Source of the DNA: a virus
Length of the DNA stretch: 33,816 bases
Strand: one strand, 5' to 3'
IMG/VR virus record: IMGVR_UViG_3300020472_000091
Coordinates: 1-33,816 of that record
Positions 1 to 33,816 of this stretch are shown here, one piece after another. Each line of letters starts with the position of its first letter. Positions within the stretch are counted from its first letter, which is position 1. The position numbers and the translations under genes were made by a program. The notes under the pieces are model-generated. The model worked only from the letters and a program-made list of their open reading frames with translations. It was not told the DNA's origin and did no database searches.

Positions 1-2
1 CA

Positions 3-554
3 GAGCGTAACCCAGAAGATAATGATCACGAGGTTAATAGCGGGTCCAATGATATTGCGGAAGAGCCAGAGATACTTGTTGATGAGAAAGTTGTTCCAGA
101 AGAAGACATAGAATTAGTTGGAGAACCTACAGAATTAGGAAGACCTAGTAAATTAGACGAAACTACGATCAAAAGACTAAATACAGCCTTAAAAATAGGA
201 TTATCACAAAAAAAGTCAGCATTATTCTCAGGAATATCAGAAACTACATTTTATAGGTGGCAAAGACGCTATCACAAGATAGATGAGGCTTGTGGGGGAG
301 ATCCAGATAACATTAAAAACGCTGAAGATTTGGAGTTATGGGAGTTTTGGCAGTCCTTAAAAAAAGCAAAAGTTGAGGGTGAGATAAATCACTTAGGAGT
401 TATAACAAAAGCAGCAGAAAATGGCGTTTGGCAGGCTTCTGCTTGGTTTATGGAACGATCTAATCCAGAAGAATGGGGTAAAAGAGAGAAAAATAAACTG
501 GAAGATGGAAAAGACGAAGAAGTCATAAAAGTAGAAATAAGATACAGTTCTTAA
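3..554 (+). CDS. Small terminase subunit-like HTH protein (5' partial)
   Basis: The frame is open from the window edge, so the true start lies upstream; 183 residues are visible. An acidic N-terminal stretch leads to a GRPSKL motif, then a helix-turn-helix (SQKKSALFSGISETTFYRW), a charged helix, and a C-terminal block ending in SAWFMERSNPEEWGKRE. This order (GRPSK, HTH, AAAWxLERxxPExWG) is the one I know from small terminase and terminase-like DNA-binding proteins of tailed phages, which recognise the packaging site and hand DNA to the large subunit. Unusually, terL lies 6.3 kb downstream instead of next door, with modification genes between. An HTH regulator of the same fold is the alternative. 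No start could be assigned. Confidence 0.7.
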   Translation, partial: ERNPEDNDHEVNSGSNDIAEEPEILVDEKVVPEEDIELVGEPTELGRPSKLDETTIKRLNTALKIGLSQKKSALFSGISETTFYRWQRRYHKIDEACGGDPDNIKNAEDLELWEFWQSLKKAKVEGEINHLGVITKAAENGVWQASAWFMERSNPEEWGKREKNKLEDGKDEEVIKVEIRYSS

Positions 555-628
555 TACATAATTTTAAAATTCACTATAATTACAGTATTCATACTAAATA
601 ACCTTTTAGTTTGTTTAACACTGAAAAG

Positions 629-668
629 TTGATCTGAATCGAGGACCTAGAAAGCCCAGACAGATCAA
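629..668. other. Inverted repeat / long-loop hairpin
   Basis: A perfect 8-bp inverted repeat, TTGATCTG (629-636) and CAGATCAA (661-668), encloses 24 nt containing CTAGAAAG (647-654). The same CTAGAAAG recurs at 789-796, within a second short imperfect hairpin (about 780-799). This lies between the first gene and the 680-714 terminator. It may be part of a structured 3' end or a small RNA; function unknown. Confidence 0.4.
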
Positions 669-679
669 TTAAAGAATTA

Positions 680-714
680 ACCGTGTTGCCAAGACAATGC
701 GGTTTTTTCTTTTT
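680..714 (+). terminator. Rho-independent terminator after the small-terminase-like gene
   Basis: A 9-bp stem (ACCGTGTTG at 680-688 with CAATGCGGT at 695-703, two G-U pairs) has a 6-nt loop and is followed by TTTTTTCTTTTT. It would end transcription from the upstream gene. A second hairpin without a T tract follows at 730-749 (AAGCTCC / GGAGCTT). Confidence 0.75.
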
Positions 715-759
715 GTGGGACAAAAGCAAAAGCTCCATTGCTGGAGCTTCCACTTAGTA

Positions 760-788
760 TTGACAAACAAAAGGAGCCGTCCTTTGAT
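760..788 (+). promoter_or_regulatory. Candidate promoter with consensus -35
   Basis: TTGACA at 760-765, a 17-nt spacer and TTTGAT at 783-788. The -35 is perfect and the -10 matches 4 of 6 positions. It lies just downstream of the terminator and would make a short structured transcript leading to the 877 gene. The rest of the 555-876 gap has no convincing reading frame. Confidence 0.4.
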
Positions 789-839
789 CTAGAAAGACCG
801 AAGTAGGACTCTTTGTGTATATAAAAAGATTAGCAGTTA

Positions 840-868
840 TTGATTTTAATGCAAACTTCTTGTAAGAT
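840..868 (+). promoter_or_regulatory. Promoter for the methyltransferase operon, near-leaderless
   Basis: TTGATT at 840-845, an exact 17-nt spacer and TAAGAT at 863-868, followed by only 8 nt before the ATG at 877. There is no Shine-Dalgarno sequence between, so the transcript probably starts at or next to the start codon, as in many actinobacterial leaderless genes. Confidence 0.5.
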
Positions 869-876
869 GTTAAGTA

Positions 877-1092
877 ATGGAAAGATACACTTTTATATTC
901 GATGGTAAGGAAAAGATCAGAGTACCAGGTAAAGGCTTAAAAGAAGCACTTAGAGAATATAAACAGCAAAACCCAAAACAACTTGTTGCTACTGTTGAGT
1001 GGGTCAACAAAAATGGATCTGAACAAAAACAAGTTATTCAACTAAGACAACTTAACATCGGTATTGATAGACATGGAAACATAATTAGATAG
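877..1092 (+). CDS. Small hypothetical protein upstream of the DNA methyltransferases
   Basis: A 71-residue basic protein that I do not recognise. It begins with a beta-hairpin-like MERYTFIFDGKEKIRVPG, has a charged helix (KEALREYKQQNPKQ) and ends with a strand-rich part. There is no signal peptide or membrane segment. Its stop TAG shares its G with the GTG start of the next gene (TAGTG), so the two are probably translationally coupled, and it is the first gene of a modification operon (877-3355). Its position suggests an accessory role in modification, but nothing in the sequence fixes a function. Confidence 0.6.
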   Translation: MERYTFIFDGKEKIRVPGKGLKEALREYKQQNPKQLVATVEWVNKNGSEQKQVIQLRQLNIGIDRHGNIIR

Positions 1093-1766
1093 TGTTATTT
1101 TATCATGACGATTGCTTAGAACTAATAAAAACTTTTCCAGACGACCATGTAGATCATGTACTAACAAGTCCGCCATATAATATTGGTAGATCTAAAAATA
1201 CAAAATCTTTACAAAAAGCAAAATACAGTGGTTTTGAAGATAAAAATAAAAATTACTTTGAATGGTCAGTACAAGTTATAGATGAACTCAGAAGAGTTAC
1301 AAAAGGAAATGTTTTTTATAACATACAAGCTAACTACTACAACAAAAAAGATGTTTATAAATTAATGGGACACTATCACAAAGATCTAATTCAAAGTTTT
1401 ATATGGATTAAAGGACACACTGCACCTGCTTCTGAACCTTATGCAATTAGTAACTTCTATGAATACATTTGGGCGTTTTCTAAAAATTCAAGGATTAAAG
1501 GAAATGAAAAATATAACAAAAACATAATACAAACTGATTTAGGTGGTCGTCACAAAGGTTTCCATGCAGTTATGCACGATGATGTTGCAGATTTTTTTAT
1601 TCAGAACTTTACAAAAGAAGGTGAAGTGATACTAGATCCATTTCTAGGATCAGGCACAACAGGTGTTAGCTGCTTGAAAAACAACAGAGATTTTATTGGG
1701 ATTGAATTAGTAGAAGAATATTATTTCAAAGCACAACAAAGAATAGAGGATAGTTTTTTTAAATGA
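1092..1766 (+). CDS. Site-specific DNA amino-methyltransferase, beta class
   Basis: A 224-residue SAM-dependent DNA methyltransferase adding a methyl group to an exocyclic amine. Catalytic motif IV is TSPPYN (residues 25-30) and comes before the SAM-binding motif I, DPFLGSGTTG (182-191), followed by FIGIELVEEYY. This IV-then-I order defines the beta class of compact phage and CcrM/HinfI-like enzymes. TSPPY is frequent in N4-cytosine enzymes but does not settle base specificity. The start is GTG overlapping the previous stop; the end overlaps the next gene by ATGA. No restriction endonuclease partner is visible, so protection of phage DNA from host restriction is the likely role. The target site cannot be read from the sequence. 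Confidence 0.88.
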   Translation: MLFYHDDCLELIKTFPDDHVDHVLTSPPYNIGRSKNTKSLQKAKYSGFEDKNKNYFEWSVQVIDELRRVTKGNVFYNIQANYYNKKDVYKLMGHYHKDLIQSFIWIKGHTAPASEPYAISNFYEYIWAFSKNSRIKGNEKYNKNIIQTDLGGRHKGFHAVMHDDVADFFIQNFTKEGEVILDPFLGSGTTGVSCLKNNRDFIGIELVEEYYFKAQQRIEDSFFK

Positions 1767-3355
1767 AGTTAGGTAGTATGTTTTCAGGTATAGGCGGTAT
1801 TGAGCTGGGTTTGATGAGATCTGGTTTAGTGTCTAAAGTTGCTTGGCAAATTGATACAGATGAATACTGTACAGATGTCTTAAAAAAGCAATTTCCAGAC
1901 TCGCTAGTTATGAATAAAAAAGTAGAAGATATAAACACTAAATATTTGCCAGAGGTAGATATTATTAGTGCAGGGTTTCCATGTCAGCCAGTTAGCGTTG
2001 CTGGAAACCAGAAAGGAATAAAAGATGAAAGATGGCTATGGGATGAAGTTGAAAGATTTATTAATGAGATACGACCACCAATCTTCGTCTTGGAAAATGT
2101 CCCAAACATCCTCAGAGCAAGCAACGGAGAAGCCATTAACCGTGTCATCAAAGGTGTGGCCGAAATGCGGTATTATAGATTCGAGTGGCAACTTATATCA
2201 GCAAAATTCATTGGAGCAAGGCACAAAAGACAAAGATGGGTGGGAGTTGGAATCGTGGGAGACCCCAAACACTATGGATCACTTAGAACCGAGATCAGGC
2301 GAAGCTTTGGAGAATGTGCTGTATCGTGGAGATCCAGAGAGGAAGAGCAAAAGAAAAGGTACTGGCAACTTGAGAGAGAATCCGAAGCTTTGGTTAACAC
2401 CGACAACAATGGACAAAAAGGACGACTCATTGAAACACGCAACGAAATTAATGCAGGGAAAAACGAGGAGATCAACAGGTCACAGAGTGCAGAGGACATT
2501 GTCGGATCAAGTGTGGATGGACATGATAGAGAAAGATCCAACGCTAATGGAATTTTACCAAGATCACGAAATGATAGTGAGACCTCTTCTGCCAGAACAA
2601 CAGGAATGGGTGGAATATCTGAGAAGTCAGACAACAGCGACAGAGATGCACAAATTAACAGGAATAAAGAAAACGACAGTGGATCACTGGTTCAGGAGGG
2701 ACGACAAGGGCTTCAGCTATCCGAGTCTAGAAGATTGGAAGATGATGAAACCTCACTTAAAGGAAGTGAAGTTCGACAAAGAAATGACAACAGTGGAAGT
2801 GACAGAATGGACAGGGGACAAAGAAATGTGGCCGACACCATCGACACAGGACAACGAACATCTGAATCTGGAGCTGAACGAGAAGGGACGCAGAATAGCC
2901 AAGAACGGTGGGGAAGATCGATCCCTGAACCTAGCGGACAAAGTACAAATAAGGGAAACTTTTTCGACACCGAGAGCAAGTCAAGCAACGAAGCCAGTAA
3001 ACAAGAAAGCTCCATCTGTAGCGAGTGGATCTCACGGATCTACTTTAGAAATGGATGTTGGGGAACGGAATCCAGAGTTAATTGGTCAGAGACTCAATCC
3101 CCAATGGGTGAACAGACTTATGGGCTTCCCAGATGGGTGGCTGGATTAGGGATGGCTAATAGCTGGGGTGTTGACGATTCTTGGGAAAATGGGCTATCTA
3201 GAGTAAGAATTAGACAAGAAAATGATGTAGATCGATTAAAAGCACTTGGTAATGCAGTTGTACCACAGTTTATGGAACTGGTAGGAAGACTCGTAATTAA
3301 GTCAATTATTGAAGATAATTTGGTTTTTAATAGTGAAATTGTTGAAAAAAAATGA
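1763..3355 (+). CDS. dcm: DNA cytosine-C5 methyltransferase with overprinted middle region
   Basis: A 530-residue C5-cytosine methyltransferase. Visible motifs: I, MFSGIGGIELGL (6-17); IV, GFPCQPVS (71-78, catalytic Cys74); VI, ENV (111-113); VIII, ARHKRQRWVGVG (152-163); and the C-terminal IX/X region DRLKALGNAVVPQ (490-502). The target-recognition region between VIII and IX, about residues 170-455, is peculiar: almost entirely Arg, Ser, Glu, Asp, Asn, Gln and Gly, like a shadow frame. It has repeated V-x-D-T-type motifs (VGDP, VNTD, VADT, FDTE). Exactly these bases encode a second protein in the +1 frame (2025-3149). The ATG overlaps the upstream methyltransferase stop (ATGA). The motifs needed for catalysis are present. 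How it recognises DNA is unclear. Confidence 0.85.
   Translation: MKLGSMFSGIGGIELGLMRSGLVSKVAWQIDTDEYCTDVLKKQFPDSLVMNKKVEDINTKYLPEVDIISAGFPCQPVSVAGNQKGIKDERWLWDEVERFINEIRPPIFVLENVPNILRASNGEAINRVIKGVAEMRYYRFEWQLISAKFIGARHKRQRWVGVGIVGDPKHYGSLRTEIRRSFGECAVSWRSREEEQKKRYWQLERESEALVNTDNNGQKGRLIETRNEINAGKNEEINRSQSAEDIVGSSVDGHDRERSNANGILPRSRNDSETSSARTTGMGGISEKSDNSDRDAQINRNKENDSGSLVQEGRQGLQLSESRRLEDDETSLKGSEVRQRNDNSGSDRMDRGQRNVADTIDTGQRTSESGAEREGTQNSQERWGRSIPEPSGQSTNKGNFFDTESKSSNEASKQESSICSEWISRIYFRNGCWGTESRVNWSETQSPMGEQTYGLPRWVAGLGMANSWGVDDSWENGLSRVRIRQENDVDRLKALGNAVVPQFMELVGRLVIKSIIEDNLVFNSEIVEKK
2025..3149 (+). CDS. Overprinted WPTP-repeat protein inside dcm (+1 frame)
   Basis: A 374-residue frame nested wholly inside dcm. 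It looks like a real protein: balanced composition with many Trp, Met, Leu and Pro, and motifs I recall from proteins annotated next to or within phage cytosine methyltransferases. These are an N-terminal LLMRYDHQSSSWKMSQ, a WPKCGI segment, four spaced repeats (WETPNTMD, WLTPTTMD, WPTPSTQD, FSTPRASQ), and a C-terminal LNPQWVNRLMGFPDGW just before the stop. Its ATG has an AAAGGA Shine-Dalgarno sequence at 2012-2017 with a 7-nt spacer. Each repeat sits on the V-x-D-T repeats of the dcm frame, so the pattern could be a mirror of a dcm repeat. A stop-free 375-codon second frame in AT-rich DNA argues for selection on it. Function unknown; a methyltransferase partner is a guess. Confidence 0.55.
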   Translation: MKDGYGMKLKDLLMRYDHQSSSWKMSQTSSEQATEKPLTVSSKVWPKCGIIDSSGNLYQQNSLEQGTKDKDGWELESWETPNTMDHLEPRSGEALENVLYRGDPERKSKRKGTGNLRENPKLWLTPTTMDKKDDSLKHATKLMQGKTRRSTGHRVQRTLSDQVWMDMIEKDPTLMEFYQDHEMIVRPLLPEQQEWVEYLRSQTTATEMHKLTGIKKTTVDHWFRRDDKGFSYPSLEDWKMMKPHLKEVKFDKEMTTVEVTEWTGDKEMWPTPSTQDNEHLNLELNEKGRRIAKNGGEDRSLNLADKVQIRETFSTPRASQATKPVNKKAPSVASGSHGSTLEMDVGERNPELIGQRLNPQWVNRLMGFPDGWLD

Positions 3356-3455
3356 AAAAAATTACGAAAATCCAAGTAAAAAAATGTTCAAAATAGCGAT
3401 ACTTGTCGGCAAGAATTTTATAAAAAGCTTAGTTTTATTGACTTTTAGTTTTTTT

Positions 3456-3484
3456 ATGTCACATGTGACATTTGTGACTGTCAC
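3456..3484. promoter_or_regulatory. GTCAC/GTGAC operator-like palindromes
   Basis: A perfect 16-bp palindrome ATGTCACATGTGACAT (3456-3471) is followed after 2 nt by a second inverted pair GTGAC-T-GTCAC (3474-3484), giving four half-sites in 29 bp. The first ten bases TGTCACATGT recur at 5535-5544, just before a TATAAT box. This looks like the binding site of a dimeric regulator controlling the 3565 operon. No gene is convincing in 3356-3564. Confidence 0.5.
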
Positions 3485-3490
3485 GCCCTA

Positions 3491-3550
3491 GAGTAGAGTA
3501 GAGTAGAGAAGAGTAGATAAGAATAGAGTAGAGTAGACTAGAGTAGAGAA
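3491..3550 (+). repeat. GAGTA pentamer tandem repeat, 12 units
   Basis: Exactly twelve 5-bp units with consensus GAGTA; variants are GAGAA (twice), GATAA, GAATA and GACTA. It fills the space between the GTCAC palindromes and the Shine-Dalgarno sequence (AAAGGAG) of the 3565 gene, so it would be transcribed as a purine-rich leader. Two units make about one helical turn. Confidence 0.9.
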
Positions 3551-3564
3551 TTTAAAGGAGAAAT

Positions 3565-3765
3565 ATGGATAAATATCTAGTAACAAGAGAATTAACAGAA
3601 GATTATATAATACCTGCAAGTAACGAAAAAGAAGCTTTAAAAATATTTAATTTAATAACAAGCCATAAAGATGGATCTATTAGTGATTTAATTTTGCAAC
3701 ATGACATTGATTTGCACACAGATATATTAAAATACAAACCAGTAGTAGAGGATAAAGATGAGTGA
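3565..3765 (+). CDS. Small hypothetical protein, first of a three-gene operon
   Basis: A 66-residue acidic protein, not recognised. An N-terminal strand (MDKYLVTRELTEDYIIPA) is followed by a helix (NEKEALKIFNLI), the pattern of small phage proteins with a beta-alpha core. The ATG has a good ribosome site (AAAGGAG, 6-nt spacing) right after the GAGTA repeat. It overlaps the next gene by 8 nt (ATGAGTGA). Its N-terminal pattern (strand, then xA-x-E/D-x-x-A-helix) resembles that of the next gene (LIQFVVDATDEDDAFDKF), so the two may be distant paralogs. Confidence 0.65.
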   Translation: MDKYLVTRELTEDYIIPASNEKEALKIFNLITSHKDGSISDLILQHDIDLHTDILKYKPVVEDKDE

Positions 3766-3940
3766 ACTTAAAGAATACTTAATACAATTTGTAGTTGATG
3801 CGACTGATGAAGATGACGCATTTGACAAATTCCAAGATATGATGATGGGTACTACAGATTACATACCACCAAATGTAACACCAGTTCGTAATGAAAGTTA
3901 TGAAGCTTATACAGGAATAAAACCAGAAGGGACAGAATAG
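3758..3940 (+). CDS. Small acidic hypothetical protein
   Basis: A 60-residue acidic protein, not recognised. It opens with a predicted strand (KEYLIQFVVDA) and an acidic helix (TDEDDAFDKFQDMMMG), and has a Pro/Asn-rich C-terminal half. It overlaps the upstream gene by 8 nt and its TAG shares one base with the GTG of the next gene. The tight overlaps on both sides are the main evidence that it is translated. No membrane segment or metal motif. Confidence 0.6.
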   Translation: MSELKEYLIQFVVDATDEDDAFDKFQDMMMGTTDYIPPNVTPVRNESYEAYTGIKPEGTE

Positions 3941-4134
3941 TGAGCGACTTTAATTTCCCACCAGGGACTAAAAGAGCAGATGCTATTGACGAATTAATAA
4001 CCGATGGTGATCTTAAAGAAATTGTTTTAAAGCAATTTAACTATATGAGGATCAAAGGTATTAATTTAGTTCAAGACGCAGACGATCTTGTGAATTTATA
4101 TTTAAAGATTTGCAAAGCTTTTGATGAAGAGTAA
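3940..4134 (+). CDS. Small hypothetical protein, last of the operon
   Basis: A 64-residue, mostly helical acidic protein starting at a GTG that overlaps the upstream TAG. An upstream AAGGGA in the previous gene can serve as ribosome site. The sequence (PPGTKRADAIDELITDGDLKEIVLKQF, then KAFDEE at the end) has no motif I can assign. It is followed by the bidirectional terminator at 4215-4250, which closes the 3565-4134 operon. Confidence 0.6.
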   Translation: MSDFNFPPGTKRADAIDELITDGDLKEIVLKQFNYMRIKGINLVQDADDLVNLYLKICKAFDEE

Positions 4135-4214
4135 AATACTCTTGTAGTCATTCTACGGATAGAAAATTTTTCTTTGAAGAGTTTTCGTGTCATAGTTAGA
4201 ATACTTTTCAAAAG

Positions 4215-4250
4215 AAAAAGGAATCGATACGGACAGATCGGTTCCTTTTT
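4215..4250. terminator. Strong bidirectional terminator
   Basis: A 14-bp stem (4215-4228 with 4237-4250, one G-U pair) has an 8-nt loop; A-runs and T-runs at its base give a U tract on both strands. It ends the 3565-4134 operon from the left and can stop the minus-strand genes (4345-4624) from the right. Confidence 0.85.
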
Positions 4251-4291
4251 TAATTACCTTAAATTGCAGATCAATAGTCTACTATGTTTAT

Positions 4292-4345
4292 GTCGGCTAC
4301 TAAACCGACTTCCTCCCATCATCGGCTGAATCGCAAGGTTCAGCC
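4292..4345. other. Tandem GC-rich hairpins
   Basis: Two adjacent perfect stems in otherwise AT-rich DNA: GTCGG/CCGAC (4292-4309) and GGCTGAA/TTCAGCC (4324-4345). The second reaches into the stop codon of the minus-strand gene at 4345. Neither has a following T tract, so they look more like 3' stabilisers or processing elements than terminators. The remainder of 4135-4344 has no gene. Confidence 0.45.
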
Positions 4346-4527
4346 TATTCTTTTATAATATAGGCAGCAAGTAAATCAAGGCAACCAAAAAGTAAAGTTA
4401 TTCCTGCTGTTATTGAAGCTCCTTCATATATAGCAAATCCAAATTCTATAAAGTGAGCTAGCCCCCCAATGCCTAATGAGTAAGAAACATATTTTCTAAG
4501 TTTGGGTATTATTTCTTTTTTTCTCAA
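4345..4527 (-). CDS. Small membrane protein
   Basis: A 60-residue protein read from a TTG start. A basic N-terminus (RKKEIIPKLRKY) is followed by two hydrophobic stretches (YSLGIGGLAHFIEFGFAIYEG and SITAGITLLFGCLDLLAAYII) that could form a hairpin of two membrane helices; the C-terminus is short and charged. The start overlaps the end of the 42-residue gene at 4496-4624 by 32 nt, so coupled translation is likely. An in-frame TAG lies 10 codons upstream, and no ATG exists in between, so TTG is the only usual start. The family is not recognised; a holin or superinfection-exclusion role cannot be argued from sequence alone. Confidence 0.5.
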   Translation of the reverse strand: MRKKEIIPKLRKYVSYSLGIGGLAHFIEFGFAIYEGASITAGITLLFGCLDLLAAYIIKE

Positions 4528-4624
4528 GTGCCAAATCTTTTCTGATCTTCTTTGCTAAAGCTCTTCTTTGTTTCCTGTTTAGTGTTTTTGCAAATTCCTT
4601 TTTTACTGTATAGATTTTTTCCAT
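4496..4624 (-). CDS. Short basic peptide, 42 aa
   Basis: Starts at an ATG on the minus strand and encodes a Lys/Arg-rich helical peptide (EFAKTLNRKQRRALAKKIRK in its middle), which suggests nucleic-acid or RNA-polymerase binding. A TAAAAT box ends 6 nt before the ATG, the leaderless arrangement found at several genes here. It overlaps the downstream membrane protein gene. It is short, so codon evidence is limited; the promoter placement and overlap are the main support. Confidence 0.5.
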   Translation of the reverse strand: MEKIYTVKKEFAKTLNRKQRRALAKKIRKDLALEKKRNNTQT

Positions 4625-4630
4625 AAATTT

Positions 4631-4636
4631 ATTTTA
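4631..4636 (-). promoter_or_regulatory. Leaderless -10 box for the minus-strand pair
   Basis: TAAAAT on the minus strand, 5 of 6 matches to TATAAT, followed by AAATTT and the ATG at 4624. No clear -35. It lies in the 63-bp divergent region shared with thioredoxin. Confidence 0.4.
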
Positions 4637-4645
4637 GGTGTCATA

Positions 4646-4678
4646 TTGCTACTTTTAAGTTTTGTTTTATGTTATTGT
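4646..4678 (+). promoter_or_regulatory. Candidate promoter for thioredoxin
   Basis: TTGCTA (4646-4651) is followed by TATGTT (4668-4673, 16-nt spacer) or by an extended -10, TGT-TATTGT (4670-4678), ending 9 nt before the ATG at 4688. Either gives a very short or absent leader, and no Shine-Dalgarno sequence is present. Confidence 0.35.
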
Positions 4679-4687
4679 ATATACACA

Positions 4688-5008
4688 ATGATTAGACATA
4701 TTCAACACAATGAGTTCACGGAGGCAGTCTTAAGAGATCTAACAACAATAGTTAAGTTTGAGGCAGATTGGTGTGGTCCATGCAAAGCGATTACGCCATC
4801 AATAGAAGAACTTTCAAACGAATGGTCTGAAAAGAAAGTTGAGTTCGTTGCGTTAGATGTAGATAATGCACCTGACATAGCAACACTTTATAATGTTATT
4901 TCGGTTCCTACTTTTATTGCTTTTAGAAATGGTCAACCAGTTTCTGAAGTAAGATCTATGGTTAATGAACCTAACATTAGAAGAACTTTCGAAAAACACA
5001 TTAAGTGA
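4688..5008 (+). CDS. Thioredoxin
   Basis: A 106-residue thioredoxin, the normal family length. The redox motif is WCGPCK (Cys29, Cys32); SVPTFIAF contains the cis-proline loop, and VEFVALDVDNAPDIATLYNV is the typical central segment. It reduces disulfides in the cytoplasm. In phages such proteins may serve nucleotide reduction or act as polymerase processivity factors; neither partner gene is in this window. The ATG at 4688 is preferred to the upstream TTG at 4646, which would add a hydrophobic 14-residue extension not expected in cytoplasmic thioredoxins and lies on promoter sequence. It is monocistronic, between its own promoter and terminator. The CGPC site is intact. Confidence 0.9.
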   Translation: MIRHIQHNEFTEAVLRDLTTIVKFEADWCGPCKAITPSIEELSNEWSEKKVEFVALDVDNAPDIATLYNVISVPTFIAFRNGQPVSEVRSMVNEPNIRRTFEKHIK

Positions 5009-5011
5009 AAG

Positions 5012-5047
5012 AAAAGCCCTGAAAAAAAAATCAGGGTTTTTTTTTAT
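5012..5047 (+). terminator. Terminator after thioredoxin
   Basis: GCCCTGA pairs with TCAGGGT (5016-5022 / 5031-5037, extended by flanking A-T pairs) around an A-rich loop, followed by a run of about ten T. Confidence 0.85.
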
Positions 5048-5086
5048 TTTATACCTCATATAACTTTGACTTCACTAAAGTTGGAA

Positions 5087-5135
5087 TTACCAATTCACGC
5101 AAGTGGACTTATAAAAACAATGGAAAGTCCATTGT
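5087..5135 (+). promoter_or_regulatory. Promoter and operator-like repeat before the 5158 gene
   Basis: TTACCA (5087-5092), 17-nt spacer and TATAAA (5110-5115) form a plausible promoter. A 19-nt inverted repeat ACAATGGA-AAG-TCCATTGT (5117-5135) covers the expected transcription start, and TGGACTT at 5104-5110 can alternatively pair with AAGTCCA at 5126-5132. A second inverted pair, AACTTT/AAAGTT, lies at 5062-5082. Confidence 0.4.
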
Positions 5136-5157
5136 GTGAAAAGGAAAGGATGACATA

Positions 5158-5481
5158 ATGGCATCTGAAATAAAAAATCCGAGATATAACATCGGAGATT
5201 CGGTATACAAATTACCGAAAAGTGAGACGAAGAAAGGTTCACAAACCCTTCTTCAAAAAAACTCACACTGGATCAAGCTCATGGCTGATAAGCTAGGAGA
5301 GTGGACCATACTTGAAATATCCTCTGTAAAGGATACAAGCAAGTATAAAAGTAGAGTAGAAACTCTAAACAAGAGACATAGAAATGACAATATGTCGTTT
5401 CAGTCAAGGCAACTTGATAACCTCTTGTACTTCTTTGGCAAGATCGAAGAAGCAAAAGCCGATGATGAGGATCTTTTTTGA
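5158..5481 (+). CDS. Hypothetical phage protein, 107 aa
   Basis: A 107-residue basic protein with an acidic tail (ADDEDLF). The N-terminus (NPRYNIGDSVYKLPKSE) looks like a beta element; the middle (EWTILEISSVKDTSKYKSRVETLNKRH) is charged. A flexible acidic C-terminal tail after a basic body recalls DNA- or ssDNA-binding phage proteins, but no fold is recognised. The ATG is preceded by AAGGAAAGGA, so it uses a Shine-Dalgarno site and a leader, unlike neighbouring leaderless genes. It stands alone between an operator-like promoter and the terminator at 5505-5535. Confidence 0.65.
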   Translation: MASEIKNPRYNIGDSVYKLPKSETKKGSQTLLQKNSHWIKLMADKLGEWTILEISSVKDTSKYKSRVETLNKRHRNDNMSFQSRQLDNLLYFFGKIEEAKADDEDLF

Positions 5482-5504
5482 AGGACACTCATAAGGAGAG
5501 AAAG

Positions 5505-5535
5505 AACTTGGGAAATCCCAAGTTTTTTCTTTTTT
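5505..5535 (+). terminator. Terminator after the 107-aa gene
   Basis: A perfect stem AACTTGGGA / TCCCAAGTT (5505-5524) is followed by TTTTTTCTTTTTT. Confidence 0.85.
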
Positions 5536-5556
5536 GTCACATGTAAATTTTATAAT
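5535..5556 (+). promoter_or_regulatory. TGTCACATGT site and TATAAT box
   Basis: TGTCACATGT (5535-5544) repeats the left ten bases of the 3456-3471 palindrome. A perfect TATAAT follows at 5551-5556, 14 nt before the ATG of the 5571 gene. The shared site suggests co-regulation with the 3565 operon. Confidence 0.45.
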
Positions 5557-5570
5557 AGTAAAATAACATT

Positions 5571-5792
5571 ATGAAAGATATTGACAAAGATATTGACATA
5601 GAAGCACGAAAGTTGGTGTTAAATTTAGATCACTTAATGGCACAAGTTGATTACAAATATAACAGGCACCAGCCTTGTCTTGTTTGTAATGAGAAATATA
5701 AACACCATGAAGATGGATTACCTTGTATTTCTGACGATAAAAAGAAAAGTATAGTAAAATTTAATTATGGGAGAAGAGATGGAACTAGCTAA
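5571..5792 (+). CDS. Small zinc-binding-like protein
   Basis: A 73-residue protein. An acidic helical N-terminus (MKDIDKDIDIEARKLVLNLDHL) precedes a possible zinc knuckle: Cys36-x2-Cys39, His45/His46 and Cys52, inside PCLVCNEKYKHHEDGLPC. The C-terminus overlaps the next gene. There is no strong Shine-Dalgarno sequence, and a TATAAT box 14 nt upstream implies a very short leader. The family is not recognised; the Cys/His spacing resembles small phage zinc fingers of unknown role. Confidence 0.6.
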   Translation: MKDIDKDIDIEARKLVLNLDHLMAQVDYKYNRHQPCLVCNEKYKHHEDGLPCISDDKKKSIVKFNYGRRDGTS

Positions 5793-6840
5793 AATTCAAC
5801 ACATTAGTTTAGATTTAAGAGAAGATCTTGAATATGAAGAGTGGGTTGAAATAGGTGAAGCCCTTACTAATCAAGCAAAGCATATTATGTGGTGGCTTGG
5901 TGATTGGTGGAACTATGGAGATCGCAAATATGGTGAATTAGCCTCTCAAGCCTTAGATTTTGGAATACCTTATTCAACTTTTAGTAATGCTGCTTATGTT
6001 TCTAATAAAATACCTTTAGAAAGAAGAGTTCCAGAACTTTCTTGGACACATCATTTTGAAGTAGCTTATTTGGAAGATGACAAAAGTATAGATAAATTTT
6101 TATTAGATGCTGTAAAAAATGAATACTCTGTTAGAGAGTTAAGATCTAATGTTAAAAAATTTAAAATACAAGCTTTAAATGAAGAAAACGAAGATTTTAA
6201 TATAGTTGAAAAAGCTGGTGTTAATTTAAAAACTTCTAATGTTTGGGCTTTTGGTAAGCCAGACAGCTCCTATGGTTTGGATGTTCCATTTAAAACACCG
6301 CCTCAAATGATTGCTAACTTGCTTTATTGGTTTACAGATGGTGGTGAAAAAACAATTTTAGATCTTACTGATAAATACCAAGTAACTTATGATCTTGGAA
6401 CAAAACTTGGATACAGTGTATCAAGTTACGATCTAAATCCATCAAGAGGAACAAAAAAAGTTATGCCAGCAGATTTTTCTGTAAGCGAACTTCCCAAAGA
6501 AATTAAAGAAGCGGATATTGTTATTTTAAATATGTTGGACTTTGTTGACGATCCAGACGATCTAGATCCGCCTGCTTTCCAAAGACAAATGATTATAGAC
6601 TTAGGTGTAACAATGAAAAAAGGATCTAAATTATTTTTAATTAGTAAAGATTTTGAAGATATGAAATTAGAAAATTTATTTTCATTAATTTATGATGAAG
6701 AAGATTTTGCACTTAATGAATTTATATCAATTTCCAATAAACATCACTACACAAGAGATGATGAAGCTTTAGCAATAAAAGAAAAAATATTGTTAGATAA
6801 GCTCGCATATATATTAGTCCTCGAAAACCAAGCAGAATAG
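5779..6840 (+). CDS. LmbU-like HTH domain fused to a methyltransferase-like domain lacking catalytic motifs
   Basis: 353 residues from the ATG at 5779, chosen over the ATG at 5767 because GGGAGA sits 5 nt upstream. Residues 30-120 (MWWLGDWWNYGDRKYGE, then LSWTHHFEVAYL and YSVRELRSNVK) match the DNA-binding region I know from LmbU-type actinobacterial regulators and related phage proteins. Residues 150-310 follow the order of a DNA methyltransferase core: PPQMIANLLYWFTDGG, then ILDLTDKYQVTYDLG where DPFAGxG-like motif I is expected, then YDLNPSR, then VILNMLDFVDD where DPPY-like motif IV is expected. Both catalytic motifs are absent, so it is probably not an active methylase. It overlaps the upstream gene by 14 nt and directly precedes terL. 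A regulator or a packaging-site DNA binder is inferred. Confidence 0.6.
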   Translation: MELAKIQHISLDLREDLEYEEWVEIGEALTNQAKHIMWWLGDWWNYGDRKYGELASQALDFGIPYSTFSNAAYVSNKIPLERRVPELSWTHHFEVAYLEDDKSIDKFLLDAVKNEYSVRELRSNVKKFKIQALNEENEDFNIVEKAGVNLKTSNVWAFGKPDSSYGLDVPFKTPPQMIANLLYWFTDGGEKTILDLTDKYQVTYDLGTKLGYSVSSYDLNPSRGTKKVMPADFSVSELPKEIKEADIVILNMLDFVDDPDDLDPPAFQRQMIIDLGVTMKKGSKLFLISKDFEDMKLENLFSLIYDEEDFALNEFISISNKHHYTRDDEALAIKEKILLDKLAYILVLENQAE

Positions 6841-6850
6841 CTCTTTTTTT

Positions 6851-6859
6851 TGCTACAAT
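6851..6859 (+). promoter_or_regulatory. Extended -10 leaderless promoter of terL
   Basis: TGC-TACAAT is followed by six bases and the ATG at 6866. A run of eight T at 6843-6851 lies just upstream. There is no Shine-Dalgarno sequence. This is the likely late promoter of the packaging and head operon. Confidence 0.5.
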
Positions 6860-6865
6860 AAATTG

Positions 6866-8086
6866 ATGGCAAAAATAATAGAAACAAAATTTCCTGATCT
6901 TCATGAAGCACAACTAAAAGTTGCACAATCTGATGCTAGGTGGAAGATATTATGTGCTGGTAGGCGATTTGGTAAAACACGATTAGGTGTACAAATGTGT
7001 TTAGAAACTGCTTTAGCTGGTAAAAGAGCTTGGTGGGTAGCACCGACTTATACAATAGCAAGAGTTGGTTGGCGTGATATTCAAGAAGCAGCAAGATCTT
7101 TCCCACCTGAGTATGAACCAACAATATCTCTTGTGAATATGGAAGTTACATTTCCCTGGTGTGGCGGATCAATAGCAGTTAGATCAGCAGATAGCCCACA
7201 TAGATTAAGGGGTGAGGGTCTTGATTTTTTAGTTATGGATGAAGCTGCTTTTACTAAACCTGATGTTTGGCATCAAGTATTAAGACCGACACTTACTGAA
7301 AGAAAAGGTGGAGCTTTGTTTATATCAACACCTATGGGCATGAATAATTGGTTTTATGAATTGTGGGAATTTGCAGACGACAAAGAAGATTGGGAAAAAT
7401 TCCAATTTGCTACATACGATAACCCAGCTATTGATAAAGACGAGGTACAACAAGCAAAAGGTGAAGTTGGATCTATTGTTTTTGCGCAAGAATATTTGGC
7501 AGAATTTGTAGAAGCTGGTCAAGGTATGTTACAGCCAGACTGGTTAAGGTATTTTAAAGAAAAAGGTGGTGTATTTTTTGCACAAGGTGAAAATGTTAGT
7601 TTGCGTGATTGTTCTAGATTTTGCACTGTAGACCTTGCTACCTCAATTCAAGAAGGAGCTGACTATACTGTTATAGCAAGTTTTGCAATAACACCTAAGG
7701 GTAAGGTTTTGGTGCTAGATGTAGTTCGTGAACGCATGGAAGCTCCTGACATTATCCCTAGAATAAGACAAAAAATGGCTCAATATGATTTACAATGGGT
7801 TGGTATGGAAAGAGCTGGATTTCAGCTTGCTCTTATACAATTTGCTAAAAGAGATGGTTTACCAGTGAAAGAACTTAAAGCTGATAAAGATAAAGTTTCT
7901 AGAGCTATGCCACTCGCTGCTCGTATGGAAGCAGGAGATATATTCTTAAGGCAAGGCGCACCTTGGCTAGTAGAAGTTGAAAGGGAACTTATGAGTTTTC
8001 CTGTTGGTCAACATGACGACATAGTAGACGCACTAGGTTATGGAGTATTAAGCGCACAAGCTAAAAGAGAATGGATGGCTTACTAA
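6866..8086 (+). CDS. terL: Terminase large subunit
   Basis: A 406-residue packaging motor. ATPase: Walker A CAGRRFGKT (30-38), Walker B LVMDEA (122-127) and the coupling motif LFISTP after it. Nuclease of RNase H type: Asp256 in TVDLATS, a central GMERAGF, and a C-terminal HDDIVDALGYG whose aspartates complete the metal site. It translocates DNA into the prohead and cuts the concatemer. Length is at the short end for the family but all motifs are present. The ATG at 6866 is preferred to the TTG one codon upstream, because the -10 box ends 6 nt before it. It abuts the portal gene with no gap. Confidence 0.95.
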   Translation: MAKIIETKFPDLHEAQLKVAQSDARWKILCAGRRFGKTRLGVQMCLETALAGKRAWWVAPTYTIARVGWRDIQEAARSFPPEYEPTISLVNMEVTFPWCGGSIAVRSADSPHRLRGEGLDFLVMDEAAFTKPDVWHQVLRPTLTERKGGALFISTPMGMNNWFYELWEFADDKEDWEKFQFATYDNPAIDKDEVQQAKGEVGSIVFAQEYLAEFVEAGQGMLQPDWLRYFKEKGGVFFAQGENVSLRDCSRFCTVDLATSIQEGADYTVIASFAITPKGKVLVLDVVRERMEAPDIIPRIRQKMAQYDLQWVGMERAGFQLALIQFAKRDGLPVKELKADKDKVSRAMPLAARMEAGDIFLRQGAPWLVEVERELMSFPVGQHDDIVDALGYGVLSAQAKREWMAY

Positions 8087-10594
8087 ATGGCAGAAAAAAA
8101 ATCTAGATTTCGTAGGGCTGTAGATTATTTAAATCAACCTACAACAAGACAGCAACAAAAAATCAGTAGATATAATCAAAGTACATCTTTAGATCGTGCT
8201 GTTTATGGTTACAATACTGAATCAGGGTATTTCCCATCTTCTATGTTAGACGATGTTGGAGATGGATCTAATAACTCAGCTGTAGTCGCTTGTTTAAATG
8301 TTTTAGCTACTTCTTTTGCTGAGCCAAAAATTAAAGTTTGTTTCGAATCAATGGATGGCGATGAAGAAATTTCAAAAAATCACCCAGTTTCAAAACTACT
8401 AGATAGACCTAACCCATTTACTTCAGGAAACCTTTTAGCTCACTATATAGTTACAGCTTTATCTGCACATGGCGATGCTTTTTTGTATAAAAACCGAAAT
8501 TCAGATGGAAATGTGGTAGAGCTAGTTCCTTTAATGCCAGATATGGTAGAACCAAAAGGAAACGAAAATCAATTAATTACAGAATTTAAATACAGTCCCT
8601 ATGGCGGACTTGGGTCTAACAGTATAACACTAAAGGTCGAAGATGTAGTGCATATCCGACAAGGAATAGATCCTAATAACCATAGGCGTGGTTTTGCTCC
8701 TCTAAAATCAGTACTAAGAGAAATCTTAGGTGATGAGGCAGCAGGACAGTATGCAGCAGCACTATTACATAACATGGCTGTACCAGGTGTTATCCTCTCG
8801 CCAAAAGATGATCAAATGGGCGGTCCTTCTAAAGAGGAAGCTGAAGCTATCTCTGCTATGTATAAGCAGAAGTTTGGCGGTAAAAATCGTGGTGCTCCTA
8901 TGATCTTGTCTGGAGCCATGAATGTTGAAGTAGTGTCTTTTTCACCTGATCAAATGAATCTTAGTGAATTAAGAAAAATTCCTGAAGAAAGAGTATCAGC
9001 AGTTTTAGGTGTTCCAGCAATACTGGCTGGTCTAGGAGCTGGTCTTGACGCTGCTACTTATAACAACACTAGAGAGTTAAGAGAATTTTTTACAGAACAA
9101 AAACTAGTTCCTTTATGGAAAGCAGTTGCTTCAGAATTAACACATCAGTTACTAAGAGTTGATTATGACGATGATGAAAATTATGTTAAATATAATTTAG
9201 AAGATGTAAGAGCATTATCAACAGACAAAGATGATATATATAAAAGAATGAACACAGCAGTTGCAGGCGGTTGGATCACAATCGGTGAAGCTAGAAAACA
9301 AGCAGGTTTAAAAACAGATGAAACACACGATATTTACTTAAGACCATTAAATATGGTTGAACGCCCAGTCGATGGTACCAGCGCACCAGAAACAGAAGAA
9401 ACAAATGAAGAAGTTGAAGATTTGAAAAAAATGATTTCAGATCTACAAATAAAAGTATTGACATCGACTTCTTTGGCAGCAGACGCAATAAGGTCAAACT
9501 TAGTTAAGCCAACCCCAACAGAATTAAACGAAGAAAAATATGTTGCAGAAATGCCAAATGGTTCTTGGTGCATACTTGATCATGAAACTAACGATGTTAT
9601 TAAATGTTATGAAACAGAAGAAGCTGCTAGAAATGCTTTATCTAATATGAAAAAATCAATAGATGAAGATATAGAAGAAAAACTTAGCGCAAAAGTAACT
9701 AAAGCATTAAAGAAAAAAGTTGATGATCATAACTCAAGTGATCCTAAATATAGAGCAACACTAAGGATGTTATCTGCTGTATTTAGGAGAGGTGTTGGAG
9801 CTTACAACACAAACCCAGGATCAGTAAGACCAAGTGTTACTTCTAGTGATCAATGGGCATTTGCAAGAGTCAACGCTTTTCTAAAAGGCTTAAAAGGTAA
9901 ATTCCCAAGTAAACCATTTGATAGAGATTTGTTACCTAGTGGTCATCCTTTAAGTAGTAAAAAATCTTTAGAAGATGAGTTAGAAGAAAAGAAAACTAAT
10001 TTTCCTAAATCAGGTGACGATATGGAAATAAGTATCACTAATTCTAATTTTAAACAATTTCCTGATTACAACTATGTAAAAGATCTGAAAGAAAACTGGC
10101 CTGAAATATGGAGAAGAGCTGGTACAGGTGGTAATCCACCAACTTCTTTTACTGGTAACGATGCTTTTAATAGGTGGACTAAATATAGATCTGGTGATAG
10201 ATCTGAGTCTGTTTTAAATTGGGTCAAAAGAAGAGAAAGTTTTATGAGTCGTCATAAAGGTGACAATAGATTAAATGGTGCAATAGCTGTTATGAAATGG
10301 GGCGGTGTAGCAAACATTGGAGTATCTAAAATGAAAAAACTTGTAAATGAATATAAAAAAACTATTAGAGAAAGAAGAAAAATCTCTGAAGCTATACTTT
10401 TAGATACTGAAAGAGTTTCAGTAGAAGAAGCAATAGGTTTAAAGGATGCAATAAAAGAGGCATTAAAAAATCAAAATACTATTGATGAGTTAAAAGTTTC
10501 ATTAGAAGAAGCACATTCACAAATGAATGAGCACGATCCTGTAGCAGAAACGCCACAAGTAGAGGTTTTACTCAAATCTAACGAAGAAGAGTAA
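8087..10594 (+). CDS. Portal protein with long C-terminal multi-domain extension
   Basis: 835 residues, almost twice the usual portal. Residues 1-430 are an HK97-type portal: NNSAVVACLNVLATSFAEP, HPVSKLLDRPNPF, the VEDVVHIRQG strand, a conserved VPAILAGLGAGLDAATYNN segment and the GWITIGEARK wing. It forms the dodecameric DNA gate at one vertex. An acidic coiled linker (about 435-460) leads to three added segments: WCILDHETNDVIKCYETEEAA (about 493-513), RRGVGAYNTNPGSVRP with DQWAFARVNAFL (567-600), and NWPEIWRRAG, VLNWVKRRESF and AVMKWGGVANIG (670-745). I recall the last two as small modules in marine phage structural proteins, of unknown function. No frameshift is apparent; it is one open frame. 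Confidence 0.88.
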   Translation: MAEKKSRFRRAVDYLNQPTTRQQQKISRYNQSTSLDRAVYGYNTESGYFPSSMLDDVGDGSNNSAVVACLNVLATSFAEPKIKVCFESMDGDEEISKNHPVSKLLDRPNPFTSGNLLAHYIVTALSAHGDAFLYKNRNSDGNVVELVPLMPDMVEPKGNENQLITEFKYSPYGGLGSNSITLKVEDVVHIRQGIDPNNHRRGFAPLKSVLREILGDEAAGQYAAALLHNMAVPGVILSPKDDQMGGPSKEEAEAISAMYKQKFGGKNRGAPMILSGAMNVEVVSFSPDQMNLSELRKIPEERVSAVLGVPAILAGLGAGLDAATYNNTRELREFFTEQKLVPLWKAVASELTHQLLRVDYDDDENYVKYNLEDVRALSTDKDDIYKRMNTAVAGGWITIGEARKQAGLKTDETHDIYLRPLNMVERPVDGTSAPETEETNEEVEDLKKMISDLQIKVLTSTSLAADAIRSNLVKPTPTELNEEKYVAEMPNGSWCILDHETNDVIKCYETEEAARNALSNMKKSIDEDIEEKLSAKVTKALKKKVDDHNSSDPKYRATLRMLSAVFRRGVGAYNTNPGSVRPSVTSSDQWAFARVNAFLKGLKGKFPSKPFDRDLLPSGHPLSSKKSLEDELEEKKTNFPKSGDDMEISITNSNFKQFPDYNYVKDLKENWPEIWRRAGTGGNPPTSFTGNDAFNRWTKYRSGDRSESVLNWVKRRESFMSRHKGDNRLNGAIAVMKWGGVANIGVSKMKKLVNEYKKTIRERRKISEAILLDTERVSVEEAIGLKDAIKEALKNQNTIDELKVSLEEAHSQMNEHDPVAETPQVEVLLKSNEEE

Positions 10595-10595
10595 A

Positions 10596-10811
10596 TTACA
10601 CTCTAAAATAATGTTTGTCAGGGACATAATCAATACCCCTATCCTGTAACTTCTGAATTAATTGTATCTTTTGTGGTTCGTCTAAGTGTATTAACCAATC
10701 ATTAATTATAGAGTCACGGATAGGTTCTGATCCAGCTTTGCTTAAATTGTCCATAAACGCTTTAAACTCTTTGGATGTCTTTTCTATCCCATTAGTTCTT
10801 TTTTCAACCAT
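10596..10811 (-). CDS. Hypothetical protein on the minus strand within the head operon
   Basis: A 71-residue basic helical protein. The C-terminal part (PQKIQLIQKLQDRGIDYVPD) reads as an amphipathic helix plus loop; no family is recognised. It converges on the portal gene with a 1-nt gap and overlaps the upstream minus-strand gene by 28 nt. That overlap, with the promoter in front of the pair, argues that it is real. There is no antisense conflict because it occupies its own DNA between portal and protease. Confidence 0.6.
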   Translation of the reverse strand: MVEKRTNGIEKTSKEFKAFMDNLSKAGSEPIRDSIINDWLIHLDEPQKIQLIQKLQDRGIDYVPDKHYFRV

Positions 10812-11017
10812 TTTAATAAATAATCTCTTTCTTCAGCTCCACCGCTAAATTTTTTAGCAGGAAAAGTTTCCGATATAACTAGTTTATTCTTTTCTATTTT
10901 TACTGGATAAGATTTACTAAAAATTTCTACTGTACCTGTTTTGTCAGAGTAAACCTCAAGAGGAAAACTCCCAGATCCAATATGCAAAGTCGAAATTATC
11001 AATACTTCTTTTTCCAT
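10784..11017 (-). CDS. Hypothetical beta-rich protein on the minus strand
   Basis: A 77-residue protein, mostly alternating hydrophobic/polar strands (VLIISTLHIGSGSFPLEVYS, then TVEIFSKSYPVKIEKNKLVI), ending in a charged helix (ERDYLLKWLKKELMG). It has no signal peptide. It starts at an ATG directly behind an extended -10 box, so it is probably translated from a leaderless transcript. It shares a small operon with the 71-residue gene. Family and function are unknown. Being transcribed against the late operon, it is a candidate moron, expressed independently of the lytic programme. Confidence 0.6.
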   Translation of the reverse strand: MEKEVLIISTLHIGSGSFPLEVYSDKTGTVEIFSKSYPVKIEKNKLVISETFPAKKFSGGAEERDYLLKWLKKELMG

Positions 11018-11023
11018 GAAAAT

Positions 11024-11032
11024 AGTATACCA
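11024..11032 (-). promoter_or_regulatory. Extended -10 leaderless promoter of the minus-strand pair
   Basis: On the minus strand TGG-TATACT is followed by six bases and the ATG at 11017. It has the same architecture as the terL promoter, TGC-TACAAT plus six bases. Confidence 0.55.
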
Positions 11033-11108
11033 CAGATATGCAAAAATGTTTTTATTATTGGCAACGATAAATACGCTAAGTTTTAAAAAAGTCAGTTACT
11101 ATTAGCGA

Positions 11109-11133
11109 GGTATTCAGAATGGATCTGAGTACC
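11109..11133 (+). promoter_or_regulatory. Stable leader hairpin before the prohead protease
   Basis: A 10-bp stem GGTATTCAGA / TCTGAGTACC (one G-U pair) with a 5-nt loop, about 50 nt upstream of the protease start. No T tract follows, so it is not a terminator. It may stabilise or regulate the leader of the protease-capsid transcript. Confidence 0.45.
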
Positions 11134-11182
11134 GAAAGCGCACCGAATTGAATATTAATATACGAGGAGTAGGTTGCGCTAT

Positions 11183-12685
11183 ATGTCTGAAGAAAAAGAA
11201 GTCAAAGAAATCGAGTTTGAACTCAAAGGCGATGGGAAAACTAAAGGTCAAGTTGAAGCAGTATTTTCAGTTTTCAACGATATTGACAGCGATGGTGATG
11301 TTGTATTACCAAAAGCAATAAAATCAGGTTTTAAATCAGGATCAGTTCCAATGGTTTGGTCTCATAAATGGGATATGCCGATTGGTAAAGGATCTATTAA
11401 ACAAGATAAATCAAAAGCTACATTTGTAGGTGAGTTCTTTATGGACACTGAGTCTGGTAAAGAAGCATATAACTTAGTTAAGAATATGGGAGATCTACAA
11501 CAATGGTCTTTTGGTTTTAAAGTTAATGACTCAGAATATGGCAAATTTAAAAAAGATGGCAGTGATGATGATCTAGATGTCAGGTATTTAAAAGACTTAT
11601 CAGTATATGAAGTTAGCCCAGTACTTGTTGGTGCTAATCAAGATACTTTTACAATGGCAATTAAAAGCGATAAAGAAACAGAAGCAAAAATTGTAGAATC
11701 TATAACTGTCTCTCATGGTGAAGAAAAAGGCGTGCTTACAAGTGATTCTTTCCAAAAAGAAGAGCCAGTAGACGATCACGATACAGAGTTTGAAGAAGAA
11801 AAAGCTGCGCCTAAAGATGACAGATTTGAATCACCTGCGCAAGCAGAAGAAAGAGCTAAACAACTAGGTTGTCAAGGTTTTCACATGCACGAATCAAATG
11901 GTGAAAAATACTATATGCCATGTTTAACGCATGAAGATTATGAATCAAGAATGAAAAAATACGATAGTTCAATAGAGTACTTAAACACTATTGCTAATGG
12001 TATGAAAGAAGTTTTAAAATCTATTCCTACTGATGATGTATCTATAGAAGCATTAAAAGAAATCACAGAAAAGATTACAGATCTTACAAGTGTAAAGGAT
12101 AGTGAAGTTTCAGAAAAGCCAGCCAGCGTGCAAGGCAAACGCTTTTCTGATGAGGTAAAAGATGTGCTTGCAGCATTAAATAACCTCGTTGCCAGAGTTC
12201 AATCTATAGGAGAACTCAGGAAAAAGAATGGAAGGAAGTTGGGAGCGTCAGCAACAGAAGCTCTCAGAGCAGTTCAAGAAAGTGTCTCAGATGCTTTTGA
12301 TGAACTAGATAAATTCGTAGATGAATTTGGATCGGAGGGTACATTGGAAACAGATGTGCAAGTAGTAGAAGAAGCAGTAGAAGAAGTAGTAGAAGCAGAA
12401 GCTGAAGCAGAAGAAACTTTAGAAACAGAAGTTGAAGAAGCAGTTGCAGAAAACCCTGTTGAGGAAACTCAAGGTAGTACCGTTGAAGCAACTACAGAAT
12501 CAGAAGAAGTAGAAGAAGTAGAAGATGATCAAGCTTTAGCTGAAACCACTGAAGAAGAAGCTTCAGAAATTACAGAAACAGAAGTTGATAGTGAGTTGGA
12601 TAGTCTTTGGCTGGAAAGTCAACAGACTTTAACTGAAGCTATTTTAACCGACATAGAAATACAAGAAGAAAACGAGAATATTTAG
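11183..12685 (+). CDS. Prohead maturation protease (S78) with acidic scaffold-like tail
   Basis: 500 residues from the ATG; a TTG at 11174, 4 nt after GAGGAG, is an alternative start. Residues 8-165 are an HK97-type prohead protease: FSVFNDIDSDGDVVLPKAI, VWSHKWDMPIGKG (His61) and QWSFGFKV (Ser109), the expected catalytic pair. It cleaves capsid N-termini during maturation. Residues about 212-255 hold a separate module with AEERAKQLGCQGFHMH and YYMPC. The remainder is a Glu/Val/Ala-rich acidic region (about 388-480), probably extended or coiled, of the kind that acts as internal scaffold. The usual protease is about 200 residues, so this is likely protease and scaffold in one gene. It is followed 9 nt later by the capsid gene. 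Confidence 0.88.
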   Translation: MSEEKEVKEIEFELKGDGKTKGQVEAVFSVFNDIDSDGDVVLPKAIKSGFKSGSVPMVWSHKWDMPIGKGSIKQDKSKATFVGEFFMDTESGKEAYNLVKNMGDLQQWSFGFKVNDSEYGKFKKDGSDDDLDVRYLKDLSVYEVSPVLVGANQDTFTMAIKSDKETEAKIVESITVSHGEEKGVLTSDSFQKEEPVDDHDTEFEEEKAAPKDDRFESPAQAEERAKQLGCQGFHMHESNGEKYYMPCLTHEDYESRMKKYDSSIEYLNTIANGMKEVLKSIPTDDVSIEALKEITEKITDLTSVKDSEVSEKPASVQGKRFSDEVKDVLAALNNLVARVQSIGELRKKNGRKLGASATEALRAVQESVSDAFDELDKFVDEFGSEGTLETDVQVVEEAVEEVVEAEAEAEETLETEVEEAVAENPVEETQGSTVEATTESEEVEEVEDDQALAETTEEEASEITETEVDSELDSLWLESQQTLTEAILTDIEIQEENENI

Positions 12686-12694
12686 GAGAAACGA

Positions 12695-13933
12695 ATGGAA
12701 GTAAATAAAGTTCGTAAGCAAATAGTTGAAAAGTCCGAAGAACTCAAAGGTCTGTTTTCAGACATTGAGAATCAAGAAGGACCATCTACTCCAGAGCAAA
12801 AGAATGCTGTCATTGAAAGAAATGAAGAGCTTTCTTCTTTAAGAGATGATCTTAAAGTAGCTGAAGCAAAGTCTAAGTTAGACGCTTCAGGCGGAGCAGT
12901 TGCAAGTATCCCTACCCCATCAGAAGAAGCAAAGCCTTCATCTTTTGGTGCAGAAGTACTAAAATCAGCAGCTTATAAAGCTTACACAGAGAATGGTGCC
13001 AAGAACATTCAAAGCACTATTCCTTTTGAAATGAAGACAAACTTAACTACAACAGGATATCCACCAGAGAGCTTAAGAACTCCTGGTATCTTAGAGACAG
13101 CTTTAAGAGATCCTAATGCAGTTATCAATTTGTTTGATCAGATTCAAACTGATCAAAACGCTTTCGTGTATCTTGAGGAAACTACTTTCACTAACAACGC
13201 AGCTGAAGCCGCAGAGGCAGCAGCAGTTGGTGAAGCAGCTCTCGCTTTCACCGAAAGAACAGCTACAATCTCTAAACTTGGTGTAAACATACCAGTTACA
13301 GATGAATTAATGGCTGATGTTTCAGGTCTTGAAGGATATTTGAACTCAAGACTACAAACAATGATAAGATTAAGACTAGATAGTCAATTGATCTCAGGTA
13401 ATGGTACATCACCTAACCTTGAAGGTATTTTAGACGCTGGTAAGTCAAGTGTTGGATCTAGCGATTACAACTCTTACAGTGGAAACTTAGGAAGAATTGG
13501 AGCACTTTACAGTGCTATCACTGATATCCGAGTTAACGCTTTCACAGAGCCAGATGCAATTGTTATGCACCCAAATGATTGGGCGCAAATTGTTACACTA
13601 GTCGATGAAGACTTCGCTGGTACATCATCAGCAGGTTATGCAGCTAAACAACCTGTATTCACCCAAGCTGGTGGATATGGTGGCGGAGTTGCAAATCAAC
13701 TTTGGGGATTAAATGTTGTACCTACAACAGCTTGTCCTGCAAATACAATCATTGTTGGTAAATTCGGTGGTGGTGAAGCAGCACATATTGTCATGAGACA
13801 AGGAATGGACATCGCAGTTAGTGATAGTCACGGTGAGAACTTTACAAAGAACATCATGGTGATCAGAGCTACTATGAGAGTCGGTTTCCCTGTTTACAGG
13901 CAAGCAGCTTTCCATAAGGTCACAAACACATAA
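12695..13933 (+). CDS. Major capsid protein, HK97 fold
   Basis: 412 residues. The N-terminal 75 or so are a coiled-coil delta domain (VRKQIVEKSEELKGLFSDIE and EELSSLRDDLKVAEAK), followed by a Ser/Pro-rich linker where the protease probably cuts. The shell domain follows: an E-loop-like region, ISKLGVNIPVTDELMADV, the long spine helix region, DAIVMHPNDWAQIV, and a C-terminal MVIRATMRVGFPVYRQAAF, all typical of HK97-type capsid proteins. It assembles the icosahedral head. The ATG has AGGAG upstream. A terminator follows, isolating capsid expression from downstream genes. Confidence 0.93.
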   Translation: MEVNKVRKQIVEKSEELKGLFSDIENQEGPSTPEQKNAVIERNEELSSLRDDLKVAEAKSKLDASGGAVASIPTPSEEAKPSSFGAEVLKSAAYKAYTENGAKNIQSTIPFEMKTNLTTTGYPPESLRTPGILETALRDPNAVINLFDQIQTDQNAFVYLEETTFTNNAAEAAEAAAVGEAALAFTERTATISKLGVNIPVTDELMADVSGLEGYLNSRLQTMIRLRLDSQLISGNGTSPNLEGILDAGKSSVGSSDYNSYSGNLGRIGALYSAITDIRVNAFTEPDAIVMHPNDWAQIVTLVDEDFAGTSSAGYAAKQPVFTQAGGYGGGVANQLWGLNVVPTTACPANTIIVGKFGGGEAAHIVMRQGMDIAVSDSHGENFTKNIMVIRATMRVGFPVYRQAAFHKVTNT

Positions 13934-13948
13934 TTGTGAATTTTGTAG

Positions 13949-13980
13949 TGGGGGTGTTAAAACCCCCATTACATTTTTTT
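13949..13980 (+). terminator. Terminator after the capsid gene
   Basis: TGGGGGT / ACCCCCA stem (13949-13955 / 13962-13968) with a 6-nt loop, followed by a run of T. Placed directly after the capsid gene, it probably gives capsid transcripts in excess over connector genes. Confidence 0.88.
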
Positions 13981-14032
13981 TAAGATGGGAATAAACCAAA
14001 AACAAGAAAAAAATAAGTTAGGATAGTACATT

Positions 14033-14275
14033 ATGGCAGAAGAAAAATTTATAAAACCAGAAAAGTCTATTTGGAAACTACAAGACGGAACCATTTGGGA
14101 AGGTCCTGCATCTGAGTTACCAAGAGCTAATGCTGATTTGATTGCAAAAGCAGGCTGGGAATATCCAGAATCCTTTTTGAAAGAACAGGGTTGGGGTAAG
14201 AAAGCTCCTGCAAAAAAAGCAGCACCAAAGAAAAAAGTAGAAACCAAAGCAGTAAAACCATCTGAAAATAAATAA
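14033..14275 (+). CDS. Small protein with Lys/Ala/Pro-rich tail
   Basis: 80 residues. The N-terminal half (SIWKLQDGTIWEGPASELPRANADLIAKAGW) looks like a small folded domain with conserved-looking Trp residues; the last 30 residues are a flexible histone-like tail rich in Lys, Ala and Pro. The position between capsid and connector suggests a minor head component, possibly DNA- or capsid-binding, but the family is not recognised. Either a Shine-Dalgarno AGGA (14020-14023) or a -10-like TAGGAT (14019-14024) precedes the ATG by 8-9 nt. Confidence 0.65.
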   Translation: MAEEKFIKPEKSIWKLQDGTIWEGPASELPRANADLIAKAGWEYPESFLKEQGWGKKAPAKKAAPKKKVETKAVKPSENK

Positions 14276-14284
14276 GGAGTTCTA

Positions 14285-14923
14285 ATGGCTCTTTGTTCTT
14301 ATTCAGATGTCGAAGCTATTGTTGGTATCGATTTTAGTTCTACAGTTCAAACATCAATAACAAATAATTTCATACCTTATTCAGATAAGATAATTAAAAC
14401 TTATATTGGTTATGAAATCGAACAAACTAATCACACAGAAACTATATTTGGCAATAATATGCGTGAATTGTCATTAAAACATTTACCAGTAAATTCAATT
14501 ACATCAATTACTGAAGATGGCACTACATTAACAGAAGGCAATGAAGAAGATTTCGTAGTACATCCAAATGGAAGACTTGAAAGAGTACTAGGTCGATGGT
14601 CAGGATCTAAACCTAGAAATGTAGTCATAGTTTACAACGCAGGTTATGGAACAATTCCTGAAGACATAAGGTTTACAAGTGCAAGAGTTTCTGCCAGAAT
14701 GGTGTTATCAGCTTTAAATATGGGTAGCCAAGCTAAAGCAGGTGCGGTAGATACTCATTTAGCTGATTCAACAAATGGGGCAGACATGGCAGTAGTGCTG
14801 GAAGAAAGAATAGGCGACTTAACAGTTAAGTTTGCTGATCCTCTAGCTTATTTTGATGGCGATCTATTAAAGTCATCAGATAAAATGTTGTTATCACCTT
14901 ATAAGAAACAGGTTCTGGTTTAA
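14285..14923 (+). CDS. Head-tail connector (adaptor)
   Basis: 212 residues. The N-terminal part (CSYSDVEAIVGIDFSSTVQTSI) and the later helical segment (DIRFTSARVSARMVL) match the pattern of gp6/gp15-like adaptor proteins, which bind the portal and form the first connector ring. Between them lies a beta-rich region (LKHLPVNSITSITEDGTTL, then NVVIVYNAGY). Length is at the upper end for the family. The ATG has AAGGAG upstream; the stop TAA overlaps the ATG of the 56-residue gene. Assignment rests on order and general pattern. Confidence 0.7.
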   Translation: MALCSYSDVEAIVGIDFSSTVQTSITNNFIPYSDKIIKTYIGYEIEQTNHTETIFGNNMRELSLKHLPVNSITSITEDGTTLTEGNEEDFVVHPNGRLERVLGRWSGSKPRNVVIVYNAGYGTIPEDIRFTSARVSARMVLSALNMGSQAKAGAVDTHLADSTNGADMAVVLEERIGDLTVKFADPLAYFDGDLLKSSDKMLLSPYKKQVLV

Positions 14924-15093
14924 TGGATTTGGTTACATACACTTACCTTATCGGTTTCTTAAATTACCACGGTCTAATATCCACTCATCTAAACGAATAT
15001 GCGAGAAGTCGTGTTATTCAGGAAGAGATTTTTGCTAAGAAATTTAGTGAAATAATAGCAGGTGAGGAATGGAATATAAGGAAGAATCTCTAA
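14923..15093 (+). CDS. Small protein coupled to the connector and WhiB genes, 56 aa
   Basis: A 56-residue frame starting at the ATG in TAATG that overlaps the connector stop, and ending inside the whiB-like gene. An N-terminal hydrophobic/aromatic part (LVTYTYLIGFLNYHGLIST) precedes a charged helix (EYARSRVIQEEIFAKKFSEI). Overlaps on both sides are the main evidence that it is translated. The family is not recognised. Similar tiny genes sit between adaptor and closure genes in other siphoviruses. Confidence 0.6.
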   Translation: MDLVTYTYLIGFLNYHGLISTHLNEYARSRVIQEEIFAKKFSEIIAGEEWNIRKNL

Positions 15094-15356
15094 ATAATCT
15101 ACTTAGACTACAAGAACTATGGTGGCAAGTTGATGCTAGCTGTAAAGATGAAGATCCAGATTTATTCTTTCCTAATCGTGGAGCTTCTACAAGAAAAGCA
15201 AAACAAATATGCTCAAGTTGTCCAGTACAAGAGTATTGTTTAGAGTATGCAATAGTCAACGCTGAAAAATTTGGTATTTGGGGTGGGCTATCTGAAAGAG
15301 AAAGAAGAAAATTAAGAAAAGAACGAGGACTTACAAGAAAGAGGAGCAGTGCCTAG
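15069..15356 (+). CDS. WhiB-family iron-sulfur transcription regulator
   Basis: 95 residues with the full WhiB signature: Cys25, then Cys48-x2-Cys51-x5-Cys57, which bind a [4Fe-4S] cluster; DPDLFFP after the first Cys; CPVQEYCLEYA; the GIWGG turn (69-73) and a basic C-terminal arm (ERERRKLRKERGLTRKR) for DNA binding. WhiB proteins work with the host sigma factor region 4 and occur in Actinobacteria and their phages, so this fixes the likely host group. It overlaps the preceding 56-residue gene by 25 nt and the following HTH gene by 8 nt. Mycobacteriophage WhiB proteins can block host WhiB or cause superinfection exclusion, a possible role here. Confidence 0.93.
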   Translation: MEYKEESLNNLLRLQELWWQVDASCKDEDPDLFFPNRGASTRKAKQICSSCPVQEYCLEYAIVNAEKFGIWGGLSERERRKLRKERGLTRKRSSA

Positions 15357-15882
15357 TAGAAAAATACCATCAGTAGAACAAGCGTTCGAGCTTTTTAGTG
15401 AAGATCCTTGGCGACCATTATCTGAGTGGGCTGAAGAATGGGACTGTTCACACGAAAGAGTTAGACAATTAAGGGAACAAGCTGGTTTTGATCCAATTTC
15501 TAGTATTGATCGTGAAACTGCACAAACTGTAATAGATCGTGTTCGCAATGGTGAATATTCTTTAACTGTTAGAGAACTATATGAAGATCTCCCAATAGGT
15601 TTAGAAAAATTTTTAACATGGATGAAAGAAGATCCTGCTATTTATTTAGGTGTTTTAGAAGCTCAACAGTGGGTAGAAAAACAATCATGGAATCCAGATA
15701 AAAAACAATGCAAAAAATGTGGTGAAGTTTTGAAACCAACATCTTTTGGCAAAACACAAAAATATAAAGATGGTCTACAAAAAATTTGTAATCTATGTCT
15801 TAAAAATCCATCAGAAAAACTAGCAAGTATTAAAGAAAAACAAGAAAGAATCAAAGCTCTTAAGGATAAGTTAGATAACTGA
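15349..15882 (+). CDS. HTH and zinc-ribbon DNA-binding protein
   Basis: 177 residues from a GTG preceded by GAGGAG. Residues 15-50 hold a helix-turn-helix (LSEWAEEWDCSHERVRQLRE) like sigma region 4 or MerR-type helices. A CX2CX22CX2C zinc ribbon follows (Cys121, 124, 147, 150), then a C-terminal coiled helix (SIKEKQERIKALKDKL). The ribbon resembles those of phage HNH-type endonucleases but no HNH catalytic residues are seen. Together with WhiB, with which it overlaps, it forms a two-regulator cassette. It probably binds DNA; the target is unknown. Confidence 0.65.
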   Translation: MPSRKIPSVEQAFELFSEDPWRPLSEWAEEWDCSHERVRQLREQAGFDPISSIDRETAQTVIDRVRNGEYSLTVRELYEDLPIGLEKFLTWMKEDPAIYLGVLEAQQWVEKQSWNPDKKQCKKCGEVLKPTSFGKTQKYKDGLQKICNLCLKNPSEKLASIKEKQERIKALKDKLDN

Positions 15883-15906
15883 ACTGAGGAAATTATCTAG
15901 TAAAGT
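15872..15906 (+). promoter_or_regulatory. Inverted repeat and -10-like box before the 15914 gene
   Basis: TAGATAA / TTATCTA (15872-15878 / 15893-15899) with a 14-nt loop, then TAAAGT (15901-15906) ending 7 nt before the ATG at 15914. It could be a leaderless promoter with an operator, or a weak transcript end; no Shine-Dalgarno sequence is visible. Confidence 0.35.
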
Positions 15907-15913
15907 ATAAAGT

Positions 15914-16249
15914 ATGTCGTATGATTACCAAACATATTTAAAAGAAGATATTAGCGTTCAAACTATGTCAACTGCAAGTGTTGATGATCGTGGTTTATAC
16001 GATTCAAACTGGAGTACTGCTTCTACTGTAAAAGGTAGATTAGTTTCTAGAGAATCAGCAGAAACAGATGGTGAAACAAATTTAGATGTAGGACAGTTTT
16101 ATTTATATTTACCTGGTACTACAACTATAAAAACATCTGATAGGGTTGCTAAAGGTTCAGATTATTACGACATTGAGGGTATTGAAGAAATTAAAGATAG
16201 ATTTGGTTCTACACCAATTAAAAGGTTAACGCTTAGAAAGAGTTTTTAA
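15914..16249 (+). CDS. Head closure / head-tail joining protein
   Basis: 111 residues, beta-rich: an N-terminal YDYQTYLKEDISVQTMS, then TVKGRLVSRES, GQFYLYLPGTTTIKTSDRV and YYDIEGIEEIKDRF. The pattern of a small beta-barrel with an oxidised-loop-like GTTTIKTSDRV segment, its length and its position after the adaptor fit a stopper or head-closure protein. It would close the connector after packaging. The assignment is mainly positional. Its TAA overlaps the next ATG (TAATG). Confidence 0.6.
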   Translation: MSYDYQTYLKEDISVQTMSTASVDDRGLYDSNWSTASTVKGRLVSRESAETDGETNLDVGQFYLYLPGTTTIKTSDRVAKGSDYYDIEGIEEIKDRFGSTPIKRLTLRKSF

Positions 16250-17226
16250 TGGCACAAAGAAATAGATTTAGAACAATAATGTATTCATCTTCTGCTAGAA
16301 CATTTGCAACTGGTGACTTAATTGCTTTAAATATTATGAAAAGTCCATTGCAAGCTTTTCGTTCCCCAGCATTAGGTGTTGCTAAACTTATGGGTGACCT
16401 TCAATCAATTAGACCAGGTGGACAAGGACTAAATATGCGTGTACAAAGAAGAGTCAGTGGTAGAGTCGCTGGTCGTCTTGGACATATTCTAATACCTCAA
16501 GGCATGGGTTTTGCTTCTCGTTTAATGAATAAATATTATGGTAAATATTTAACTAAAAGTTTAAATAATTTTTTTAACGAAAAAGTCCAATACAGCGTAA
16601 AGCTTGATGGTAGTAAAATGACCGAAACAACAGTAAAAAGTTTAAGTAAAAATTTAAGAAAAACAACAGGTGGACAATTAAAAAAAGCTTCTGGGGATTT
16701 AAAAAGCATGGGTGTAAATATTGAGCATTTTAATCCAGCAGCAGTATTAAGAAAAATACAGTTACAAATGCTTGGTTCTACAGGTTCTGGTGGTGCAGCG
16801 CCAATACAATCAGGGCGTTTAGTTTCATCTATCAACTTGAGAGGATTTAAAAGATCATCAGAAGCTCTTATAGAAGGTTATTTAACTATAGGTGGATCTG
16901 GATCTTCACCAATAGGTGGACCAGCTGATGATGCACCTTATTGGTGGAAAACAGTTTATGGCGGTTGGTATGATTTCTCAGGTCCTGAAAGATTTATTCC
17001 AGCAAAAAATCCAAGTTGGTTTGGAAAATCAGTTTCATACGGTGTTAAACGATCACTTCCTAAAGGTTCAAGTTACGAAGTTGATAATGGAGCAAAAGTT
17101 ACACAGCAAAATACTAGCGGTGATCTATTGTATCTTTTACATCAACCACCTCGTCCTACAGGACCAGATAGATGGGATGGCGAGTTAGGTATTAATAATA
17201 CATATCCACCAAAGGATGACACATGA
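16249..17226 (+). CDS. Neck or minor structural protein, gp10-like position
   Basis: 325 residues, strongly basic. N-terminal helices include LIALNIMKSPLQAF; the middle is KSLSKNLRKTTGGQLKKASG, and a Gly/Ser-rich part (IGGSGSSPIGGPADDAPYWW) precedes a C-terminal region with FIPAKNPSWF. That last motif resembles the end of HK97 gp10-like neck proteins (a Pro/Phe-rich GRPFLxPA segment), and the position before the tail terminator agrees. It is longer than the typical 130-190 residues. Family assignment is tentative. It overlaps the next gene by ATGA. Confidence 0.55.
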   Translation: MAQRNRFRTIMYSSSARTFATGDLIALNIMKSPLQAFRSPALGVAKLMGDLQSIRPGGQGLNMRVQRRVSGRVAGRLGHILIPQGMGFASRLMNKYYGKYLTKSLNNFFNEKVQYSVKLDGSKMTETTVKSLSKNLRKTTGGQLKKASGDLKSMGVNIEHFNPAAVLRKIQLQMLGSTGSGGAAPIQSGRLVSSINLRGFKRSSEALIEGYLTIGGSGSSPIGGPADDAPYWWKTVYGGWYDFSGPERFIPAKNPSWFGKSVSYGVKRSLPKGSSYEVDNGAKVTQQNTSGDLLYLLHQPPRPTGPDRWDGELGINNTYPPKDDT

Positions 17227-17696
17227 ACATAAGCAGTGCTTCAAATTTACCACCTGATCCAGAGATAACAGCTAGAGCTTGGTGTCTTGAAAAAACAGCT
17301 ATAACAGATATAGTAAGTACAAGAGTAGCCACAAGATTGCCTCAAAATCCGACATTACCATTTTTAGTTATAACAAATGGTGGTGGCAGTTTAATAAGTG
17401 ATACTTCACAAGCAGCAATTAATGGTACTTCTATTATATTTAATTGTTATGCAGGTAGATGGGGCGGATCTGGAACTAAGGGTGAACCTGATTACACTAC
17501 AGCTAGCAATTTGGCACAAGCAGTATATAAAGAATGTTTTATTGAATCTAATAATCAAGTAACAACAGCTTCTGGTGTAAAAGCTTTAATTTATGGCTTT
17601 ACTATACAATCTACACCAACTAGGGTTGAAGAATCTGAACTACTAATAGCTAATTTTGAATTAGTTGCTTTTATGACATACAGGGCTAGCGCATAG
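17223..17696 (+). CDS. Tail terminator protein
   Basis: 157 residues. The N-terminus (PPDPEITARAWCLEKTAITDIV) and the following strand (LPFLVITNGGG) with a central IIFNCYAGRWGG and C-terminal ESELLIANFELVAFMTYR fit the gpU/DUF3168-like alpha-beta tail terminator proteins that cap the tail tube and join it to the head. Order is canonical: closure, neck, terminator, then major tail protein. It starts at an ATG overlapping the previous stop by 4 nt. A Shine-Dalgarno-like AAAGGA is at 17211-17216. Confidence 0.65.
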   Translation: MNISSASNLPPDPEITARAWCLEKTAITDIVSTRVATRLPQNPTLPFLVITNGGGSLISDTSQAAINGTSIIFNCYAGRWGGSGTKGEPDYTTASNLAQAVYKECFIESNNQVTTASGVKALIYGFTIQSTPTRVEESELLIANFELVAFMTYRASA

Positions 17697-17734
17697 TTCC
17701 TGAATAACACTAATTTGCAAAATAATCCTCTAAT

Positions 17735-17751
17735 ATTACCTCAGAGGTAAT
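17735..17751 (+). promoter_or_regulatory. Palindrome sequestering a ribosome site
   Basis: ATTACCTC-A-GAGGTAAT is a perfect 17-nt inverted repeat. Its right arm contains the Shine-Dalgarno GAGGT, 6 nt before the ATG at 17754, so a transcript hairpin would hide the ribosome site. It could equally be a DNA operator. Confidence 0.5.
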
Positions 17752-17753
17752 TT

Positions 17754-18059
17754 ATGAAAGTAAAAATAAAAGTTAACCCAGCATATCCAGCTGACGCAGT
17801 CGGTGACGAATTGCTTGGGGTAACATTTACCAAAAATGAATGGACGGAAGTTAATGGGACTGACTGGAAAAGACTCAAAGAATCAACTGGTCGTATGTGG
17901 AACGGTGAGTACTCTATACCAATGCTTATCGAAGAAGGATCAGATGGTGAGATTAAACCAGTCATTCAGACTTCTATAGATGAAGACAATTCACCTGTAG
18001 ATAGCGATGAGGAAGCTGACAACTCTTCTGAAGAATGGTATGGAACTGAAGAAGAATAG
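17754..18059 (+). CDS. Small acidic protein before the major tail gene
   Basis: 101 residues. The N-terminal half (MKVKIKVNPAYPADAVGDEL, then FTKNEWTEVNGTDWKRL) reads as beta-strands; the last 40 residues are Asp/Glu/Ser-rich and probably disordered. I recall similar small proteins before tail tube genes, but no function. It is bracketed by two palindromes (17735-17751 and 18073-18090), so its expression may be separately controlled. The ribosome site GAGGT sits within the first palindrome. Confidence 0.65.
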   Translation: MKVKIKVNPAYPADAVGDELLGVTFTKNEWTEVNGTDWKRLKESTGRMWNGEYSIPMLIEEGSDGEIKPVIQTSIDEDNSPVDSDEEADNSSEEWYGTEEE

Positions 18060-18072
18060 GCTGATCAAAAAG

Positions 18073-18090
18073 ATTAGTTGTACAACTAAT
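18073..18090. promoter_or_regulatory. 18-bp perfect palindrome before the major tail gene
   Basis: ATTAGTTGTACAACTAAT is fully self-complementary with no central gap, which favours a protein-binding site or a slippage-free dimer site over a normal hairpin. It lies 21 nt before the ATG at 18111, just upstream of the Shine-Dalgarno GGAG. Confidence 0.55.
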
Positions 18091-18110
18091 TAATAAGTTA
18101 GGAGAAATAT

Positions 18111-18758
18111 ATGCCATTAACATATAATACATCAGGTACAGTGTCAGATGTACTCATAGGAACAGGCGTTCTTTATGTAGCATCAAAAAATACTGCATTC
18201 CCTGGTGATTCAGGTGGAGGGGCTTGGGATGCCAACCCTTCTGGATGGGCAGATGTAGGTTTCTCAGAAGACGGCTGGACTCTAGAATATGATAAAACTT
18301 TCGAAGATATCATGGTTGCAGAAGAAATTGATCCAATTAAATCAGTTAAATCTGCTCAAGAGATCAGGCTTACTGGTACTCTTGCACAAGCAAGTTTATC
18401 TAATATTAAAGAAGCATTTGGCGGTGGTACCATCACAGAAGATGATACTACTAACTTTGCTAGTGGATACGATACATTAGTACCACCAGCTACAGATGGC
18501 TTCGTAGAGAAATCACTTTTGTTAGTGACTGAAGGACCAAGCGGTGTTATCAGACACTTACAAATTCCAAGAGCTATTAATGTTGGAGCTTTTACAATGG
18601 CAAATCAGAAAGCGCCTCAAAAGGTGCTTCTTGCTACTGAATTTAAGATCCTTATACCAGACGCAGCTTCTCGCTCAGTGGGAACTACAGATGGTAAAGA
18701 AAACATTTTTAGAATTGTTGAAAATACAAATGCAACAACTGAAGGAAGTGTAAACTAA
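18111..18758 (+). CDS. Major tail protein (tail tube)
   Basis: 215 residues, beta-rich. Features typical of siphoviral tube proteins are an N-terminal VLIGTGVLYVASKN, WADVGFSEDGWTLEYDKTFEDI (a strand-loop motif with VGfTxdG), the EIRLTGTLAQASLSNIKEAFG segment that matches the common xVxxxLAExTLEnLxxa signature, and LLLVTEGPSG then VLLATEFKIL. It polymerises into the tube around the tape measure. The ATG has GGAG upstream. Position, just before the frameshifting chaperone and tape measure, is canonical. Confidence 0.88.
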   Translation: MPLTYNTSGTVSDVLIGTGVLYVASKNTAFPGDSGGGAWDANPSGWADVGFSEDGWTLEYDKTFEDIMVAEEIDPIKSVKSAQEIRLTGTLAQASLSNIKEAFGGGTITEDDTTNFASGYDTLVPPATDGFVEKSLLLVTEGPSGVIRHLQIPRAINVGAFTMANQKAPQKVLLATEFKILIPDAASRSVGTTDGKENIFRIVENTNATTEGSVN

Positions 18759-18784
18759 ATTAACTCATAACGATTGGAGGAATA

Positions 18785-19132
18785 ATGAGTAAACGATTTA
18801 AAGATTTTGACGCTGCACAGGACGCAAAAAATCCTGAGCCGATCAAGATAAAAGTGAACGAAACCGAATATGAGTTTCCACCATTTTTGTCAGCGTCAGT
18901 TGTTTTAGAACAACTAACATGGATCGGTGAGGACGGTGCTGTTGCAGCTTCAAATCTTCCAAGATGGTTTGTAACTGTTTTCGGAAAAGAAAACTATACA
19001 AAAATTTCACAAGATGTCGATTTTCAAAAACTACAAGAAATATCACAATGGTTAATGGAACAATATGGACTAACCGATACAAACCAAGAACTAGCAGGTG
19101 GGGTTGAGGACGAGGGTGATACCCCAAAATAA
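18785..19132 (+). CDS. Tail assembly chaperone, short product
   Basis: 115 residues ending at TAA 19130-19132. Sequence: KRFKDFDAAQDAKNPEPIKI, then a helical core (LSASVVLEQLTWIGEDG, KISQDVDFQKLQEISQWLMEQY) and an acidic end. This is the gpG-like product that binds the tape measure during tail assembly. GGAGGA lies upstream. Ribosomes that slip by -1 at 19123-19129 make the 224-residue gpGT-like fusion using 19129-19458. Confidence 0.82.
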   Translation: MSKRFKDFDAAQDAKNPEPIKIKVNETEYEFPPFLSASVVLEQLTWIGEDGAVAASNLPRWFVTVFGKENYTKISQDVDFQKLQEISQWLMEQYGLTDTNQELAGGVEDEGDTPK

Positions 19133-19169
19133 CTTTTAAGGTCACCGACATAGTTGATAGGTGGTCTTA
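19123..19169 (+). promoter_or_regulatory. -1 programmed ribosomal frameshift site
   Basis: The heptamer C CCA AAA (19123-19129) sits in frame directly before the stop and fits X XXY YYZ exactly. After a 7-nt spacer comes a 10-bp stem, 19137-19146 with 19160-19169 (two G-U pairs, 13-nt loop), at the ideal distance to stall ribosomes. The -1 frame is open from here to 19458. Confidence 0.85.
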
Positions 19170-19458
19170 TGTAGAGTCCGACTTCAACAAAATATATTCA
19201 ATCCTTGAGCCACTAGAACTTGAATGGCGCAAATTTTACAGATTACTTAGTACAATGCCTATAGAGAGTTCTTTGTTCTTCGCTCCATATTCCAATGAGT
19301 ATGCAGAGCAACAGGATAATCAATCTGATGATCACAATTGGTACAAAGAAGAACTTGATAAAAAAATGGGTAGATCTCCTAAAGCGAGATCTGTTACAAC
19401 CATAGACGAAATGATCCAAGATCAAGATCGACATGGTATAGGCAAGGAGAATATTTAA
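19129..19458 (+). CDS. Tail assembly chaperone, frameshift extension
   Basis: 109 residues joined to the short chaperone by -1 frameshift; the full product spans 18785-19458 (224 residues). The segment KVTDIVDRWSYVESDFNKIY, then LELEWRKFYRLLSTMPIESS, matches the pattern of the frameshifted C-terminal part in actinophage chaperones (VxDxVDRWxxxVExDxxxxY ... W+x+xxLxxxLPxxS). The gpT-like end is thought to recruit tail tube subunits. It does not need its own start; the internal ATG at 19255 lacks a ribosome site. Confidence 0.82.
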   Translation: MTFKVTDIVDRWSYVESDFNKIYSILEPLELEWRKFYRLLSTMPIESSLFFAPYSNEYAEQQDNQSDDHNWYKEELDKKMGRSPKARSVTTIDEMIQDQDRHGIGKENI

Positions 19459-19460
19459 AA

Positions 19461-22400
19461 ATGGCTTTCAAACCACTTCAAGGTGTAGTCAAGTTAATGA
19501 TTGGGACTACAGTCGATGTAAAAGAATTAAAGCAAGATGTTGACAACAATGTAAAGGGTGCAGCCCAACAAATGAAAAAGCTGCATGGTGTTGCAGCTAG
19601 CGTAACAGGTGCTTCTTTAGTCGGTATCGGTGCAATCTCAGTTGGTTTATTTAAAGCAGCACAAACAGCAATAGCTTTTGAAGAAACATTTGCTGGTATC
19701 AAGAAAACTGTAGAAGCTTCAACAAATCAGTTTGATGATCTTAAGCAAAAAATTATAGAATTAAGTACAGTTATTCCAGTTAGCACAGACGAATTAAACA
19801 GAATAGGTGAGCTAGGTGGTCAATTAGGAATTGCTGTAGAAAACTTACCTGCATTTATACAAACTGTTTCTACACTCGCAACAACTACTAACCTTACTGT
19901 CGACAATGCTTCATTAGGTCTTGCTAGATTAGATGCTATTGCACAAACAGGTGGAGAAACATTTGAACAAATGTCTTCAGTCATTGTTGAATTAGGTAAC
20001 AACTTTGCTGCAACTGAATCAGAAATTATGACTACAGTTCTTCGTATAGCTCAGGCTGCTGCACAAGTGGGTGCTACAACTGAAGACGCACTTGCTTTCG
20101 CCACTGCGTTACAAGCAATAGGTGTTCCAGCACAAGCTGGTGGTACAGCAGTAGCTCGTGTTTTCCAAGCTATCAATGAAGCAGTTATTACTGGTGGTGA
20201 AGAATTAGAAAAATTCAGTATGATTGCAGAAGCTTCAGGAAAGGTAACAGCTGATAGTTTTGCTGAAGCTTTTGGTGATGACGCAGCTATGGCAACAGTA
20301 GCTTTTATAGAAGGATTGAATAATCTTAATAAAGAGGGAGTTAACATTATTCAATTTTTAGATGATCTAGATCTAAAACAAAGAAGAACAATGTTAGCAA
20401 TACTAGGTTTAGCAGAAGCTGAAGGTGTATTAGCAGACGCAGTTAAAACAGCAAGAGACGCTTATGAAGATAATAATGCTGCACTAGAAGAAGCTGTAAA
20501 AAGATATCAAACTACAGCTTCTCAAATTGAAATTACTAAAAATGTTTTTAGAGAATTAGGTATTCAAGTTGGTGATCAAGTTAAACCAGCTTTTAAAGGT
20601 TTCTTAGATATAGTCCAAGAAACAATTATAGGTTTAACTGAAAGTGAAAAAGCTATGGCAATAATGAAAGTCACAGCAGCTATTTTAACAGCGGCAATTA
20701 TAACTGTTACAGCTGCAGTTGGTGGATTTACAACAGCTCTTACTTTTTTAAATGCTCACCCAATTTTTGCAACGATAAGTGCAGCTATTGTTTTGTTTAC
20801 AGGTATAGCGGCAGCCGTTGCTAATGCTACAGGTGAATTTGAACAATTAATAAGAGGTTTGAATACATTTTCTCAAGACGGTGTAGTAACAGAAGAAACT
20901 ATAAGAGCATTATTAGGAACAACACAAGAATTTGATGAAGTATTAAGTAGTTTTAGTGACGATAAAAGGTTTGATATAGAACAAAGTATTATTGCAGCAA
21001 CTGTTGGAACTGAAGGAGAAAGAGCAAAAGCACTTGAAGATCTTGAAAAATTAGTAGATGCTGAAAAACAATTACTTGGTGATGGAGCAACACCATATTC
21101 ACACGATTACAACCCACAAAACATGCAAAGACTTAAAGAGCTTAACGAACTAGAAAATATTATTACAGACATTAACAAAGCTTTAGCAGAAAAAGAAAAA
21201 CGAGATAATCAAGAATTAAGAGATAACGCAAGGATAGCACTAGGAATTAAAGAATTAGCAGAGTATGGTACTGGCCTTAGAGAAATGCAAGAAACTCAAA
21301 TAAAAGGATACATTGAAGGTGCAGATGCTATAGAAGCATATAACAAAGAACAAATGGAATTAAGAGATGAAATGCTTGGTCTTGAAACTCTTTTTGACAA
21401 AATAAACGATGCAGTTAAAGATAGTACAGATACTTTTGTTGCTAGTTTTCAAGCATTGCCTGATGCTGTAATTATGTCAGCTGATGAAATGGTAGAAAAT
21501 TTTAGGACAAGATTTTTACTTGCACAAATATTTGAAGAACAGATTGCTGAATTAAAAAGGCGTGGTTTAGATGATGTAGCAATGATGTTTGCACAATTGG
21601 GTCCTGAATCCGCACCAAACTTAGCTAATTTACTTACTAGTCCTGAAGCTCTTGCTGAATTAGAAGCTGGTTTAGAAACACAGGGAATAACAGCTATAGA
21701 AGAATTAAAAGAAAATGCTGACAAGATAGCAGATGCTGTTGGTCCTTCTTTTGTAGAAAGAGGTAAAGAATCTGGTATTAATTACATGGATGGCTTAGTT
21801 TCTGGATTTAAATCAGGCGCACCAAAAGCTGAAGGTGAGTTAGAGAAAAAATTAGAAGGTATAGCTAATATAGCAGAAATAATATTTGATACTGGATCAC
21901 CATCTAAGAGAATGAAGAAACTTGGTAACTTCATAATGCTTGGTTTTGTTAAAGGTATACAACAAGGTTATCCAACACTTCAAAGAGAATTTGAAGATAA
22001 AATGATTGATTTGGTAGATATGATTGAAACAAGTGTAAATCAAGCTGTTAGTGCTGTATCAGGAGCTTTTGGTGATCAGTTCGGTTTATTCTCAGGTGCT
22101 AATAGTTTAACTAAAGCTAATAGAGATTTAAACAAATTACTAGAAGAACAAAACAGACTACTTAAAGGTAATACAGCTCAACAATTAAAAGCTATAGCTG
22201 AAGCAGAAGATAAAGTAGAATTTTTAAAACTTGCTTATGCAGAAGGTACAGCTCCTTTATATGAATTACAAATTGCTGAAGAGGAATTAGCTAACGCTAG
22301 ATCAGCTAATGCTAACAAGTTATTAGATATTGAAGCGCAAATAGAAAGCGCACAAATGAGAATTGGTCAATCTCAATTTGCGTTAGGGAAAGATGCTTTT

Positions 22401-23036
22401 GGATTACTACAAGCTGGTCCTGAAGCTGTAGAGCAATTTAAAACGCTTGCTAAAGTATTAGGAATTGATGAAGATCTTGTTACTAAAATTACAAGTAAAA
22501 CCGATCTTTTAGCTCAAACATTAGGTGTTGATTTTGGAAATGCAATAGACACAATAGCTGAAGAATATTTTGACTTTAACTTAAAAGTAGAACAAGAAAA
22601 AATAACTTTAAATCTTGATACTGATTCTGCAACTATGACATTGACACAATGGTTAGAGTGGTATACAGGTCAAATAGCTGGTGCAAATCAACAAAAAATT
22701 GAACCTGGTATGTCTCTCACCGAAGGTGGACCACCAGTACATGCAGGTGGCGGAAGAATACCAATGTATGCTAAAGGTGGAACTCTTGGTGCTGGTTATG
22801 GAATTGTTGGGGAATATGGACCTGAACTTATCAGAGCAATCCCAGGTGGCGGTGTAGATATAACACCAATGGGTAACTTTGGATCTAGTAATATAACTGT
22901 ACAAAATCTAAATGTAAATGTTACTGGTGTACCATCTGATCCTATGCAAGCCAGAAAAGCTGCAAAGGCAATTAGAAAAGAACTTTCAAAATTAGATAAA
23001 GAAGGTTTGATTGGTACAGGTATTAGAGGTCGATAA
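19461..23036 (+). CDS. Tape measure protein
   Basis: 1191 residues, by far the longest gene of the tail module, directly after the chaperone. The N-terminal quarter has a TMP-like QDVDNNVKGAAQQMKKLHGV, then ITLSTVIPVSTDELNRIGEL-type segments; two hydrophobic stretches (about 395-445: AILTAAIITVTAAVGGFTTA and IFATISAAIVLFTGIAAAVA) are the membrane-active part typical of tape measures. Coiled helices follow (about 560-640, 880-970). The C-terminus (GGRIPMYAKGGTLGAGYGIV, GEYGPELIRAIPGGG) matches the Gly-rich ends of actinophage and Firmicute phage TMPs. At about 0.15 nm per residue the tail would be near 180 nm, an inference only. A GGAG ribosome site precedes it. Confidence 0.93.
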   Translation: MAFKPLQGVVKLMIGTTVDVKELKQDVDNNVKGAAQQMKKLHGVAASVTGASLVGIGAISVGLFKAAQTAIAFEETFAGIKKTVEASTNQFDDLKQKIIELSTVIPVSTDELNRIGELGGQLGIAVENLPAFIQTVSTLATTTNLTVDNASLGLARLDAIAQTGGETFEQMSSVIVELGNNFAATESEIMTTVLRIAQAAAQVGATTEDALAFATALQAIGVPAQAGGTAVARVFQAINEAVITGGEELEKFSMIAEASGKVTADSFAEAFGDDAAMATVAFIEGLNNLNKEGVNIIQFLDDLDLKQRRTMLAILGLAEAEGVLADAVKTARDAYEDNNAALEEAVKRYQTTASQIEITKNVFRELGIQVGDQVKPAFKGFLDIVQETIIGLTESEKAMAIMKVTAAILTAAIITVTAAVGGFTTALTFLNAHPIFATISAAIVLFTGIAAAVANATGEFEQLIRGLNTFSQDGVVTEETIRALLGTTQEFDEVLSSFSDDKRFDIEQSIIAATVGTEGERAKALEDLEKLVDAEKQLLGDGATPYSHDYNPQNMQRLKELNELENIITDINKALAEKEKRDNQELRDNARIALGIKELAEYGTGLREMQETQIKGYIEGADAIEAYNKEQMELRDEMLGLETLFDKINDAVKDSTDTFVASFQALPDAVIMSADEMVENFRTRFLLAQIFEEQIAELKRRGLDDVAMMFAQLGPESAPNLANLLTSPEALAELEAGLETQGITAIEELKENADKIADAVGPSFVERGKESGINYMDGLVSGFKSGAPKAEGELEKKLEGIANIAEIIFDTGSPSKRMKKLGNFIMLGFVKGIQQGYPTLQREFEDKMIDLVDMIETSVNQAVSAVSGAFGDQFGLFSGANSLTKANRDLNKLLEEQNRLLKGNTAQQLKAIAEAEDKVEFLKLAYAEGTAPLYELQIAEEELANARSANANKLLDIEAQIESAQMRIGQSQFALGKDAFGLLQAGPEAVEQFKTLAKVLGIDEDLVTKITSKTDLLAQTLGVDFGNAIDTIAEEYFDFNLKVEQEKITLNLDTDSATMTLTQWLEWYTGQIAGANQQKIEPGMSLTEGGPPVHAGGGRIPMYAKGGTLGAGYGIVGEYGPELIRAIPGGGVDITPMGNFGSSNITVQNLNVNVTGVPSDPMQARKAAKAIRKELSKLDKEGLIGTGIRGR

Positions 23037-23113
23037 TGTATGAAGAAATGGCAAAAAATATACAAAAAATTAATGAAGATCTTGGAGAAGATGAAATTTA
23101 CGAATTGGAGTAA
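23036..23113 (+). CDS. Micro-gene, 25 aa, acidic
   Basis: Starts at the ATG in TAATG that overlaps the tape measure stop and encodes an acidic helical peptide (MAKNIQKINEDLGEDEIYEL). It is very short; the only evidence is the coupled start and its place in a chain of adjacent small frames. It could be a non-functional linker. Confidence 0.35.
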   Translation: MYEEMAKNIQKINEDLGEDEIYELE

Positions 23114-23115
23114 AA

Positions 23116-23184
23116 ATGGATAAAAAATATAAAAAGCCTAAAAAGCGTAGTTATAGCAGAAGAAAGCCTAAAAGAGGCAAGTAA
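23116..23184 (+). CDS. Micro-gene, 22 aa, extremely basic
   Basis: ATG 2 nt after the previous stop; encodes MDKKYKKPKKRSYSRRKPKR plus GK, half of it Lys/Arg. The ribosome site could be TTGGAG at 23105-23110. A free peptide of this charge would bind DNA or RNA. It abuts the next gene without a gap. Real translation is uncertain. Confidence 0.4.
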   Translation: MDKKYKKPKKRSYSRRKPKRGK

Positions 23185-23313
23185 ATGCTTAGTAATAAAG
23201 CAGATGAAAATATGGTTCCATGCCAAGACTACAAATGTAGTGATTATTTTTATCAGCTGAAGGATAATAAATATAGATATTGTCCTAGATGTAGAAGAAA
23301 GGATATGTGTTAA
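23185..23313 (+). CDS. Small zinc-ribbon protein, 42 aa
   Basis: 42 residues with a Cys13-x4-Cys18 and Cys33-x2-Cys36 pattern (VPCQDYKCSDYFYQL and YRYCPRCRRKDMC), a compact zinc ribbon. The start ATG follows the preceding stop directly, and its own TAA overlaps the ATG of the next tail gene. AGAGGCAAG just upstream can serve as ribosome site. Small zinc ribbons next to tape measures are known in some phages, with no defined role. The ordered Cys residues make chance unlikely. Confidence 0.55.
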   Translation: MLSNKADENMVPCQDYKCSDYFYQLKDNKYRYCPRCRRKDMC

Positions 23314-24548
23314 TGGCTAACACTATAAAGATTGGAAGATTAACATTTACTTCACCAGCTAATTTAACTGAAGATAGATCTGGCTCTGAACACACTATAA
23401 GCATTGTCGGAAAACTTGCACCAGATACATTAAATGAAGCTAAATACATAAGAGATGAATTGTTAGCTTGTGCTAATGGTTATTATGTTGTTCCATTTAT
23501 TTGGCAAGGTGATACATCAATGACTGGATATGTAAGAGTAATGGGTTCTTCTGTCAATACATCTAGAGTAATGATTGGTGGGTATGAGTATTCAATAACT
23601 TTACAGTATTTAGGAAATATGGGAGAAGTTGAATTTGAGAGTCAAATGTCTGGTGGTTTAATCACAAATGATCACAGTATTACTTCTACAACTAGTCAGT
23701 TTTACGCAGGACCAGTTGATTCTTACTCTCATGAGCATGGATCTACCCCTGGCACTTTTGCAAGAACAGGTGAAGATGGAATTATATATTTAAGATACGG
23801 ATCTTCAATGAAAGATTACAATGCAAAATTTTTATGTGATCCTGCTGATTTTTATAAAAATGCTTGCGAAGTTTATACAGATGGCACAGACGATACAAGC
23901 AGACTAAGATGTGGTCTTCAATCATCAAATCAATCTGCTTCTTCAACAAAAATTCAAAATGGTTTAGTACAAATGACTTTTGATAACAATACTGCTCAAT
24001 CTAGGTTTGTAATAAAAGCCTACGATGGAACAGGTTATTTATCTTCAACAACATTTGCAGTTTCAAGAGGTGCTAGTGCAGTTGAATGGCAGGGGTGGAG
24101 ATCAATACAAATATTAAAAAATGATCCTGAAATATGCACTGTAAGACTAGGAAGTTATTATGAAGCTACAACAAAAGACAAGAGGCTGACTTTTGATGTA
24201 TCTTTAAGAAGAGGTGCTAGGCATTTTTCAATAGTAGCAACTCAATATTCTTCAGCTCAATTTAATATTAGACCAACTACTACTACTGCATATACAGACA
24301 ATACAAGTTATGGTATATCGTCTAGTAATGATTTAGATGGTAATAAAGTTGTATTAGGATCTCCACAAAACTTTGATGTTGACACAACTAACGGTGGTAT
24401 AAACTCTACAGCTTCTACTGCAACTCTAAAAGCTTTTATAGGATATGAATACAATGGGAGTTCGGCCACTTCTGAAGATCAAGCTACAAAAGTAAGAGAT
24501 CAGTATCTTGATAATATATTTGAGGTTGTCCGATTAGTTAAATCATGA
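23313..24548 (+). CDS. Distal tail / minor tail protein
   Basis: 411 residues from the ATG at 23313 (TAATG overlap), chosen over the GTG at 23307. The N-terminus (KIGRLTFTSPANLTEDRSG) and the following LNEAKYIRDELLACANGYYV and VRVMGSSVNTSRVMIGGYEY recall Dit-like distal tail proteins: a hub ring that attaches tip and fibres. The C-terminal 270 residues are beta-rich (VEWQGWRSIQILKNDPEICT, then GARHFSIVATQYSSAQFNIR), probably a carbohydrate-binding-like domain. It ends overlapping the tip gene by ATGA. Confidence 0.7.
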   Translation: MANTIKIGRLTFTSPANLTEDRSGSEHTISIVGKLAPDTLNEAKYIRDELLACANGYYVVPFIWQGDTSMTGYVRVMGSSVNTSRVMIGGYEYSITLQYLGNMGEVEFESQMSGGLITNDHSITSTTSQFYAGPVDSYSHEHGSTPGTFARTGEDGIIYLRYGSSMKDYNAKFLCDPADFYKNACEVYTDGTDDTSRLRCGLQSSNQSASSTKIQNGLVQMTFDNNTAQSRFVIKAYDGTGYLSSTTFAVSRGASAVEWQGWRSIQILKNDPEICTVRLGSYYEATTKDKRLTFDVSLRRGARHFSIVATQYSSAQFNIRPTTTTAYTDNTSYGISSSNDLDGNKVVLGSPQNFDVDTTNGGINSTASTATLKAFIGYEYNGSSATSEDQATKVRDQYLDNIFEVVRLVKS

Positions 24549-27500
24549 GTGTTACAGAAAAATTAATGGCACCTGGGCAGTTCAGTTTGTCTTTAAATAA
24601 AACTACTACACCAAATACAGTAATCAATCAATTAGACGCATGGGGAAATATAGTTATAATCCCAGCTGATTTAAATGTTAACGAATTTTCAGATGCTACT
24701 TTATTAGGTGCTGCTAGTTATGTAGGCATACTTTATTCACTAGAAATAGGTGATGAAGAGAATGTTATGTTAAATGGACAAGGTTTAATTTCTTATTTAG
24801 GAACTGGCGATTCAACTGGTATGCCTATTGCTGAAACAGGCGGTCCAACAGGTGTTAGGTCTTACAGTAATGCAACATTAGAAAATGTATTAGATACAAC
24901 AGGAACACCAAAAGGTTTACTTAGAGATGAATCTGGTAATCAAGGTCCTATTAGAAAAGGAACAATTACAGATACTGGTACAAACTACACAGGTTCTCAC
25001 TATACAGAATCTGCTTTAAAAGCAATAAAGTATGTTTGTCAAGAAGTAGGTGCTGAATTTAAAATAAGTACAACAGGTTATTTAAGCGCTGGTCCTTCAG
25101 GAAGTATTTTTTCTGGTCATACATCTAATCCAACAACAATTATTGTTAGAAACCAAACTGGTGAAGATCCAAATATTACTGGTTTATCAACAACTAGTTT
25201 AGTTGCACAATATGATGCTTCTGAATTTGTAAGTAAAGTAGAACTTGTTGCTAGTAAATTTGGCTTTGAAGCTAATTATGGTGCAGCTAGTGCTTCTTCT
25301 AACCCTTATAAAGATTTATTTGGCAGTGCTTTAAAAAGAACTCAATATATTACAGATCCACAAACCCCAGCTACAAGTAAAAACACTAGAGCAACTGCTT
25401 ATTTAAATGAATTAAATGAACTTAAAAAAACTTTAAATGTTTCTCTTACAGAATATGACATAGCAGGTGATTTTAATGTAGGTGATAAAATATTTATTTA
25501 CGATCCTGATATAGGATTTGTAGATACAAGCGCTGATGCTACAGCAGAGTCTAGAAGTTTATACGAAACAACATATCAAGGTCAAATATTAAATCCAACT
25601 AAGATCAGGATCTTAGGGATTACTTGGCCTGTAAAAACTGGATATGGTGTATTTTATAGAAAATCAAATGGATCTTATATAGAACTAACAGATTATATGC
25701 TTTGGGAAAGTGGCGATGTTGAACTAGAAATAGGTGATGTCGCACCAACATTATCTGAAAGTTTAAGTTTTAGCGGTTATTCATTAGATCAAGTAGGTGG
25801 GGAAGATAAAACTGTCCCCAATACACCGTCAAGTTTACAACAAGTAGCAGGTACTTATTCTGATGGTAATGGTGTTTCAAAAGCTTTTATAAAATTATCT
25901 TGGACAGCTCCAACTAATACAGACGGATCAACAATTACTGATGGTGCTTATTACAGAATAAGGTATAAAGCTAAAGCTGACTCTGGTAGTAATAATATAA
26001 ATACTAGTGCTGGCGCACAAGTTACTGAATATACATATCAAACAGTTTTATTTGATGAAACTACTTTTGTAATATACGATTTATCACCCAATACTTTTTA
26101 CGAAGTAGGAGTTCAAGCTGTTGATCAATCAGGATTTGATAGTGCTTTTGCAAGTATCTCTTCAGTTCAAACACCTAGAGACGCTGGCGCTCCAAATAAA
26201 CCAGCTGGTTTTACTACTATTGCGTCTAATCCTTTAAGAGTACAATTTATACATAATTTAGGTCAAGCTAAAAATGACGCAGGTAATGCTGTTAGCCCAG
26301 TAGTAAATTTTACACTTGCTAAAGATATTGATCATTTAAATGTATACGCATCCACTACTTCAGGTTTTAACTTAAATTACAACTCAACTACAAAGAAAGT
26401 TGCAAGTTCTGGTTTTAAAATAGGTGAATTAAAAGCTTCCCACGCTCATATACAAAATGGTATTGCAACAGTAGGATATATTGATCTTGATAACGCAACT
26501 ACACATTATTTTAGATGTACTGCTGTTGATAGTTCTGGTAACGAATCAGAACCATCAGATGAGCAAAGTGGTAATGCAGAATTAGTTAATACAGCACATA
26601 TTGCAAACTTGGCTGTAACAGAAGCATTAATTGGCAATGCAGCAGTTACAACATTGAAAGTTGCTGACGCTGCTATAACAAATGCAAAAATTACTAACTT
26701 AAATGCTGATAAGATTGACGCAGGTACTATTAGTGCTGATCGTATTGCTGCAGGATCTATCGCTACATCTAAATTAAACTTTACACCTGTTAGTACTAGT
26801 AATATTGTTGCAAGTATTAATGCCTCTTCTGAAGGAATAACAATAGACGCAGATACTTTAAATCTAACAAATCATGTAACTATTGGTGGTGCTTTAGATA
26901 TTGGTTCTGGTAATACAAGCTTTCATGTAGATACCGATGGTAATATGTGGCTTGGTCACGCAAATTATGCTTCAGCTCCATTCAAAGTATCTAAAGCAGG
27001 CGCTCTAACTGCAACTTCGGTTGCAGCCTCAAGTGTTTTTGTTGACGGTGTAGCAATTACACCTTCTACTGTAACATCAGCAGTTAATATGGATGCTGCT
27101 TCGACAGTTACTTCTACATTAACCACTTCAGGATCTGGAAAATTTCAGACAGCTTCATCTGGTTCAAGAGTAGAAATGTTTGAAAGTTCTAATGTTGGTT
27201 TCTTAAACTTTTATGGTGATGGTGGCGAACTTACTATGTCAATGCAAGCAGGTAATGATGAGTTCCAACTTAGTGGTGGTACTGATGACGATGTTAAGAT
27301 AAGCACAGTAGCTGGTAAAGAATTTGAAATAAGTGCAGGTGATATAAAACTCAATGCTTATGGAACATCAGCTGGTGGTGCAATCAATCTAGGTACGCCT
27401 GGGAATGTGTTTCCAAAACTTGGTCTTGCTGGAAACAGTAATAATGCGTACAACTATGGAAACTCAGGACAAGTATTAACAAGTAATGCTAATGGTGTTT

Positions 27501-28255
27501 CTTGGACAACTACTTCTGGTCATAGCCACAATGATGGAACAATTCTTACTGCAAATAACCACTCTCATGGAAATACTATGGATCCAAATACTCATGGAAA
27601 TAGTTCACACAATGTTAGTTATGGTACAGGTAATGGTAACTCTAACTGGGGTAGTTCAGATACTACTAATAACGCTACAGTTCAAACTGGATATAACCAT
27701 GCAAACTCTGGGCATGTAAGTAATGGAACAATAAACCTTGCACTTCAATTACATACTCCTAATGACCATGACAACAATGAACATAATGAAAGCTATGCTT
27801 TATTAAGTAGTTACAACAACCACTTAAATAACCTACACTTTTCTGACCAAAGACTAAAAAATGATGTTCAAGAAACAACTTTTGGACTTGACTTTATCAA
27901 TAAATTAAGACCTGTAGATTTTACTTGGGATGATTTATATTTAGATACTTATTATGATGGTGATGATTTTTCTGAATTAAAATCTGTAATAAGTAATCAA
28001 CAACAAGGTTTTATAGCTCAAGAAGTTAAGCAAGCTGCTTTTGAAACAAACTCATCTAATACAGACTTTGGTGGATTTGTTGAAGTAAATATTACAGATG
28101 AAGACCAGAAAATTAAAGATGAAACAGATACTACCGATGATATACATAAGTTAGATTATCAACAATTTGTTCCGCCTTTAGTAAAAGCAGTGCAACAATT
28201 ATCAGCTAAGATAGAAGTATTAGAAGCTAGAATAGATGAGCTAGAAGGAACATAA
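24545..28255 (+). CDS. Tail tip / fibre protein with FN3-like domains and S74 chaperone
   Basis: 1236 residues. Part 1 (1-410) is tip-like, beta-rich. Part 2 (about 420-685) has two fibronectin-III-like domains, with ISVxLSWTAPTNTDGS-type start and YEVGVQAVDQSG, then a second ending in YFRCTAVDSSGNESEPS. Part 3 (about 690-740) carries the stalk pattern NAKITNLNADKIDAGTISAD RIAAGSI common in tail-associated fibres. Part 4 (about 993-1098) is His/Asn-rich with several H-x-H motifs. Part 5 (1100-1236) is an S74 intramolecular chaperone: SDQRLK (Ser1100, Lys1105 the likely autocleavage pair), GFIAQEV, and a coiled C-terminus. It drives trimerisation, then is probably cut off. The start overlaps the upstream stop (ATGA). 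Confidence 0.88.
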   Translation: MSVTEKLMAPGQFSLSLNKTTTPNTVINQLDAWGNIVIIPADLNVNEFSDATLLGAASYVGILYSLEIGDEENVMLNGQGLISYLGTGDSTGMPIAETGGPTGVRSYSNATLENVLDTTGTPKGLLRDESGNQGPIRKGTITDTGTNYTGSHYTESALKAIKYVCQEVGAEFKISTTGYLSAGPSGSIFSGHTSNPTTIIVRNQTGEDPNITGLSTTSLVAQYDASEFVSKVELVASKFGFEANYGAASASSNPYKDLFGSALKRTQYITDPQTPATSKNTRATAYLNELNELKKTLNVSLTEYDIAGDFNVGDKIFIYDPDIGFVDTSADATAESRSLYETTYQGQILNPTKIRILGITWPVKTGYGVFYRKSNGSYIELTDYMLWESGDVELEIGDVAPTLSESLSFSGYSLDQVGGEDKTVPNTPSSLQQVAGTYSDGNGVSKAFIKLSWTAPTNTDGSTITDGAYYRIRYKAKADSGSNNINTSAGAQVTEYTYQTVLFDETTFVIYDLSPNTFYEVGVQAVDQSGFDSAFASISSVQTPRDAGAPNKPAGFTTIASNPLRVQFIHNLGQAKNDAGNAVSPVVNFTLAKDIDHLNVYASTTSGFNLNYNSTTKKVASSGFKIGELKASHAHIQNGIATVGYIDLDNATTHYFRCTAVDSSGNESEPSDEQSGNAELVNTAHIANLAVTEALIGNAAVTTLKVADAAITNAKITNLNADKIDAGTISADRIAAGSIATSKLNFTPVSTSNIVASINASSEGITIDADTLNLTNHVTIGGALDIGSGNTSFHVDTDGNMWLGHANYASAPFKVSKAGALTATSVAASSVFVDGVAITPSTVTSAVNMDAASTVTSTLTTSGSGKFQTASSGSRVEMFESSNVGFLNFYGDGGELTMSMQAGNDEFQLSGGTDDDVKISTVAGKEFEISAGDIKLNAYGTSAGGAINLGTPGNVFPKLGLAGNSNNAYNYGNSGQVLTSNANGVSWTTTSGHSHNDGTILTANNHSHGNTMDPNTHGNSSHNVSYGTGNGNSNWGSSDTTNNATVQTGYNHANSGHVSNGTINLALQLHTPNDHDNNEHNESYALLSSYNNHLNNLHFSDQRLKNDVQETTFGLDFINKLRPVDFTWDDLYLDTYYDGDDFSELKSVISNQQQGFIAQEVKQAAFETNSSNTDFGGFVEVNITDEDQKIKDETDTTDDIHKLDYQQFVPPLVKAVQQLSAKIEVLEARIDELEGT

Positions 28256-28458
28256 TGTCTATAGAATATAAATTTATTTCAAATAAATCTAATGAAGAAA
28301 AATTGTTTGATTTACAATCTCAAATAGAATATTTAGAAGAAAAACATAAAACAGAGTCTGATAAAGAAACTACTAATGATGATTTAATATCTTCAATTGA
28401 AACATTAATATCAGATAAAAAGACAGACTATGAAGCTCTTGGGGGAACATACGATTGA
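28255..28458 (+). CDS. Small coiled-coil protein with YExLGGxYD end
   Basis: 67 residues, start ATG overlapping the fibre stop (TAATG). Charged and helical (NEEKLFDLQSQIEYLEEKHK), probably a coiled coil, ending in DYEALGGTYD. The protein at 29235-29498 contains the similar YEQLGGSYD after a helical region, so the two may be paralogs. Its position after the S74 fibre suggests a fibre accessory or chaperone. No function is known to me. Confidence 0.6.
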   Translation: MSIEYKFISNKSNEEKLFDLQSQIEYLEEKHKTESDKETTNDDLISSIETLISDKKTDYEALGGTYD

Positions 28459-29213
28459 AATTTGATTTGGGAGGTAGACAATCTATTGAGTTCAAAACAG
28501 ATGTAAAAGGTCTTGAAGAAATAGCACCTATTAAACCAGCATCATTTTTTATGCCTCGTTGGTTTAAGGATATGGATTCACACATAGAAATGCCAGCTGT
28601 ACATGAAAAAGGACAAAAAAATTATTTTGGTAAGAAGGAAAGTACAGCAAAAAAACACACAGGTGGAACTGTAAAAAGATGTCCAGCAATTGTAGATTTA
28701 TTAACTCAAGGTTTCATTATCCCAATGTGGTCAGACTTTTTAATCCAAAGAGATATGGAAACTTTGGAATGGGATAACAAAAATTTTAGATACGGAATTG
28801 AATTTCATAGCAAACAACAAATACATGGATGGGATTTAAAGAAAACAGATTTTCCAGAGGGGGTAAAGTTTATAAATCCTTGGCGTATTTATACACCACC
28901 TGGGTATTCAGTAATGTTTATGACACCTACTTATCAATTTGAAAAAAGATTTACTGTACTGCCTGGGATTGTAGAGACAGATAGCTATCATCATATTAAT
29001 TTTCCTAGTATATGGCATACAACAAAAGACGCAATTATAGAAAGAGGCACTCCTTTTATACAGGTAATTCCTTATAAAAGGGATGATTGGAATTTAAATG
29101 TTGGTCTAATGAATGAATATGATCTAGAGAATGATGAAATAGAGAAAACACAACTTGGTACAAAATTTAAAAACGCATACAGATCTATTACTCAAAGATT
29201 AAGATTGCCATGA
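28455..29213 (+). CDS. DUF6065-like protein of marine phages
   Basis: 252 residues from a TTG overlapping the previous TGA, preceded by GGGGGAAC. Motifs recalled from a common uncharacterised marine phage family (DUF6065-like): ASFFMPRWFKDM, GTVKRCPAIVDLLTQGFIIP, FINPWRIYTPPGYSVMFMTP, LPGIVETDSYHHINFP and RGTPFIQVIPYKRDDW. It is all-beta in character, soluble, with no signal peptide. I know of no established function; a jelly-roll-like or dUTPase-like fold would fit the NPW-TPPGYS pattern, but that is a guess. Its place in the fibre cluster suggests a structural or host-interaction role. The nearest in-frame ATG would remove about 32 residues. Confidence 0.72.
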   Translation: MKFDLGGRQSIEFKTDVKGLEEIAPIKPASFFMPRWFKDMDSHIEMPAVHEKGQKNYFGKKESTAKKHTGGTVKRCPAIVDLLTQGFIIPMWSDFLIQRDMETLEWDNKNFRYGIEFHSKQQIHGWDLKKTDFPEGVKFINPWRIYTPPGYSVMFMTPTYQFEKRFTVLPGIVETDSYHHINFPSIWHTTKDAIIERGTPFIQVIPYKRDDWNLNVGLMNEYDLENDEIEKTQLGTKFKNAYRSITQRLRLP

Positions 29214-29234
29214 TACACTATTCGTAGGAGGATT

Positions 29235-29498
29235 ATGTCTGAGTCTTACGAATTTAAATTATTTGACGACAACATGAAAAGACAATTTATGTTAAATCAA
29301 ATATTAGAACAAGAAGTTCAGTTATTTAGTTTGATGGCTATGCCTTTAGCTGAAAATGATCCTCAATATGATGAATGGAAATATAGTTTTGATGAACTTA
29401 AAAAAGCATTAAAACGATTAATGGAGGTATACGAACAACTTGGTGGAAGTTATGATCTACAGGAGATAAAGCGTGTCACTCACAACCCACAGCAATAG
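29235..29498 (+). CDS. Small helical protein with YExLGGxYD motif
   Basis: 87 residues; ATG preceded by an ideal AGGAGG. Mostly helix (MKRQFMLNQILEQEVQLFSL, then WKYSFDELKKALKRLMEVYE) followed by QLGGSYDLQEIKRV. The YExLGGxYD motif is shared with the protein ending at 28458. The last 26 nt overlap the next fibre gene. A chaperone for the fibre is a possible role, inferred from small size, coiled structure and position only. Confidence 0.65.
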   Translation: MSESYEFKLFDDNMKRQFMLNQILEQEVQLFSLMAMPLAENDPQYDEWKYSFDELKKALKRLMEVYEQLGGSYDLQEIKRVTHNPQQ

Positions 29499-30654
29499 CA
29501 CAGTAGAGATAGCTAATGTAGCGTCTCAAGATAACTTTTTTGATACATCTAGTTCAGGTGAAGGTTATACATTATCACAAGCTACTGTAAAGTTAATTTC
29601 TTTAAATCATAATCTTTATTTAGATGGTAGAACAATAGTTTCAGATGGTAATTTATCTATTGGTACTACAGCAAGTAATACAGAAATAGTTTTTGGTACA
29701 GCAGCTACAGCTGCTTTTAAAATAGACGGAACTGGTAGATTAGACATACTATCAGGTAAATTACTGATCAATGGATCAGATGGTGATTCAGGACAAGTAT
29801 TGACTACAGATGGTGTTGGTAATATATCTTGGACGACACCAGCAACAGCCCAATATGCTTTTGCAAATGTACAGGTTACAGGACAAACAACTCTTCAAGC
29901 TAGCTCTACCTCAGAAACAATAGAGTTAGAAGCAGGATCTGGTATATCTTTAACTACAAATGCTAGTTCTAGTCCTAAAAAAGTTACTATTGCTAATACA
30001 AATACAGCAGCAAATGCTTTTTCTACTTTCGCTGTTGAAGCTAATGGTGGTTCGGCCAGCGGATCAGGATCTGTAGCAGATAGTGAAACAGATACTTTGA
30101 CTTTAGTTGCAGGTAGCAATATAACACTTACTTCAGATCCAAACAATGACAAAATAACTATAGCTAGTTCAGGTAGCGGTGGTGCGTCAGGAAATTTATT
30201 TAAAAACATATCATCTGCTAATCAAACAACTATTACTGCTACTAGCGCTACAGATACCTTAGCTATTGAATCGGCAGCAGATCCTAGCGGTGTTGTTACG
30301 AGAGACGGAAATGTGGAGATCACAACAGATTCTTCACAAAGAAGAGTTACTTTGAAAGCTAAAATACCAATGACTCACAGTCATAGTGGTAAAATGCCAA
30401 TAGTGAACTCTGGTGGTGGAACGACTGGAGTGCCACTAAAGAATCACTTTATTCCTGTTACAACATCAGCAACAGTAAATGGGGGTGGGTCTACAGTGGC
30501 TATGAGTACTAGGGCAATTGAAGTTCTAAATGCAGATGGCTCAACTATTGAAAGGATTATAATGCCACCTACAACAAATAATAGATCATTGCTTTTTACA
30601 GCGACACAATCTGGTGGCGGTTCGACTACACAAGAATTGGATATGGGTGAATAA
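29473..30654 (+). CDS. Tail fibre protein
   Basis: 393 residues from a GTG with AGGAGATAAAGC upstream. Ser/Thr/Gly/Ala-rich with short hydrophobic periodicity, typical of trimeric fibre shafts. It contains NGSDGDSGQVLTTDGVGNIS followed by WTTP, also found (SGQVLTSNANGVSWTT) in the S74 fibre, plus repeated LxAGSGISLTT / LVAGSNITLTSDPNNDKI segments. Near the C-terminus MTHSHSGKM is an H-x-H motif which in other fibres binds a metal between chains. It probably forms a second adsorption fibre together with the next gene. It ends 1 nt before that gene's ATG. Confidence 0.8.
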   Translation: MSLTTHSNSTVEIANVASQDNFFDTSSSGEGYTLSQATVKLISLNHNLYLDGRTIVSDGNLSIGTTASNTEIVFGTAATAAFKIDGTGRLDILSGKLLINGSDGDSGQVLTTDGVGNISWTTPATAQYAFANVQVTGQTTLQASSTSETIELEAGSGISLTTNASSSPKKVTIANTNTAANAFSTFAVEANGGSASGSGSVADSETDTLTLVAGSNITLTSDPNNDKITIASSGSGGASGNLFKNISSANQTTITATSATDTLAIESAADPSGVVTRDGNVEITTDSSQRRVTLKAKIPMTHSHSGKMPIVNSGGGTTGVPLKNHFIPVTTSATVNGGGSTVAMSTRAIEVLNADGSTIERIIMPPTTNNRSLLFTATQSGGGSTTQELDMGE

Positions 30655-33600
30655 ATGGCTCAAAAATCACCAGTAAGGTTAAATTATGACGGATCTAATT
30701 TAGATGGTTTTGCTGAGTTTCAATCTTCTGATTATATAAGCTTAGCTGACGGTGGAACTGGCGCTTCTTACGCTTCTCTTGCTGCTCTAAGAACTGGTAT
30801 TGGCTTACAAATAGGTACAAATGTACAAGCATTTGATTCTGATCTAACAACTTTATCTGGTTTAACTCATGCAGATGGAGCTTTTATAGTTTCAGACGGT
30901 TCTGCATATACATTAGAAAGTGGCTCAACAGCAAGAACATCTTTAGGTCTAGGTACAGGTGACACTGTACAATTTACAAGCCTTACTCTTACTGGGAATT
31001 TAGATGTAAGAGGCGAAGTCATAAATACTACAGCAGAAGTTATTGCAGTAGATGACGCTTTTGTTAAATTAAATACTGGTAACTCTGAAGTAGACGCAGG
31101 GTTGATTGTAGAAACAACTGATACAAATGACGCTAGGTTATTTTATGATGTATCTAATAATCGTTGGGTATTAGGTGAAAACAATTCTTATGATGAAATA
31201 CTTACACAAACTTCTACAGACACAATAACAAATAAATCTATTAGTGGATCTGCAAATACAATAACAAATATTGGTAATAGTGCTTTATCAAATTCAAGTT
31301 TTACTGTTACTGATGGATCTAACTCTACAGCTGTTGCACTTGGTGGAACACTTACTTTTACAGGTGGAGCTGGTGTAGATATTGCTGAAAGCTCAGGAAC
31401 TTTAACATTTACAGCTGATCTTTCAGAAATATTAACTGACTTTAATGAAAGGGTGGATGACAGAGTCAACGCAATGGCTACTGCTGGATCTAACATTTCT
31501 TTAACTTATGATGATGCTGCAGGAACATTAACAATAGCTTCTACTGACACTCAACTTTCAACTGAAGCTGTACAGGATATTGTTGGCGCAATGTTCAGCA
31601 GTAACACTGAAACTAACATTGCAGTAACTTATGATGATTCTGATGGAACTATTGATTTAGTAGCAGATCTCCTTACTGAAGAAGCTGTAGAAGACTTTGT
31701 AAATGGAATGATAGTTGGCGGTACTAATGTTACTGCAACTTATGATGACGCTGCTGGTACTTTAACACTTGCTGCTACAGATACAAACACACAGCTAACA
31801 CAGGAACAAGTAGAAGATTTTGTCGGTGGAATGTTAGGTGGTACTCAAACATTTATAACAGTTGCTTATGATGATACAAATGGTGATTTAACTTATGTAG
31901 TACCAGTTAAAGATGAAGACAACATGTCTAGCGATAGTGCTACGCACTTAGCTACACAACAATCTATCAAGGCTTATGTAGATTCACAAATACAAACAGA
32001 AGAAACAATAGAAGATTTCGTAGGTGGAATGGTAACTGGTAATACGGAAACCTTTATATCAGTAACTTATGAAGATTCAGATGGAACAATGGATTTTGTT
32101 GTACCTGTGCTTGATGAAGATAATATGTCAACAAACTCGGATACACATCTAGCCACTCAACAATCTATAAAAGCTTATGTTGATTCTCAAATACAAACTG
32201 AAGAAACTATTGAAGACTTTGTTGGGGGTATGTTTAGTTCTAACACAGAAACTTACATTACAGCAAGTTACGATGATAGTGATGGAACATTAGACTTAGT
32301 AGTACCAGTTCTTGATGAAGATAATATGTCTTCTGACAGCTCTGCTCATTTAGCTACCCAACAATCAATTAAAGCTTATGTTGACTCTCAAGTTCAAACA
32401 GAAGAAAGTATCGAAGATTTTGTCGGTGGAATGGTCACAGGTAATACTGAAACATTAATTACTGTTACCTATGACGATTCTGACGGAACAATGGATTTTG
32501 TCGTTAATAATGATTTATCAGCTTATGACAATAGTTCTTCTGGATTTATTACAGCAACACTAACACAAGAGCAAGTTGAAGACTTCGTTGGTGGTATGTT
32601 AGACGGTGATGAAACATTTATCACAGTAGCTTATGACGATACAGATGGGAACATAGACTTTACAGTTCCTGTAAAAGATGAAGATAATATGGCATCTGAT
32701 AGTGCTAGTCATCTTGCAACACAACAGTCAATAAAAGCTTATGTAGATACACAAGTTACTGCACAAGATTTAGATTTCCAAGCAGATAGTGGCGGTGCTT
32801 TAGCAATAGATCTAGATAGTGAAACTATAACATTTACTGGTGGAACTGGAATTGATACTTCAGGATCTGGAAATGTTGTGACATTTGCAATAGATTCTAC
32901 AGTTGTTACTGAAAGCTCGACAGATACTTTAACTAACAAAACAATAAACTTTGAAAACAATACAGCGATAGTTGAATATGCAGTGACTGTAGCTGGTGGC
33001 AAGTTTGTAATAGACGGTGAATCACAAGCAACAATATCATTTAACCCAGGCATAACTTATAGATTTGATTTATCTGATAGCTCAACTGCTACTCACCCAT
33101 TTGTATTATCAACAACTAGCGAAGGAACAGCTTACACAACTGGTAGAACTGCTAATGGTTCTCAAGGTAGCTCTGGGGCGTATATTGAATTTACAGTTAA
33201 CGCTGCAACTCCAGATATTCTTTATTATTACTGTTCATCACACTCTGGAATGGGTGGAACAATTACAGTATTCGGCTCATCTTATGGTGACACTGATGCA
33301 AGAGGATCAATATCTGTTACAGACAGTGGGGGCGATGGTTCATTAGCATACAACAATAGCACTGGTGTTATAACTTATACAGGACCAAGTGCTGCTGAAG
33401 TCAGAGCGCATTTATCAGCTGGTACAGGTGTTACTTATTCAGGTGGCGCTATAAGTATTGGACAAGCAGTAGCAACAACAAGTAATGTTCAGTTTAATAA
33501 TGTTCAAGTCGATGGTGTATTAACTTCAAACGATATAACATCTACAAATATTTCTATTGATGGAAATGCAACAATTACAGGTAACTTAACAGTTGAGGGT

Positions 33601-33816
33601 ACTTCTACACAAGTTGACTCTACTACTGTTACGGTTGCTGATCCACTTTTCAAATATGCAAAAGATAATACAGGCAACTCTGTTGATATAGGTTTTTATG
33701 GCAAGTATGTACAATCTGCTACTACTAAATATGCTGGTTTAATTTGGGATGCAAGTACTTCAGATAAGTTTAGATTATTTCATGGCAATCAAACAGAACC
33801 TACTACTACAGTAGAT
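30655..33816 (+). CDS. Large repetitive tail fibre with cupredoxin-like domain (3' partial)
   Basis: 1054 residues are visible; the frame is open at the window end. The ATG follows the previous TAA directly. An N-terminal part (FQSSDYISLADGGTGASYAS) and a shaft domain (TLTGNLDVRGEVINTTAEVI) precede about eight related repeats (residues 265-702). Their core is EDFVGGM, then xYDDSDGT, then a LDEDNM and HLATQQSIKAYVD stretch; the best copies are exactly 67 residues. Residues about 773-872 form a cupredoxin-like domain with His814, Cys860, His863 and Met866 in the copper-ligand order. The C-terminal visible part repeats the GNLTVEG shaft domain. It probably forms a long adsorption fibre. Neighbouring fibres share Ser/Thr-rich composition. 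Confidence 0.85.
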   Translation, partial: MAQKSPVRLNYDGSNLDGFAEFQSSDYISLADGGTGASYASLAALRTGIGLQIGTNVQAFDSDLTTLSGLTHADGAFIVSDGSAYTLESGSTARTSLGLGTGDTVQFTSLTLTGNLDVRGEVINTTAEVIAVDDAFVKLNTGNSEVDAGLIVETTDTNDARLFYDVSNNRWVLGENNSYDEILTQTSTDTITNKSISGSANTITNIGNSALSNSSFTVTDGSNSTAVALGGTLTFTGGAGVDIAESSGTLTFTADLSEILTDFNERVDDRVNAMATAGSNISLTYDDAAGTLTIASTDTQLSTEAVQDIVGAMFSSNTETNIAVTYDDSDGTIDLVADLLTEEAVEDFVNGMIVGGTNVTATYDDAAGTLTLAATDTNTQLTQEQVEDFVGGMLGGTQTFITVAYDDTNGDLTYVVPVKDEDNMSSDSATHLATQQSIKAYVDSQIQTEETIEDFVGGMVTGNTETFISVTYEDSDGTMDFVVPVLDEDNMSTNSDTHLATQQSIKAYVDSQIQTEETIEDFVGGMFSSNTETYITASYDDSDGTLDLVVPVLDEDNMSSDSSAHLATQQSIKAYVDSQVQTEESIEDFVGGMVTGNTETLITVTYDDSDGTMDFVVNNDLSAYDNSSSGFITATLTQEQVEDFVGGMLDGDETFITVAYDDTDGNIDFTVPVKDEDNMASDSASHLATQQSIKAYVDTQVTAQDLDFQADSGGALAIDLDSETITFTGGTGIDTSGSGNVVTFAIDSTVVTESSTDTLTNKTINFENNTAIVEYAVTVAGGKFVIDGESQATISFNPGITYRFDLSDSSTATHPFVLSTTSEGTAYTTGRTANGSQGSSGAYIEFTVNAATPDILYYYCSSHSGMGGTITVFGSSYGDTDARGSISVTDSGGDGSLAYNNSTGVITYTGPSAAEVRAHLSAGTGVTYSGGAISIGQAVATTSNVQFNNVQVDGVLTSNDITSTNISIDGNATITGNLTVEGTSTQVDSTTVTVADPLFKYAKDNTGNSVDIGFYGKYVQSATTKYAGLIWDASTSDKFRLFHGNQTEPTTTVD
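31447..32760 (+). repeat. Tandem coding repeats in the large fibre
   Basis: Units begin near 31447, 31564, 31681, 31801, 31999, 32200, 32401 and 32566. Those from 31999 and 32200 are each exactly 201 bp; the one from 31801 is 198 bp; the others are shorter because the DEDNM...SIKAYVD half is missing. The units differ at many third positions, so the duplications are old or under selection at protein level. Confidence 0.85.

Follow-up and report, generated by a model that had tools for sequence, protein, structure and literature searches.

The question raised by this locus is whether one stretch of DNA inside a viral cytosine methyltransferase gene encodes two proteins and, if so, what the inner one contributes. 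The window, as the whole stretch of DNA analysed is called here, is a virus record of 33.8 kb with terminase, portal, head and tape-measure genes. An earlier note had described an outer open reading frame (dcm) at 1763-3355 and an inner one in the +1 frame at 2025-3149, and both exist as given. We read the pair, with a probability of about 0.8, as encoding a C5-cytosine DNA methyltransferase of two subunits, the one for specificity being nested in another frame within the one for catalysis. The features of the locus are:

1092-1766, plus strand: upstream N4/N6-class methyltransferase gene (Pfam N6_N4_Mtase, E 1.2e-28)
1763-3355, plus strand: outer open reading frame (dcm, alpha), 530 aa, with motifs I-VIII, a long unconstrained linker and a C-terminal motif X
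2012-2017, plus strand: AAAGGA Shine-Dalgarno site of the inner frame, 7 nt before the ATG at 2025
2025-3149, plus strand: inner open reading frame (beta), 374 aa, +1 frame, with an N-terminal domain, WxTP modules and motif IX
2025-2253, plus strand: zone A, the doubly constrained overlap of dcm motifs IV/VI-VIII and the inner N-terminal domain
2254-3092, plus strand: zone B, the inner target-recognition (TRD) modules, across which the dcm frame must stay open but is otherwise passive
3233-3268, plus strand: motif X (RLKALGNAVVPQ) in the dcm frame, its core invariant in alignment A4

The N4/N6-class gene shares an ATGA with the dcm start, an overlap by which three methyltransferase polypeptides may be translationally linked. 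A blastn search of the region against phage records gave 0 matches.

Stops are absent from both frames in the window and in almost every relative. The double run of 375 stop-free codons had been noticed before, and synonymous-codon shuffles confirmed that the +1 run is not due to chance: in 20,000 shuffles of dcm the longest +1 run was 313 (mean 118) and none was stop-free across the overlap. Shuffling the inner frame synonymously introduced 16-19 stops into the dcm frame, with 0 of 5,000 shuffles stop-free. In neither direction does the coding of one frame account for the openness of the other.

Divergence by codon position was determined for 17 loci, the window and 16 viral relatives. Third positions of dcm changed fastest before the overlap (0.193/0.056/0.400 for positions 1/2/3) and after it (0.289/0.162/0.444), while all positions were slow in zone A (0.084/0.004/0.101). 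Over 2254-3149 the values were 0.339/0.140/0.094, the fastest being dcm position 1, which is the wobble position of the inner frame. Overlap-aware dN/dS in zone A was 0.07 for the outer and 0.12 for the inner frame. Over 2254-3149 the inner value was 0.147 (CI 0.115-0.183) and the outer ratios were NN/SN 1.85 and NS/SS 1.36; given the uneven substitution classes, we take these to show that the outer residues lack conservation in this part, and not that they are positively selected. Constraint on both frames at once is limited to motifs IV-VIII (2025-2253) and, at a weaker level, the surroundings of motif IX. Over motifs IV-VIII the dcm codons are near-frozen in a set of 160 diverse bacterial and viral loci (relative entropy 0.62 versus 0.96 before the overlap, P 8e-13), e.g., Leu as CTC in 130 of 131, Ala as GCT in 88 of 88 and 137 of 140, and Ser as TCT in 81 of 81 cases. 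An overlap-aware dN/dS of 0.12-0.15 marks the inner frame as a genuine, conserved gene. The openness of the outer frame in nearly every relative suggests that read-through to motif X is itself what is selected.

The inner frame might instead be a non-functional shadow, held open by the codon usage and composition of dcm, and the region is indeed unusually GC-rich and purine-rich for the window, which lowers the number of stops. The probability of this explanation is negligible: synonymous shuffles never remain open, the inner dN/dS is 0.15 against about 1 or more for the outer frame, codons are frozen across the 160 loci, and inner modules are read alone and in frame elsewhere. Barring an alignment artefact, the rates and the codon data rule it out. 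The two-subunit reading agrees with the earlier proposal that one stretch of DNA yields two selected products, whereas the further proposal of two conserved repeat proteins does not hold over the target-recognition region, where the inner protein alone is conserved. Four repeats had been said to coincide between the frames; they do, although two of the coordinates had been off by a few bases. What looks like VADT and VGDP repeats in the outer frame is the shadow of the inner WxTP units. The pairs, outer over inner, are:

2255-2256, plus strand: VGDP over WETP
2390-2391, plus strand: (L)VNT over WLTP
2828-2829, plus strand: VADT over WPTP
2960-2961, plus strand: FFDT over FSTP

Searched separately, as had been proposed, the outer frame matched Pfam DNA_methylase (E 2.6e-45) and the inner one PHROG_1008, 'DNA methyltransferase' (E 6.7e-10). 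The outer frame contains motifs I-VIII of C5-cytosine DNA methyltransferases (PF00145), including PCQ and ENV, with motif X in the same chain. Its match to M.HhaI is confined to residues 5-159. TRD and motif IX, which share the chain with these motifs in single-chain enzymes, are both found in the +1 frame. Motif X had thus been placed correctly at the end of dcm, but motif IX, assigned to the same frame, lies at 3093-3140 in the inner one. In the AlphaFold2 (AF2) model of the outer protein, residues 1-165 and the motif X helix were confident, with pLDDT of about 23 between them and very low values over 207-475; the best PDB match of the model by Foldseek was M.HhaI. The model thus predicts a folded large domain and a disordered linker.

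The inner protein, for which 50 viral relatives were found, gave no credible match to Pfam or NCBIfam; PHROG_1008 was matched by 43 of 43 diverse members of the family, and neither the window protein nor these 43 relatives had an HNH or other credible Pfam match. Behind its N-terminal domain it is composed as follows:

2256-2390, plus strand: TRD module 1 (WETPNTMDH...), gained, lost or moved between relatives
2391-2828, plus strand: TRD module 2 (WLTPTTMDKK...), containing a helix-turn-helix (HTH) domain; the same module stands in the dcm frame in L023-L034
2577-2819, plus strand: HTH domain inside module 2, matched in a methyltransferase of Staphylococcus phage Alsa_2
2829-2960, plus strand: TRD module 3 (WPTPSTQDNEH...SLNLADKV), absent in L018 and L022, moved to first place in L042
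2961-3092, plus strand: TRD module 4 (FSTPRASQATKP...)
3093-3140, plus strand: motif IX of C5-methyltransferases (LNPQWVNRLMGFPDGW), core invariant in alignments A1, A3 and A5

The C-terminus (LNPxWVxxLMGFPxGW) stands at the position of motif IX, which the outer protein lacks, and in relative L080, where motif X follows in the same frame, the motif IX region aligns with positions 256-317 of PHROG_363 (dcm) at E 1.3e-7. Inner frames carry 1-5 xTP units (80 loci), and modules are lost, gained and reordered among near relatives; like multispecific phage C5-methyltransferases, the family has several contiguous recognition modules of variable number. The suspicion that the inner product supplies the recognition region missing from the outer one is supported by the presence of TRD and motif IX in the +1 frame, and the inner protein probably picks the DNA target. 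The HTH domain is 44 % identical (E 5e-21) to a domain of an N4/N6-class methyltransferase of phage Alsa_2 (L065, 1925-3067), where an HTH recognition module is inserted in the enzyme. The module thus moves between methyltransferase classes, and its occurrence alone and in frame in other enzymes indicates a real protein domain, with DNA methylation as the shared company. Modelled alone, the inner protein gave a poor AF2 result (mean pLDDT 42, 24 sequences; the HTH was the best-predicted part), which is unsurprising for half a domain and an alignment of so little depth. Its sequence had only a chance match in the PDB, to Period protein. To our knowledge, the inner N-terminal domain has no counterpart in single-chain C5-methyltransferases, which counts against a split enzyme.

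The AAAGGA 7 nt from the inner ATG, pointed out in the earlier note, was recovered at 2012-2017, and an in-frame stop (TAA, 2019-2021) lies immediately 5' of the ATG. This ATG is present in all of the ~40 relatives shown and AAAGGAG is near-invariant, with a +1 stop usually 0-2 codons upstream of the Shine-Dalgarno site and ATG in close relatives. Among 159 diverse loci, a Shine-Dalgarno match of at least 4 nt preceded 62 % of the first inner starts versus 9 % of control starts, and the median distance from the upstream stop to the first inner start was 3 codons. Programmed frameshifting from dcm into +1 for the TRD and motif IX would yield one fused polypeptide and would suit the fact that the parts in the two frames sum to one canonical methyltransferase, as well as two relatives with a single frame (L170, L173). 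It is improbable in view of the stop so close to a conserved start in most close relatives, the short median distance and the Shine-Dalgarno enrichment; moreover, +1 conservation begins at the inner ATG, and regaining motif X would need a second shift back.

Relatives with a different distribution of the motifs bear on the relation between the two products. In five loci (L080, L131, L168, L172, L174) dcm ends just after motif VIII, its frame is stop-filled over the TRD, and the inner frame continues through the TRD modules, motif IX and motif X; on the tree at least 3 changes are forced for these loci. In L170 and L173 one frame holds motifs I-VIII, WxTP modules, IX and X, with the inner N-terminal domain still in +1 and IX and X in the dcm frame, a placement that counts against the two-subunit reading; both loci are metagenomic, which leaves an indel error a small probability. 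In L023-L034 and L042-L045 the counterpart of the window's module 2 comes only after the inner stop, without overlap and in the dcm frame (54 % identity over 167 aa, E 6e-59, for L023-L034), the other frames being closed there in the one locus that was read out in full. A broken frame or a dN/dS near 1 had been named in advance as refuting a double gene. Both occur, but in a pattern that still supports a split enzyme, because the broken dcm goes with a motif X moved to the inner frame.

An inner product independent of dcm, i.e., a regulator, an anti-defence protein or a homing element, is about as doubtful as the frameshift. The HTH domain would suit it, and out-of-frame HNH genes in phage methylases have been published: in ShiLan, as in the window, a phage methylase gene harbours a second protein in a different frame, but there it is a mobile homing endonuclease insert, outside the enzyme (PMC11855218), whereas the window's inner protein has no HNH match. 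Against independence stand its motif IX and TRD modules, the joining of motif X to it in L080 and L131, the inclusion of motif IX in the dcm frame in L170 and L173, and its constant company with dcm in the best 80 bacterial matches.

Several loci deviate individually. L107 (1808-2927) has one in-frame dcm stop just 5' of motif X in an otherwise intact pair, which may be a pseudogene, a sequencing error or a recent split. In the shortened loci of Paenibacillus phage Lilo (L068) and Lactobacillus phage Lc-Nu (L071) the inner frame appears to be cut down or degraded, which may mean that the TRD array was lost. A single-base indel behind the motif X switch of L131 was considered and dropped; motifs IX and X are in tandem there and overlapped in nested relatives. 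In a Pyrinomonadaceae MAG (L158) an HNH-endonuclease-like +1 protein (CESCGGKSQIGIHHLDK...CAACHTKAHW; ~2607-3000, plus strand) directly follows the inner frame, and dcm stays free of stops as far as motif X. This dcm holds two out-of-frame genes, the second comparable to the ShiLan HNH.

Queries with distant members placed the inner family in phages of Paenibacillus, Lacticaseibacillus, Bacteroides, Salmonella, Pseudomonas and Burkholderia. A first scan of genome contigs with an alignment of close relatives found nothing; a broader alignment matched 405 bacterial-genome stretches, of which the best 80 were analysed. By record title these 80 come from at least 10 phyla. The inner frame overlaps dcm in +1 in 80 of 80 and is fully nested in 76. 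An inner frame without dcm was not seen among these best 80; retrieval used inner-frame motifs, by which free-standing inner genes are equally findable, the frequency of dcm without an inner frame lying outside its scope. Among evenly sampled Bacillota genomes, 3 of 299 had the family, one being the query's own; the family is widespread but sparse. Most annotations miss the inner gene. Paenibacillus phage Shelly gp55 and gp56 are annotated as nested genes (gp56 as 'g55 internal gene'), while the PHROG_1008 family is annotated merely as 'DNA methyltransferase' or hypothetical, and we found no functional or overlap analysis of it in the literature. In an E. coli XYEH3314 prophage (L282, 1489-2658) PGAP calls dcm two incomplete pseudogenes; yet neither dcm nor the +1 TRD frame contains a stop along its length.

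The multispecific C5-methyltransferases of the B. subtilis phages SPR, phi3T and rho11s have consecutive exchangeable recognition modules in a single chain; the window shares such modules but has them in a second polypeptide and another frame. Work by Trautner from 1996 on the phage enzymes is cited in PMC12707154. By analogy, the closest precedent would be the motif IX-containing small subunit of M.EcoHK31I, whose coding sequence, as reportedly described by Lee, Kam and Shaw in 1995, lies within that of the large one in a different frame, as in the window. M.EcoHK31I (YGGCCR) consists of two polypeptides, the large with motifs I-VIII and X and the small with motif IX (PMC3404938), the same partition by layout as in the window. 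In M.EcoHK31I the predicted TRD has been placed in the large subunit, whereas in the window TRD modules form an array in the inner protein, with 1-5 WxTP units across the family. In M.AquI (CYCGRG) alpha comprises motifs I-VIII and part of the variable region and beta the rest with IX-X (PMC3404938); the five loci in which dcm ends after motif VIII have a similar layout, unlike the window, where motif X has stayed with the outer frame and the inner frame is completely nested. A split C5-methyltransferase with an alternative-frame second subunit is therefore of a kind already known from M.EcoHK31I. The breadth, the modular TRD array and the frame switching of motif X and modules appear to be undescribed. 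A widespread TRD gene lying out of frame in dcm was not described in the openly licensed literature that we searched, an absence of little weight as evidence; the main text of the GeneTack frameshift paper does not mention one. It is likely, with somewhat less confidence than for the two-subunit reading itself, that many phyla and phages share a large undescribed class of C5-methyltransferases with the specificity subunit out of frame within the catalytic gene, shufflable module cassettes, and motif X and modules that switch frames.

In the proposed working of the locus, the outer polypeptide would form the SAM-binding, catalytic large domain with motifs I-VIII and X, its frame across the TRD region being read only to reach motif X. 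The inner polypeptide, translated separately from its own internal ribosome-binding site, would be the small domain, with tandem exchangeable recognition modules (WxTP...D...SLxxxV, one with an HTH) and motif IX. The halves would associate to an active, probably multispecific modification enzyme, which would protect the phage DNA from host restriction.

If true, this would be the C5 counterpart of a system with separate M and S subunits. The pair would rank with the longer same-strand gene overlaps of prokaryotes and with the most widely conserved ones, with a clear relation between the products as two halves of one enzyme. It would explain phage and prophage dcm genes that seemingly have no normal TRD, in which the inner gene usually is unannotated or the outer one is called a pseudogene, as in E. 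coli XYEH3314. The family would illustrate frame switching in natural overlapping gene pairs and could be mined for split methyltransferases whose modules can be swapped.
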